Below are positions 1-64,000 of a stretch of DNA of 64,000 nt, piece after piece. Both the position numbers and the translations under genes were made by a program. The notes beneath the pieces are model-generated. The model did no database searches. It saw nothing but the letters and a program-made list of their open reading frames with translations, and was not told where the DNA came from. This DNA is from Comamonadaceae bacterium (GTDB lineage Bacteria; Pseudomonadota; Gammaproteobacteria; Burkholderiales; Burkholderiaceae_C). The stretch is from assembly GCA_947450695.1 (NCBI GenBank), contig CANFWV010000005.1:43591-107590 (forward strand). The letters run 5' to 3'. How positions within the stretch are numbered: the first letter of the stretch is position 1; the number at the start of each line of letters is the position of its first letter.

Positions 1-140
1 ACCGTGGCGTCTTGCACGCCAGGTACTTTTTTCAAGGCCTTCTCAACTCGCGAGACGCAGGAGGCACAGGTCATCCCCTCAATACCAAGGTCTAAGCTGC
101 AAGTAGAGGCGGTAGAGTCAGCGACAAGTGGGATGTTCAT
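1..140 (-). CDS. copA: Copper-translocating P-type ATPase, N-terminal HMA domain (partial, runs off window)
   Basis: Minus-strand translation [53 protein letters not shown] metal-binding motif. Confidence 0.85.
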
Positions 141-146
141 GAGCGG

Positions 147-177
147 AGCATAAACCCTGACATCCTGGCAAGGTCAA
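147..177 (-). promoter_or_regulatory. CueR-type promoter/operator for copA (19-bp spacer)
   Basis: Minus strand TTGACC-19 nt-TATGCT; the long 19-bp spacer is typical of MerR-family promoters. Confidence 0.7.
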
Positions 178-230
178 GCGTTTTTTTGAACGTTTTTGAC
201 TGAGTACTTTTAGCCTCGTGCAAATAAAAC

Positions 231-261
231 TTGACCTTGCCATGATAGGAAGCTTCAGACT
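231..261 (+). promoter_or_regulatory. CueR-type promoter/operator for copZ-cueR (19-bp spacer)
   Basis: TTGACCTTGCC...GGAAGCTT then CAGACT, 19-nt spacer. Confidence 0.65.
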
Positions 262-291
262 ATGCTCATATCAATACAGAGGAACTGAGCC

Positions 292-489
292 ATGAACCAA
301 ACCTTCACCGTTACCGGCATGACCTGCGGTCATTGCGAACGCGCCGTTAAAAACGCCGTCCAGCAACTTGACCCGCAAGCCCAAGTCAGCATCGACCGTG
401 CCGCCAACCGCGTTGATATCGACAGCGCGCAACCCCGCGAAGCCTTGGCCAAAGCCATCGCCGAAGAAGGTTATGGCGTCACCGCCTGA
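292..489 (+). CDS. copZ: Heavy-metal-associated domain copper chaperone
   Basis: 65 aa, MNQTFTVTGMTCGHCERAVKNAV HMA motif. Confidence 0.9.
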   Translation: MNQTFTVTGMTCGHCERAVKNAVQQLDPQAQVSIDRAANRVDIDSAQPREALAKAIAEEGYGVTA

Positions 490-502
490 TGCATCCAAGG
501 AC

Positions 503-919
503 ATGAACACCACTGCAGAGCCTACGCCGGTCAACATTGGCAGCGCCGCCGAACAGTCCGGCGTTTCTGCCAAGATGATCCGTTACTACGAATCGCTCGG
601 TCTACTGGGTAAAGTGAACCGCACCGACAGCGGCTACCGGCAATACAGCCAAGCCGAAGTGCATGTGCTGCGCTTCATCAAACGATCCCGCGACCTCGGC
701 TTTTCAATGGCCGAGATCGCAGAGTTGGTCAGCCTTTGGAATAACCGGCGACGCACGAGTGCGAGCGTCAAGCGGATCGCGCAAAAGCATGCTGATGAGC
801 TGGCGCAGCGTGTCACTGCTCTACAAGAAATGCAGCGCACATTGAGCCACCTCATCCACGGCTGCCACGGAGACAGCCGGCCAGACTGCCCGATCCTCGA
901 CGGGCTGGCCGGTCACTGA
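503..919 (+). CDS. cueR: MerR-family copper-responsive regulator (CueR)
   Basis: NIGSAAEQSGVSAKMIRYYESLGLL HTH; C-terminal CHGDSRPDCPIL metal-binding loop; adjacent copZ. Confidence 0.88.
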   Translation: MNTTAEPTPVNIGSAAEQSGVSAKMIRYYESLGLLGKVNRTDSGYRQYSQAEVHVLRFIKRSRDLGFSMAEIAELVSLWNNRRRTSASVKRIAQKHADELAQRVTALQEMQRTLSHLIHGCHGDSRPDCPILDGLAGH

Positions 920-1058
920 ACGCACACTTGTTGCAGAAACTTTACAAACACATACCGCGGCATCACGACGCCGATACAAGGTCAGCTCAAACTAACTTTG
1001 AAGCTGACACCGAAAGCCTCTTTGCTATTGACTCAGCTTCATTTAAAGGGAATACATC

Positions 1059-1592
1059 ATGCGCACATACTTCAAACCACTTCACACGCTGATCTTGGCG
1101 GGCGCTCTCAGCACACTGGCGGGCTACAGCATGGCTCAACCCACTCCGGGCACAGGTCCAAGCGCTGGCCCAGCGGCACATGGCCAAAGCATGGCCAGAC
1201 AAGATCCAGCCAAGATGCAGGCCCGCATGACGCAGCGCCTAGCAAACATCAAGGTCAAGCTGAAACTCACACCGGCGCAAGAAGCCGCTTGGACCACCTA
1301 CACCGATGCAGTCAAGCCCACGCCTTGGACGTCAATGGGCGCCTCGCATGCAGAGCTGAGCAAGCTGCCAACGCCTGAACGACTGGACCGCATGCGCACC
1401 TTGCACGCCGAGCACATGGCCGCGTTGACGGTCCGCATGGACCAGCGTGCAGAGGCCACCAAAACTTTTTATGCGGCTTTGAGTGCAGATCAAAAGAAAG
1501 TTTTTGACGAGCAATTCAACCGTCTCGCGGGAGGTCATGGCGGCCATCGCGTGGGTCCCATGGGTGGCCAGCACGGACGTCATCCAGGCTGA
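1059..1592 (+). CDS. Spy/CpxP-family (LTxxQ) periplasmic protein
   Basis: Signal peptide plus KLTPAQEAAWTTYTDAV...LSADQKKVFDEQFNR. Confidence 0.75.
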   Translation: MRTYFKPLHTLILAGALSTLAGYSMAQPTPGTGPSAGPAAHGQSMARQDPAKMQARMTQRLANIKVKLKLTPAQEAAWTTYTDAVKPTPWTSMGASHAELSKLPTPERLDRMRTLHAEHMAALTVRMDQRAEATKTFYAALSADQKKVFDEQFNRLAGGHGGHRVGPMGGQHGRHPG

Positions 1593-1596
1593 TTAA

Positions 1597-2178
1597 TTAG
1601 CTCAACGGCAAGATGCCAATCAGCAGTCCATGCAACAAAAATGCAAAGGCAACCCAAACCAGCGCGCCCACCAGCACGCTGGTCAAGGTGCGGCTCAACA
1701 AGCCATGCTCATAAGGCAGGCCAGCACGACGATCCCGACGCCGTGCGTTAGCAAACATCACAATCGCCCACACCAAAAAACTACCGAATAGCACAACGCC
1801 TGCCAGTGTGCCATTAGCCAACAAGTGCGCCAGCGCCCAGAACTTGGTGGCGAGCAACATCGGATGACGCCAGCGCGCCTTGAAATGATTGCGCGGGATG
1901 TAGGTGGCAGCCAGCAATACAAAAGCCACCCAAGTCAGCAGCGCAGCAAGCTGTGGCATCCGCACTGGCGGATTCCACAGCTGCACCGGTTGCTGCCGAG
2001 CCACGCCATAGCCCCAAACGATCAAGGCAAAGCCGAGGAGGGATACCGCGCTGTAAAGCCCTTTCCAGTTCGCTTGACCAAGACGTTCAATGCTGCGACT
2101 ACGCCATCCATCAGCGACGATCCGAATGGAATGCACACCCAAAAATACGCCCAAGCCAACACATAAATAGATCAACAT
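1597..2178 (-). CDS. NnrU-family integral membrane protein
   Basis: Several TM helices; [19 protein letters not shown]...[19 protein letters not shown]. Confidence 0.75.
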
Positions 2179-2359
2179 CTCAACACTCCAACAGCAAGAC
2201 TATATAAGCCTTGAGTATAGAAAACTCTTGCTTTATAACTTTGGGGTAAGGTCGATGTCTTCGTTCTCTTGGCGCTGTGCGCGCTGTCCTACAACGCAAG
2301 AGCGACAAAACGCGGTAAAACTCTCTTTTGAAACTTTTGACACTTCGTTAGTTGCCCTC

Positions 2360-3172
2360 ATGTTTGTTTCGCGATCGGTTCTTCTTTCTCCCAAATCCAA
2401 CTCGACTTCCGCCAGCGGTTCGCCGGCTTTTTCTATCAAGGTCATGACGGTGAACATCCACAAGGGGTTCACCTTTTTCAATCGCAAGTTCATCCTCCAT
2501 GAATTGCGCGATGCCGTGAGGTTGGTCGGGGCAGATGTGGTGTTCATGCAAGAAGTTGCCGGTACACACACCACGCATGCCGACAAGTTCGATAACTATC
2601 CAGAAGCGCCGCATTACGAATTTCTGGCAGACAGCATCTGGCCGGAGTTCGCTTACGGACGCAACGCCGTCTATACCAAAGGCCATCATGGCAATGCTGT
2701 GATGTCAAAGTTTCCGATCATCCATTACGAAAATCGCGATGTCTCGATCAGCGGACCTGAACGTCGCGGCTTGCTGCATTGCGTGCTGCAAATGCCCGAT
2801 CAAAGACCCAATCTGCACGCAATTTGCGTACACCTTGGCTTGCTGGAGTCGCACCGCAAGCAACAGATGGACGTGATCTGTGACATGGTGAGCAACGACA
2901 TCCCAATTAACGCACCGGTGGTGGTTGCTGGTGACTTCAATGACTGGCGGATGCATGCGCACAAGCAACTCAAAAAAGGTGCAAACCTGCATGAAGTGTT
3001 TGTTCAGACCCATGGCCGTGCCGCAAGGACCTTTCCGGCGCGCTTCCCGCTGCTCCGGTTAGACCGTATTTATGTGCGCAATGCCGTGGCTCACGCACCA
3101 GTGGTGTTGCCGCGTAAACCTTGGTCACATCTGTCTGACCATGCGCCGCTCGCTGCAGAGATTGCTTTCTGA
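2360..3172 (+). CDS. Endonuclease/exonuclease/phosphatase family protein
   Basis: MTVNIHKGF...FMQEVAG...[10 protein letters not shown]...[11 protein letters not shown]; start codon uncertain (ORF open from 2228). Confidence 0.82.
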
Positions 3173-3303
3173 GTTGTTTCGCATCCCTTGGTACCGCTGT
3201 TAAAATCTTTGGCGGTTCAAGTTCGTCTTCTATACGTCGTGCTTAGCCGTTGGTTTCATACCCTTGTATTTGCTTACCCTCGGCCACGCTCCGCCCATCA
3301 CCC

Positions 3304-4146
3304 ATGACCGTTGCCCCACCGGCTACTTCATCAGCGACTCCTGCCTCATTTGAGATCAAGAGTGCCAACCTGCCGTTGGTTGCCTTGCTGCTCAAATCCA
3401 CCGACCTCAAAACCTTAGCGAGCGACCTCAAGGCACGCTTTGGCGATATTCCCGACTTCTTTGACAACGACCCGCTAGTGATCGACCTCACGCAGCTGAA
3501 TGCCGCCGCACGCCGCAACGGCGTCGATGTCGACGCAATTGATTTCCCGGCTCTCTTGGCTCTGCTGCGCCACTACAGCGTGCTGCCGATAGCCATCAAA
3601 GGCGGAAGTGCCGCTCAGATGGCCGATGGGCTGGCAGCTGGTTTGTTGGCTGCGCCCGATGCCCGTGTGGTGGCCAGCAGTCCTCCCACACCGGAACCCG
3701 AGCGACAAGTCGCTCCGCCGACAAAAGCCACTGCAACGGTCAAGGCATCACCACCAGCGCCCGTCGCTGCCGCGGTGCCGGTGCAGCACATGTCAGAAGC
3801 CCCGCTGGGTGCTCTCGTGATCAACAAACCACTGCGTTCGGGACAGCAAATCTATGCACGCGGCCGTGACTTGGTGGTGTTAGCGATGGTCAACGCCGGC
3901 GCAGAAATCATTGCCGATGGCCACATCCATGTCTATGCCCCGCTACGCGGCAAAGCCATGGCTGGCGCCCGTGGCAACACCGAAGCACGCATCTTCGCTC
4001 TTAGCTTAGAAGCCGAACTCATCTCTATCGCGGGCATTTACCGCACCAGCGAAACCCCCCTGCCCGCCAACATCCTGGGCAAGCCAGCCCAGGTACGGCT
4101 GGTAGCAGGCCCCGATGGCGACAAATTAGTCATGGATGCAATGTGA
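3304..4146 (+). CDS. minC: Septum site-determining protein MinC
   Basis: MinC N- and C-terminal domains (RSGQQIYARGRDLVVLAMVNAGAEIIADGHIHVYAPLRGKAMAGARG); upstream of minD. Confidence 0.95.
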   Translation: MTVAPPATSSATPASFEIKSANLPLVALLLKSTDLKTLASDLKARFGDIPDFFDNDPLVIDLTQLNAAARRNGVDVDAIDFPALLALLRHYSVLPIAIKGGSAAQMADGLAAGLLAAPDARVVASSPPTPEPERQVAPPTKATATVKASPPAPVAAAVPVQHMSEAPLGALVINKPLRSGQQIYARGRDLVVLAMVNAGAEIIADGHIHVYAPLRGKAMAGARGNTEARIFALSLEAELISIAGIYRTSETPLPANILGKPAQVRLVAGPDGDKLVMDAM

Positions 4147-4219
4147 AAATGACGCCTTTGCAGGTCATACGCAGCCGCAATCATCAGACCCCACGTTTTC
4201 AATCAAAGGACTTTCAGTA

Positions 4220-5035
4220 ATGGCCAAAATCATTGTGGTGACTTCCGGCAAGGGCGGCGTGGGCAAAACCACCACCAGTGCCAGCTTTGCAACCGGCTTG
4301 GCCCTGCGCGGTCACAAAACAGCCGTCATCGACTTCGATGTCGGTCTGCGTAACTTGGACCTCATCATGGGCTGCGAACGCCGCGTGGTGTATGACCTGA
4401 TCAACGTCATTCAGGGCGAAGCCAACCTAAATCAAGCGCTCATTAAAGACAAGCAGTGCGAGAACCTGTATGTGCTTGCAGCATCACAAACTCGCGACAA
4501 AGAAGCGCTGACCAAAGATGGCGTCGAAAAAGTCCTCAAAGACCTGTCCGCGATGGACTTCGAATACATCATTTGCGACTCCCCGGCTGGCATCGAGACC
4601 GGTGCGCTAATGGCCATGCACTTTGCAGACGAGGCCCTTATCGTCACCAATCCTGAAGTCTCGTCCGTGCGTGATTCAGACCGTATTTTGGGTATGCTTT
4701 CGAGCAAAACCAAGCGCGGCATTGAAGGCAGCGAGCCGATCAAAGAGCACCTGCTAATCACCCGCTATAACCCTAACCGTGTCGACCAAGGGCAGATGCT
4801 GTCGCTCGAAGACATCACCGACATCCTGCGTATCAAGTTGATTGGCGTGATCCCTGAATCTGAGTCCGTGCTGCAAGCCTCCAATCAAGGCGTGCCGGCT
4901 GTGCACATGGCCGGCACCGACGTTTCTGAAGCCTATAAGGACGTGATCGATCGCTTCCTTGGCGAAGACAAACCGATGCGCTTCATCGATGCACAAAAAC
5001 CTAGCTTTCTCAAGCGCCTCTTCGGAGGTAAATAA
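4220..5035 (+). CDS. minD: Septum site-determining protein MinD
   Basis: MAKIIVVTSGKGGVGKTTTSASFATGLA deviant Walker A. Confidence 0.98.
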   Translation: MAKIIVVTSGKGGVGKTTTSASFATGLALRGHKTAVIDFDVGLRNLDLIMGCERRVVYDLINVIQGEANLNQALIKDKQCENLYVLAASQTRDKEALTKDGVEKVLKDLSAMDFEYIICDSPAGIETGALMAMHFADEALIVTNPEVSSVRDSDRILGMLSSKTKRGIEGSEPIKEHLLITRYNPNRVDQGQMLSLEDITDILRIKLIGVIPESESVLQASNQGVPAVHMAGTDVSEAYKDVIDRFLGEDKPMRFIDAQKPSFLKRLFGGK

Positions 5036-5038
5036 GCC

Positions 5039-5299
5039 ATGGCGTCTTTCCTTTCCTTCTTGCTCGGTGAGAAAAAGAAAACAGCCAGCGTTGCCAAAGA
5101 GCGTTTGCAAATCATCTTGGCGCATGAGCGCTCAGGCGGTAACCACAAACCCGACTATTTGCCAGCGCTGCAGCGTGACCTGATTGCCGTCATTTCCAAG
5201 TACATCAACATCAACCCAAACGACATCAAGGTCAACCTTGAGCGTCAAGACAATCTGGATGTACTGGAAGTCAAGATCGAGTTACCCGACGGCAAGTGA
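5039..5299 (+). CDS. minE: Cell division topological specificity factor MinE
   Basis: [15 protein letters not shown]; directly after minD. Confidence 0.97.
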
Positions 5300-5308
5300 C
5301 GCTAACGC

Positions 5309-8282
<2,974 letters not shown>

Positions 8283-8367
8283 TCACTTATCTCTTTAAAA
8301 ACCAAACCCGCGCCGATAACTGACGCGGGTAGGTCGATAGGGCCTTGATGGACCCGCACCTAGCGGT

Positions 8368-9474
8368 TTAAATCCGCATGGGCATCACAACGTATTTAAA
8401 AGCAGCATCATCAGGAATGGTGAGAAGCGCTGAACTGTTTGAGTCTGAGAGCTCAATCTTCACCATATCTTGGTTCATATTGGCCAGTGCATCGATAAGA
8501 TAGGTCACGTTGAAACCAATTTCGATGGCATCTCCACCGTAGTCGATATCAAGCTCATCGACAGCCTCTTCTTGCTCCGCATTGTTAGACGCGACACGCA
8601 GTGTTCCCGGCTCAATATTTAAGCGCACGCCTTTGAATTTTTCACTCGTCAAAATAGCCGTGCGCTGCAAACTTGCTAACAACGGTGCACGGCCGAGAGT
8701 GATGATGTTTTTGTGATTTTTGGGGATCACGCGGTTGTAGTCTGGAAACTTACCTTCAACGAGCTTGGTGACAAATTCCATGCCTTCAAAGCTAAATTTA
8801 GCTTGATTACCGGCGAACTGCATCTCGATGGCACCTTCTTTGTCACTCAACAGACGTTGCATTTCAAGAACAGTCTTACGAGGCAAGATCACCTCTTGAC
8901 GCGGTACTTCAACGTCTAGGATAGCTGACGAAAACGCCAACCGATGTCCATCCGTTGCCACCAAACTTAACTGTTTTCCTTCTGCGACGAACAAAATGCC
9001 ATTGAGGTAGTAGCGAATGTCGTGCACGGCCATTGCAAAAGAGACTTGGCTGAGCAATTCTTTAAGCGTTTTTTGCGGAACAGAGAAGCTCGGACCAAAA
9101 TTAGCTGCTTCTTGAACCAATGGGAAGTCTTCAGCTGGCAGTGTCTGCAACGTGAAGCGACTTTTGCCACCTTTAAGAATTAATTTATTCTGGCTCGACT
9201 CCAAAGAGACTGACTGATCGCTTGGCATAGATCTCAAAATGTCAATGAGCTTGCGAGCTCCAACGGTCGTTGTGAAGTTGCCATCATCTCCATCCAGCGC
9301 TGCTGTAGTGCGAATCTGAATTTCAAGGTCACTTGTGGTCAATTGAATTTGTGAGCCACTTTTGCGAATCAGCACATTGGCCAAGATAGGCAGCGTGTGA
9401 CGACGTTCAACGATGCCTGCTACCGATTGAAGTGCTGACAAAACTTTGTCTTGACTGGCTTTGAGAACGATCAT
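8368..9474 (-). CDS. dnaN: DNA polymerase III beta sliding clamp
   Basis: MIVLKASQDKVLSALQSVAGIVERRHTLPILANVLI; C-terminal VVMPMRI. Confidence 0.99.
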   Translation of the reverse strand: MIVLKASQDKVLSALQSVAGIVERRHTLPILANVLIRKSGSQIQLTTSDLEIQIRTTAALDGDDGNFTTTVGARKLIDILRSMPSDQSVSLESSQNKLILKGGKSRFTLQTLPAEDFPLVQEAANFGPSFSVPQKTLKELLSQVSFAMAVHDIRYYLNGILFVAEGKQLSLVATDGHRLAFSSAILDVEVPRQEVILPRKTVLEMQRLLSDKEGAIEMQFAGNQAKFSFEGMEFVTKLVEGKFPDYNRVIPKNHKNIITLGRAPLLASLQRTAILTSEKFKGVRLNIEPGTLRVASNNAEQEEAVDELDIDYGGDAIEIGFNVTYLIDALANMNQDMVKIELSDSNSSALLTIPDDAAFKYVVMPMRI

Positions 9475-9738
9475 GTCTTGTGCTTTCTTATCTTCTTAAT
9501 TTTTCAATTTCAAATTAGTAGTAGTAGTAAGGGACGCTAATTTCTGTGTACATCGCCATTTTCCCCTTTTTTATCAACTACTTGCAGACTGTTTAAGTGT
9601 GTGAAAAGACCCCTGTTAAAGCGGCTCTAAAAAATGAACAACTTAAGAAAAAACTGTTTTCTGTGGATAACTCACGACTTGTTCATCAATTGTCCCCAGC
9701 TTTCTAGCGCAGGGTTGAAGTGAAGCTAAAGTTTTCCA
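9475..9738. other. Candidate oriC/unwinding region (dnaA-dnaN spacer)
   Basis: AT-rich; (TAG)4TAA at 9516-9530; consensus DnaA box TGTGGATAA at 9662-9670. Confidence 0.55.
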
Positions 9739-11133
9739 TCAGCCTTTAAGCGTTTGTTCTAAAACGTGTAATTGTTGGTTGAGTTCAGTCATTTGCTGAC
9801 GTTCCGCAGACATTTTTCGTACAGCATGCAACACCGTGGTGTGGTCCCGACCTCCAAATAGCTCACCTATTTCAGGCAAACTTTTCTGTGTCAGCTCCTT
9901 CGCTAAGTACATGGCTATTTGACGTGGTCTAGCGATGCTCGCTGGCCGTTTTTTGGAATACATGTCCGCAATTTTGATCTTGTAATAGTCGGCGACAGTT
10001 TTCTGGATGTTTTCAACAGAAATTTGTCGGTTTTGGATAGAAAGCAAATCCCGCAGTGCTTCTCGTGCCAGTTGTATGGAGATTTCTTTCTGGTTAAAAC
10101 GTGAGTAAGCCAAGATTTTTCGCAACGCACCTTCGAGTTCACGAACGTTAGATCGTACGTTTTTAGCTACAAAAAAAGCGACCTCTTCTGGCATAAGAGT
10201 GCCTTCCGCTTCAGCTTTTCTAATCAGAATAGCGACGCGCATTTCCAATTCTGGCGGTTCAATGGCCACAGTGAGTCCAGAGTCAAAACGGGACACAAGG
10301 CGTTCATGAATATCAGTTAAGCCTTTGGGGTAGGTATCGCTGGTCATCACAATGTGTGACTTCTTTGTCAGCAAAGCCTCAAAAGCATTGAAGAATTCTT
10401 CTTGGGTGCGGTCTTTATTGGCAAAAAACTGAACGTCATCAATCAGTAGTAGGTCTAATGAATGATAGCGTTCTTTAAACTCATCAAAGGTTTTGCGTTG
10501 GTACGCTTTCACTACGTCAGAAACAAATTGCTCAGCGTGGATGTAAAGAATTTTGGCCGCCGGGTTGTCTGCTAATAGCTTGTTACCAATAGCGTGAACC
10601 AAATGTGTCTTGCCAAGCCCTACGCCGCCATAAATGAAAAGAGGGTTGTAAAGCTGACCTAAGCTGCTGGCGACATGCATGGCGGCGGCACGACCCATGC
10701 GGTTAGCCGTACCTTCAATTAACGTGTCAAAAGTTAATGCGGTGTTCAGTCGGCTCTTGAAGGGGACGATGGCAGCATCATCCGTGGCGCTTAAACCTGC
10801 GGGTTCAGCTGCACCCAGAATCTTAAAATTCTGAGGTAAAACGGCAACTTTTGCGTGGTTCTCACGTGGAGCGAGAGCCAGCTCGAGTACAACGGATTTG
10901 CCACAAAATTTTTCTAGCAGAGCAACAATTCTGGGTGCATATTGGGCGCGAACCCAATCAAGCTTGAATCGGTTGCCTACCTGGATAGTGACTTTACTCA
11001 TGTCGAGGGCAACGTCAGCAGCTAATGGTTTGATCCATGTGTTGAATTGTTGCTCTGGGAGCTCTTGCGCCAATTGATCAACGCATTGTTGCCACAGGTT
11101 GTGACTTATAGATGGACGAAGAGCCTCACTCAT
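9739..11133 (-). CDS. dnaA: Chromosomal replication initiator DnaA
   Basis: [30 protein letters not shown]. Confidence 0.99.
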
Positions 11134-11516
11134 GGGTAACTTTGACGACAGCTAACGGAAGCGTTAAACAGCTTGGAAACTTGTGGATATTGTCTTTTTT
11201 CAGCACCCGTCATTGTAGTCTTGCGGGATAGTTATCCACAAGGCAATTGATACGGTCTTACCCTCAAAGAGAGCTAAAAATTAGCCATCACAAGTCGCGC
11301 TATCTAGCAATTATCCTCAGTCTTTACCTAAAGACGTGCCCTCAAGCGGTTGCCAGCAATGAATAAATTTGCCATAATCATCGGTTTCCCTGATTCACAG
11401 GGGGTTTCACGCGCAGGCGTGCAAACCCGGCGGACCTTGTAACGCTGGCAGTACCTTGCTGCCACCAAGCTCACAAGAATCATCCAGGGGAAGATTTCTA
11501 GCCAGTAGGATTGATC
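11134..11516. promoter_or_regulatory. dnaA/rpmH divergent region with DnaA boxes
   Basis: TTATCCACA at 11232-11240; one-mismatch boxes at 11182-11190 (TGTGGATAT) and 11311-11319 (TTATCCTCA). Confidence 0.6.
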
Positions 11517-11651
11517 ATGAAACGCACATACCAGCCATCTAAAGTCAAGCGCGCACGTACGCACGGTTTTCTCACCCGAATGAAAACACGCGGAGGCCGC
11601 GCTGTGATTGCAGCCCGCCGTGCCAAAGGCCGCAAACGTTTGGCCGTCTAA
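11517..11651 (+). CDS. rpmH: 50S ribosomal protein L34
   Basis: Translated by eye: [44 protein letters not shown] (44 aa); absent from supplied ORF track. Confidence 0.98.
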
Positions 11652-11695
11652 GAATTCAGCTCGCAGTCTGGTCTTGAGGCCATTAGGCGCAGACA

Positions 11696-12139
11696 TTGCA
11701 GCGGCTTAAGACGCGAGCCCAGTTTCAGGCTGTTTTGGCTGGCGCTACCGTTGCACGTAGCGAACACTTTGCCTTGCATCGATCTATGCTTCCCATTGGC
11801 GGTCATGATGTTGCCGGAAAAGTAGCGCCTGAAGTCGTTGTAAAAACTACGGTTAAAGACGCAAGGGCGCAACAACTATTCCCGGTTGTTGACCTATGGA
11901 TTGGTGCAATGGTGCCCAAGCGTTGGGCTAAGCGCGCTGTTACCCGAAACGCCATAAAAAGGCAGATCTACACCGTGAGTGCTGATTTTTCTCCGACGCA
12001 ACGTCAAGCCGCTTTCGTGGTTAGGCTACGGCGTGATTTTTCGCGGAAGATTTATCTAAGTGCAAGTTCAGATTTTCTGAAGCAGGCGGTACGGATAGAG
12101 CTAATGGCGTTAATGCACGAAGGCGCGCGCCAGTCATGA
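11696..12139 (+). CDS. rnpA: Ribonuclease P protein component
   Basis: KTRAQFQAVL...AVTRNAIKRQIYTV; rpmH-rnpA-yidD-yidC synteny. Confidence 0.93.
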   Translation: MQRLKTRAQFQAVLAGATVARSEHFALHRSMLPIGGHDVAGKVAPEVVVKTTVKDARAQQLFPVVDLWIGAMVPKRWAKRAVTRNAIKRQIYTVSADFSPTQRQAAFVVRLRRDFSRKIYLSASSDFLKQAVRIELMALMHEGARQS

Positions 12140-12519
12140 AGGGAGTGTCAAAACCTTTGCGAGTCATCTGGTCCGTGCCAAGAGTGCTGTTAATCACCCT
12201 GGTTAAAGTCTATCGCTTGTGTCTTAGCCCATCTCTGGGATCGAGTTGCCGGTTCGAGCCGACATGTTCTGCTTATTCTTTACAGGCGTTACAGGACCAC
12301 GGCGCAGTCGCAGGTACTTATCTCACGCTAGGAAGATTGCTTCGCTGTCACCCGTGGTGTGATGGTGGGCTTGATCCTGTTGCGACGCATTTCAGTTTTT
12401 TCTCTTCGTCATGGTTCTCCGTTCGCAGTATTGCTGACAAAGACGCGCACAAACGAAGCCTTTTCTCCAGTCTGGTCACCTCTGTGGCCACGTCTCCTTC
12501 TAAAAAGAAACCGTCATGA
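12136..12519 (+). CDS. yidD: Membrane protein insertion efficiency factor YidD
   Basis: LVKVYRLCLSPSLGSSCRFEPTCSAYSLQALQDHG. Confidence 0.95.
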   Translation: MKGVSKPLRVIWSVPRVLLITLVKVYRLCLSPSLGSSCRFEPTCSAYSLQALQDHGAVAGTYLTLGRLLRCHPWCDGGLDPVATHFSFFSSSWFSVRSIADKDAHKRSLFSSLVTSVATSPSKKKPS

Positions 12520-14225
12520 ACGACATTCGGCGCACCATTTTGTGGGTGATCTTTGGTTTTTCAATGGTCCTGTTATGGGATCAATGGCAAGTCCACAACG
12601 GTCAAAAACCAACCTTTTTTCCGTCCTCGGCCACACAAAGCGCTAAGACGCCTGTGACAACACCTGTGGTGTCTGTGCCCAGTACCGCAATTCCTGCTTC
12701 CGTTGCATCAGCATCTTCTGTTCCTGGCATGACACCAACGATTGCGACTGAACAAGTTTCAGCTGCCGCTAAAAAAGAACGCTTGGAAGTCAGCAACGAT
12801 GTATTGACGTTAACCTTTGACACAGAGGGTGGGACTTTGGTGCGGACTGTGTTTGCTAAATATGCAGACACGATCGATAAAAAAAGTGGTTTTGTCCTGC
12901 TTGACGAAAGCAACAGCCGCGTCTATGTCGCTCAGTCTGGCTTGATTGGTGCGACAGGTACCAACCTGCCGACACACAAAACAGTCATGACCGTTTTGCC
13001 AGGCGATCGCATACTGAAAGATGGCAAAAATCAGTTTGAAGTCAAGTTCGAGTCCCCTACCGTGGGTGGCGTCAAACTCGTGAAGACGTATACCGTGAAA
13101 CGTGGTGAATACGACCTCGCGGTACGTCATGAAATCATCAACACGGGCACCGAACCCGTTGCCCCGCAGCTTTACTTGCAACTCGTGCGCGACGGCAACA
13201 AGCCATTGGGCGAGTCTTCGTTCTATTCAACCTTCACTGGCCCTGCGATTTACACAGAAGCCAAAAAGTATCAGAAGGTTGAATTCAAAGACATCGAGAA
13301 GGACAAAGTTGATGTCGAGAAGAAGGCCAGCAACGGTTATGTGGCCATGGTCCAGCACTACTTCGCTTCCGCCTGGATTTTGCCCGACGGCCTCCAGCGT
13401 GATTTGTTCTTGCGCAAGGTCGACAACAATCTTTATGCGGCCGGCATGATCACGCCGCTGGAGACCATTGCACCAGGTGCCAGCAAGATCATCGACAGCA
13501 AGTTTTATGTTGGTCCGCAAGAAGAAAAAATTCTCGAAGCCTTGGCGCCGGGTCTAGAGCTGGTCAAAGACTACGGTTGGTTGACTATTTTGGCCAAGCC
13601 TTTGTATTGGTTGCTTTTCAGGTTGCATGAGTTCATTCAGAACTGGGGCTGGTCGATTGTGGCATTGGTACTGCTGCTGAAAATCGCTTTTTATTGGCTC
13701 AATGCGAAGGCATATGCCAGTATGGCCAAGATGAAAGCGGTTAATCCCAAAATCGTTGAGATGCGCGAGCGCCTCAAAGATAAGCCGCAAGAAATGCAGC
13801 AAGCCATGATGAGAATCTACAAAGAGGAAAAGGTCAATCCGATGGGCGGATGCTTCCCCATCATGATCCAGATTCCGGTGTTCATTGCTTTGTACTGGGT
13901 GCTGTTGTCTAGCGTTGAAATGCGCAACGCGCCTTGGATACTCTGGATTAAAGACCTCTCAGCACCCGATCCTTATTTCATATTGCCCGTAGTGATGACC
14001 CTGACGACGATGTTACAAACAGCGTTGAATCCAACGCCACCAGATCCGATGCAAGCCAAGCTGATGTGGTTCATGCCATTGATTTTCAGTGTGATGTTCT
14101 TCTTCTTCCCGGCCGGTTTGGTGATGTACTGGATCACCAACAACATTCTGTCAATCACGCAGCAGTGGGTCATCAATACTCGAATGGGCGTACCTCCCCA
14201 GTTCAATTTGCCTAAGTTCAAATAA
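12516..14225 (+). CDS. yidC: Membrane protein insertase YidC
   Basis: 569 aa; MNDIRRTILWVIFGFSMVLLWDQW; GWGWSIVALVLLLKI-like core, PMGGCFPIMIQIPVFIALYWVL. Confidence 0.98.
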   Translation: MNDIRRTILWVIFGFSMVLLWDQWQVHNGQKPTFFPSSATQSAKTPVTTPVVSVPSTAIPASVASASSVPGMTPTIATEQVSAAAKKERLEVSNDVLTLTFDTEGGTLVRTVFAKYADTIDKKSGFVLLDESNSRVYVAQSGLIGATGTNLPTHKTVMTVLPGDRILKDGKNQFEVKFESPTVGGVKLVKTYTVKRGEYDLAVRHEIINTGTEPVAPQLYLQLVRDGNKPLGESSFYSTFTGPAIYTEAKKYQKVEFKDIEKDKVDVEKKASNGYVAMVQHYFASAWILPDGLQRDLFLRKVDNNLYAAGMITPLETIAPGASKIIDSKFYVGPQEEKILEALAPGLELVKDYGWLTILAKPLYWLLFRLHEFIQNWGWSIVALVLLLKIAFYWLNAKAYASMAKMKAVNPKIVEMRERLKDKPQEMQQAMMRIYKEEKVNPMGGCFPIMIQIPVFIALYWVLLSSVEMRNAPWILWIKDLSAPDPYFILPVVMTLTTMLQTALNPTPPDPMQAKLMWFMPLIFSVMFFFFPAGLVMYWITNNILSITQQWVINTRMGVPPQFNLPKFK

Positions 14226-14252
14226 AAAAGGGCCGCTTAGCGGCCCTTTTTT
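14224..14252 (+). terminator. Rho-independent terminator after yidC
   Basis: AAAAAGGGCCGC-TTA-GCGGCCCTTTTTT. Confidence 0.9.
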
Positions 14253-14264
14253 ATAAGACACACC

Positions 14265-15725
14265 ATGCTTGCCCGTCACCTTAATCCCATTGTTGCGATT
14301 GCCACCGCGCCAGGCCGTGGGGCGGTAGGAATTATCAGAATTTCTGGCAAAGACATTGGGCTAATCGTTCAAAAACTGTGTGGTCGTGACTTGCAGCCGC
14401 GGCAAGCCACCTACTTGCCTTTTTTAGACGAACAAGGGCAAGTGATCGATCAAGGGTTGGCGCTTTATTTCCCAGAACCGCACTCTTTCACGGGCGAAGA
14501 TGTGCTCGAAATGCAAGCGCATGGCGGCCCTGTTGTGTTGCAATTGCTGCTGGCGCGCTGTCTGCAGGCAGCGGCTGAAACTGATGAAGCGACAGGCTTG
14601 CAGCGACTCGCCGGGCTGCGCGTAGCCCAGCCCGGTGAGTTCTCTGAGCGGGCTTTTTTGAACGACAAGATTGATTTGGCACAGGCCGAAGCGATTGCCG
14701 ACCTGATTGACGCCAGCACTGAAATAGCTGCCCGCTCAGCGGCTCGCTCGCTGTCTGGCGAGTTCTCCAACGAGGTGCAGGCGCTGCTCGATAAGTTGGT
14801 GCATTTGCGCATGCTGGTAGAAGCCACGCTGGATTTTCCGGAAGAAGACATCGACTTTTTAAAGCAGGCAGATGCCAGCGGTCAGCTGCAGAGGCTGCAG
14901 TCAACGTTGGTGAATGTCATGGAACGCGCAACGCAAGGCGCAATCTTGCGTGAAGGCATCAAAGTGGTGATCGCCGGTCAACCCAACGCTGGGAAAAGTT
15001 CGCTGCTCAATGCCTTAGCGGGAGCTGAGCTGGCCATCGTCACACCGATTGCCGGGACCACACGAGACAAGGTTTCACAACTCATTCAGATTGACGGCGT
15101 GCCCTTGCACGTGGTCGACACTGCAGGCTTGCGGGACAGTCATATGCCGGACGTTGACGAGGTTGAAAAGATCGGCATATCACGGGCCTGGGAAGAAATT
15201 AAAAGTGCTGATGCCGTCTTGTTTCTGCACGATCTGACGCGACAGAAAACGCCGGCTGATCCTAACGTAGCGGCGACGTACCGTCTCGGAGACGAAGTGA
15301 TTCAGCAAGCTTTGGCAGACAAACTTCCATCAACAACGCCGATCATCGACGTCTGGAATAAATCAGATTCAGCGCCCACTGATGTTTGTGCGGCGGTGAC
15401 TGCGAGTGCACGCGTTAGCGTGGTGATTTCAGCCAAGACCGGTGCTGGTTTGCAGGATTTAAGACAGCAGTTGTTGACGGTTGTGGGTTGGCAATCCGCA
15501 CCGGAAGGCGTTTTCATGGCGCGAGAGCGCCACGTCCAAGCCTTGCACGAAGTGGCCAGCGACCTGATGCGTGCTGGTGAGCATATATCCGCCATGCAAC
15601 CGGCACTTGACTTGTTGGCAGAAGACTTACGGCAAGCTCAACGCGCACTGAGTCAAATCACCGGCGAGTTCACGCCTGACGATTTATTGGGTGAAATTTT
15701 CTCCAAATTCTGCATTGGTAAGTAG
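14265..15725 (+). CDS. mnmE: tRNA modification GTPase MnmE (TrmE)
   Basis: [37 protein letters not shown]-terminal IFSKFCIGK. Confidence 0.99.
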
Positions 15726-15853
15726 ACCCGCAGGCACCGGTTCTTCAGCCTAAATTACAGGGTCAATATCTGCACTATTGACCAACGTATCGGGGGCGTA
15801 ATAACCTCTCATGGCAACGTGGCTACGAAGGAGTTAAGTGGTCGCAGGGTGTT

Positions 15854-17887
15854 TCAAGTGGTTCGCCCTCGCAACAGTTTTTCTTCAGCAAGCGCCAACG
15901 CAGCCGGCGTTCCAGACAACACCAGCGTATCACCACCTTTCAGCAGTGTGTTATCTAAAACCGGTTGTGCTTGGCCAGTGCCACGGCGCAAACTGACAAC
16001 TTTCACGCCCACAGTCGTTAGCGCCATGGCGCCAAGCAAAGTACCCACGGCCTTGATCGCAGGCGGCAGCGTGACTGTCGACAGGCGCTCTTGTTCCCGC
16101 TCGTTGACAGAATCATCGTCGGCGCCATGAAAATAGCCGCGCAATAAGTTGTAGCGCGCATCGCGCTGATCTTGCACCACGCGGATCACGCGGCGCATCG
16201 GTACACCGACCAGCGCTAGCGCGTGGCTCGCCAGCATCAGGCTGCCTTCAATCGCTTCAGGAACGACTTCAGTGGCGCCCGCAGAGCGCAATTTTTCAAG
16301 GTCGACATCATCGACCGTGCGGACAATCACAGGCACGAACGGAGCGTGCGCGCGCGTGTTTGCCAAGACCTTGATGGCGCTGGCGGTGTTGAGGTACGTC
16401 ACGACCACAGCACTGGCGCGCGCTAAGCCGGCAGCCATCAGCGATTGCAGCCTGACGGCATCACCAAAAACGACGGAGTGACCTGCTGCGGCAGCCTTGC
16501 GGACACGGTCCGGGTCGAGGTCGAGTGCGATGTAGGGAATACCTTCAGCATCAAGGATGCGTCCGAGATTTTGGCCGCAACGACCGTAACCGCAAATGAT
16601 GACGTGCTGGCTGGTGTTGATGGCTTTGCGCGCAATACTGGTCATTTGCAGCGACTGTTGCAGCCATTCGCTACTCACCAAGCGCATGACGATGCGATTG
16701 CTGCTCATGATGATGAACGGAGTGGCCAGCATCGACAACACCATGGCAGCAAGGATTGGGTTGAGCAAATTGGCTGGCACCAAACGGTTGTCTTGTGCCA
16801 GCGTCAGCAACACAAAACCGAATTCACCCGCCTGCGCGATGTACAAACCCGTGCGTAGTGCGACCCCATTTGTTGCACCCAGTGTTTTGGCTAATAGCGT
16901 CACCAGCGCCAGTTTGAACAACACAGGCAGAAGCAGTAGAAATAGCACCAAGGGCCAATTGGCCATCACCTCATGCCAGTCGAGCATCATGCCGATGCTG
17001 ATGAAAAATAGGCCCAGCAACACATCATGAAATGGCCTGATATCGGTTTCAACCTGATGCTTGTACTCGGTTTCCGAGATCAACATGCCCGCAATGAAGG
17101 CGCCCAATGCCAAGCTGAGCCCAGCCAGTTCAGTCAGCCACGCCAGACTCAAGGTGACTAGGAGCAAGTTCAGTACAAACAGCTCTTCACTTTTTCGCCT
17201 AGCAACGATCGTCAGCCACCAGCGCATGACACGTTGCCCGCCCATCAGCAGCAGTCCGACCAACGCCGAGGCTTTGAGCAAGGCCAGACCCAGAGCGGCA
17301 AAGAGTTGTTCAGGACGTGAGCCCAAGGCCGGGATCAACACCAGCAGCGGCACCACGGCTAAGTCTTGGAACAGCAAGATGCCCATCACGCGCTTGCCAT
17401 GCTCAGACTCCAACTCCAGTCGCTCCGACAAGAGTTTGACGACCAGTGCCGTGCTGCTCATGGCCACCGCGCCAGACAATGCGAGCGCTGTCTGCCAACT
17501 TATCGACCACCAGACAGGCGCAGCAAGCGTCAAAAGTACAGATCCACCCATCACCAGCAGCATGGTCAGCACGACTTGGTAAAGACCTAGGCCGAATACA
17601 TGGCGTCGCATGGAACGCAGTTTGGGCAGGTTGAACTCCAGCCCAATCACGAACATCAGGAAGACCACACCAAACTCGCCTAAATGGCGAACGCCTGCCG
17701 CATCTTGCGCCAGCCCCAACGCATTGGGGCCGATGATCACGCCTGCTATCAAGTAGCCCAACATCGGGGGTAACTTGAGCAAGCGACATCCCACAACGCC
17801 GAGCACGGCTGCTAGCAGATAAAAGAGCGTGAGTTCTAGCCCGGTCATTTGAGAATAGTAGCTGATGGCTGCGTCGTTAAGGGGCAT
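15854..17887 (-). CDS. CPA2-family monovalent cation:proton antiporter with TrkA-N domain (KefB/KefC-like)
   Basis: GYLIAGVIIGPNALGL, QAGEFGFVLLTLA, HVIICGYGRCGQNLGRIL; start chosen at MPLNDAA. Confidence 0.88.
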   Translation of the reverse strand: MPLNDAAISYYSQMTGLELTLFYLLAAVLGVVGCRLLKLPPMLGYLIAGVIIGPNALGLAQDAAGVRHLGEFGVVFLMFVIGLEFNLPKLRSMRRHVFGLGLYQVVLTMLLVMGGSVLLTLAAPVWWSISWQTALALSGAVAMSSTALVVKLLSERLELESEHGKRVMGILLFQDLAVVPLLVLIPALGSRPEQLFAALGLALLKASALVGLLLMGGQRVMRWWLTIVARRKSEELFVLNLLLVTLSLAWLTELAGLSLALGAFIAGMLISETEYKHQVETDIRPFHDVLLGLFFISIGMMLDWHEVMANWPLVLFLLLLPVLFKLALVTLLAKTLGATNGVALRTGLYIAQAGEFGFVLLTLAQDNRLVPANLLNPILAAMVLSMLATPFIIMSSNRIVMRLVSSEWLQQSLQMTSIARKAINTSQHVIICGYGRCGQNLGRILDAEGIPYIALDLDPDRVRKAAAAGHSVVFGDAVRLQSLMAAGLARASAVVVTYLNTASAIKVLANTRAHAPFVPVIVRTVDDVDLEKLRSAGATEVVPEAIEGSLMLASHALALVGVPMRRVIRVVQDQRDARYNLLRGYFHGADDDSVNEREQERLSTVTLPPAIKAVGTLLGAMALTTVGVKVVSLRRGTGQAQPVLDNTLLKGGDTLVLSGTPAALALAEEKLLRGRTT

Positions 17888-17967
17888 TGAGTGAGCGGGG
17901 GTTTTCCGGCGTTTGGCTTGTCGGCATGCATCACATCGGTTGCAGGGCGTCTCGATAGAATGCAGGG

Positions 17968-18960
17968 ATGAATGTAGACCGCACCGGCTTTGATCCGGCA
18001 CAAGCCGTGGCCCTGGCCCGCAAGACTTTTGAAATCGAGGCTGCGGCTGTACTGAGCATGGCCACGCGTGTTGGCCCCGAGTTTGCCGCCGCCGTTGAGG
18101 TGGTTTTGCATTGCACCGGTCGAGTGGTGGTGATGGGCATGGGCAAGAGCGGTCACATCGGCCGCAAGATCGCTGCCACGTTGGCCTCAACCGGCACGCC
18201 GGCCATGTTTGTGCATCCAGGTGAAGCCAGCCACGGCGATCTAGGCATGATCACTGCCGTCGACGTCGTGCTGGCGATTTCCAACAGCGGCGAAAGTGAA
18301 GAGCTCACCGTGATCTTGCCGACACTGAGGCGCTTGCAGGTGCGGGTGATCGCCCTCACGGGGGGCGCGCAGTCGGCCTTGGCTCGACACGCGGACGTGG
18401 TGCTCGACAGCAGCGTCGCGCAGGAGGCCTGTCCGCTCAACTTAGCGCCGACCGCTAGCACCACCGCACAGTTGGCCATGGGCGATGCTCTCGCCGTGGC
18501 GTTGCTTGACGCTCGCGGCTTCAAGCCGGAAGATTTTGCACGATCGCACCCAGGCGGTTCGTTGGGCCGCAAGTTGCTCACCCACGTGGCCGATGTCATG
18601 CGCAGTGGCGATGCTGTGCCGTCAGTGCGGCCTGAAGCCAGTCTCAGTGAGCTCATGCGTGAGATGAGCGCCAAAGGCTTGGGCGCTTCAGCGGTGGTGG
18701 ACGCGCAGCAGCAGGTGCTGGGTATTTTCACGGACGGCGATTTGCGGCGGCTGATTGAAAAAGGTGCCGATCTGCGCTCTATGTGTGCGGCCGACGTGAT
18801 GCATGCGAACCCGCGTCACCTTGTCTCCAGCGCGCTCGCGGTAGAAGCGGTCGCGCTCATGGAACAGCACCAAATCACCAGTGTGCTTGTGGTCGATAAG
18901 ACCGGGAAATTGTGCGGCGCCCTAAACACCAACGATCTGATGCGGGCAAAGGTGATTTGA
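17968..18960 (+). CDS. kdsD: Arabinose-5-phosphate isomerase (SIS + CBS domains)
   Basis: GMGKSGHIGRKIAATLASTGTPAMFVHPGEASHGDLGM; C-terminal CBS repeats. Confidence 0.95.
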   Translation: MNVDRTGFDPAQAVALARKTFEIEAAAVLSMATRVGPEFAAAVEVVLHCTGRVVVMGMGKSGHIGRKIAATLASTGTPAMFVHPGEASHGDLGMITAVDVVLAISNSGESEELTVILPTLRRLQVRVIALTGGAQSALARHADVVLDSSVAQEACPLNLAPTASTTAQLAMGDALAVALLDARGFKPEDFARSHPGGSLGRKLLTHVADVMRSGDAVPSVRPEASLSELMREMSAKGLGASAVVDAQQQVLGIFTDGDLRRLIEKGADLRSMCAADVMHANPRHLVSSALAVEAVALMEQHQITSVLVVDKTGKLCGALNTNDLMRAKVI

Positions 18961-19601
18961 TGACGCAACCTATTTCCGGCGCAGTTGCTTCATCACTTAA
19001 TCTTCCCACCTTGGTTCCCGCACTGAATTTCGCGCCTGAATTGTTATTGCGTGCGCAGGGCATCAAAGTGGCTTTTTTCGATGTTGATGGTGTTCTCACC
19101 GACGGAGGCTTGTACTTCAGTGAGTACGGCCAGCAGCAGACCACGGAAGCGTCTGGCCAGCTCTTTGCGGCTGGTGAAACCATCAAGCGCTTCAGCACCT
19201 TGGATGGTCAGGGCCTCAAGCTGCTGCAAAAAGTGGGTATCACGCCGGTCGTCATCACGGGGCGTGACAGCGTGGTGCTGCGGGCCCGGTTGCAAGCGTT
19301 GGGCATCACTCATGCGCACTTTGGCACTGAAGACAAACGCCCGGCCGCGGAGCTGACACTCAAAACGCTCGGTTTGGAGTGGTCTGAATCTGCCGCCATG
19401 GGCGACGATTGGCCCGACTTGCCCGTGCTGCGCCGGGCGGCTTTTAGCTGTGCCCCGGCCAACGCGCACGCTGAAGTCAAAGCAGTGGTGCACCACGTTA
19501 CCCAAACCAAAGGCGGTCATGGTGCAGCGCGCGAATTGTGTGATTTGTTGCTGGTCGCCAGCGGCCGCTATGCTAATTCATTGGCGGATTACGGCACATG
19601 A
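18960..19601 (+). CDS. kdsC: 3-deoxy-D-manno-octulosonate 8-phosphate phosphatase
   Basis: VAFFDVDGVLTDGGLYFSEYG; AMGDDWPDLPVLRRAAFS. Confidence 0.93.
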   Translation: MTQPISGAVASSLNLPTLVPALNFAPELLLRAQGIKVAFFDVDGVLTDGGLYFSEYGQQQTTEASGQLFAAGETIKRFSTLDGQGLKLLQKVGITPVVITGRDSVVLRARLQALGITHAHFGTEDKRPAAELTLKTLGLEWSESAAMGDDWPDLPVLRRAAFSCAPANAHAEVKAVVHHVTQTKGGHGAARELCDLLLVASGRYANSLADYGT

Positions 19602-20299
19602 GATCTCAATTATTTGCGACCCGTATGGTCCGAACACTGCACGGTCTCAGGGTTTGTGGTCAGAGTTTTGCAGGGCTCTGGGAGCGGTTGTCTCTGTACT
19701 TGCCGCTCGTGATGATGGGTTTCCTGGCGGTGGGTACTTACTGGCTGGTGCGCAACACGCCTGCTGCATACGAAGCCGAGGCTGCACGTCCTGTGAACCA
19801 TGAGATTGACTATTTCATGCGTCGAGCTACCGTGAAAACGTTTGATGACACCGGGCGTTTGAAAACTGAAATATTTGGGACTGAGGCGCGGCATTTTCAG
19901 GACACCGAAACTCTGGAAATTGATCAAGCGCGAATGCGATCTACAAGCCCGGAAGGTCGTCTCACGACGGCCACCGCGAATCGAGCCCTCAGCAATGATG
20001 CCGGTTCTGAAGTGCAGTTGATAGGTAACGCCGTGGTGGTTCGTGAACCGATGCAAAATCCAGATGGAAGCTGGTTGCCTCGCCTCGAGTTCACGGGCGA
20101 GTTTTTACATGTTTTTATGAACGAAGATCGCGTCAAGTCGCATCTGCCGGTGGTGCTGAAGCGCGGTTCAGACGAGTTCAGTGGCGACACATTCGCCTAC
20201 GATAACCTCGATCAGGTAGCCAACCTTAAGGGCCGAGTCAAAGGCTTATTGGTCCCGAGAGCGTTGGGGGGCTCCTCGCCTAAAAAATCCACCCGCTAG
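19598..20299 (+). CDS. lptC: LPS export ABC transporter periplasmic protein LptC
   Basis: Single TM then DYFMRRATVKTFDDTGRLKTEIFG; after kdsC. Confidence 0.9.
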   Translation: MRSQLFATRMVRTLHGLRVCGQSFAGLWERLSLYLPLVMMGFLAVGTYWLVRNTPAAYEAEAARPVNHEIDYFMRRATVKTFDDTGRLKTEIFGTEARHFQDTETLEIDQARMRSTSPEGRLTTATANRALSNDAGSEVQLIGNAVVVREPMQNPDGSWLPRLEFTGEFLHVFMNEDRVKSHLPVVLKRGSDEFSGDTFAYDNLDQVANLKGRVKGLLVPRALGGSSPKKSTR

Positions 20300-20366
20300 A
20301 TTCTCTAAGCTAAAACGACTTCTCAACAGGGCCTGTTTTTTTCTGGGTTTTCTAACTTGGCAACTT

Positions 20367-20402
20367 AAAAAGGCTCCAAAACCGAAGTTTTGAAGCCTTT
20401 TT
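20367..20402 (+). terminator. Rho-independent terminator after lptC (could act bidirectionally)
   Basis: AAAAAGGCTCCAAAAC-CGAA-GTTTTGAAGCCTTTTT. Confidence 0.85.
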
Positions 20403-20462
20403 GAGCAGATCTCCAGTTAGAAACTGAAGCTGTCGGCGTGAGCCAACTGCTGGGAGGAGGGC

Positions 20463-20888
20463 TTAGTAGCCGCCGCGTCCACCACCGCCACCACCGCCGT
20501 AGCCGCCACCACCTGAACGGCCGCCACCGCCACCACCGTAGCCGCCACCGCCGGAGCGATCGCCGCCACCGCCGTAACCGCCGCCACCTGAACGATCGCC
20601 GCCACCAAAGCCACCGCCACCGGTGCGCGGTGGACGTGCTTCCATTGGACGAGCTTCGTTAACGACAACGCTACGGCCGCCTAAAGGCTGACCGTTCATG
20701 CCGTTAATAGCTGCTTGGGCTTCAGCATCGCTGCCCATTTCGACAAAGCCAAAACCCTTGGAGCGGCCGGTATCGCGTTCCATCATGACTTTGGCGCTGG
20801 TGACAGAGCCGAACTGACCGAAAGACTGTTGCAGATCTTCGTCACGCACTGAGTAAGGCAGGTTGCCTACGTATAGTTTGTTGCCCAT
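20463..20888 (-). CDS. RRM-domain RNA-binding protein with Gly-rich C-terminus
   Basis: KLYVGNLPYSVRDEDL (RNP2), GRSKGFGFVEM (RNP1); tail of SGGGGYGGGG repeats. Confidence 0.95.
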   Translation of the reverse strand: MGNKLYVGNLPYSVRDEDLQQSFGQFGSVTSAKVMMERDTGRSKGFGFVEMGSDAEAQAAINGMNGQPLGGRSVVVNEARPMEARPPRTGGGGFGGGDRSGGGGYGGGGDRSGGGGYGGGGGGRSGGGGYGGGGGGGRGGY

Positions 20889-21135
20889 TGAGGGACTCCT
20901 CTAAAACACAATAACAAAAGCGATGGGGTCCCGAAAGCACAACAAATTTTCAAACGTACCGCTGTAGCGCGCGAAACTGACCGATCACCTAACTAATGCG
21001 GATGATTTCATCCACACCCGCGCATTATGCGTCAGTTTGGTGAAATTCAACAAATTTTTTAAAAAATCATGAAGATGGACATTTCAGCCTTTGAAGGTTG
21101 ATTTTTCTAGGTTTAAAAAGTGGGTGTAGAACGGT

Positions 21136-22338
21136 CTACCAGTTCACTTCCCGTTCTGGTGTCGAACCCGTCCGGTGGATGGATAAATCTGCCCCTTCAT
21201 ATTCTTCTTCTTGGGTCAAGCGCAAACCCATCATGGACTTGATCAAGCCATAGACCACAAAGCCGCCAATCAGTGCCCATGTCACACCCATAAGTGTGCC
21301 CATAAGCTGAGCGCTAAAACTCACGCCACCCAAGCCGCCCATTTCTTTCAGGCCGAAGATACCGGCTGCCAAGCCGCCCCAAGCACCGCAAAGGCCGTGC
21401 AAAGGCCAAACACCTAGGACGTCGTCGATCTTCCATTTGTTTTGCGTCAACGTGAACATGATGACAAACATGGCGCCAGCGATGGCGCCGACCACCAATG
21501 CGCCTAAAGGGTGCATCAGGTCTGATCCGGCGCAAACGGCGACCAAGCCGGCGAGTGGTCCGTTATGGACAAAGCCCGGGTCGTTCTTTCCGAGAGCCAG
21601 CGCTGCTAGCGTGCCGCCGACCATGGCCATCAAGGAGTTGACCGCCACCAGGCCTGAGATCTTGTCGATCGTCTGTGCGCTCATGACGTTGAAGCCGAAC
21701 CAGCCGACCGTCAAAATCCAAGCGCCCAGCGCCAGAAAGGGAATGTTCGACGGTGGATGCGCCGAGACCGCGCCATCCTTGCGATAACGATTGCTGCGCG
21801 CGCCTAACAAAATAACCGCTGGCAAGGCCAGCCATCCGCCCATGGCGTGGACGACCACGGAGCCGGCAAAATCGTGAAATTCCTCGCCCGTCAGGGCCTT
21901 GATCCACGCCTGTACGCCGAAATGGTTGTTCCAGACGATGCCTTCAAAAAAAGGATAAATCAGCCCAACAATTACTGCTGTGGCGATGAGTTGCGGATAA
22001 AAGCGCGCTCTTTCGGCAATGCCCCCAGAAATGATGGCGGGTATGGCGGCTGCAAACGTGAGCAAAAAGAAGAACCGGACCAGCTCGTAGCCGTTTTTGG
22101 CAGCCAACTGTTCCGCGCCTACAAAAAAATGCGTTCCGTAGGCCACGCTGTAGCCGATGACGAAATACACGACCGTCGAAATCGAGAAGTCCACCAGAAT
22201 CTTGACCAAGGCGTTGACCTGATTCTTTTTGCGAACAGTTCCGAGCTCTAAAAATGCAAAGCCAGCATGCATGGCGAGCACCATGATGCCACCCAGCAAG
22301 ATAAATAGCGCATCGGAGCCCTGTTTTAGTGCTTCCAT
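21136..22338 (-). CDS. amtB: Ammonium transporter (Amt family)
   Basis: 400 aa; AFLELGTVRKKN, DFAGSVVVHAMGGW, GVWPLHGLCGAWGG. Confidence 0.95.
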   Translation of the reverse strand: MEALKQGSDALFILLGGIMVLAMHAGFAFLELGTVRKKNQVNALVKILVDFSISTVVYFVIGYSVAYGTHFFVGAEQLAAKNGYELVRFFFLLTFAAAIPAIISGGIAERARFYPQLIATAVIVGLIYPFFEGIVWNNHFGVQAWIKALTGEEFHDFAGSVVVHAMGGWLALPAVILLGARSNRYRKDGAVSAHPPSNIPFLALGAWILTVGWFGFNVMSAQTIDKISGLVAVNSLMAMVGGTLAALALGKNDPGFVHNGPLAGLVAVCAGSDLMHPLGALVVGAIAGAMFVIMFTLTQNKWKIDDVLGVWPLHGLCGAWGGLAAGIFGLKEMGGLGGVSFSAQLMGTLMGVTWALIGGFVVYGLIKSMMGLRLTQEEEYEGADLSIHRTGSTPEREVNW

Positions 22339-22367
22339 GGAAGGTTTTCCTTGTAAATTGTTTTGTA

Positions 22368-22405
22368 TTGGTGCGTTTTTGGGTGTCTCCGAAGAAACGC
22401 ACCAA
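22368..22405. promoter_or_regulatory. 11-bp perfect inverted repeat in amtB leader
   Basis: TTGGTGCGTTT (22368-22378) / AAACGCACCAA (22395-22405), 16-nt loop. Confidence 0.6.
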
Positions 22406-22496
22406 AGACAAGCAAGATTTAAGCCTAAACGGTGCAGTCACGGCTTGTCCGCCATGGCATTTCGAAAGTCACTCGGACGTTGGCTACAATCGCGGC

Positions 22497-22650
22497 TTGT
22501 CATTGGGGAGTAGCCGCCTTCCGATTTGCTGCAAAGCAAAGGGCGAGAGGGGTTTGCGTCAACAGACTTGTTGGGCCTTGTAGAGAGGTCGACATGGCGC
22601 AAACGGTTGAAAAACAGCTTGGCGAGACCTTTGACTGCACAGCCTTCAAG
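22497..22650 (+). promoter_or_regulatory. yybP-ykoY (manganese) riboswitch
   Basis: Conserved blocks ATTGGGGAGTAGCCG...GCGTCAACAGACT...GGCGAGACCTTTGAC match the family; upstream promoter TTCGAA-18-TACAAT. Confidence 0.92.
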
Positions 22651-22716
22651 CTTCACCTGCTTTTGGCCGGAGATGCTGTGCGGTCATTGGTTTCACTCCG
22701 GCCGGAGTTATTCAAC

Positions 22717-23280
22717 GTGGACGCATTTCTCGTATCAACCGGTATTGTTGCCTTGGCCGAAATGGGCGACAAAACCCAGCTGCTGGCGCTTTTGCTCGCC
22801 GCCCGATTTAAAAAGCCATGGCCCATCGTGTGGGGTATTCTGGTGGCGACGCTGGCGAATCACGCCATGGCCGGTGCTCTCGGCGCATGGCTAACCACCT
22901 TGTTCAGACCAGATAGCCTGCGCTGGATTCTTGGCGCTTCATTTCTGGCCATGGCCGCATGGATGCTGGTGCCAGACAAATTGGAAGACGACAACGCCAG
23001 CAAACCACCGCGTTGGGGCGTCTTTGCGACCACGGTCGTGTTGTTCTTTTTAGCCGAGATGGGTGACAAAACGCAAATTGCCACGGTTATGCTGGCCGCG
23101 CGCTTTGACGCTTATGTGGCAGTCGTAGCGGGCACCACGTTCGGCATGATGTTGGCTAACGCACCGGTCGTGTGGCTGGGCGAGCGGGTCACCAGGTTGG
23201 TCCCATTGCGCGTGGTGCATCTGGTGTCAGCGATTATTTTTGCAATTCTGGGCGTCCTGGTGTTGGTGTTGCCTGGCTGA
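22717..23280 (+). CDS. GDT1/TMEM165 (UPF0016) family manganese exporter
   Basis: Two EMGDKTQ motifs; GTG start at 22717 with GGAG ribosome-binding site; the longer ORF start at 22432 lies upstream of/in the riboswitch. Confidence 0.88.
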   Translation: MDAFLVSTGIVALAEMGDKTQLLALLLAARFKKPWPIVWGILVATLANHAMAGALGAWLTTLFRPDSLRWILGASFLAMAAWMLVPDKLEDDNASKPPRWGVFATTVVLFFLAEMGDKTQIATVMLAARFDAYVAVVAGTTFGMMLANAPVVWLGERVTRLVPLRVVHLVSAIIFAILGVLVLVLPG

Positions 23281-23335
23281 AAAGGGTGATGTCTGTGGTG
23301 ATGCGGTATCGTGACAACGGCGCGATATACTCACC

Positions 23336-23430
23336 ACGCGCCGATTTGCTCAGCTTGCGGGCGCTTAAAAAGTACAGCTAAAGACGACTTCCAGAAACTC
23401 GGATTCGCTTTAGCGACGCCGGGTTTTTGT
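23336..23430 (+). promoter_or_regulatory. SAM-II-like riboswitch plus terminator/antiterminator upstream of metX
   Basis: CGCGCCGATTTGCTCAGCTTGCGGGCGCTTAAAAAGTACAGCTAAAG resembles the SAM-II aptamer; stem GCGCC/GGCGC and pseudoknot TTGC/GC(T)AA; terminator AAACTCGG...CCGGGTTT+T-tract. Confidence 0.85.
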
Positions 23431-23449
23431 TTTTTCTGCAGGTGATTAT

Positions 23450-24610
23450 TTGACCTTAGTCGCAACACCGCTGACCATGCACTTCAAGGAAGCGTTGCCG
23501 CTTCAAAGCGGCGCGTGCATCCGTGCCTACGACTTGAGTTATGAGACGTACGGCGTGCTCAACGTAGACAAGTCGAATGCTGTGTTGATTTGCCACGCGC
23601 TCAATGCCTCGCACCATGTGGCGGGCGTCTACCTTGATGAGTCGGGCCAGGTCAAAGCCAAGTCCGAAGGCTGGTGGGACACCATGATCGGGCCCGGCAA
23701 GTCAGTGGATACCGATCGCTTTTTCGTCATCGGCGTCAACAATCTGGGTTCGTGCTTTGGATCGACTGGGCCTATGCAGGTTAACCCCGAGACCTTGGAG
23801 ATATACGGCGGTGATTTCCCGGTTGTCACCGTCGAAGACTGGGTCGATGCCCAAGCCCGACTGCTGGATGCTTTGGGGATACAGACTTTGGCGGCTGTGA
23901 TGGGCGGCAGTCTAGGCGGCATGCAGGCTCTGGCTTGGACGCTGCGATACCCCGATCGCGTGCGACACGCCGTGGTGGTGGCGAGCGCGCCCAATCTGAA
24001 TGCTGAAAATATTGCCTTCAACGAAGTGGCGCGTCGCGCCATCACGACCGATCCGGATTTTCACAGCGGTCATTTTTATAAGCACGGCGTATTACCGAAG
24101 CGCGGCCTCAGAATTGCCAGAATGATTGGTCACATTACGTACCTGAGTGACGATGTCATGAATGAAAAGTTTGGCCGGCAATTACAAGCCCCTGCGTTTG
24201 TCGCTGGGCAAGCTGCTTTCCCTTTCAAGTATTCAACGCAAGACGTGGAGTTCCAAATCGAAAGTTATTTACGCTACCAAGGGGACAAGTTCAGCGAATA
24301 CTTCGATGCGAACACGTACTTGCTGATCACGCGTGCACTTGATTATTTTGACCCGGCCAGCGCTTACGGCGGCAATTTGAGTCTGGCCTTGGCTAAAGCT
24401 AGCGCTAAATTTTTGTTAGTCAGCTTCTCCACTGATTGGCGCTTTTCGCCTGCCCGCAGCCGTGAAATTGTCAAAGCGCTACTGGACAACCAGCGTGACG
24501 TCAGCTACGCCGAGATCGATGCGCCGCACGGTCATGACGCGTTCTTGTTGGAAGATGCTCGTTACTTGGGCGTGGTTCGCTCCTACTTCAATAGCAAGGT
24601 GGCGGTATGA
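23450..24610 (+). CDS. metX: Homoserine O-acyltransferase MetX (TTG start)
   Basis: [32 protein letters not shown]-terminal [12 protein letters not shown]. Confidence 0.97.
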
Positions 24611-25215
24611 ATGTGCCACCCAAAGTATTGAAAGAAAGCTCGCCGGACTTGCTGTCAATTGCTCGTTTGGTGCCGCACGGCTCACGTGTTCTTGACCTTG
24701 GTTGCGGCACAGGTGAGTTGCTGGCGCATTTGATTCGCGAACGTGGTTGCTCGGGTTATGGCGTCGAGATTGATGATGCCAATGTGCAGGCCTGTGTCGA
24801 GCGTGGCGTTAATGTGATTCAGCTCAATCTTGAAGCCGGACTGGCTCTGTTCGCTGATCGATCGTTTGATGTGGTGTTGCAAATTGACACGCTGCAGCAC
24901 CTGCGCAATGCTGAAATAATGCTTCGCGAAACCGCTCGCGTTGGGCGCATGGGCATCGTTGCATTTCCTAATTTTGGGCATTGGCCGAATCGATTGGCGG
25001 TGTTGCGGGGTCGGATGCCGGTCACCAAGGTGTTGCCTTACCAGTGGTACGACACGCCCAATATTCGAGTCGGCACACTGCAGGACTTTCGCGCCCTGGC
25101 CCTTAATAATCAGCTGAAAATTCTCGACCAATTTGGCTTGCAAGATGGCGAAGAAATACGTTTTTGGCCAAATGCACGCGCTAGCCGAGCCGTTTTCAAA
25201 GTGCAGCGCGCTTGA
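24607..25215 (+). CDS. metW: Methionine biosynthesis protein MetW
   Basis: [35 protein letters not shown]; overlaps metX stop. Confidence 0.96.
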
Positions 25216-25266
25216 CCTAGCCTGCAGAAAAATGCGGTGCCGTTGAATTGCTTTAGGTAACACCGG

Positions 25267-27078
25267 ATGAGTGCATCGCCCCCAAACTTAAAGAAACAAT
25301 TTTCTGAACGCTTGTTCGGCAGCTGGGTCAGTGAGGTTTCGGCGCGCACGCTGCGCGCCGACGCTATGGCCGGTTTGCTTGGCGCCGTGCTGGTGTTGCC
25401 GCAAGGCATTGCCTTCGCCACGTTGGCCGGATTGCCAACCGAGTACGGTTTGTACACCGCCATCATCCCGTGCATCATTGCGGCCTTGTTTGGCTCGAGT
25501 TGGCACGTCATGTCGGGGCCGACGAATGCCAATTCGCTGGCACTGTTTGCTATGTTGTCGCCGTTGACCATGCCTTTTAGTCCGGCTTACATACAGATGG
25601 CGTTGGTCGTCACGGTGATGGTTGGCGTTATGCAGTGGTTAATTGGTTCATTACGCTTGGGCACGCTGGCCAACTTCATTTCCCCGGCGGCGCTGTTTGG
25701 TTTTACGTCAGGTGCTGCGGTGCTCATTGCCATTTACGCTTTGCCTGATTTGCTGGGTATCGGTTCCGCTGGTGAGCACGGCGCTGGTGCACTGCTGAGG
25801 CATGTCGTCTGGCAGTGGACATGGGTTCAGCCAGCGGCGCTGGCGGTGGCTGTTGTGACGATGGTGGTGGCGCTGGTTCTGCGGCGCTGGCGACCGCACT
25901 GGCCCTACATGTTGGCTGGGCTGGTCTGCGCCACACTTTTTGCATGGGTGGCGGGCGGACAAACACCGGGGACGCCTTTTTCAAGCTTGCGGATGGTGGG
26001 CGCAGTAGCCGTGCCGTGGCCACGTTTTTCGGTGCCGCAGATCAATTGGGCCTCTGTGTCCGAGTTGTTCGGTTTGGCTTTTGCGCTGACGATCGTCGCG
26101 TTGGGTCAGTCAATCTCCATTGCCAAAGCCGTTGCGGCACGGTCGGGTCAGCGCATTGATGCTAATCGCGAATTTCGCGGTCAGGGCTTGTCCAACATGG
26201 TTGGCGGGTTCTTTTCCTCTTATGTGTCTTGTGGCTCGATGAACCGTTCTATGCCCAATTTGCAAGCGGGAGCCCGCACGCCTTTGGCGTCCGTGTTTTC
26301 AGCATTACTGCTACTGGCTTTGGTGGCCGTGAGCGCACCGCTGTTAGCACAAATTCCCATGGCGGCACTGGCGGCGTTGTTGTGCGTGGTGGCTATTTCA
26401 TTGCTCGACCTGCCGCGTTGGCGTCAGCTTCTGAGGTTGAGTCGAACCGAATTTTTCGTGGCCTTGGCGACCATGGTGGCGACGGTCACGATTCGTCTAG
26501 AGATCGCGATTTTGCTGGGCACCTTGCTTTCGCTCATCTCGTTTTTGTACCGCACCTCACATCCGGCGATGCGCACCATGGGATTTGAAAGTACCAGCCC
26601 TGACCGCCAGTTTGTGGTGATGGGTCATGTTCCAAGCAGGGCGGCCTCGACGGAAGTGAATGTATTGCCCGAGTGCCCTCAACTCAAACTGCTGCGCATG
26701 GAGGGTGAAGTTTACTTTGGCGCGACGCAACACGTTGCCGACACGCTGCACGCGCTTCGCCATGTGTCTCAACCGCAAAAGCATTTGCTGGTGATGGCTA
26801 AAAGCATGAACTTCATCGATCTCGCCGGAGCCGAGTTGTGGGAGGACGAACTCAATGCGCGTCGCGCGATGGGTGGAGATTTGTACTTTCACCGGCCACG
26901 TCCGGAAGTGGTTAGCCTCTGGAAAACCACCGGCTTCAGCCGCTTGCTCGGCCCTGAGCATCAGTTCCTCGACAAACGTACGGCGATTGCCTCGATTTTC
27001 AACAAGCTCGACCCTGAGATTTGTCGGCATTGCACCGCGCGAGTCTTTTGGGAATGTCAGAGCGTGCCGGCGCCTTGA
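25267..27078 (+). CDS. SulP/SLC26-family anion permease with STAS domain
   Basis: 603 aa; LLGAVLVLPQGIAFATLAGLPTEYGLYTAIIP. Confidence 0.93.
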   Translation: MSASPPNLKKQFSERLFGSWVSEVSARTLRADAMAGLLGAVLVLPQGIAFATLAGLPTEYGLYTAIIPCIIAALFGSSWHVMSGPTNANSLALFAMLSPLTMPFSPAYIQMALVVTVMVGVMQWLIGSLRLGTLANFISPAALFGFTSGAAVLIAIYALPDLLGIGSAGEHGAGALLRHVVWQWTWVQPAALAVAVVTMVVALVLRRWRPHWPYMLAGLVCATLFAWVAGGQTPGTPFSSLRMVGAVAVPWPRFSVPQINWASVSELFGLAFALTIVALGQSISIAKAVAARSGQRIDANREFRGQGLSNMVGGFFSSYVSCGSMNRSMPNLQAGARTPLASVFSALLLLALVAVSAPLLAQIPMAALAALLCVVAISLLDLPRWRQLLRLSRTEFFVALATMVATVTIRLEIAILLGTLLSLISFLYRTSHPAMRTMGFESTSPDRQFVVMGHVPSRAASTEVNVLPECPQLKLLRMEGEVYFGATQHVADTLHALRHVSQPQKHLLVMAKSMNFIDLAGAELWEDELNARRAMGGDLYFHRPRPEVVSLWKTTGFSRLLGPEHQFLDKRTAIASIFNKLDPEICRHCTARVFWECQSVPAP

Positions 27079-27183
27079 GCGTCTGCGGGATATCCGCCGG
27101 CCACAACGCGACAAGCGGACGTAACGCGCACAATGTTCAAGAGTGATGAATTGTCATAGATAGCCACCTAAGAAACGATTTTT

Positions 27184-27768
27184 ATGAAACGATTTTTCCA
27201 TTGGACCCTGATTGTTTTGCTCAGCAGCGGGTTGCTGGCTTGCACCGGCACGCCATTGTTGGCAAACATGGCGACGCGCAGCGTCACGGTGCCTGCTGAT
27301 CGGCTGCAGCAGGCGTTAGCCCAACGTTTTCCCATCAAGCAACGCGTGGCCGATGTACTTGAGCTGGAAGTGTTGCCGCCGCGCTTGAGCTTGCTGCCCG
27401 CCAGCAATAGGCTCGCCACGGACATTGATCTGAACGTGGTCGATCGTCTGATGGGCGGCCGTTACAGCGGCAGCTTTTCATTTGATTTCGGTCTGCGTTT
27501 TGAACCGAGTGACAACACCATTCGCATGACGGCAGCGCGCGTCAACAGCATTAGTTTGGCGGGGGTGCCTGAACCTTACCAAACGGCTATCACGAAAAAC
27601 GCACCGAAGCTGGCTGAGCGTCTGTTTGACAACCGCGTGCTGCATCAATTCAGCGACAAAGACCTGAGCTTGGTCAATGGTCTGGGGCTAGAGCCGGGCG
27701 AGATCAGCGTCACACCAGATGGCTTGAAAGTGACGCTGGTGCCGCGTCCTTTGTCGCGCAATCCTTAA
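27184..27768 (+). CDS. DUF1439-family lipoprotein
   Basis: Lipobox SGLLACTG; VTVPADRLQQALAQRFPIKQR. Confidence 0.8.
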   Translation: MKRFFHWTLIVLLSSGLLACTGTPLLANMATRSVTVPADRLQQALAQRFPIKQRVADVLELEVLPPRLSLLPASNRLATDIDLNVVDRLMGGRYSGSFSFDFGLRFEPSDNTIRMTAARVNSISLAGVPEPYQTAITKNAPKLAERLFDNRVLHQFSDKDLSLVNGLGLEPGEISVTPDGLKVTLVPRPLSRNP

Positions 27769-27818
27769 GACGCATTGCTTGCTTGAAGGCAACCATTCAT
27801 TTTTTTTAGGAGTTCGCC

Positions 27819-29294
27819 ATGAATGCCCGTTTACCCACTTCAGTGCTTGACTCGGCTACTGCACTGGCGCAAGTCAGTGCCCAATGGGACGGTGACATCG
27901 TGCGCCAGCTCAGTGACTACATTGCTATTCCCGCTAAGTCGCCGGGCTTTGACAGTGACTGGGCGCAGCACGGATTTATCGACACCGTTGTGCGCAACGC
28001 CGCGGCTTGGATCGAAGCACAAAAAGTCGAGGGCCTGACGCTTGAAATTGTCCGCTTACCCGGCCGCACGCCCGTGCTGTTTTTTGAAGTGCCGGCCACG
28101 CGTGCGGCGGTGCCCGGTCAGACGGCTCAAACCGTGTTGATGTACGGCCACCTCGACAAACAACCCGAATTCAGCGGCTGGCGATCCGACCTCGGTCCGT
28201 GGACGCCGGTCTATGAAGACGGCAAGCTTTACGGCCGTGGCGGCGCCGACGATGGTTACGCGACTTACGCCAGCATCGCCGCGATTCAGGCCTTGAAAAG
28301 TCAGAAGGTCGGGCATCCGCGCATCGTCGGTTTGATCGAAACCTGCGAAGAAAGCGGCTCCTATGATTTGTTGCCGTATGTCGATGCTTTGCGCAGTCGG
28401 CTTGGCGATGTCGGGCTGGTGATTTGCCTTGACTCAGGCGCCGGTAATTACGACCAGCTCTGGCTCACCACCAGCTTGCGCGGCAATGCCACCGGCACGC
28501 TCAAAGTCGAAGTGCTGACCGAAGGCATTCACTCCGGCGACGCCAGCGGCTTGGTGCCCTCTAGTTTTCGCATCATGCGCTACGTGCTGGACCGCCTTGA
28601 AGACAGCGCGACCGGGCGCTTGTTGCCGCCCAGTTTTCATTGCGAAGTTCCGGCCGACCGCCTAGCGCAAGCGCACGCCACGGCGGCTATTTTGGGTGAC
28701 GAGTTGTACAAGCGCTTTCCGTGGGCACACTACGACTGCGAAGGCGCTAGCGTCTTCACGCTGCCGACCACCACCGACCCGGTTGAAGCCTTGCTGAACC
28801 GTACGTGGCGTCCGACATTGAGCGTCACGGGCGCCGATGGTTTGCCGGCCCTGAAAGATGCCGGGAATGTGCTGCGGCCTTACACCGCCTTCAAGCTCTC
28901 GCTGCGGCTGCCGCCGTTGGTGGACGCCGCGCAAGCCGTGCAAGAGCTCAAAAAGCTGCTCGAAGACAACGCGCCGTATCAGGCCAAGGTAACATTTGAC
29001 GGCGGTGGTGGCGCGAATGGCTGGAACGCACCGACGTCAACGCCCTGGTTTGACAAGGCGTTGGACAGCGCGTCGCAGGCATTTTTTGGCGCGTCCTGCG
29101 GCACCATCGGGCAGGGTGGCACGATCCCTCTCATGAGCATGCTGAGCCAGGGTTTCCCCAAAGCGCAGATGATGGTTTGTGGCGTGCTCGGCCCGAAAAG
29201 CAATGCGCACGGGCCAAATGAATTTTTGCACGTGCCCTACGCCAAAAAACTCACGGCGGCGGTGGCGCACGTGATAGCGCAGATGCCGGCCTGA
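27819..29294 (+). CDS. M20-family metallopeptidase
   Basis: MYGHLDKQPEFSGW...YGRGGADDGYATYA...ETCEESGS. Confidence 0.93.
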   Translation: MNARLPTSVLDSATALAQVSAQWDGDIVRQLSDYIAIPAKSPGFDSDWAQHGFIDTVVRNAAAWIEAQKVEGLTLEIVRLPGRTPVLFFEVPATRAAVPGQTAQTVLMYGHLDKQPEFSGWRSDLGPWTPVYEDGKLYGRGGADDGYATYASIAAIQALKSQKVGHPRIVGLIETCEESGSYDLLPYVDALRSRLGDVGLVICLDSGAGNYDQLWLTTSLRGNATGTLKVEVLTEGIHSGDASGLVPSSFRIMRYVLDRLEDSATGRLLPPSFHCEVPADRLAQAHATAAILGDELYKRFPWAHYDCEGASVFTLPTTTDPVEALLNRTWRPTLSVTGADGLPALKDAGNVLRPYTAFKLSLRLPPLVDAAQAVQELKKLLEDNAPYQAKVTFDGGGGANGWNAPTSTPWFDKALDSASQAFFGASCGTIGQGGTIPLMSMLSQGFPKAQMMVCGVLGPKSNAHGPNEFLHVPYAKKLTAAVAHVIAQMPA

Positions 29295-29331
29295 GCAGAC
29301 AAGGCGGCTCTGGTAACCGCCATTGTTGGAG

Positions 29332-30534
29332 TCAGGTCAGCGCCGGACGCCGCTGTTGCCACGCCAGCCAGACCAAAGCCGCGCCGGTCAGTGCCAGCGG
29401 CAGCAGCGAACCGAGATTGAGCAGCTGCCAGCCCTGCGTTGTGACCAACACGCCAGAAGCCAGTGATGTCAGCGCCAGTACCGCAAAAACACAGAAATTC
29501 AGTGCGCCTTGCGCTTTGTCTTTTTCTTCTGGGCGGTAAGTCGTCAGTGCCAGCGTTGTCGCGCCGGTGAACAAGAAATTCCAGCCGACACCCACCAAAA
29601 ACAGGGCCACTAAAAATTCGTGCAAGCTGACACCCGACAGCGCCACCATCACGCACAAAATGTTCAACGCTAAACCAACGCCCATGATGGGCAAGGTACC
29701 AAATCGGCGAATCAGGTGGCCGGTGAAAAAGCCGGGTGCAAACATGCCGATCACATGCCATTGCAGCACCAGCGCCGTGTCCGAAAAAGGAAGACCGCAG
29801 ACCTGCATGGCAATCGGAGTGGCCGCCATCAGCAAGTTCATGACGCCGTAACCCAACGCACCTGCCGCGGCCGCCACGATAAAGGCCGGTTGCCGCATGA
29901 TCACGCCCAGTGGCCGGCCGCCTGAATGGGCCGTTTGCACCGGCACGAGTGGAAAGCGGATGCCTGCCAGCAAGACCATCGCCAGCAGTGCGACGCCAAC
30001 CAAGGCCAAGTAAGCGCCGGCAAAAGGAATGGTGGTCAAGTTGCGTGTGTAGGCCGCGAGGTTCGGCCCGGCAATAGCACCGATCAAACCGCCCGCCATT
30101 ACCATTGAAACCGCTTTTTCCTTGAACGCTGGCACCGCCAACTCGGCCGCCGCAAAGCGGTAGAGCTGCGCGTTGGCGTTGTAATAGCCTGCGATCAAGG
30201 TGGCACCGACCAGCAGCCAAAACTGGCTCGTGTAAGCCGCCCAGGCGCACAGCAGAGCCGAGCCCAAGGCCACGGCCAGACCCAGCTGAAACGAGTTTTT
30301 CCGGCCAAAGCGTTTTTGTGTTTTCGCCACCAGACCGGTCGACAGCGCTCCGCCGACCACATAGCCCATCACGGGTAAGGTCGCCATCCAGCCCAACGGC
30401 GCCAGACTCAGCCCGACCAAGCCATTGATGGCGATGAAGGTCACATTGTTGGTGAGGAACAGCCCTTGGCAGAGCGTGAGGAGCCAGAGATTGAGGTTCA
30501 TAAGCTCGCGTTTATACATGAGCTGATGACGCAA
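29332..30534 (-). CDS. MFS transporter
   Basis: 400 aa, 12 TM pattern, QGLFLTNNVTFIAINGLVG. Confidence 0.88.
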   Translation of the reverse strand: MRHQLMYKRELMNLNLWLLTLCQGLFLTNNVTFIAINGLVGLSLAPLGWMATLPVMGYVVGGALSTGLVAKTQKRFGRKNSFQLGLAVALGSALLCAWAAYTSQFWLLVGATLIAGYYNANAQLYRFAAAELAVPAFKEKAVSMVMAGGLIGAIAGPNLAAYTRNLTTIPFAGAYLALVGVALLAMVLLAGIRFPLVPVQTAHSGGRPLGVIMRQPAFIVAAAAGALGYGVMNLLMAATPIAMQVCGLPFSDTALVLQWHVIGMFAPGFFTGHLIRRFGTLPIMGVGLALNILCVMVALSGVSLHEFLVALFLVGVGWNFLFTGATTLALTTYRPEEKDKAQGALNFCVFAVLALTSLASGVLVTTQGWQLLNLGSLLPLALTGAALVWLAWQQRRPALT

Positions 30535-30578
30535 TCATCTGACGGCGATGCCACGACTGTTTGTCGTGGGTGGTGTTG

Positions 30579-31319
30579 TCAGCGACTCAAGGCGAGTATC
30601 AAGGCCGTCAGCGCGGCAGTTTCTGCCCGCAGCACGCGAGGCCCCAAAGTCACTGGCGTAAACCCGCTCGCAATAGCCAAAGTCTCTTCTTGAGCATTCA
30701 AACCGCCTTCAGGTCCGCTCAAAAAGCACACGGCGGCGTTGACTGGCAGATTGGCCAGCATAAGGGCCAGCGGCTGGGTGCCGTCAGCCAAGGAGAGCAG
30801 GCAGCGCAGCACCGGAGCTTGTGGATCGATTGGTGGCAGTGCTTTCAGCCAGGCCGCTAGGTCGCGTACCAGCGCCACCGTCGGCACGCGGTTGCCGCCG
30901 CATTGTTCGCAGGCCGCCACCGCGACAGACTGCCAATGATTTTGCTTTTTCTCAGCGCGCTCTCCTGACAGGCGCAACACGCTGCGGCTGGTGTGCAGCG
31001 GTTGCAGGCTGTTGACACCGATCTCGGTGGCTTTTTCGATCAGCCAGTCCATGCGCTCGTTGGCCGGCATGCCAAGCGCCAGTTGCACACTGCGGCCGGC
31101 TTCGCGCTCGCTGGCGTGGTGTGCGCCCAAGCAGACGTCGACATCGCTGCGGCCCATGCGCGTGATGGTGGCGTCCCACTCGCCGCCCTGACCATTGAAG
31201 AGTGTGATGCTTTGACCGGGCTGCATGCGCAGCACTTGCACATGGCGCGCGGTGCTGTCGGGCAGGCTCAAGGTGGCGCCTGCCGCCATGGGCATATCGG
31301 CAAAGAAACGGGCCGTCAT
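30579..31319 (-). CDS. rsmE: 16S rRNA (uracil1498-N3)-methyltransferase
   Basis: RFFADMP...HVLRMQPGQ; SGPEGGLNAQEETLA; LGPRVLRAETA. Confidence 0.96.
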   Translation of the reverse strand: MTARFFADMPMAAGATLSLPDSTARHVQVLRMQPGQSITLFNGQGGEWDATITRMGRSDVDVCLGAHHASEREAGRSVQLALGMPANERMDWLIEKATEIGVNSLQPLHTSRSVLRLSGERAEKKQNHWQSVAVAACEQCGGNRVPTVALVRDLAAWLKALPPIDPQAPVLRCLLSLADGTQPLALMLANLPVNAAVCFLSGPEGGLNAQEETLAIASGFTPVTLGPRVLRAETAALTALILALSR

Positions 31320-32533
31320 TAAAAGGTGTATCCGATGCGGGTTTCGTTGCCTTCAATCTCGTCGAGCAAGACCATCAAGGGCCCGAGTTGGCGGTAACGC
31401 GAGGCGGTGCTGCGGGCGTACTTGATGAAGCGTGGCGTATCGGCCAAGTACTGCGGCTTGCCGTCGCGTAAAGTCAGTCGCGCAAAAATGCCGAGGATTT
31501 TCAGATGCCGCTGCAGACCCATCCATTCCACTGCGCGGTAAAACTCGCCAAAGTCATCGCCTACCGGCAAGCCGGCCTTACGGGCTTTTTGCCAATAACG
31601 GATGGTGATGTCGATGACGAACTCTTCATCCCAGCTCAAAAAAGCGTCGCGCATCAAGCTGGCGATGTCGTACGTGATCGGGCCGTAAACGGCGTCTTGG
31701 AAATCCAACACGCCAAGAGCCTGCGCGGGGAGCGTGGGGGCCATCGACTGCAGCGAAGGGCCGCCCCGAGCAAAGTCAGCCCCCCCGGGGGGCAGCGTAG
31801 TACGCGAAGCGACAAGCGTGGGGGCCATCAAGTTCCTGGGCATGAAGTCGCGGTGCACAAACACACGCGCACCGCCCAGCGAATTCAGGTTGCTGTCTTT
31901 GATCTGCGCAAAAAAACCAGCCAGCTTTTCTTGCAAGGCGATGTCGACGGCAATGCCGCGGTGCTGGGTGATATACCAGTCGGGGAATAGCGCCAGTTCA
32001 CGTGACAGCAGAGCGTCATCGTAGGCCGGTAAAACATCGGGCCGCGAAGACAGTTGCCACTGAATCAAGGCGTCCACCGCGTCCATGTACAACTGGTGAA
32101 TGAGTTGCCCGTTTTGCGGGACGATGTCCAGCGAACCCTGTTGCTTGATGACATCCATCATGGTTTGCGAGCCCAGATCACTGAGCAGCATAAAGCCTTG
32201 CGCTTGATCCCAAGCCAGCACGCGGGGTGCGTTCAGTTCGGCTTGCGCCATCAGCCCAGCGACTTTGACGAAAGGCGCGCAGTCTTCCTGCGCCGGTGGT
32301 GCGTCCATGATGATGCAGCTGCCGGCGCCTTGGTCAATCCGGAAGTAGCGCCTGAAGCTGGCGTCCGCCGAGGCTAGGCGCAGCGTCAAGGGATCCAACT
32401 GGCAATTTGCACTGGTCGTTGCCAGCCACTTGGCAAAGGCGGCGGCCCGTGCCGGATCACTCCAGGCAATGGCTGAAGTGATCGGCGTTACATCGCCAGT
32501 GGAATTAGGCGCGCTTGAAGTAGAAAGGGTCAT
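31319..32533 (-). CDS. amgK: Cell-wall sugar kinase/aminoglycoside phosphotransferase-like (AmgK)
   Basis: VHRDFMPRNLM...GVLDFQDAVYGPITYDIASLMRDAF; divergent from lptD; carries a 28-codon in-frame insertion. Confidence 0.85.
   Translation of the reverse strand: MTLSTSSAPNSTGDVTPITSAIAWSDPARAAAFAKWLATTSANCQLDPLTLRLASADASFRRYFRIDQGAGSCIIMDAPPAQEDCAPFVKVAGLMAQAELNAPRVLAWDQAQGFMLLSDLGSQTMMDVIKQQGSLDIVPQNGQLIHQLYMDAVDALIQWQLSSRPDVLPAYDDALLSRELALFPDWYITQHRGIAVDIALQEKLAGFFAQIKDSNLNSLGGARVFVHRDFMPRNLMAPTLVASRTTLPPGGADFARGGPSLQSMAPTLPAQALGVLDFQDAVYGPITYDIASLMRDAFLSWDEEFVIDITIRYWQKARKAGLPVGDDFGEFYRAVEWMGLQRHLKILGIFARLTLRDGKPQYLADTPRFIKYARSTASRYRQLGPLMVLLDEIEGNETRIGYTF
31731..31829. repeat. GC-rich palindromic repeat flanked by 15-bp direct repeats, in-frame inside amgK
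   Basis: AGCGTGGGGGCCATC at 31731-31745 and 31815-31829 (84-bp period); internal GCCCCCCCGGGGGGC palindrome. Confidence 0.85.
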
Positions 32534-32580
32534 GGATAATCAGACGGAAATCGACAAACCGGGTTTATCTCACATTAACG

Positions 32581-35067
32581 ATGCGTTCAGCATCTCACAT
32601 CCCCCTTATTCTCGCGCCCATCGGGCATGCGGTCCTCAGCTTGGTCAATTTGATCGCGTTCGGCCTCATGACTGGTGCGCCTTTGCACGCCCAGAGCTTG
32701 CCGATCAGCCTGCCTGGGGGCGAGTTGCGGCCAACGCTGAAAAGTTCGCCGAGGCTGGCCGAAAAGCAGCCTGAGGGGCCGGGCAATGAAGTGCCGACTT
32801 TTGTTTATGGTGACCACATCACGGGCCGAACTAGCCTTGAAACGACCCTCGATGGCAACGCTGAACTGCGCCGCGGCAAGACGTCGTTGCGCGCTGATCG
32901 GATAGAGTATTTTCAGCCCGACGATCTGGTGAAAACGCGCGGTAATGTGCGCGTCAGCAATGCGGGGAATCTGTTTTGGGGCCCTGAGCTGGAGGTAAAA
33001 ATCGATACCTTCGAGGGCGCCTTCACGCAACCGACGTACCGGTTTTTGGGCGGCGGCAATGGGCAGGCTGCCCAAATCATCTTTGTTGACGACAAACACT
33101 TTGTGGCGACACATGCCACCTACACGACGTGTGAGCGTGACAATCAAGACAGTTGGATGCCCGACTGGCAGATGACTGGTGAGCGCTTCACCTTTGACTT
33201 TGACAAAGAAATTGGGACTGTCACCAGCGGTACCCTGCGTTTCAAGGACGTACCGATCCTTCATTGGCCCGGTTCGATTTCTTTTCCTTTGAGTGACAAG
33301 CGCAAGTCCGGGGTGATGCCGCCAACCTTCGCCGTGGATTCCGTGAGCGGATTCGCCTTGACGGCGCCTTATTACTTTGACATTGCGCCAAACCGTGATG
33401 CCACGCTGACGCCGACGTATGCGAGCAAGCGCGGTGTCAATTTGGCTGGCGAATTTCGCTATCTCGAACCGACCTACCGCGGCATTCTGCACGCCAGCTA
33501 TTTGCCAGGTGATCTGCTGCGCAACGAGGATCGATGGTCTTTGGGCTATCAGCACAACGGCATTTTCAATACGGGTCTTTCCAGCGTTGGCAACATCGGC
33601 GTTGGCCTGACATTGAATCGCGTCAGCGACGACAACTACTGGCGTGATTTTTCTAGTTTTGGCGGCACCAGCTTGAGTGGCACCTCCCTGGGCGGAACGA
33701 CGCTGACCCAGCGTTTGCTAAACAATGAGCTCAACCTGACGTGGGGTAAAGGCTTCCTCAGCACCGGGTTCAGGGTACAAAAGTGGCAAGCCTTGCAAGA
33801 TCCCGCTTCGGTGATTGTTCCGCCTTACGACCGGTTGCCGCAAATCACCGCCCGTTATGCCCGCAGCAATGTGTCCCTGGGGGGCTTGAGCGGCCTAGAT
33901 TGGTCGGTGGACGGCGACTTTACCGGTTTCTCGTCGGTAAGTCGTCTGACCAACCAACCGAATGCCCAGCGGGCTTTTACGCGGGCGGAACTCAGTCGAC
34001 CTTTTATCTGGCCTGCCGGCTACATCACGCCCAAGCTGCAGTTGCGCGCCACCAGCTATCAGTTTGATGCCCCCCTGACCACCGCCGGCAGTGGGGGGCT
34101 CACATCGGCCAATGTGGTGGTGCCCACCTTCAGCTTGGACGCGGGGTTGCAGTTTGAACGAGATGCTTCTTTCTTTGGCCGTAACCTGACGCAGACGCTG
34201 GAGCCGCGCGCGTTTTATGTGCGCACGCCGTACCGGAATCAAAACTTCCTGCCCAATTACGACTCTGGCGACAACAGTTTCAATTTCGCCACGGTCTTCA
34301 CTGAAAACGCCTTTGCTGGCAATGACCGAATTTCAGATGCGAATCTGCTGACGCTTGGCGTGACGTCGCGCTTGCTTGACCCGGCCAGCGGGGCTGAGTT
34401 GGTTCGTTTTGGCGTTGCTCAGCGCCTGCGCTTTGAAAACCAGCTGGTCACGTTACCCGGCGCCGCGCCAGTGACAGACCGCTTGAGTGACTTGTTGCTT
34501 GGCGCAACGGCCAACTGGACGCGCGCATGGTCGGCTGACGCCACCACGCAATACAACCAGAAGCTTGGTGAGTCTGAGCGAACCAGCGTGGGTGTCCGCT
34601 ACAGCCCGAGCAACTACCGTGTTATCAGTGTGGCCTATCTGCGACAAGCCGGTCTGACCGATCAGCGCAGCGATCAACGCGGAGTCAGCTGGCAATGGCC
34701 GATCAATGATCTGTGGGGCGACAAGGGCGAAGACCTTGGCGCAGGCCGTGGCCAGGGGAGCGGACGCTGGTACAGCGTTGGACGCTTGAACTACAGCATG
34801 CTCGACAAAACGCTGGTTAATTCTGTCGTCGGCTTTGAATACGATGGCTGCTGCTGGATTGGCCGTGTCGTGCTGCAGCGCACGCCCATCATCACGGCCC
34901 TAGGGACTTCCCAGCTTGGGAATACCCAGCTTATGTTCCAGCTTGAGTTTGTCGGCTTTGCCCGAATTGGCGAAAATCCGCTCCAATCTCTTCGCGCCAA
35001 TATCCCGAAATACCAACTCCTGCGCGAGCAGATCACGCCTCCGAGCCGGTTTACCAACTATGACTAA
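32581..35067 (+). CDS. lptD: LPS-assembly protein LptD
   Basis: 828 aa; DRIEYFQPDDLVKTRGNVRV; EYDGCCWIGRVVLQR. Confidence 0.96.
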   Translation: MRSASHIPLILAPIGHAVLSLVNLIAFGLMTGAPLHAQSLPISLPGGELRPTLKSSPRLAEKQPEGPGNEVPTFVYGDHITGRTSLETTLDGNAELRRGKTSLRADRIEYFQPDDLVKTRGNVRVSNAGNLFWGPELEVKIDTFEGAFTQPTYRFLGGGNGQAAQIIFVDDKHFVATHATYTTCERDNQDSWMPDWQMTGERFTFDFDKEIGTVTSGTLRFKDVPILHWPGSISFPLSDKRKSGVMPPTFAVDSVSGFALTAPYYFDIAPNRDATLTPTYASKRGVNLAGEFRYLEPTYRGILHASYLPGDLLRNEDRWSLGYQHNGIFNTGLSSVGNIGVGLTLNRVSDDNYWRDFSSFGGTSLSGTSLGGTTLTQRLLNNELNLTWGKGFLSTGFRVQKWQALQDPASVIVPPYDRLPQITARYARSNVSLGGLSGLDWSVDGDFTGFSSVSRLTNQPNAQRAFTRAELSRPFIWPAGYITPKLQLRATSYQFDAPLTTAGSGGLTSANVVVPTFSLDAGLQFERDASFFGRNLTQTLEPRAFYVRTPYRNQNFLPNYDSGDNSFNFATVFTENAFAGNDRISDANLLTLGVTSRLLDPASGAELVRFGVAQRLRFENQLVTLPGAAPVTDRLSDLLLGATANWTRAWSADATTQYNQKLGESERTSVGVRYSPSNYRVISVAYLRQAGLTDQRSDQRGVSWQWPINDLWGDKGEDLGAGRGQGSGRWYSVGRLNYSMLDKTLVNSVVGFEYDGCCWIGRVVLQRTPIITALGTSQLGNTQLMFQLEFVGFARIGENPLQSLRANIPKYQLLREQITPPSRFTNYD

Positions 35068-36415
35068 GCACTTTTCCTCATTCGTCTTGGCCCTGTTGCT
35101 GGCTGCGCTGATGCAGCCAGTGAGCGCTCAAACGCTGAAGCTGCCAGGGGCGGCGAGAGCCCCCAGCCCGACTATGCCGACTGTCACGGGGTCGGACTCT
35201 CGCCCTGGCGACTTCATCGTCGCGGTGGTTAATTCCGAGCCCATTACCAACAACGAAGTGCAGACCCGGCTGGTGCGTATTGAGCAGCAACTGTCGCGTC
35301 AAGGCACGGTTCCCCCCCGCGACCAACTTGTGCGCGAAGTGTTGGAGCGCTTGATTATCGAACGTGCCCAGCTGCAATTGGCGCGCGAGTTAGAGCTGCG
35401 TCCCGATGAAGCCGCCATTGATCAGGCGGCCGCCACCGTTGCCCGACAAAATCAGCTGTCACTGGACGAATTAAAAAGTCGCCTCGTCGCGGATGGCATG
35501 GACTACACCCGATTCAGGGCTGACTTGCGCGAAGAGTTGACCTTGGCGCGGCTGCGCGAACGTGAGGTCGATGCGCGCGTCAAAGTCAGCGAGCAAGATA
35601 TTGATCAGTTTTTGCGTGAGCGCGATGCCCAAGCACGGACCAGCCCCGAGCTTCTGAACATCGCTCAAATTTTGGTGGCGGTGCCTGAAACGGCCACCCC
35701 AGAGCAAGTGAGCGTTTTACAGGCAAAAGCCGAGCGGGCTGCGGCGCGTATTCGCGCCGGTGAGGCTTTTGCCAAGGTGGCCGCGGAGATGTCTGATTCA
35801 CCTGAAGCGGCGAGTGGCGGCGAACTCGGTCCGCGACTGGCCGAGCGCTTGCCGACGCTCTTTGTCGACGCCACACGCAGTCTTCAAGCGGGTGGTTTGG
35901 CAGGACCATTGCGTAGCGGTGCTGGTTTTCATGTGATCAAGTTGATCGAGAAGCGGCGCGGGGCGATGGGCACCAGCATCACACAAACCCGGGCACGTCA
36001 TATATTGTTGCGGCTTAACCCCCAACTATCGGAGCAAGCCGCCAAAGACAAACTCGCCGACTTCAAACGTCGCATCGCTTCTGGACAGGCTGACTTCGCG
36101 ACATTGGCCCGTGAGAACAGCCAGGACGGCTCAGCCAAAGAAGGCGGCGATCTCGGTTGGACTTCGCCCGGTATGTTCGTGCCCGAATTCGAGCAGACCA
36201 TGAACCAACTCGCGCCTGGTCAGGTGTCCGATCCCCTGGTGTCACGGTTTGGCGTGCACTTGATCGAGGTGCAGGAACGTCGAGAGGCAACTCTGTCAGA
36301 GCGCGAGCAGCGTGATGCTGTACGCAATATCGTGCGCGCAAAAAAAATAGACGAAGCATATAACCAGTGGCTGCAAGACGTGCGTGGTCGTGCTTATGTG
36401 GAGTTTCGGAACTAA
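35060..36415 (+). CDS. surA: Periplasmic chaperone/peptidyl-prolyl isomerase SurA
   Basis: VNSEPITNNEV; two PPIC domains (ARHILLRLN; GGDLGWTSPGMFVPEFEQ). Confidence 0.96.
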   Translation: MTKHFSSFVLALLLAALMQPVSAQTLKLPGAARAPSPTMPTVTGSDSRPGDFIVAVVNSEPITNNEVQTRLVRIEQQLSRQGTVPPRDQLVREVLERLIIERAQLQLARELELRPDEAAIDQAAATVARQNQLSLDELKSRLVADGMDYTRFRADLREELTLARLREREVDARVKVSEQDIDQFLRERDAQARTSPELLNIAQILVAVPETATPEQVSVLQAKAERAAARIRAGEAFAKVAAEMSDSPEAASGGELGPRLAERLPTLFVDATRSLQAGGLAGPLRSGAGFHVIKLIEKRRGAMGTSITQTRARHILLRLNPQLSEQAAKDKLADFKRRIASGQADFATLARENSQDGSAKEGGDLGWTSPGMFVPEFEQTMNQLAPGQVSDPLVSRFGVHLIEVQERREATLSEREQRDAVRNIVRAKKIDEAYNQWLQDVRGRAYVEFRN

Positions 36416-36443
36416 GCATGAGTTCCGAGGTAAATAAGTCCGT

Positions 36444-37253
36444 ATGAAACATATCGCTCGCAAGCGCTTTGGTCAGCATTTTCTGACAGATCGCGGCATT
36501 ATTGAAGACATTATTCAGGCGATTGACCCGAAGCCGGGCGACCCGATGGTGGAGATCGGCCCTGGCCTGGCGGCGATGACACAGCCCTTGGTCGAGCGAC
36601 TCGGGCATCTCACGGTGATTGAGCTGGATCGTGATTTAGCCAGACAGTTGCGTTCACATCCACAACTCACCGTGGTTGAATCGGATGTCTTAAGGGTTGA
36701 TTTTCGGGTGCTCGCGACAGATATCTGTGGTGCTTCAACCGAGGGTACTCGAAAACTCCGCGTCGTCGGCAACTTGCCCTACAACATTTCGACGCCCATT
36801 TTGTTTCATTTGTTGGACGTGGTCGACGTGATCGAGGATCAGCATTTCATGCTGCAAAAGGAAGTGATTGACCGAATGGTGGCTCGTCCTTCAACGTCTG
36901 ACTACGGCAGGTTAAGTGTCATGCTGCAGTGGCGTTATGCCATGGAGAACGTGTTGTTGGTGCCTCCGCAAAGCTTTGATCCGCCGCCACGCGTGAACAG
37001 CGCGGTGGTGCGCATGGTTCCGCATGCTGAGCCCGCTGTGCTGGAGGTGAAGTTGCTTAGCGAAGTGGTGCAAGTGGCTTTTAGCCAGCGTCGTAAGTTG
37101 TTGCGTCACACGCTTGGCCGTTGGTTAGATGAGCGTGAGTTCGGTGGAGAATTCAATGTCCAGCGCCGGGCGGAGGAAGTCCCAGTGGTCGAATATATTG
37201 CGTTGGTACAGGCTGTGTCTGCTGCCGGGCTAGGGACAAGTCCGGCGAATTAA
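36444..37253 (+). CDS. ksgA: 16S rRNA dimethyladenosine transferase
   Basis: [32 protein letters not shown]. Confidence 0.98.
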
Positions 37254-37277
37254 GAGAAGATGCTCGTTTCAAAAATG

Positions 37278-37305
37278 AAAAAGCCCGCTTCGAGCGGGCT
37301 TTTTT
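37278..37305 (+). terminator. Rho-independent terminator after ksgA
   Basis: AAAAAGCCCGCTTCGAGCGGGCTTTTTT. Confidence 0.92.
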
Positions 37306-37513
37306 GTGCAAGCGTAGCGTTTCACCACGAGTTGCTGGGGCACGCAGATTTAAGCTGCGGCCATCCAATAACCCGCGTTGAACGGACTGCTCATGCGAAG
37401 TGCCAATGGAGACACGTCGATCAGTTTGTCGGTCGGCATCACTTCGCCGCCTTCATCCACTGTTTGCTGGGCCTCATTCGCCCGATCCCCTTGGCCGATG
37501 TCTGGGGAGCGGG

Positions 37514-37915
37514 CTACAGAAAAGAATAAAAGCATCTGAACGGAATCTTTCGATCCGCCCAGTAGTCCGCTGCATCCCTGAAGATGTCTAGCAGTTGCTC
37601 GCGCGCTTCTTTGTCGAATTTGGCGTTAGCAGGAATTTGCTCCAGCACCACGATAAAGCCAGGCTGTTGACCAGACTTGTGGACCAAGTCAGTCATGCAG
37701 TCATAGAGCGCATCGAAGTTTTTGCCGAAATGGGCGGGGAAGGTGTACTGGGCCGCGATCATGTCCAACACATCTTGTTTGCTCTGGGCGTTACCCAGGT
37801 TTGCGTACAGGAAGTGATGGCCTAATTCGGTTGCCGCGTCTTGTAATTCCGGTACGCGAAATGCGCGTATGGATTGAACAATATTTGGCCTCACAGTACG
37901 AAGTGGTGTGTCCAT
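37514..37915 (-). CDS. Barstar-family ribonuclease inhibitor
   Basis: FPAHFGKNFDALYDCMTDL...FIVVLEQIPAN; next to barnase-like RNase; start taken near MDTPLRTV (approximate). Confidence 0.88.
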   Translation of the reverse strand: MDTPLRTVRPNIVQSIRAFRVPELQDAATELGHHFLYANLGNAQSKQDVLDMIAAQYTFPAHFGKNFDALYDCMTDLVHKSGQQPGFIVVLEQIPANAKFDKEAREQLLDIFRDAADYWADRKIPFRCFYSFL

Positions 37916-37987
37916 CTTCGTTTTTCTTTCTAATAACAAGTTAACCAACACATAAACTGAAACTCATACTGGCTGGATCGCTCGGTT

Positions 37988-38425
37988 TTACCGAGCGATT
38001 TGGCGATAACTGGCGTAGTGATCGTCGGTGTAATAGCAGGCGTCTGGTGCAGCCGGCCGGTCGCCGCCACACACAATACGTCGCGCACCGCGGCTACGTT
38101 CCCCTAGCGTCTTGACGGTGTATTCACGGTAGTAACCGCGCTGCCGGGCCGGAAGAAAATGCTCCCGATTGCCAAACACCGTGCCATCCTTGTCGTACTT
38201 GAATGGTCCGCCCTGATAAATCAGCGTCATCATGGCCTGCCCATGAGGGGGCAATTGACTCAGCGCAATCGGTTCATGTGGTGTTGTCAGTGGGCCTTTT
38301 GCGTGCACCGAGAAGGTGCTGAAAATCCCCGACAGTGCCAGCAGTACGAGCAGCGCTACAGCGATGGCTCGGAACTGCGCCCCCCAACTCCAATAACTCC
38401 AACCCCAATTGCGACTGGTAAACAT
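37988..38425 (-). CDS. Secreted/membrane-anchored barnase/RNase Sa-like guanyl ribonuclease
   Basis: N-terminal TM/signal; FGNREHFLPARQRGYYREYTV...RRIVCGG...CYYTDDHYASYR, catalytic Glu, Arg, His preserved. Confidence 0.9.
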   Translation of the reverse strand: MFTSRNWGWSYWSWGAQFRAIAVALLVLLALSGIFSTFSVHAKGPLTTPHEPIALSQLPPHGQAMMTLIYQGGPFKYDKDGTVFGNREHFLPARQRGYYREYTVKTLGERSRGARRIVCGGDRPAAPDACYYTDDHYASYRQIAR

Positions 38426-38601
38426 GAAAACACGCCTTTCTTGAACTTCAAGATTCCCCAGTGTTGTCGGGTTAACCCTGAATCTTCAAGGGGCGTAGTT
38501 TGACTCATGTGGGCAGAAATTGCAATAGTCTGCTTAAAGATTGAGCAGTCAGTACAAGGTCTTTCAAGTTGAAAGTAAGCGCTGGCTTTCGCGGGGGGAA
38601 C

Positions 38602-40950
38602 TCAACGACCAGCGTTTGCGTCCGCAACAGTCAGCGCGGTCATGTTCACAAGACGCCTCACTGTGGTGCTGGCAGTCAAAATGTGCACGGGTTTGTCTGC
38701 CCCGAGCAGAACCGGACCGACAGCGATATTGCCGCCAGCGGCAGTTTTCAGGAGGTTGTAGGCGATATTTGCGGCATCGATATTCGGTAAAACCAGCAAG
38801 TTGGCCTCACCGCTGAGCGTGCTGTTTGGCATGACGAGCCTACGCGAATCGGCATCCAGCGCCACATCCCCATGCATCTCGCCGTCAACCTCAAGCCAAG
38901 GTGACTTTTCCCGAAGCAGTTCAAGCGTTTGCCGCATCTTGATCGCGCTGGGTTGATTCGATGAGCCGAAGTTTGAGTGCGACAACAAAGCTGCTTTTGG
39001 CTTGATACCAAATCGCATCATTTCTTCTGCGGCAAGAGTTGTGATTTCGGCGAGTTGCTCAGCGGTCGGGTCATAGTTGACGTGGGTGTCGAGCAAAAAT
39101 ACCTGACGTCCCGGCAAAATCAGCCCGTTCATACAGGCGTAGGTGTTGACGCCGGCACGCTTGCCAATCACTTGGTCAATGTAGTCAAGGTGTAGCGCTG
39201 TGGTTCCCCATGTGCCGCAAATCAAGCCGTCGACGTCACCCTTGTGCAGCAGCATGCTGCCGATCAAGGTGAGGCGGCGGCGCATTTCGATCTTCGCCAT
39301 TTGCACCGTCACGCCGCGCCGTTCCATCATGCGGTGGTAAGTCTGCCAGAAGTCACGGTAGCGGTGGTCTTGCTCGACATTGACGACGTCGTAATCGAGC
39401 TCTTCTTTCAGGCGCAGACCAAACTTGGCGATGCGCTGTGCAATCACCGCTGGGCGGCCAATCAGGGTCGGCCGAGCCAGGCCTTCGTCGACGACGATCT
39501 GGCAAGCCCGTAAAACACGCTCTTCTTCACCTTCAGAATAAGCAACGCGCTTACGGCTGCCCGCTTTGGCCGCAGCATAAATCGGTTTCATCACCGTGCC
39601 TGACGCATATACAAAACTTTGTAGTTTTTCGCGGTACGCAGCCATGTCCTCAATCGGACGCAGTGCTACGCCACTGTCGGCTGCAGCTTGTGCGACAGCG
39701 GGCGCAATTTTGATCATCAGGCGTGGGTCAAACGGCTTGGGAATCAGGTATTCAGGGCCAAAAGCCAGCTGTTCACCGACGTAAACGGCGGCCACCACCT
39801 CGCTCTGTTCGGCTTGCGCCAGCTCTGCAATGGCATGCACGGCAGCAATTTCCATCTCGTCAGTGATGGTCGACGCGCCAGCATCTAGGGCGCCACGAAA
39901 AATATACGGAAAGCACAGGACGTTGTTGACCTGATTTGGGTAATCAGAGCGGCCGGTCGCAATAATGGCGTCATCACGCACCAATTTAACGTCTTCGGGC
40001 GATATCTCTGGGTTCGGATTGGCCAGTGCAAAGATGATTGGATTGGCCGCCATCCGTTTGACCATGTCCTTTTTAAGGACGCCGCCAGCGGAGAGACCCA
40101 AAAAGACGTCAGCACCCTCGATGATCTCCCCCAAGGTGCGGGCAGTTGTTTTTTGTGCGAATTGGATCTTATCTTCGTCCATCAGCTCGGTACGGCCTTC
40201 ATAAACCACGCCGGCCAAATCGGTCACAAAAATGTTTTCGCGGGGAATACCCAGTTTGACCAAGAGTTTCAGGCAAGCAAGTGCAGCAGCACCTGCGCCG
40301 GAAGTCACCATTTTGATCTTTTTAGGGTCTTTTTTCGCCACTTTGAGTGCGTTGAGAATGGCTGCACCGACGGTGATGGCCGTGCCGTGCTGGTCATCGT
40401 GAAACACCGGGATCTTCATGCGCTTGCGTAATTCCCGCTCAATGTAAAAACAGTCGGGTGCGCGGATGTCTTCGAGGTTGATAGCCCCGAAGGTTGGCTC
40501 CAGTGATGCGATGATTTCTACCAGTTTGGCTGGGTCAAGCTCGTCAATTTCGATGTCAAAGACGTCCACGCCCGCGAACTTCTTAAACAACACCGCCTTG
40601 CCTTCCATCACCGGCTTGGATGCCAGCGGGCCGATGTTGCCCAGACCCAGCACTGCCGTGCCGTTGGTGATGACTGCCACCAGATTGCCGCGGCTGGTGT
40701 ATTTGTAAGCGGCGTTGGGGTCTTTGACGATTTCTTCGCAAGGTGCTGCAACGCCCGGGGTGTAAGCCAAAGCCAAGTCGCGCTGGTTGAGAAGCTGCTT
40801 GGTCGCCATCACGGCGACTTTGCCGGGGGTTGGGAACTCGTGATATTCGAGTGCTGAGCGGCGCAGTTCGTCGCGTTTTTCTTGTTCGTTATCGACTGGT
40901 GTCTGGGGCATTTGAAGCGTCTCCTGCGGGGGCGACCACTTGGCCGCCAA
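38602..40950 (-). CDS. maeB: NADP-dependent malic enzyme (malic + phosphotransacetylase-like domains)
   Basis: 782 aa; [30 protein letters not shown]-terminal Pta-like domain. Confidence 0.96.
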
Positions 40951-41384
40951 TTGCGTGTAAGGAAATGGATTGTAGGCCTCGGGTCAGAACGCCGTTTGTG
41001 TGGGCCTGTTCAATTGGGGTTGGTTACTTTTGACTTTTAACAGCGGAAAGTTGTCCAAGCTTGACCCGTTGCGACGGCGCCATGCGCTGCGCAGTTTGTG
41101 CGCTAGGCAGCACAAAAGCGGTGTTTAAAAAAGTGGTATTCAAATATAGGCCATCTATTTCCCTGCAAAGGCTGCTTTGAGGTTGGCCATGATTTTGAAG
41201 TCGGGGCGTGCGCAAGCACCCTGCATCGCTTCGCAGTCGCTGGTCATAGCTGATATGTCCCGATTCGCCTAGCCATACAGTGGACAAGCTTTTAAAGTAC
41301 GGCAATTGACGATCGACAGTGCCTAGGCGCAGCCGTCGAACCATTTAATTCACGGCTTAAATACACGCATCAAGGCACTGGCCA

Positions 41385-42356
41385 GTGAAAAAATTCAAAC
41401 ATGCCGTCGCGGCTGTCCTGCTGACTGGGCTGAGTTGGGCGGCGCCGTCAACGGCTGCGTTTCCTGATAAGCCGTTGCGCTTAATCGTGCCATTCCCCGC
41501 CGGAGGCGCGACCGATTTTATGGCGCGCGGCATGGCTTTGCGACTGGGCGCGGAGTTGGGTCAATCGATCATCATCGATAACCGCAGTGGTGCCGGCGGC
41601 GCCACGGCCACAGAGGCTGTGGCACGCGCAGTTCCAGATGGCTACACACTGCTGTTTGGCACCATGGGGACGCAGGTCATCAATCCTGCGCTCTACCCGA
41701 AATTGCGCTACGACCCGATCAAGGACTTTGCGCCTATCAGCCTGACACACATCACCCCGCGCGTGCTCGTCGTCAGGGCGACGTTGCCGGTCAAAAATAT
41801 CGCTGGGCTGATCGCGCTGGCCAAAAAACAACCGGGCGTGCTGATGTACGGTTCTGCGGGCAGCGGGAGCTCAAGCCATCTGTCCGGGGCTTTGTTTGAA
41901 TCGCTGGCGAATGTGGACATGTTGCATGTGCCATACAAAGGCAGCGCCCCCGTGTTGATGGATGTGCTGGCTGGCCGCATCGACATGAGCTTCGACTCTT
42001 ACACGGTCTATGAGGAGCACATCAAGAGTGGCAAGGTTCGTGCGTTGGGCGTCACCTCCAAGGCGCGTATGAGCATCCTGCCGCAGCTCCCGACGATGGC
42101 AGAGTCGGGTTTGCCGGACTATGAGGTCTCCAACTGGCTGGGTTTGTTCGCACCCACAGGAACACCCAAGGACGTACTGGCAACGCTGCACGCGGCGCTC
42201 GGCCGCGCGATGGCCACGCCGGCGCTCAAGCAACAACTCATCGGCTTGGGCGTTGAGCCAACCTTTGGCAGTTCAGAAGACTTCGGTTTGTTGATCCGCA
42301 CTGAGTTGCCCAAGTGGGCCGCATTGGTGAAAAAATCTGGCGCGATCGCAGACTGA
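41385..42356 (+). CDS. Bug/TctC-type tripartite tricarboxylate transporter substrate-binding protein (1)
   Basis: FPDKPLRLIVPFPAGGATDFMAR...IIIDNRSGAGG...VPYKGSAPV. Confidence 0.95.
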   Translation: MKKFKHAVAAVLLTGLSWAAPSTAAFPDKPLRLIVPFPAGGATDFMARGMALRLGAELGQSIIIDNRSGAGGATATEAVARAVPDGYTLLFGTMGTQVINPALYPKLRYDPIKDFAPISLTHITPRVLVVRATLPVKNIAGLIALAKKQPGVLMYGSAGSGSSSHLSGALFESLANVDMLHVPYKGSAPVLMDVLAGRIDMSFDSYTVYEEHIKSGKVRALGVTSKARMSILPQLPTMAESGLPDYEVSNWLGLFAPTGTPKDVLATLHAALGRAMATPALKQQLIGLGVEPTFGSSEDFGLLIRTELPKWAALVKKSGAIAD

Positions 42357-42398
42357 CAACTACTTTTTAAACCGACCCCTCTTAACTTTGGAAATTTG

Positions 42399-43175
42399 AT
42401 GCAGAACTTTCAGCAACTCAACGTCGACATCAGCGACTATGTCGCCACTCTGACTCTTAACAGCCCGCCCGTGAATGCACTCACTCGTGTGTTGAACGAC
42501 GAGCTCACGCGGGCCTTGGATTGCATTTCAGAAATGGACGAAGTCCGGGTCGTCATCTTGACCGGTGCAGGCAAGATTTTTTGCGCTGGCGCGGACCTCA
42601 AGGGCCGTGCTGACAACATCAAAGGGCCGGGTGATTTGGTGGCTCATTCGCGGCGCACCCGCGAATGTTTTCATGCCATTCGCGAATGCGCCAAACCCGT
42701 GATTGCCGCCATCAACGGTGCGGCGCTGGGCTCTGGGCTGGCCATGGCTGCTTCGGCCGACATCCTCGTGGTGTCTGAAAAAGCATCGCTGGGCTTGCCG
42801 GAAGTCGACGTCGGTTTGCTGGGTGGTTGCAGCCATGCGATGCGGCTGTTTGGCCATTCCCGCCTGCGGCGCATGGCGCTGACCGGTTACCGTGTGCCTG
42901 GGGCTGAACTCTATCGCCTGGGCATTGCTGAGTTTTGCACGACGCCAGAGGAATTGATGCCCACCGCCATGGAGCTGGCCCGCACGATTGCATCTAAGAG
43001 CCCGGTGTCGACGCGCATGGGCAAGCACACCATGAACGTGATCGAGGACATGAGCCTGCGCGACGGTTACCGTTACGAGCAGGACATGACCGCCGTCATC
43101 GGCAAGACCGACGACGCGCGAGAAGCTCAGCTCGCATTCAAAGAAAAACGCCAGCCCGTGTTTTTGGGTCGCTAA
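42399..43175 (+). CDS. Enoyl-CoA hydratase/isomerase family protein
   Basis: GAGKIFCAGADLKGR; INGAALGSGLAMAASADI; LPEVDVGLLGG. Confidence 0.93.
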   Translation: MQNFQQLNVDISDYVATLTLNSPPVNALTRVLNDELTRALDCISEMDEVRVVILTGAGKIFCAGADLKGRADNIKGPGDLVAHSRRTRECFHAIRECAKPVIAAINGAALGSGLAMAASADILVVSEKASLGLPEVDVGLLGGCSHAMRLFGHSRLRRMALTGYRVPGAELYRLGIAEFCTTPEELMPTAMELARTIASKSPVSTRMGKHTMNVIEDMSLRDGYRYEQDMTAVIGKTDDAREAQLAFKEKRQPVFLGR

Positions 43176-43194
43176 AGTTCAAAACGAAATTCTC

Positions 43195-44064
43195 ATGGCC
43201 ATCACTGCAGACCTCATCAAGACAGTCACGGCACAGCTTTACAACCGTTCGCTGCGCCGTATTCCTGACGACACCAAGGCCGCATTAGCACTGGCTGGCA
43301 GCGTTGAGCGAAACGAGACGGCCCGCCACACGCTACGTATCATGATCGCCAGTGCTGAAGCGGCTGAACGTAGCGATCACTTCGTGTGTTCGGATGCCGG
43401 TGTGCCCGTTTATTTTGTGCGCGTTGGCACGCAAGCAAGGTTCAGTGGCAATGTGCGGCAAGCCATCACCGACGGCTTTGCAGAACTGGTCGCCAGCATC
43501 CAACCGCCACTGCTACCGCATGTCACCAATCCGCTGACGTTGGAGCGCGGTCATCATGGCAAAGACATGCCGATCGTGACCTTTGACATGGTCGACGACC
43601 AGGATTTTGTCGACATCACCTGCTCTCCCAAAGCGCTGGGCTCGGGACGCTGGGCGGCGCTTGAAATATTCAGTTTTCCCGACCTGCACACGATCGAAGA
43701 ATTCGTCATGAACACGGTGCTCAAGGCCGGCTCTCAGCCTTGTCCGCCGGTGGTGATCGGTGTCGGCATTGGCGGCACCTTCGACTACGCCGCCAAGATG
43801 TCCAAAGAGGCCACACTGCGGACCATCGGTGAGATCAATCCTGAACCAATTTTGGCCGACATGGAGCGCCGCTTAGCGCGTGCCATCAACAAGACCGGTT
43901 TCGGCCCGATGGGTACCGGCGGCGACAGCACGGCGATGGCCGTGCACATCAACTACGCGGCAGGACATGGCTTCACCCCGGTGGCGGTTTCTTTCAACTG
44001 CTGGATCAATCGCCGCACCCGGGCCCGCATTTACAACGATGGTCGCGTTGAGATCGTGGAATAA
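43195..44064 (+). CDS. Class I fumarate hydratase/tartrate dehydratase-like alpha subunit
   Basis: VIGVGIGGTFDYAAKMSKEA; three conserved Cys contexts (VCSD, PCPP, FNCW) consistent with a 4Fe-4S cluster. Confidence 0.92.
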   Translation: MAITADLIKTVTAQLYNRSLRRIPDDTKAALALAGSVERNETARHTLRIMIASAEAAERSDHFVCSDAGVPVYFVRVGTQARFSGNVRQAITDGFAELVASIQPPLLPHVTNPLTLERGHHGKDMPIVTFDMVDDQDFVDITCSPKALGSGRWAALEIFSFPDLHTIEEFVMNTVLKAGSQPCPPVVIGVGIGGTFDYAAKMSKEATLRTIGEINPEPILADMERRLARAINKTGFGPMGTGGDSTAMAVHINYAAGHGFTPVAVSFNCWINRRTRARIYNDGRVEIVE

Positions 44065-44067
44065 ATC

Positions 44068-44688
44068 ATGACAACCCACACCCACCGCATGCAGTTTCCC
44101 CTCAGCGCAGAAGACGCTCGTACTCTGCGCGCCGGCGATCAGGTCTTCATCGACGGTGAAATCATCGTCACGGCGGGCTTGCCGACACATCAGCGATTGG
44201 TGCGTTGCTTAGACGGCCAAGAACCGCTGCCCATGGCGATGCAGGGGCAGACGCTGTTTCACATTGGCAGTTACAGCCAGGAAAGCGCAGACCGCTTCGA
44301 TGTGCTGTACATCAACCCGACCACTAGCACGCGTTTTAACCCTTACATGCCGCGACTGATCGAGGGTCTGGCATTGCACGCGGTCGGTGGCAAGGGTGGA
44401 CTTAACGCAGCATCTGCCGCAGCGATGCAGCGTGCCGGTTGCGTATATTTGTCGTTTTTGGGCGGTGGTTGCACACTGCTGTCGCAAGCTGTACGCGACG
44501 TGCTGGACGTTGGCTGGAGCGAGATGCTCACGCATTATCGAGTGGTGCGTTTGCGTGTTGAAGGGCTGGGCCCGGCGACAGTGGCGATTGACGCCCACGG
44601 CCACAGCTTGTATGCCGATGCAGCGCAGCAGGCCCAAAGTAGCTTGCCGGCGTTGATGGCGGAACTCGACGCTGATCGTTTGCGCTGA
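44068..44688 (+). CDS. Class I fumarate hydratase/tartrate dehydratase-like beta subunit
   Basis: LRAGDQVFIDGEIIVTAGLPTHQRL; LHAVGGKGGLN. Confidence 0.9.
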   Translation: MTTHTHRMQFPLSAEDARTLRAGDQVFIDGEIIVTAGLPTHQRLVRCLDGQEPLPMAMQGQTLFHIGSYSQESADRFDVLYINPTTSTRFNPYMPRLIEGLALHAVGGKGGLNAASAAAMQRAGCVYLSFLGGGCTLLSQAVRDVLDVGWSEMLTHYRVVRLRVEGLGPATVAIDAHGHSLYADAAQQAQSSLPALMAELDADRLR

Positions 44689-44695
44689 AATAGTT

Positions 44696-44721
44696 CTGTC
44701 ATGCGCTCCAGCGCATGACAG
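44696..44721 (+). promoter_or_regulatory. Intra-operon perfect hairpin (11-bp arms, 4-nt loop)
   Basis: CTGTCATGCGC-TCCA-GCGCATGACAG between hydratase beta and CoA-transferase genes; no T-tract. Confidence 0.7.
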
Positions 44722-44775
44722 CATTGCCAGCCAAGGGCCTAGCTGTACAGGCACTGACGCGATAAATTTCCCTGT

Positions 44776-46029
44776 ATGAAAAGCAGTGAAGAAAAATCAA
44801 TCAGCCCTCGCACGGGACCGCTGTCGCATGTGCGCGTGTTGGACCTCAGCCGAATTTTGGCAGCGCCGTGGGCCGGCCAGATTCTGGCTGATTTGGGCGC
44901 CGAAGTCATCAAGGTCGAAAAACCTGGGGCTGGCGATGACACACGCTCTTGGGGGCCGCCGTTTCTGAAGGATGCAGAGGGTCGAGACACCCGCGAAGCG
45001 GGTTATTACCTGGCAGTTAACCGCGGCAAACGTTCGATCACCCTGAGCTTGGACAAGCCCGAAGGTCAGCGCATCGTGCGCGAGCTGGCGATGCGTGCGG
45101 ACATCGTGCTGGAGAACTATAAGGCCGGTACGCTTGAGCGCTACGGCCTGGATGCAGCGTCGCTGCGAAAGATTAACCCTCGCCTGATTTATTGTTCGGT
45201 CACAGGCTTCGGGCAGACCGGGCCCCGGCGCGATCAGCCGGCCTATGACTTTCTGATTCAGGCGATGGGTGGGCTGATGAGTGTCACCGGCGAGCGCGAT
45301 GACCAGCCGGGCGGTGGGCCGCAAAAAGTGGGCGTTCCCATTGTCGATCTCATGACCGGCATGTACGCTGCCGTCTCAGTGCTGGCAGCTTTAGCGCGTC
45401 GCAACGAGACCGGTTTGGGCGACAACATCGACATCGGCATGCTGGATGTGCAAGTGGCTTCATTGGCCAACCAGGCGATGAACTATTTGGTCTCAGACAC
45501 CCTGCCCAAACGCAATGGCAATGCCCACCCGAACATCCAGCCGCAAGATGTTTACGCCTGCAGCAACGGGCAGGTGATTTTGGTGGTCGGCAACGACGGC
45601 CAGTTTGCCAAGCTCTGTGACGTGCTGAAGAAAGCCGAGTGGGCGACCGATCCACGCTTCTCGGTGAATGCTCAGCGGGTCCGCAACCTCGTCGTTTTGT
45701 CCGCCTTGTTGCGCGCCGAATTTGAAACGTGGGAACGCGACGCTTTGATCGCCGCATTGGACCAAGCGGGTGTGCCTTGCGGTCCGATCAATTCGGTTGC
45801 GGATGTCTTCAAAGATCCGCAGGTCATTGCGCGCGGCATGCTCAAGCAGGTGCCGCATCCGAGTGGCGTTGATGTGCCTCAGGTGAGCAGCCCGATGCGC
45901 TTCGAACAGGCTGCCCTGCAAACCTGCGCGGCCCCCCCGCTGTTAGGTCAGCACACCAGCGACATTCTGCAAGAACTCGGCTACGGCCCAACTGATATCA
46001 CGGCCTTACAGGCCGCAGGAGCGATCTAG
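44776..46029 (+). CDS. Family III CoA-transferase (1)
   Basis: VLDLSRILAAPWAGQILADLGAEVIKVE; catalytic-Asp context QPAYDFLIQAMGG. Confidence 0.95.
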   Translation: MKSSEEKSISPRTGPLSHVRVLDLSRILAAPWAGQILADLGAEVIKVEKPGAGDDTRSWGPPFLKDAEGRDTREAGYYLAVNRGKRSITLSLDKPEGQRIVRELAMRADIVLENYKAGTLERYGLDAASLRKINPRLIYCSVTGFGQTGPRRDQPAYDFLIQAMGGLMSVTGERDDQPGGGPQKVGVPIVDLMTGMYAAVSVLAALARRNETGLGDNIDIGMLDVQVASLANQAMNYLVSDTLPKRNGNAHPNIQPQDVYACSNGQVILVVGNDGQFAKLCDVLKKAEWATDPRFSVNAQRVRNLVVLSALLRAEFETWERDALIAALDQAGVPCGPINSVADVFKDPQVIARGMLKQVPHPSGVDVPQVSSPMRFEQAALQTCAAPPLLGQHTSDILQELGYGPTDITALQAAGAI

Positions 46030-46031
46030 CC

Positions 46032-46640
46032 ATGCTGCAACTTCATTGGTCTCCCAAGTCGCCGTTTGTGCGCAAGGTGATGGTCTGCATTCACGAACTC
46101 GGCTTGGACGGGGAGATCGACAAGATTCGGTCAGTGGCCGCCATGCTCAAGCCCAATGCGGCCTTGATGCGCGACAACCCGCTGTCCAAAATTCCGACGC
46201 TGCTGCTCGACGACGGCAGCACGTTGTTTGACTCGGTGGTGATCTGCGAGTACCTGAACGCTCGTGCTAAAGGCACGTTGTTTCCCGCCAACGGACCTGA
46301 AAAATGGCAAGCTTTGCGTTGGCATGCCTTGGGCAACGGCTTGCTAGACGCACTGATTTTGTGGCGCAACGAGCGTGAGCGTGAGGTTCCCATACAGGCG
46401 TTGATGGACGCTTTTGACCTCAAGGCCCAGTCGGTGCTCACTCTGCTCGAAGCGGAGGTGAGCACCCTTGCATCGGCGCCCTTGAGTATTGGCACCGTGA
46501 CCTTGGGTTGCGCCTTGGGTTATCTGGATTACCGCTTTGACTGCCTTGGCTGGCGAGCGCGCGCACCTGCGCTGGCAGCTTGGTTTGCCGTTTGGCGGTT
46601 ACGCCCCTCCTTCGTGTTGACGGAGCCGGTCGATGGTTGA
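46032..46640 (+). CDS. Glutathione S-transferase family protein
   Basis: LHWSPKSPFVRKVMVCIHELGL; NPLSKIPTLLLDDGSTLFDSVVICEYL. Confidence 0.9.
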   Translation: MLQLHWSPKSPFVRKVMVCIHELGLDGEIDKIRSVAAMLKPNAALMRDNPLSKIPTLLLDDGSTLFDSVVICEYLNARAKGTLFPANGPEKWQALRWHALGNGLLDALILWRNEREREVPIQALMDAFDLKAQSVLTLLEAEVSTLASAPLSIGTVTLGCALGYLDYRFDCLGWRARAPALAAWFAVWRLRPSFVLTEPVDG

Positions 46641-46673
46641 ACAAGCCATGCAAACCATTCCCGTGGAACTGTC

Positions 46674-47894
46674 ATGACCTGTTTGACCGGTGTGCGCGTG
46701 CTCGATTTGAGCCGCGTTTTTTCTGGCCCGTGGGCCGGCCAGATGCTGGCGGACTTTGGCGCCGAGGTGATCAAGGTCGAACGTCCGGGACGCGGCGATG
46801 ATGTCCGCCAACAAGGCTTTCGCGCCAAGGACGCTGCTGGCGTTGAAACCAGCGAGACCACTTCATTTCTCGCCATGAACCGAGGCAAGCGCTCGATCAC
46901 GGTGGACATGTCACAAGCCGAAGGTCAGGCCTTGATCCGTCGGTTGGCGGCCGAGAGCGACATCCTGATTGAGAACTTTAAAGCTGGCGATTTGGCGCGT
47001 TATGGGCTCGACTACGCGAGTCTTCAAGCGACGCATCCGAAGCTGGTGTATTGCTCCATCAGCGGATTCGGACAGACCGGCCCTTACAGTCACCAGCCCG
47101 GTTATGACCCGATTTTCCAAGCCATGAGTGGACTCATGAGCATCACCGGTCATGCGGATGGCGAGCCTGGCGGCGGGCCGATGCGCACCGGTTTTGCAGT
47201 GGGCGACATCACGGCGGGGTTTTACGCCGTGAGCGCGTTACTGGCGGCACTGCGCCACCGAGACATGGTCTCTGGTCAAGGTCAGCACATTGACCTGGCG
47301 CTCTTTGATGCGCAGGTGGCGGCGTTATCCCATTTGGCGATGATTTATCTGGTGACGGGTCAGCAGCCTGCGCGTTTGGGCACGGCCTCGCCGATCACTT
47401 GCCCCTACCAAGCATTCGATTGCGCCGATGCACCCATCATGATCGCGGTCGGTAATGACACGCAGTTTGTCAAGCTCTGTGAGTGCCTCGGTCTGTCTGC
47501 GCTGGCTGCGGACAGCCGCTTCAAGACTAATCCCGATCGCGCCAAGCATCGCTTGATGTTGGTACCGCTGTTAGCTGCGGTGTTGAAGACCCGCCGCGTG
47601 GCGCAGTGGTATGCAGACTTCGATGCAGCCGGTGTTCCGAGTGGACCCATCAATAATTTCGCCGAGGTCTTTGCCGACCCGCAGATCGTGCACCGCGAGA
47701 TGCTGCTGCACATGCAACACCCTACAGTGGGCGAGATTCCGCAAGTCGCCAACCCGGTGCGTTTCTCTGCATCTCCGGTTCACTACCAGCGGCCGCCCCC
47801 GCTGCTAGGTGAGCACACGTCTGAGGTGCTGCGCGAAGTTCTGCAGATGGACGAGCTGGTCATCTCCGAATTGCGGCAACGCAAGGTCATCTGA
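46674..47894 (+). CDS. Family III CoA-transferase (2)
   Basis: VLDLSRVFSGPWAGQMLADFGAEVIKVE; QPGYDPIFQAMSG. Confidence 0.95.
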   Translation: MTCLTGVRVLDLSRVFSGPWAGQMLADFGAEVIKVERPGRGDDVRQQGFRAKDAAGVETSETTSFLAMNRGKRSITVDMSQAEGQALIRRLAAESDILIENFKAGDLARYGLDYASLQATHPKLVYCSISGFGQTGPYSHQPGYDPIFQAMSGLMSITGHADGEPGGGPMRTGFAVGDITAGFYAVSALLAALRHRDMVSGQGQHIDLALFDAQVAALSHLAMIYLVTGQQPARLGTASPITCPYQAFDCADAPIMIAVGNDTQFVKLCECLGLSALAADSRFKTNPDRAKHRLMLVPLLAAVLKTRRVAQWYADFDAAGVPSGPINNFAEVFADPQIVHREMLLHMQHPTVGEIPQVANPVRFSASPVHYQRPPPLLGEHTSEVLREVLQMDELVISELRQRKVI

Positions 47895-50236
47895 TGACAA
47901 CACACACCACGGTCGTGGACAACGAATCCATCACCTTGTTTCGTGATAGCGCCAGCGCCTTCCTAGGCGCCGTCGACCAACGTCAACGCGTGCGAGAACT
48001 CGAAGCGGGAGGCGGCGGCTTTGACCGTGAAGTCTGGCAACAAATTGCCGACATGGGCTGGTTGTCTATCTTGGTCCCAGAGTCGCTCGACGGGCTTGGC
48101 CTGGGGTTGGCCGAAGTGGCTGCCATCGCGCAGGAATGTGGTCGTCATTTGTTGCCCGAGCCGCTGGTCGATGCGGGTGTGCATCCGCTGGCCTTGCTGT
48201 GTGCGCTGCCGGCCAGCCCGCAGCGCGACGAGTTGCTTAGACAACTCTCAACCGGGCGCGTTGTGGCGGGCGTTGCTTGGCAAGAATTAGCGGGTGTACT
48301 GGAGGCTTCCGACGACTTCACTTACGCGAACTCCATCGATGGGGTGTGGGTCTTGCAGGGGCAAAAACGTTTTGTCCGGCCGGGTCTTGGCGCTGACGGC
48401 TGGATCGTCAGTTGCCAATGGGACGCGCAGCCCGCCTTGGTCTGGGTGTCAGCCGACCAAGCCGGATTGCGGCTGAGCAACGAGCAAGCGGTGGATGGCA
48501 GCCTGCTGTGCAGTGTGAGCTTCACGCAGATCGAAATCGCCCCTTCGCAGTTGCTGGCTTTGGGGCCGATAGCGCAAGCAGCGTTGAGTCGTGCCAATGA
48601 GGTGGCCCGCATCATCCAGTCCGCAGAGTTGGTCGGCATCGCCGAACGGGCGTTGGCCCTGACGCGGGACTACCTCTGCACGCGCACGCAGTTTGGCAAG
48701 CCCATTGGCAGTTTTCAGGCCTTGCAGCACCGCTTGGTGGACGGCCTGATTCAAGTCGAACTCGGCGCGGCTTGCTTGCGCGATGGTCTGATGCTCGTGA
48801 GTTCGCCAGACGCTGGTGCACAGCTCTGGGCCAGCACGGCGAGCCGACTCAAGTCGCGCTGCGCTTTTGCAGCCTGCGAGATGACGCGCATGGCGATTCA
48901 ACTGCACGGCGCGATCGGTACAACCAACGAATATGACATCGGTCTTTATTTCAAGCGCGCCATGACGCTGTCGAGCCGATGGGGCAACCCCGCCAGCCAT
49001 CGCCGTCGCTACGCGCAAATCGCGGGCGCCAGTCGTGCGGCTTTGCCCGTCACGACCGGCCAGGTTGAGTACACCGAGTTTCCGCCCGATGCCCCATGGG
49101 ACGACATGCCGGAAGTCGAGTTCCGCCGGTTGGTCCGCGCCTTCTTTGCCAAGCACTACCCGGCTGACAGGCGCTACCGCCCATACCGCCAGACCTGGGC
49201 GGAGTCGAAGGACTGGTACATGACGCTGTCGCGGCTGGGTTGGTTAGCGCCCGCTTGGCCGAAAGTGCACGGCGGCATGGGCCTGCCGGCAGACAAACTG
49301 ATCGCCTACATCGAAGAAAGCGAAGCCTGGGGCGTCGCGCGTCCGCCGGATCAAGGCTTGGTGATGGTCGGACCGATCTTGATGCGCTTTGGCACGGACG
49401 AACAACGCGCCCGATTTTTGCCCAAAATCTTGGCTGGTGAGCAGGTCTGGACACAAGGCTATTCCGAGCCCAATGCGGGTTCGGACTTGGCTGCCGTGCG
49501 TACAGAGGCCGTGATCGACGGCGATGTATTCGTCGTCAACGGCCAAAAAACCTGGACCACTTGGGGTCTGGACGGGACGCACATGTTCATGCTGGTGCGC
49601 ACCGACAAAACTGTCAAAAAACAGGCCGGTATCAGCTTTCTCCTCGTTGATTTAAAGACGCCTGGGGTGACGGTTCGACCGATTCAAAATCTGGCGGCAG
49701 AGCGCGAATTTTGCGAAGTGTTTTTCGACAACGTACGCGTGCCCATGGCGAACCTAGTGGGTGAGTTGAACCAGGGTTGGACGGTGGCTAAGGCGCTGCT
49801 AGGTTTCGAGAGGCTCTTCACCGGCAGCCCAAAACATTCGCAACACACACTGCACCAAGTTGAAAAACTGGCGGCTCAACGAGGCCTGCTAGACGACCCG
49901 ATTTTCATGGCGCGGTTGACTGAACTTCAGCTCGATACGGCTGATCTGGGTGCCGCTTACAACGGATTTGCCGCCATCGCCAAACGTGGCGAGAACATTC
50001 CCCCCAGCATCTCCATGTTGAAGATCTGGTCGACAGAAACCTATGAGCGACTCGCATTGCTGCTGATTGAATCCGCTGGCGACTACGGTGGCCTGCGTGA
50101 CCACTGCCAGACTGATGAGATCGACCTGCATGTGATGGCGCCGTTGTTCAACGCGCTGGGGGCCAAAATTTTTGCGGGCAGCAATGAAATACAACGCAAT
50201 ATTCTGGCCAAAGCCGTGCTGGATTTACCGAGCTGA
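47894..50236 (+). CDS. Fused tandem acyl-CoA dehydrogenase (two ACAD modules)
   Basis: 780 aa; N-module ALTRDYLCTRTQFGKPIGSFQALQHRL; C-module TQGYSEPNAGSDLAAVRTEA...FAGSNEIQRNILAK. Confidence 0.93.
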   Translation: MTTHTTVVDNESITLFRDSASAFLGAVDQRQRVRELEAGGGGFDREVWQQIADMGWLSILVPESLDGLGLGLAEVAAIAQECGRHLLPEPLVDAGVHPLALLCALPASPQRDELLRQLSTGRVVAGVAWQELAGVLEASDDFTYANSIDGVWVLQGQKRFVRPGLGADGWIVSCQWDAQPALVWVSADQAGLRLSNEQAVDGSLLCSVSFTQIEIAPSQLLALGPIAQAALSRANEVARIIQSAELVGIAERALALTRDYLCTRTQFGKPIGSFQALQHRLVDGLIQVELGAACLRDGLMLVSSPDAGAQLWASTASRLKSRCAFAACEMTRMAIQLHGAIGTTNEYDIGLYFKRAMTLSSRWGNPASHRRRYAQIAGASRAALPVTTGQVEYTEFPPDAPWDDMPEVEFRRLVRAFFAKHYPADRRYRPYRQTWAESKDWYMTLSRLGWLAPAWPKVHGGMGLPADKLIAYIEESEAWGVARPPDQGLVMVGPILMRFGTDEQRARFLPKILAGEQVWTQGYSEPNAGSDLAAVRTEAVIDGDVFVVNGQKTWTTWGLDGTHMFMLVRTDKTVKKQAGISFLLVDLKTPGVTVRPIQNLAAEREFCEVFFDNVRVPMANLVGELNQGWTVAKALLGFERLFTGSPKHSQHTLHQVEKLAAQRGLLDDPIFMARLTELQLDTADLGAAYNGFAAIAKRGENIPPSISMLKIWSTETYERLALLLIESAGDYGGLRDHCQTDEIDLHVMAPLFNALGAKIFAGSNEIQRNILAKAVLDLPS

Positions 50237-50290
50237 ATGACGCTGTGGCTGATAACTGCGTCAGAACTTAAACCAAAAATGGAGACCACC

Positions 50291-51250
50291 ATGTTCAAAA
50301 GAAACTTCCTGCTTTTATCCCTGACCGCGCTGGCCACTCTGACGGCTAACGCGCAAACGTCTTGGCCGACCAAGCCCATTCGCCTCATCGTGCCGTATCC
50401 CGCGGGCGGTCCAGTGGATCAACTGGCACGAACCATTGCGCCCAAACTGGGTGAGGCACTGGGACAGAACATCATCATTGACAATCGCGCGGGTGCCAGC
50501 GGCACCATTGGCATGGACGCGGCCATCAAGGCCGAGCCGGATGGATATACCTTTGGCTTCGGTGTTCCGGGCGGCATCACGGTGCTGCCGCATTTGCAAA
50601 AACTGCCTTACGCGGTCGACAGCATCAACTACATCTCGTTGGTCGCCCGCGTGCCGCAGGTCATTACCGTAGGCCCACAAGTGCCGGTCAAGACGCTGCA
50701 GGAACTGATTGCCTTGGCCAAGAAAGAGCCCGGCAAGATCAACTATGGCTCAGCCGGCAACGCCACCACGCCCCATTTGGGCGCAGAGTTGTTTGCCCAA
50801 GAAGCCGGCATCAAGATGGCGCATATCCCTTACAAGGGTGCTGCACCCGCAGTCACTGCTTTGTTGGGGGGTGAGATTCAAGTGTTGGCGGCTGACTTGC
50901 CCGCGGTACTTCAGTTCACTTCCCGCGGCGTCAAGATTCTGGCGGTCTCGGGACCACGCCGCGCAGAGGCGCTGCCGAGTGTGCCAACGACCACTGAACT
51001 GGGCTTGCCTGCGGTGTACTCGGAGTCCAACTACGGCATCATCGCGCCGACGGCTTTGCCCGCTGTCATCCAGCAAAAAATGCGTGATGCATTGGTCGCG
51101 GTGCTGAACACGCCTTCCGTGAAAGCCCAAATCGCGACCTTGGGTGCCGTCGCCACCAGCACCACACCCGACGAATACCGCAAGCTCATGCAACAGGAGT
51201 CCATCAAGTGGGCCGCGGTGATCAAGAAGGGCCAGATCACGCTGGAATAA
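50291..51250 (+). CDS. Bug/TctC-type substrate-binding protein (2)
   Basis: WPTKPIRLIVPYPAGGPVDQLAR; IIIDNRAGASGTIG. Confidence 0.94.
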   Translation: MFKRNFLLLSLTALATLTANAQTSWPTKPIRLIVPYPAGGPVDQLARTIAPKLGEALGQNIIIDNRAGASGTIGMDAAIKAEPDGYTFGFGVPGGITVLPHLQKLPYAVDSINYISLVARVPQVITVGPQVPVKTLQELIALAKKEPGKINYGSAGNATTPHLGAELFAQEAGIKMAHIPYKGAAPAVTALLGGEIQVLAADLPAVLQFTSRGVKILAVSGPRRAEALPSVPTTTELGLPAVYSESNYGIIAPTALPAVIQQKMRDALVAVLNTPSVKAQIATLGAVATSTTPDEYRKLMQQESIKWAAVIKKGQITLE

Positions 51251-51255
51251 AACCC

Positions 51256-52218
51256 ATGCTCAAACGCATTGCCATCCTGGACGACTACCAGGGCCTGGCC
51301 CTCACATTGGCTGACTGGAGCGTCCTCGGTGATGCGGTGTCCGTGCAGGTATTCACAGAGCCGGCCAGCAGTGAGGCCACACTGGTCGAACGTCTGCAGG
51401 ACTTCGATGTCATCGTGGCCATGCGTGAACGAACGGCGTTTCCGGCCTCTGTGATTGAGCGCCTTCCGCGGTTGAAATTGCTGGCCAGTACGGGGCTACG
51501 CAATGCCGCGATTGACCTAGAGGCGTGTCGCCGTCAAGGCATCACGGTCTGCGGTGCACGGGGTGCCCGCAACGGCTTGGCCGCCACAGCAGAAACCGCG
51601 TGGGCCTTGATGCTTGCATTGCACAAGCGCTTGCTTGTGTCCCACACGGCGTTGTGCGCGGGTCATTGGCAACCCCAGTTGGCGCAGGCGCTGGAGGGAA
51701 AGGTTCTGGGTATTGCGGGTCTAGGTCATATTGGCAAACGCATGGCTCGCATCGGCCAAGCCTTTGGCATGGACGTCATTGCATGGAGTCCCAATCTGAC
51801 AGACGAACGCGCGGCACAGGCGGGCGTACGCAAGGTTGAAAAAACCGAGCTTTTCGAGGCCGCTAACGTCGTGACATTGCACCTCGTCCTGTCGCCAACG
51901 ACTGCGTCAGTGGTCTCGCGGGTCGAGTTGGCGGCCATGCAGACCGATGCTTTTTTGGTCAATACAGCACGTGCCGGTCTGGTGGATGAAGACGCGCTGA
52001 TTGATGCGTTGCACATGCGCCGGATTGGCGGCGCTGGGCTCGATGTTTTTTGGCAAGAGCCGTTACCTTCGACCCATCCACTTTGCGGCTTTGAAAATGT
52101 GGTGCTCACGCCGCATCTCGGTTACGCCACAGCGGAAAACCTGTCCGCTTTTTATGGCGGCGTGATCGACAACATCAGGGCTTGGCTCGATGGTCGTAAA
52201 TTGGTCCTTCTTTCGTGA
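51256..52218 (+). CDS. D-2-hydroxyacid dehydrogenase (NAD-binding)
   Basis: GKVLGIAGLGHIGKRMARIGQAFGM; NTARAGLVDEDAL. Confidence 0.93.
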   Translation: MLKRIAILDDYQGLALTLADWSVLGDAVSVQVFTEPASSEATLVERLQDFDVIVAMRERTAFPASVIERLPRLKLLASTGLRNAAIDLEACRRQGITVCGARGARNGLAATAETAWALMLALHKRLLVSHTALCAGHWQPQLAQALEGKVLGIAGLGHIGKRMARIGQAFGMDVIAWSPNLTDERAAQAGVRKVEKTELFEAANVVTLHLVLSPTTASVVSRVELAAMQTDAFLVNTARAGLVDEDALIDALHMRRIGGAGLDVFWQEPLPSTHPLCGFENVVLTPHLGYATAENLSAFYGGVIDNIRAWLDGRKLVLLS

Positions 52219-52245
52219 TGCCTTTTTAAAAGTGCTTTTTAAAAA

Positions 52246-53217
52246 ATGGAGACGAGCGTGATCAGAAAATTTTTAACAGCAACCTTGCTGCTCGCTGTTG
52301 CGGCAATGGCCCTGGCGCAGGAATGGCCTTCACGGCCGATCAAGTACATCGTCCCGTTCCCACCCGGCGGTGCCACGGACATCATCAGCAGGCCCTTGGC
52401 CGACAAGCTGCGTGAGCGGCTGGGTCAGCCGGTGGTGATTGAGAATATTGGCGGTGCGGGGGCCTCCATCGGCTCGACGCGGCTCAAGCAAGCACCACCC
52501 GACGGTTACACCATAGGACTCGGCAACTCCGCATCACACACCATCACGCCGCACTTGCTCGCCAAGCTGCCTTATGACCCGATCAGTGATTTCATGCCGA
52601 TCACCCTGCTCACTGAATATGCCAATGTGCTGGTGGTCTCGGCGCAGTCGCCGGCGAAAGACATGAAGCAGTTTTTGGCATTGGCGCGCAGCAAGCCAGA
52701 AGGGCTCAGTTATGGATCGGCGGGAAACGGGTCCAGCAACCATTTGAGTTCAGCATTGCTGGGCCAAATGACCGGCCTGCCGTTCACGCATGTGCCCTAC
52801 AAGGGAAACAATGCGGCGGTGACGGATGTGTTGGGTGGGCAAATTGACTGGATGTTTGCCACCATTTCGGAGATACGCCCTTTTCTTCAAAGCGGACGGT
52901 TGCGTGCCCTCGGTATTTCGACAAAAACGCGGGACGCCCTGTTGCCCGACGTCATACCCATTGCCGACACGGTGCCGGGTTTTGAGGTGCTTGGTTTCAT
53001 GGGCTTGTTTGCGCCAGCCAAACTGTCGCCGGCGATAGCCGCGCGCCTGAACAGTGAAGTCATTGCTATCTTGCAATCGCCAGACATGGTGGAGCGCTTG
53101 GCCATTCAGGGCATGCGCCCGCGCACCAGTACACAAGAAGAGTTTGCCGCTCGCGTCAAGCGGGACCATGCTCTTTGGAAGTCCGTGGTGAATGCCGCAG
53201 GACTCAAATCTGAGTGA
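52246..53217 (+). CDS. Bug/TctC-type substrate-binding protein (3)
   Basis: WPSRPIKYIVPFPPGGATDIISR; VIENIGGAGASIG. Confidence 0.94.
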   Translation: METSVIRKFLTATLLLAVAAMALAQEWPSRPIKYIVPFPPGGATDIISRPLADKLRERLGQPVVIENIGGAGASIGSTRLKQAPPDGYTIGLGNSASHTITPHLLAKLPYDPISDFMPITLLTEYANVLVVSAQSPAKDMKQFLALARSKPEGLSYGSAGNGSSNHLSSALLGQMTGLPFTHVPYKGNNAAVTDVLGGQIDWMFATISEIRPFLQSGRLRALGISTKTRDALLPDVIPIADTVPGFEVLGFMGLFAPAKLSPAIAARLNSEVIAILQSPDMVERLAIQGMRPRTSTQEEFAARVKRDHALWKSVVNAAGLKSE

Positions 53218-53247
53218 TCACGTTGAACCACAAACCTAGGAAATCGA

Positions 53248-53604
53248 ATGAACCAACCCAGCCCGAAACTCGTTAAACGCATATCGCTTCTCACGCGCAA
53301 AGAGGGCATGTCAAAAGAGGAGTTTCTCAAACACTGGAACGACCATTTACCGATCTCTCATGCCGTACCGGGCCTGCGCCGCTACACCTTGTGTCACATC
53401 GTCAGTGAGCCACAGCGCAAGGACGTCCCCGTGGTGTGGGAGCTTGGTCAGGTCGATGGCATTGCAGAAACCTGGTTCGACAGCCAGGAAGCGACTGAGA
53501 AGGCGTTTTCATCGCCTGAAGGGCTGGCATGGCTGGCCCACGGATCAAGCTTTATTGGGCGGCAAAAAACGTTTGTCGTCGAAGAAGAGTTTGTGATTGC
53601 GTGA
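53248..53604 (+). CDS. EthD-domain (dimeric alpha/beta barrel) protein
   Basis: KRISLLTRKEGMSKEEFLKHWNDHLPISHAVPGLRRY. Confidence 0.85.
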   Translation: MNQPSPKLVKRISLLTRKEGMSKEEFLKHWNDHLPISHAVPGLRRYTLCHIVSEPQRKDVPVVWELGQVDGIAETWFDSQEATEKAFSSPEGLAWLAHGSSFIGRQKTFVVEEEFVIA

Positions 53605-53650
53605 ACCTCACTGCGCCCGCCGTCGTTCTTTCAGCTGATGGCGCAAGCGC

Positions 53651-54457
53651 TTATTCGTACAGTGCTTTCGGGTTGCTCACCAAAATCTGCCGCGTGATGG
53701 CATCGTTGGCCGTCCAGCGTTTCATCATCTCCAGTAATTGCAGCGCGTCTGGTGCGGGCGCCACATTCAGATGTGGCCAGTCGCTGCCCCAGACGAGTTG
53801 TGCCGGATTTGCGGCCACCAAGGCCTGATGAAACGGCAATCCTTTCTCCATGCTCGCAGCTTTCAACAGGTTGCGGTAGGCGCACAGCTTGACCCAGACT
53901 TTGCCACTCTCCACCAGCGACAAGAGGATGCGAAAGTTCGGATCGTCAACACCAGCCTCCGTATCAAAGCCGCCCATGTGGTCAATCACCACCGGAAACG
54001 GCAACGCGCGCAGCTGCGCGGCGATGTCGGGCAAGACCTTGCAGTCGGTCCAGAGTTCCGCGTGCAGTCCGGCGTCCGCAAGGGCGGGTGTCAGTGCCAG
54101 GAGATCTTCAAACGCGGCACTGCCTTGAAAGTTGTTGCCGGCACTGCTGCGGTGGCTAAAGCGCAGTGCCCGGACACCGGCATCATGCAGCCCGTTCAGC
54201 GTTGGCAGGTCGCCCAGTCGCGCGACGATGACGCCGCGCAATCGCGGCTGCGCGGCCAGCACATCCAGCAGCAAGGTCAGGTTGGTGCCATACGCGCTGG
54301 GGTGGACCAGAACGCCATGTGACAGGCCTAGCCGCGCCAGCTGGGACAGGTAATCGGGCAGCAGGGCTTCCGGCGGTGTGTAGCTGCGCCCGGCGGCCAG
54401 CGGATAACGGTCGTACGGACCGAAGACGTGCCCGTGGCAATCCCAGCCTTCGGTCAT
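53651..54457 (-). CDS. Amidohydrolase, 2-pyrone-4,6-dicarboxylate lactonase-like
   Basis: WDCHGHVFGPYDRYPLAAGRSYTPPEA; VIDHMGGF; LVWGSDWPHLN. Confidence 0.88.
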   Translation of the reverse strand: MTEGWDCHGHVFGPYDRYPLAAGRSYTPPEALLPDYLSQLARLGLSHGVLVHPSAYGTNLTLLLDVLAAQPRLRGVIVARLGDLPTLNGLHDAGVRALRFSHRSSAGNNFQGSAAFEDLLALTPALADAGLHAELWTDCKVLPDIAAQLRALPFPVVIDHMGGFDTEAGVDDPNFRILLSLVESGKVWVKLCAYRNLLKAASMEKGLPFHQALVAANPAQLVWGSDWPHLNVAPAPDALQLLEMMKRWTANDAITRQILVSNPKALYE

Positions 54458-55026
54458 GGCTGGCCTGCGTGTTGTGGCAAAGGAAAGGCCGGAGCGACAC
54501 CTTCAGGCAGCGGTATTTCGTGGGTGTTGAGCGTCATCGCGACCATCGTGTAGTAGCCCACCAAGGCGGTGAGCTCGACCAGCGCGCGCTCTCCCAGAAG
54601 CCCGAGCGCTGTCTGGTACGTTGCATCAGTGACCGAACGGGACTGGTTCAGCTCGACAGCGACCTGATGCACGATGGCTTCATCAGGCGTCAAGCCCGCA
54701 GGTGTTGTTTGTGCCAACAAGGCCTCGATCAAGGTCGGAGACAGTCCGATTTTTTCAGCTTCGATGCGGTGCGCGTACCACTCGAATGGCGATTGGCATG
54801 CACGGCCAGTGACCAAGATAGCGATCTCAGACAGTCGCGGTGACAAGGTGGTGTTGTAGCGCAACAATTCGCCCAGCGCCTGCCAGCGGTCCGCGAGTTC
54901 AGCGTTGTGCAGGGCCACCCGTAAAGGGCCCTGAATTTTGCCGCGGCGGCCCGAAATAATTTTGTTGTAGACCCTTCGTTGGTCTGCATCCATGGTGTCG
55001 GGTGTGGGAAATGAAATACGGGCCAT
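54454..55026 (-). CDS. Carboxymuconolactone decarboxylase/AhpD-like protein
   Basis: LSEIAILVTGRACQSPFEWYAHRIEAEKIGL; ALVELTALVGYYTMVAMTLN. Confidence 0.88.
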   Translation of the reverse strand: MARISFPTPDTMDADQRRVYNKIISGRRGKIQGPLRVALHNAELADRWQALGELLRYNTTLSPRLSEIAILVTGRACQSPFEWYAHRIEAEKIGLSPTLIEALLAQTTPAGLTPDEAIVHQVAVELNQSRSVTDATYQTALGLLGERALVELTALVGYYTMVAMTLNTHEIPLPEGVAPAFPLPQHAGQP

Positions 55027-55130
55027 GAGTAACTCCTGAAGTGACAGAGCTTAACCAGCGCAGGCCGTTAAAAGTACCAGCCAAACGCATGGCTGATATG
55101 ACTCAGAGGGCAGACCACCGGTGCGGCAGA

Positions 55131-56120
55131 TCAATCCATTTTCAAACCGGCACGCTTGATCACTGAGCCCCATTTGACGATGTCATCCCGGATCAGCTTG
55201 GAAAATTCTGACGGCGAACTGAGCCGAATGTCGATGCCAGCATCGGTCATTTGGCGCACCAAATCTGGCGCTTTTAGGGCTAGGCTGATCTCTCGATTCA
55301 GCAGTGCGACCACGTCTTTGGTGGTGCCGGCTGGCGCCAGCAGGCCCAGCCAAAGGGACATTTCGTAGTCTTCCATCCCCGGTGTTTCAGAAATGCTGGG
55401 AACCCCCGGCATAGCTGGTGAGCGTTTGGTGCCCGTCAGCCCCAAGGCGCGTAGTTTGCCGTTTTTAACGTGATCGACAAAGTTCGATGCCGTGTCGAAC
55501 ATCATCGAAATACGACCACCCAAAAAGTCAATTATGGCTGGCGCGCTGCCCTTGTACGGAACATGGATCAAATCGACCTTGGCCAAACTCTTGAAAAGTT
55601 CACCAGAGAGGTGGCTGGTGGTGCCATTGCCGGATGAAGCGAAACTCAAGGTGCCGGGTTCTTTTTTGGCCAGCGCAATCAACTCCGCCACTGAATTGGC
55701 TTTGATGCTGGGATGGACTACAAGTAAGTTCGAAGTGTTGTGGGTGAGGCTTATCGGCTCGAAACTTTTTACTGGGTCATAGCGCAAATTTTTGTATAAA
55801 TTGGGATTGATGGTGAGCGAGCCCATGGTGGCAAACAGCAGCGTGTAGCCGTCGGCCGCCGCGTTGGCAACGGCTTCCGCGCCGATACCGCCGCCGGCAC
55901 CTGCCCGGTTGTCGATCACCACAGCAACGCCCAGTCGCTCGGCCAGTTTTTGGCCCAAGCTGCGCGCCATGATGTCAGTGGCTCCACCTGCAGGAAAGGG
56001 CACGACAAAGCGAATGGGTTTGTCCGGATAACTGGCGGCGTTGGCGCTACCCATCAGACTGGCCACGCCAACCGATAAGCTCGCTCGCAATAAGATGCGC
56101 CGTGTGGCCATGTCGATCAT
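55131..56120 (-). CDS. Bug/TctC-type substrate-binding protein (4)
   Basis: YPDKPIRFVVPFPAGGATDIMAR; VVIDNRAGAGGGIG. Confidence 0.94.
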   Translation of the reverse strand: MIDMATRRILLRASLSVGVASLMGSANAASYPDKPIRFVVPFPAGGATDIMARSLGQKLAERLGVAVVIDNRAGAGGGIGAEAVANAAADGYTLLFATMGSLTINPNLYKNLRYDPVKSFEPISLTHNTSNLLVVHPSIKANSVAELIALAKKEPGTLSFASSGNGTTSHLSGELFKSLAKVDLIHVPYKGSAPAIIDFLGGRISMMFDTASNFVDHVKNGKLRALGLTGTKRSPAMPGVPSISETPGMEDYEMSLWLGLLAPAGTTKDVVALLNREISLALKAPDLVRQMTDAGIDIRLSSPSEFSKLIRDDIVKWGSVIKRAGLKMD

Positions 56121-56238
56121 CTGTTTTTCTCCGGAGTGAAGCCCTCCAAGTCAACTGCTTTGAGAGCCCATGAACTATAGCCAGCGCACCTCTTGAAGGC
56201 AGCTCAAAAGCAGCAGAGCTGCTATGCCCCCAGCGAAC

Positions 56239-57207
56239 TCAGGCCATCGGCCCCAAGCGCCACATGCCGTTACAGGCCATTTCATCGACGATCTGCTGAA
56301 TCTGTTGAGCAACAGCTGAAACTGCTTTGGCGGGGCCTTTGGTTTTGGTGAAAACCATCGCGACGGAGCGCTGCAAACTTGGCGAAACGATGCGCGAGGC
56401 TTGGACCGTCCCGGCGTTGATCTCGGCCCAGACCGCATGCAAAGGCAGTACGGTGTAAAGGTGCTCGCTGGACACCAGTGATTTTTGCAGCGGCAGTGAG
56501 TCGGCTTCAATCACCGGGTTCAGTACGATGTGTTCTTGGCGAGCCATGGCGTCTAGCGCAGTGCGCAGCCCGTTCGGTGCACTGGGAAGAATGAACGGAA
56601 GTCCTTGTAATTCTTTGAAGGCGATCTCAGGCGCCGCCGTCAGCCGGTCGCCCTTGTGGCCGATCAGGTAACTTTCGACCGTCGCCAACGATTGGTCCTG
56701 AGGCGTCGCCGCAGCGCCGTAGCGATACAAGATGGCGATGTCGACGCGGGCATTGGCCAGCCATTCATCAACCTGCCCACTAGAGCCTTCGAGAATCTTG
56801 AGTTGGATGTTTGGATAGCGTTCACGCACAGTGACAAAGAGTCGTCCGACGATGGTCGAGCCGATCGACGGCAACATGCCAACGGTGACGCGTCCGGCAG
56901 GCTCGTGTATCTCGCTACGGATGTCGTGTTCAAGTTTTTCCGCATCTTCAAGCAAAGCCTTGACCTGCGGAAAAATACGCTTGCCCATGTCGGACATTTC
57001 GACGCCTCGGCCGGTGCGTGTGAACAGCCGGCTTTTGCATTCCCGCTCAAGCGCATTCAGTTGGCGACTCAGCAAGGACTGGTTGCTGTCGAGAAACAAG
57101 GCTGCACGGGTCAGACTGCCCAGCTCAGCAATGGCCAAAAACACCCGCCACTTTTGCAAGTCAGCGGTGAGGTTGATCTCAAGGGTGGTCGTTTTGGTGG
57201 AGCACAT
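56239..57207 (-). CDS. LysR-family transcriptional regulator
   Basis: WRVFLAIAELGSLTRAALFLDSNQSLLSRQLNALERECKSRLF HTH. Confidence 0.93.
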   Translation of the reverse strand: MCSTKTTTLEINLTADLQKWRVFLAIAELGSLTRAALFLDSNQSLLSRQLNALERECKSRLFTRTGRGVEMSDMGKRIFPQVKALLEDAEKLEHDIRSEIHEPAGRVTVGMLPSIGSTIVGRLFVTVRERYPNIQLKILEGSSGQVDEWLANARVDIAILYRYGAAATPQDQSLATVESYLIGHKGDRLTAAPEIAFKELQGLPFILPSAPNGLRTALDAMARQEHIVLNPVIEADSLPLQKSLVSSEHLYTVLPLHAVWAEINAGTVQASRIVSPSLQRSVAMVFTKTKGPAKAVSAVAQQIQQIVDEMACNGMWRLGPMA

Positions 57208-57354
57208 CTCTTTAATTTTAGGGTCCTTGAGGCATTCGCCGGCCTAGGGCTTATCCGGTGTAATCGCTACAGCTATGACAAAAGTAGCAGGTCTGCTTTG
57301 TCTGGTCACCTGCTGTCGATTGCCTTAGGATCTGACGCTATTGAACGGGGCCCC

Positions 57355-58023
57355 ATGAAAAAATTCGCATATGTTGACGCTCTCGGACTGGACACGGCAG
57401 AGGCTTACCGGCTCATCGTGGGCTGTGTCGTTCCCCGGCCGATCGCCTGGATCACCACCGTTGACGCAGACGGCTGTGTGAACGCAGCGCCTTTCAGCTC
57501 CTACAACTACGTCGCCACCGATCCGCCGATGCTGGCGGTGAATATCACTTCGAAGGGGGACACCCTGAAAGATACCGCACGCAATATTCTTGAATCGCGG
57601 GAGTTCGTCGTCAACGTGGCTGACTTGGCGACGATGGAGGCGATGCACGCAAGCGCTTCAGAATACCCGCCGGACGTCAGCGAAACCGACGAATTAAACA
57701 TTGAGTTGCTGCCGAGCACGCGCGTCAAGCCACCGCGCATCGCCGCTTCCCCGGTTCAGATGGAGTGCCGGCTGGACCAGTTCATTGCGCTCGGTAAAGG
57801 CCACAACACGCTGTACATCGGGGAGGTGGTGGCGTTCCATCTGTCGACCGATATTTACGACGGACAACGCGTCAATTCGGCAGCTATGAACCCGATCGCG
57901 CGCTTGGGCGGTCCGTATTACGCGGCACTCGGTGAGATTTTTAACAGGCCCATGCTGCAGCGCCCGCCCGGCGGCGAAGGCTGGATTCACCAAGCCAACG
58001 CGCCCATCATCAAGAAGGATTGA
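57355..58023 (+). CDS. Flavin reductase-like FMN-binding domain protein
   Basis: VVPRPIAWITTVDADGCVNAAPFSSYNYVATDPPMLAV; ORF extends artefactually upstream through lysR antisense. Confidence 0.9.
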   Translation: MKKFAYVDALGLDTAEAYRLIVGCVVPRPIAWITTVDADGCVNAAPFSSYNYVATDPPMLAVNITSKGDTLKDTARNILESREFVVNVADLATMEAMHASASEYPPDVSETDELNIELLPSTRVKPPRIAASPVQMECRLDQFIALGKGHNTLYIGEVVAFHLSTDIYDGQRVNSAAMNPIARLGGPYYAALGEIFNRPMLQRPPGGEGWIHQANAPIIKKD

Positions 58024-58027
58024 GCTC

Positions 58028-59005
58028 ATGTACCCATTCGCGACAAAAAAATGCATCTTGGCCTTGGTTTGCTTGAGCTTGGCGAGCGTGTTCTCGCAAG
58101 CGCAAACGTGGCCAGACAAAGTGATCCGCATCATCAATCCGTATGCCGCAGGCGGACCGTCGGACACCATCGTGCGCATGCTCGCAGAAGGGCTGACGAC
58201 GGAGTTGGGGCAACGCGTGATCGTTGAAAGCAAACCGGGTGCAGGCACCTTGATCGGCGCTAATTTTGTGGCCAAGGCACCGCCTGACGGCTACACCTTG
58301 TTGCTGGCAACGGTCGCGCCATTGGTGGTTCAACCGACCATCAATCCGAACATGCCCTATGACGCGCACAACGACTTTGCCATGGTCGGTATGTTTGCCA
58401 CCGTCCCGAACCTGATCACCGTGCATCCCTCGGTTCCGGTCAACAGCATCGCTGAATTGATTGCTTACGCCAGCAAGAACCCCGGCAAACTCAACTACGC
58501 CTCGGCGGGGGCTGGTACGGGCCCGCATTTGGGCGGCGAGTTGTTCAGTCGCATGACCGGCGTCAAGCTGACGCATGTGCCCTACGCCGGCGCAGCACCC
58601 GCTGTGTTGGGCGTGTTGAGCGGCCAGGTCGAAGTGTCATTCGTCAATATCACGCCTCAAATTCAGCATGTGAAGGCGGGTAAGTTGCGCCCGTTGGCGA
58701 TCGGCAGCAGCCGCCGATCCAGTATCTTTCCGGAGGTTCCGACCGTTGCTGAAGCCGGCTTGCCAGGCTACGTGTCAGAGTCCTGGAACGGCATCGTCGC
58801 GCCAGCTGGCACGCCGAAGGCCATCATCAACCGCCTTGACAAGGCCATGGCCAAGGTCATGAACAGCCCCAAGTCCTTGGCGCTGCTGGCATCGCTAGGC
58901 GCAGAGCCGACGGTGATGGGGCCGGATGAATTCGCCGCCTATGTGAAGAATGACGAAAAGCAACTCGCACCGGTCATCAAATCACTGGGGCTGGGGAATA
59001 ACTGA
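58028..59005 (+). CDS. Bug/TctC-type substrate-binding protein (5)
   Basis: WPDKVIRIINPYAAGGPSDTIVR; VIVESKPGAGTLIG. Confidence 0.94.
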   Translation: MYPFATKKCILALVCLSLASVFSQAQTWPDKVIRIINPYAAGGPSDTIVRMLAEGLTTELGQRVIVESKPGAGTLIGANFVAKAPPDGYTLLLATVAPLVVQPTINPNMPYDAHNDFAMVGMFATVPNLITVHPSVPVNSIAELIAYASKNPGKLNYASAGAGTGPHLGGELFSRMTGVKLTHVPYAGAAPAVLGVLSGQVEVSFVNITPQIQHVKAGKLRPLAIGSSRRSSIFPEVPTVAEAGLPGYVSESWNGIVAPAGTPKAIINRLDKAMAKVMNSPKSLALLASLGAEPTVMGPDEFAAYVKNDEKQLAPVIKSLGLGNN

Positions 59006-59021
59006 CGCGGCTTGGACCGCA

Positions 59022-60413
59022 TCACCCCTGCATCAAGGCTTCAATCTCGTCCGCATCCACAGGCACGCCGCGGGTCAGCAACTCGCAGCCTTTGGCGGTC
59101 ACCAGTGCATCGTCTTCGATCCGGATGCCGATGTTCCAGAACTCTTTGGGCACGCCTTTGGCGGGGCGCACATACAAGCCGGGTTCGATCGTCAAGACCA
59201 TGCCCGGCTGCAAGATGCGGGAGGGTTTGCGCAGTACGTCTTGGCCGAGCGCGTCGGTTTGTCGCGTCGGCTTGCCCGTGGGTTCGGTGTAGTCACCGCA
59301 GTCGTGCACGTCCATGCCCATCCAGTGGCTGGTGCGGTGCATGTAGAACTGCCGGTAGGCACCGGAGGCCAGCACGTCGTCCACTTTGCCGTGCTTTGAC
59401 TTGGGCAGCAAGCCGGTCTCCAACATACCGTCGATCAGCACGCGCGTCGCCGCGTCATGTGGGTCGGTGAAGCGCTTGCCGGGTTTGGTGACGGCGACCG
59501 CAGCGTATTGCGCGGCCAGCACGATGTCGTACAGCGTTCGCTGTGCGGGCGTGAACTTGCCGTTGGCCGGAAAGGTGCGTGTGATGTCGCTGGCGTAGCC
59601 GCCGAGCTCACAGCCGGCATCAATCAGGCACAAATCACCGGCCTTGAGTTCAGCGTCGCCAGCGCGGTAATGCAGCACGCAGGCATTGGCGCCTGCGGCG
59701 ACGATGCTGGTGTAGGCTGGGAATTCCGAGCCGTGACGCCGAAACTCGTGCAGTAGTTCGGCTTCCAAGTGGTATTCACGCAGGCCACCTTTGAAACCGC
59801 TGCGCAGCATCGCCGCTGAGGTTTGCATGGCGCGCACATGAGCGCCAGCCGAAATTTGTCCAGCGCGGCGCAGGATGTCGATCTCATGCTTGTCTTTGAC
59901 GAGCCGCATCTCGTCCAGCACTTTGCACAAATCGTGTTGACTGCCCGGGCATTCAGCACCCAAGCGCACTTTCGCGCGGACCTGGTTCAACCAGCCGTCG
60001 ACTTGCGTTTCCAAGCCTTTGTGTGTGGCAAACGGAAACCAAACTGCGCGCTGGTTTTCCAGCAGTTGCGGCATAGTCTTGTCGATTGTTTCAACGCTGA
60101 AGGCTTGGTCCACGCCAAGCGCCGCTACGGCGGCTTTAGGGCCGAGACGAATGCCGTCCCAGATTTCGCGCTCCAAGTCTTTCGGCCGGCAAAACAGCGT
60201 GCTTTTGCCTGATGCGTCAATCGTCAGCCAGGCACCGGGCTCGGTGAAGCCAGTGAGGTAATAAAAGTAACTGTCGTGGCGGTACGGAAAGTCGCTGTCG
60301 CGGTTGCGAGCCACTTCAGGCGCGGTCGGTAGCAGAGCGATGCCGCCACCTGCTACTTTCAGGGCGCGCGCCACAACGGCACGGCGTTTTTCGTAAATGC
60401 GGGGGTTGATCAC
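59022..60413 (-). CDS. pepP: Xaa-Pro aminopeptidase P
   Basis: GAWLTIDASGKSTLFCRPKDLEREIWDG; MHRTSHWMGMDVHDCG. Confidence 0.95.
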   Translation of the reverse strand: MINPRIYEKRRAVVARALKVAGGGIALLPTAPEVARNRDSDFPYRHDSYFYYLTGFTEPGAWLTIDASGKSTLFCRPKDLEREIWDGIRLGPKAAVAALGVDQAFSVETIDKTMPQLLENQRAVWFPFATHKGLETQVDGWLNQVRAKVRLGAECPGSQHDLCKVLDEMRLVKDKHEIDILRRAGQISAGAHVRAMQTSAAMLRSGFKGGLREYHLEAELLHEFRRHGSEFPAYTSIVAAGANACVLHYRAGDAELKAGDLCLIDAGCELGGYASDITRTFPANGKFTPAQRTLYDIVLAAQYAAVAVTKPGKRFTDPHDAATRVLIDGMLETGLLPKSKHGKVDDVLASGAYRQFYMHRTSHWMGMDVHDCGDYTEPTGKPTRQTDALGQDVLRKPSRILQPGMVLTIEPGLYVRPAKGVPKEFWNIGIRIEDDALVTAKGCELLTRGVPVDADEIEALMQG

Positions 60414-60460
60414 GGGCTAGTCCTGTTGCGGGTTTGACTGGTCAACGAGGGTTCAGCGCG

Positions 60461-61177
60461 TCAGACCGACTGCGCGTTCAGGGCAGCCAGCCGTTCGGGT
60501 GTTCCCACGTCGGTCCATGTGCCTGAATATAGCGTCGCGCTGACTCGCCCGCTCTGCATGGCTGTGCGAAGCAATGGTGCCAGTGCGGCTTTCTGGCCCA
60601 CGGACGTACCGGCCAAGAGCGCAGCCCGGTACAAACCCACCGTGCTGTAGGTGTACTGCTCAGGCGCTTTGTTGAGTGCCATGCCACCTGGTGACAAGCC
60701 AAAGTCGCCACTTAAGTTATGTATTGGATTCGGGACCAAATAAATATGCGCCAGCGCTTTGGATGCCGCAAAGCGCGCACCGTCCGCGGAAGGAAACGCA
60801 AAGTCCGGCATGAAAACATCGCCTGCTAAAACCCAAAACGGTGTGTTCTCTGACAAGTCCAGCAGTGGCAAGGCCGTGGCCATGCCACCGGCCGTTTCCA
60901 GCGCGCCACCAAATTGCGCGCCCTCGTGCGAGTAGCGAATTGACAAACCCCAGGTGCTGCCGTCACCGAGGCGCGCCGGAAATTGCTCTTCCAGCCAGTC
61001 GGTGTTGATGACGACGTGCCGCACGCCAGCGTGCGCCAGCTGTTCAAGCTGCCAGACGATCAAGGGCTTGCCTTGGACCTCGAGCAGGGGCTTGGGGCAT
61101 ACGTCTGTCAGCGGGCGCATGCGTTCGCCGCGGCCGGCCGAAAGAATCAGTGCGTGTTGGATGGGGGCAGTACTCAT
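60461..61177 (-). CDS. murU: Sugar-1-phosphate nucleotidyltransferase (MurU-like)
   Basis: ALILSAGRGERMRPLTDVCPKPLLEVQGKPLIVWQLEQL; specific MurU assignment inferred from amgK in the window. Confidence 0.83.
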   Translation of the reverse strand: MSTAPIQHALILSAGRGERMRPLTDVCPKPLLEVQGKPLIVWQLEQLAHAGVRHVVINTDWLEEQFPARLGDGSTWGLSIRYSHEGAQFGGALETAGGMATALPLLDLSENTPFWVLAGDVFMPDFAFPSADGARFAASKALAHIYLVPNPIHNLSGDFGLSPGGMALNKAPEQYTYSTVGLYRAALLAGTSVGQKAALAPLLRTAMQSGRVSATLYSGTWTDVGTPERLAALNAQSV

Positions 61178-61376
61178 GGTGGAGAATTATGGCGCTGACG
61201 ATTCATGGCGCTGTTGGCGTCAGGTCTGGGTGGCATCGCGGACCGCAAACGCCACCCCTGTAAAATGAGTGGTTTTGCGGCGCACAGACTCGGTTCAACG
61301 TCTCTTCAAAGACCCGTGCTGCGCCACTGCAATTTCACCTTTCATTCCCGCGAACTTCACTCTGGACTCTCCGCAA

Positions 61377-63431
61377 ATGGCTGACAACAACTCCCCCCTC
61401 ATGGCCAACGCCATCCGCGCTTTGGCCATGGACGCCGTGCAACAAGCCAACTCCGGCCATCCCGGCGCCCCGATGGGCATGGCCGACATGGCGGTTGCGC
61501 TGTGGGCCCGTCACCTGAAGCACAGCCCGCAAAACCCTCATTGGTTGGACCGCGACCGTTTCGTGCTGTCCAACGGCCACGGCTCGATGCTGATTTACGC
61601 GCTGCTGCACCTGACGGGTTATGCGCTGCCGATGAAAGAGTTGAAGAACTTCCGTCAGCTGCACAGCAAGACACCGGGTCACCCGGAAGTCGGCTACACC
61701 CCGGGCATTGAAACCACCACCGGCCCGCTCGGCCAAGGCGTCACCAACGCCGTCGGCATGGCATTGGCAGAAAAGCTGCTGGCCCAAGAATTCAACCGCC
61801 CCGGCCACGACGTCGTCAACCACCACACTTACGTCTTCATGGGCGATGGCTGTCTCATGGAAGGCATCAGCCACGAAGCCGCCGCCCTCGCTGGTGCCTG
61901 GAAGCTGAACAAATTGATCGCGCTCTACGACGACAACGGCATCTCGATTGATGGGCAGGTCGCGCCTTGGTTCATCGACAACACCGCCCAGCGTTTTGGC
62001 GCTTACGGCTGGAACGTCATCGGCCCGATTGACGGCCACGATGCAGAGGTCGTCGCCAAGGCGATTGCCAAGGCCAAAGACGGCAGCGACAAGCCGACCT
62101 TGATCATCTGCAAAACTCACATCGGCAAAGGTTCACCGAACCGCGCCAACACTGCCAAAGCTCACGGCGAGCCGCTCGGTGCTGAAGAAATCAAACTCAC
62201 GCGCGAAGTCCTCAACTGGCCGCATGCCCCGTTCGAAATGCCACCAGAAGTCTATGCAGCTTGGGATGCCAAGGCTGCAGGCCAAGCGATTGAAAGCGCA
62301 TGGGACGTGAAGTTTGCGGCCTACCAAGCGGCCTTCCCGGCCTTGGCCGACGAACTCACCCGCCGGATGAAAGGCGAGTTGCCCAAATCGTTCTCGCAAC
62401 TGGCAGTGGACACCGTTGTTGGCGCACACACCAAAGCCGAAACCGTCGCTTCCCGCAAGGCTTCTCAGTTGGCGCTCGAAGCCTTCACCGCAGGCTTGCC
62501 GGAGTTGCTCGGCGGCTCGGCCGACCTGACCGGCTCCAACCTCACCAACACCAAGAGCACACCGAATTTGCGCTTTGACGCCAAAGGCGCCGTGGTGCTG
62601 ACCGAAACCGCTGACGGCCAAATGATTGGCGGCCGCCACATCAACTACGGCGTGCGCGAATTCGGCATGGCCGCCATCATGAACGGCATCGCGCTGCACG
62701 GTGGCTACATCCCTTACGGCGGCACTTTCCTGACCTTCAGCGACTACAGCCGCAACGCGATTCGCATGGCCGCACTGATGAAGCTGCGCGTGGTGCACGT
62801 CTTCACGCATGACTCCATTGGCTTGGGTGAAGACGGCCCGACGCACCAGTCGATCGAACACGCCGCCAGCTTGCGCTTGATCCCCAACCTCGACGTCTGG
62901 CGGCCGGGTGACACGGCTGAAACCGCCGTGGCTTGGGCCGTGGCTTTGCAAAACAAAAACAAGCCAACCGCCTTGCTGCTGAGCCGCCAGAACCTGCCTT
63001 ACGCGCCGAAGGACGACGTCGGTCAGATCAGCAAAGGCGCTTACGTGCTGGCTGAACCCGAAGAAGTCGGCTTGAAGAAAAAAGCCCAAGCCATCATCAT
63101 CGCCACCGGCTCTGAAGTGCAGTTGGCCCTGAAGGCGCAAGAGCTGCTGGCCAAAGAATTCAAGATCGCCGTGCGCGTGGTGTCGATGCCTAGCACGACG
63201 ACTTTTGACAAGCAAAAAGCCGCCTACAAATCAGACGTGCTGCCAGAAGGCATTCCGCGCATCGCGGTTGAGATGGGCGTGACCGACGGCTGGTGGAAAT
63301 ACGGCTGCGCGGCCGTCGTCGGTATCGACACTTACGGCGAATCAGCCCCGGCGCCAGTTCTGTTCAAACATTTCGGATTCACCCCCGAAAACGTCGCCAA
63401 CACCGTGCGCAAGGTGCTGTTCAAAAAATAA
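61377..63431 (+). CDS. tkt: Transketolase
   Basis: [49 protein letters not shown]. Confidence 0.98.
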
Positions 63432-63490
63432 GCCAGCGGGCGGCGCGTGCGCAGAATTTGAAGAATCTTTAACTCTAGGAGCTCCAGGAT

Positions 63491-64000
63491 ATGACTATCA
63501 AAATTGGCATCAATGGCTTTGGCCGCATCGGCCGCAATGTGTTGCGCGCCGCTGTGCAAAACTTCAGCGACATCCAGATCGTCGGCATCAACGACTTGCT
63601 CGAGCCCGAGTACCTCGCTTACATGCTGCAGTACGACTCGGTGCACGGTCGTTTCAAAGGTGAGATCTCGGTCGAAGGCAACACGCTCATCGTCAATGGC
63701 AACAAAATTCGCCTGACGCAAGAGCGCGACCCGTCTGTCCTGAAATGGAACGAGATTGGTGCCGACATCGTGCTCGAATCGACGGGTCTGTTTCTGGACA
63801 AAGCCACCGCTGAAAAGCATTTGGCTGCGGGTGCCAAAAAAGTGATCTTGTCGGCGCCCAGCAAAGACGACACACCGATGTTTGTCTACGGCGTCAACGA
63901 CAAAACCTACGCCGGTCAAGCCATCATTTCCAACGCCTCATGCACCACCAACTGCTTGGCACCGATCGCCAAAGTGTTGAACGACAAATGGGGCATCAAG
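63491..64000 (+). CDS. gap: Glyceraldehyde-3-phosphate dehydrogenase, type I (partial)
   Basis: [21 protein letters not shown]...[18 protein letters not shown]; runs off window end. Confidence 0.98.

Follow-up and report, generated by a model that had tools for sequence, protein, structure and literature searches.

A probable SAM-II riboswitch with a transcriptional OFF platform before metXW of a Comamonadaceae bacterium

The window analysed here, a 64,000-nucleotide stretch of contig CANFWV010000005.1 from a Comamonadaceae bacterium, carries the genes metX and metW behind a leader. The initial annotation had proposed metXW as the target of a SAM-II-like riboswitch, and the models NF047916 and TIGR02081 do identify metX and metW directly downstream. 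SAM-II elements are expected to precede genes for methionine or SAM synthesis, and that is the position found. The nearest named MetX proteins (79–87% identity) come from Polaromonas and Comamonadaceae. The genes and their start signals are as follows:

23326–23331, plus strand: probable −10 hexamer TATACT, read from the sequence, ending 6 nt 5' of stem P1 of the element
23440–23444, plus strand: probable Shine-Dalgarno sequence AGGTG of metX, read from the sequence, outside the terminator
23450–24610, plus strand: metX, encoding a homoserine O-succinyltransferase-type MetX, with a TTG start (NF047916, 628 bits, cut-off 560)
24607–25215, plus strand: metW, overlapping metX by 4 nt in an operon (TIGR02081, 235.2 bits, cut-off 189.5; PF07021)

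Immediately before this locus is a manganese riboswitch of the yybP-ykoY class (22493–22658, plus strand; RF00080, 67.1 bits); the gene under it, for a GDT1-family cation/proton antiporter (PF01169), adjoins the SAM-II locus upstream. Directly 3' of metXW lies a gene for a SulP-family sulfate permease (25267–27078, plus strand), with a TIGR00815 match below cut-off, and this gene may share the control exerted by the metX leader.

A SAM-II aptamer can be fitted to positions 23338–23384, and inspection of the sequence found every segment named in the initial annotation base for base in its place. The parts are:

23338–23342, plus strand: 5' strand of P1, GCGCC (sequence, RF00521; invariant in 87/87 aligned metX-type copies)
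23343–23347, plus strand: GAUUU, third strand of the triplex at the ligand site, holding the equivalents of U10–U12 (RF00521 alignment; role from PMC6061858)
23355–23358, plus strand: 5' strand of the pseudoknot P2b, UUGC (sequence, RF00521; unchanged in 86/87 rows, the other being gapped)
23360–23364, plus strand: 3' strand of P1, GGCGC (sequence, RF00521; invariant in 87/87)
23377–23382, plus strand: 3' strand of P2b, GC(U)AA, with the A contacting the methionyl end of SAM (RF00521); it doubles as the 5' strand of the antiterminator

P1 stands directly 5' of the GAUUU third strand, as in SAM-II, and the pseudoknot UUGC:GC(U)AA is found both in the sequence and in the RF00521 alignment. The equivalents of all the ligand-contact bases (U10, U11, U12, U20, U21, U44, A45, A46 and A47; roles transferred from the SAM-V numbering in PMC6061858) are present, and they are invariant across the metX form. 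More generally, hardly any change is seen among 87 metX-form copies in the P1, GAUUU, UUGC and GCUAAA blocks: the three U of GAUUU are kept in 87/87 and its G in 84/87, whilst GCUAAA is kept in every aligned row that reaches that far. Since P1 and P2b are invariant, no covariation can be claimed for the metX form. Pseudoknot covariation in close relatives, which had been suggested as a check, is therefore non-deciding for this form, but it is seen in the sister form before metK described below. A possible P2a is limited to 2 bp (UC:GA, 23350–23351 with 23383–23384) and, as judged by eye, is not conserved in comamonads; a 2-bp P2a has precedent in SAM-II (PMC6061858).

The recommended search with the Rfam SAM_alpha model gave an RF00521 match spanning all 79 model positions (27.2 bits, E=2.9e-4 in 401 nt), and this match is the best in the 3.3-Mb genome (E=5.7e-4). 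The score does not reach the curated cut-off of 36 bits, which is a database annotation threshold and not a structural feature; at curated thresholds Rfam reported nothing at the metX leader, and the match came with relaxed thresholds. The metX copy of a genome from the same family (G049) scores 36.2 bits, above the cut-off, and other relatives score up to 52.5 bits. With a model made from the metX leaders of nine relatives (R2; the window copy included), the window copy scores 70.1 bits (E 8e-17 in its own genome). Judged from these sequences, the low RF00521 score of the window copy seems to reflect a limitation of the model.

Compared with known SAM-II elements (RF00521, SAM_alpha; PMC1273637, PMC2258182), the metX element shares P1, GAUUU, the UUGC:GC(U)AA pseudoknot, a promoter before P1, a downstream terminator and a target in methionine synthesis. 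It differs in its short loop 1, a P2a of 2 bp at most, the sub-cut-off score and a clear antiterminator, in which a P2b strand pairs with the terminator loop. SAM-V (RF01826; PMC6061858) has a triplex ligand site in common with the element, and a short P2a such as may exist here, but is translational, with the Shine-Dalgarno sequence inside P2a, whereas here that sequence (23440–23444) lies beyond the terminator. We rejected SAM-V on this ground and because RF01826 had no match up to E=10 in the 401 nt; the SAM-II long-loops model likewise had no Rfam match up to E=10 in the same 401 nt. The class proposed by the initial annotation agrees with the RF00521 alignment, the rank of the match in the genome, the relatives' models and the ligand-contact bases. 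On this sequence evidence, the element before metX is a member of the known SAM-II class, and the switch itself is an ordinary one.

A promoter just before P1 was already noted for SAM-II in 2005 (PMC1273637). A TANANT hexamer occurs 3–11 nt 5' of P1 in 82/123 leaders, against an average of 1.4 at shifted positions, and by sequence transcription of the metX leader would start at or just 5' of P1. No convincing −35 box was found at this promoter, and a generic promoter/terminator scanner reported neither the promoter nor the terminator hairpin of the metX leader.

Two alternative hairpins can be drawn downstream of the aptamer:

23377–23414, plus strand: predicted antiterminator hairpin of the ligand-free state, GCUAAAG.CGA..UCC / GGA.UCG.CUUUAGC (RNAfold, −15.8 kcal/mol)
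23392–23429, plus strand: predicted intrinsic terminator hairpin of the SAM-bound state, CAGAAACUCGG / CCGGGUUUUUG, with the core AAACTCGG/CCGGGTTT (RNAfold, −20.4 kcal/mol)
23424–23436, plus strand: U-rich tract of the terminator, read from the sequence

The terminator had been described by its core alone (AAACTCGG at 23395–23402 with CCGGGTTT at 23419–23426, followed by a T-rich run). That core is present, although the stem is longer (23392–23402 with 23419–23429) and there is an inner 4-bp stem. Similarly, the complementarity of GCTAAAG (23377–23383) and CTTTAGC (23408–23414) holds, but the antiterminator extends beyond these 7 bp, RNAfold adding the helices CGA:UCG and UCC:GGA; thus extended, it occupies G23401–G23402 of the 5' arm of the terminator. 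In stepwise folding, the antiterminator is predicted for RNA 3' ends from 23414 to 23426, whilst from 23428 onwards the terminator is favoured. With this folding order, the outcome would depend on whether the pseudoknot has captured GCUAA by the time the loop is transcribed, and this is consistent with an OFF switch. The proposed switching logic was thus recovered by modelling: two mutually exclusive folds are predicted in the right order in time, and the complementarity behind them is conserved. As the Shine-Dalgarno sequence of metX lies beyond the terminator, control is probably transcriptional.

The switch would work as follows. When SAM is scarce, the free GCUAAAG (23377–23383) would pair with CUUUAGC near the tip of the terminator hairpin, aided by CGA:UCG and UCC:GGA; this hairpin would take bases that the terminator needs, and RNA polymerase would continue into metX. 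At high SAM levels, the ligand would occupy the triplex pocket formed by P1, GAUUU and UUGC:GC(U)AA and so lock GCUAA in the pseudoknot. The antiterminator could then not start, the terminator would form and metXW would be switched off. That SAM is the ligand, that the switch works in this direction and that termination actually takes place are what we infer from the architecture.

We examined the same features in leaders of relatives, which share kinship, so that the counts against shuffled sequences overstate independence. A comparable terminator is present in 111/120 distinct leaders. In these 111, the region of the P2b 3' strand scores on average 14.35 for complementarity to the apical segment of the terminator, and shuffled loops reach 9.92 (sd of the mean 0.20). 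Folding of nascent RNA that stops where the loop ends put five or more of the six GCUAAA bases into the antiterminator in 58/107 leaders (shuffled 6.6, maximum 14). Matched changes of flank and loop occur, GCUAAAU with AUUUAGC in L122 and GCUAAAC with GUUUAGU in L103, and L118 pairs in a shifted register (GUUCAGCUA with UAGCUGAAC). In bulk, single-position covariation of the antiterminator flanks is weak (95% paired versus 92% permuted), there being too little variation to decide.

A true SAM-II aptamer could also stand before a hairpin that is a constant attenuator, with SAM acting on promoter use or RNA stability. There is a reported precedent in S. meliloti, where metA has a strong terminator 3' of a SAM-II aptamer with no predictable SAM-II-driven antiterminator, and where the SAM response lies partly at promoters and RNA stability (PMC9373788). 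Moreover, several surveyed families outside the comamonads (e.g. L179–L185) have the terminator without the loop complementarity, so in such leaders the platform is different or absent, and it is not universal. However, the complementarity between the aptamer 3' strand and the terminator loop is far beyond chance, here and in most comamonads, and the folds are mutually exclusive and appear in the right order; for the metX leader of the window we therefore regard a constant attenuator as improbable. Aptamer homology, location, two mutually exclusive folds and conserved antiterminator complementarity are all obtained by computation, and we put the probability of a SAM-II riboswitch with a transcriptional OFF platform before metXW of this Comamonadaceae bacterium at about 0.86.

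SAM-II in this group is not new in itself: the discovery paper includes Bordetella among the carriers (PMC1273637), and betaproteobacterial SAM-II elements with terminators have been in the literature since 2005 and 2007 (PMC1273637, PMC2258182). Among 80 metX loci of comamonads, the majority have the element. We surveyed 200 betaproteobacterial genomes of the window's order, taken as GTDB Burkholderiales. RF00521 gave matches at E<=0.001 in 87 of them, only 36 being above the cut-off, whilst R2 matched in 137/200 at E<=0.01. Standard RNA models thus miss most SAM-II copies in betaproteobacteria: the Rfam model at its cut-off recovers 36/200 genomes, compared with about 140–150 for the new models under a more permissive threshold (E<=0.01 per genome).

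Two earlier descriptions concern the same locus type. A 2014 study reported a 'metXZ' element of six conserved blocks, with a pseudoknot and a terminator, 5' of metXW and metZ in betaproteobacteria (PMC4239095). By the accessible part of that study, metXZ shares with our element the clade, metXW, the pseudoknot and a terminator/antiterminator; there the authors make no link to SAM-II, and their antiterminator proposal uses other regions. One could therefore take the metX element for a distinct RNA that senses something else in methionine metabolism, given the same clades and genes and a pseudoknot and terminator that its authors did not class as SAM-II. This is very unlikely, as RF00521 aligns end to end with every ligand-contact base kept and copies above the Rfam cut-off exist in 36/200 betaproteobacterial genomes. 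As far as the accessible part of the 2014 report goes, both names most likely refer to a single element; the agreement in architecture, genes and clade makes it very probable that metXZ is SAM-II.

The second description is Bp2_287, reported, in the part of the source available to us, as a Burkholderia sRNA near methionine genes (RF02424; PMC3521395) and modelled on the opposite strand of the same locus type, 5' of metX/metZ. RF02424 has a match in the window (23307–23429, minus strand) and at relatives' loci L220–L229. An opposite-strand small RNA in place of a riboswitch could claim this match (22.8 bits) and the detection of the founding RNA by RT-PCR in Burkholderia; as far as could be seen of that report, the RT-PCR is not described as strand-specific (PMC3521395). 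Against this, 22.8 bits is far under the RF02424 cut-off of 70, none of 100 genomes had a match above that cut-off, and the conserved −10 box, the aptamer and the terminator are all oriented toward metX. We rejected the antisense sRNA on strand and score, and give it even less weight than a distinct metXZ RNA. RF02424 matches run opposite to metX-form matches in at least 11 listed cases, as expected if the antisense of the same element had been modelled, and RF02424 appears to be built on the antisense of the SAM-II leader in its metX form.

A sister form of the SAM-II element precedes metK, which encodes the SAM-producing enzyme. In the window's own genome, the RF00521 match ranking second (22.2 bits) lies directly 5' of metK:

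G000:C21:6937–7018 (L002 1501–1582), minus strand: metK-type element (model R1)

In leaders of relatives, the consensus of this form is CGCC-GAGUUAA-...-GACAACUUGCR-GGGCG-variable-YGCUAAAGCGUCGCC. It shares the pseudoknot core UUGCR:YGC(U)AA with the metX form and belongs to the same class by alignment; it differs in having usually GAGUU for GAUUU (the U10 position is usually G, and U in some copies), a covarying P2a of 3–4 bp (GAC:GUC), a variable loop 3 and metK as the target. R1, the model of the metK form, matched in 149/200 betaproteobacterial genomes, in part by cross-matching the metX form. Comparison by eye of metK positions and R1 matches showed 28 of the surveyed genomes, belonging to 13 families, to have the element directly 5' of metK; RF00521 at E<=0.001 recovered 0/28 of these sites. 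Across 57 distinct sequences, 96.2% of the pairs of the metK form are formed, compared with 87.3% after shuffling and 35–54% with slid partners, the alignment being anchored on P1 only, so that the P2 counts are unfitted. Two-sided changes are found in 4/5 P1 pairs, in 2/3 P2a pairs and in the P2b extension pair. A leader peptide (frames AELIDNLQG...) was rejected as an explanation of the metK-type element, the length of loop 1 varying by non-multiples of three.

The expression platform of the metK form is probably different from that of the metX form. A paired Shine-Dalgarno sequence is predicted in 16/19 metK leaders (shuffles 12.0, maximum 16), which hints faintly at translational control. 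The accessible part of the 2014 study left metK in betaproteobacteria without a known regulator (PMC4239095). We found no description of SAM-II-type metK control in betaproteobacteria in the open-access literature, an earlier mention elsewhere being possible, and the metK sister form is apparently new.

The two forms also occur together and before other genes. A metX-type copy is followed about 100–200 nt later by a metK-type copy at L161, L163, L164, L166, L173, L175, L177, L209 and L217; at L161, L164 and L173 the tandem precedes genes for a small unknown protein and an apparent MATE-family transporter. At L156, L157, L158, L210 and L213, in more than one family, a metK-type element lies 5' of an apparent MoxR-like AAA ATPase gene. 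Ten matches to the metK model occur in genome G419 (e.g. L217), which belongs to the same class but to an order other than the window's; most of them form tandem pairs, spread over several loci. In family f15 (L197, L200, L206), a metX-type copy with its own terminator precedes metK, and the aptamer 3' strand finds its complement in the loop of that terminator.

For the metX leader, the mechanism of a SAM-II switch can be read from the sequence, where the expression platform of this class is usually vague. The broader pattern, in which metXZ and RF02424 are unified with SAM-II and a metK form is added, outranks the element of the window in interest. Within the limits of the portions of those reports that were accessible, an orphan element of 2014 and a misassigned sRNA family are probably explained as one known riboswitch class, and the metK leaders point to SAM-II-type control of metK. 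We think it fairly likely that betaproteobacteria hold a large SAM-II regulon missed by annotation, including the divergent metK form, in which SAM would repress its own synthase and, through transcription termination at the metX form, would stop homoserine activation; the parts of this regulon not described before would be the metK form and the tandems that it often makes with a metX-type copy 5' of other genes, such as those for MATE transporters.
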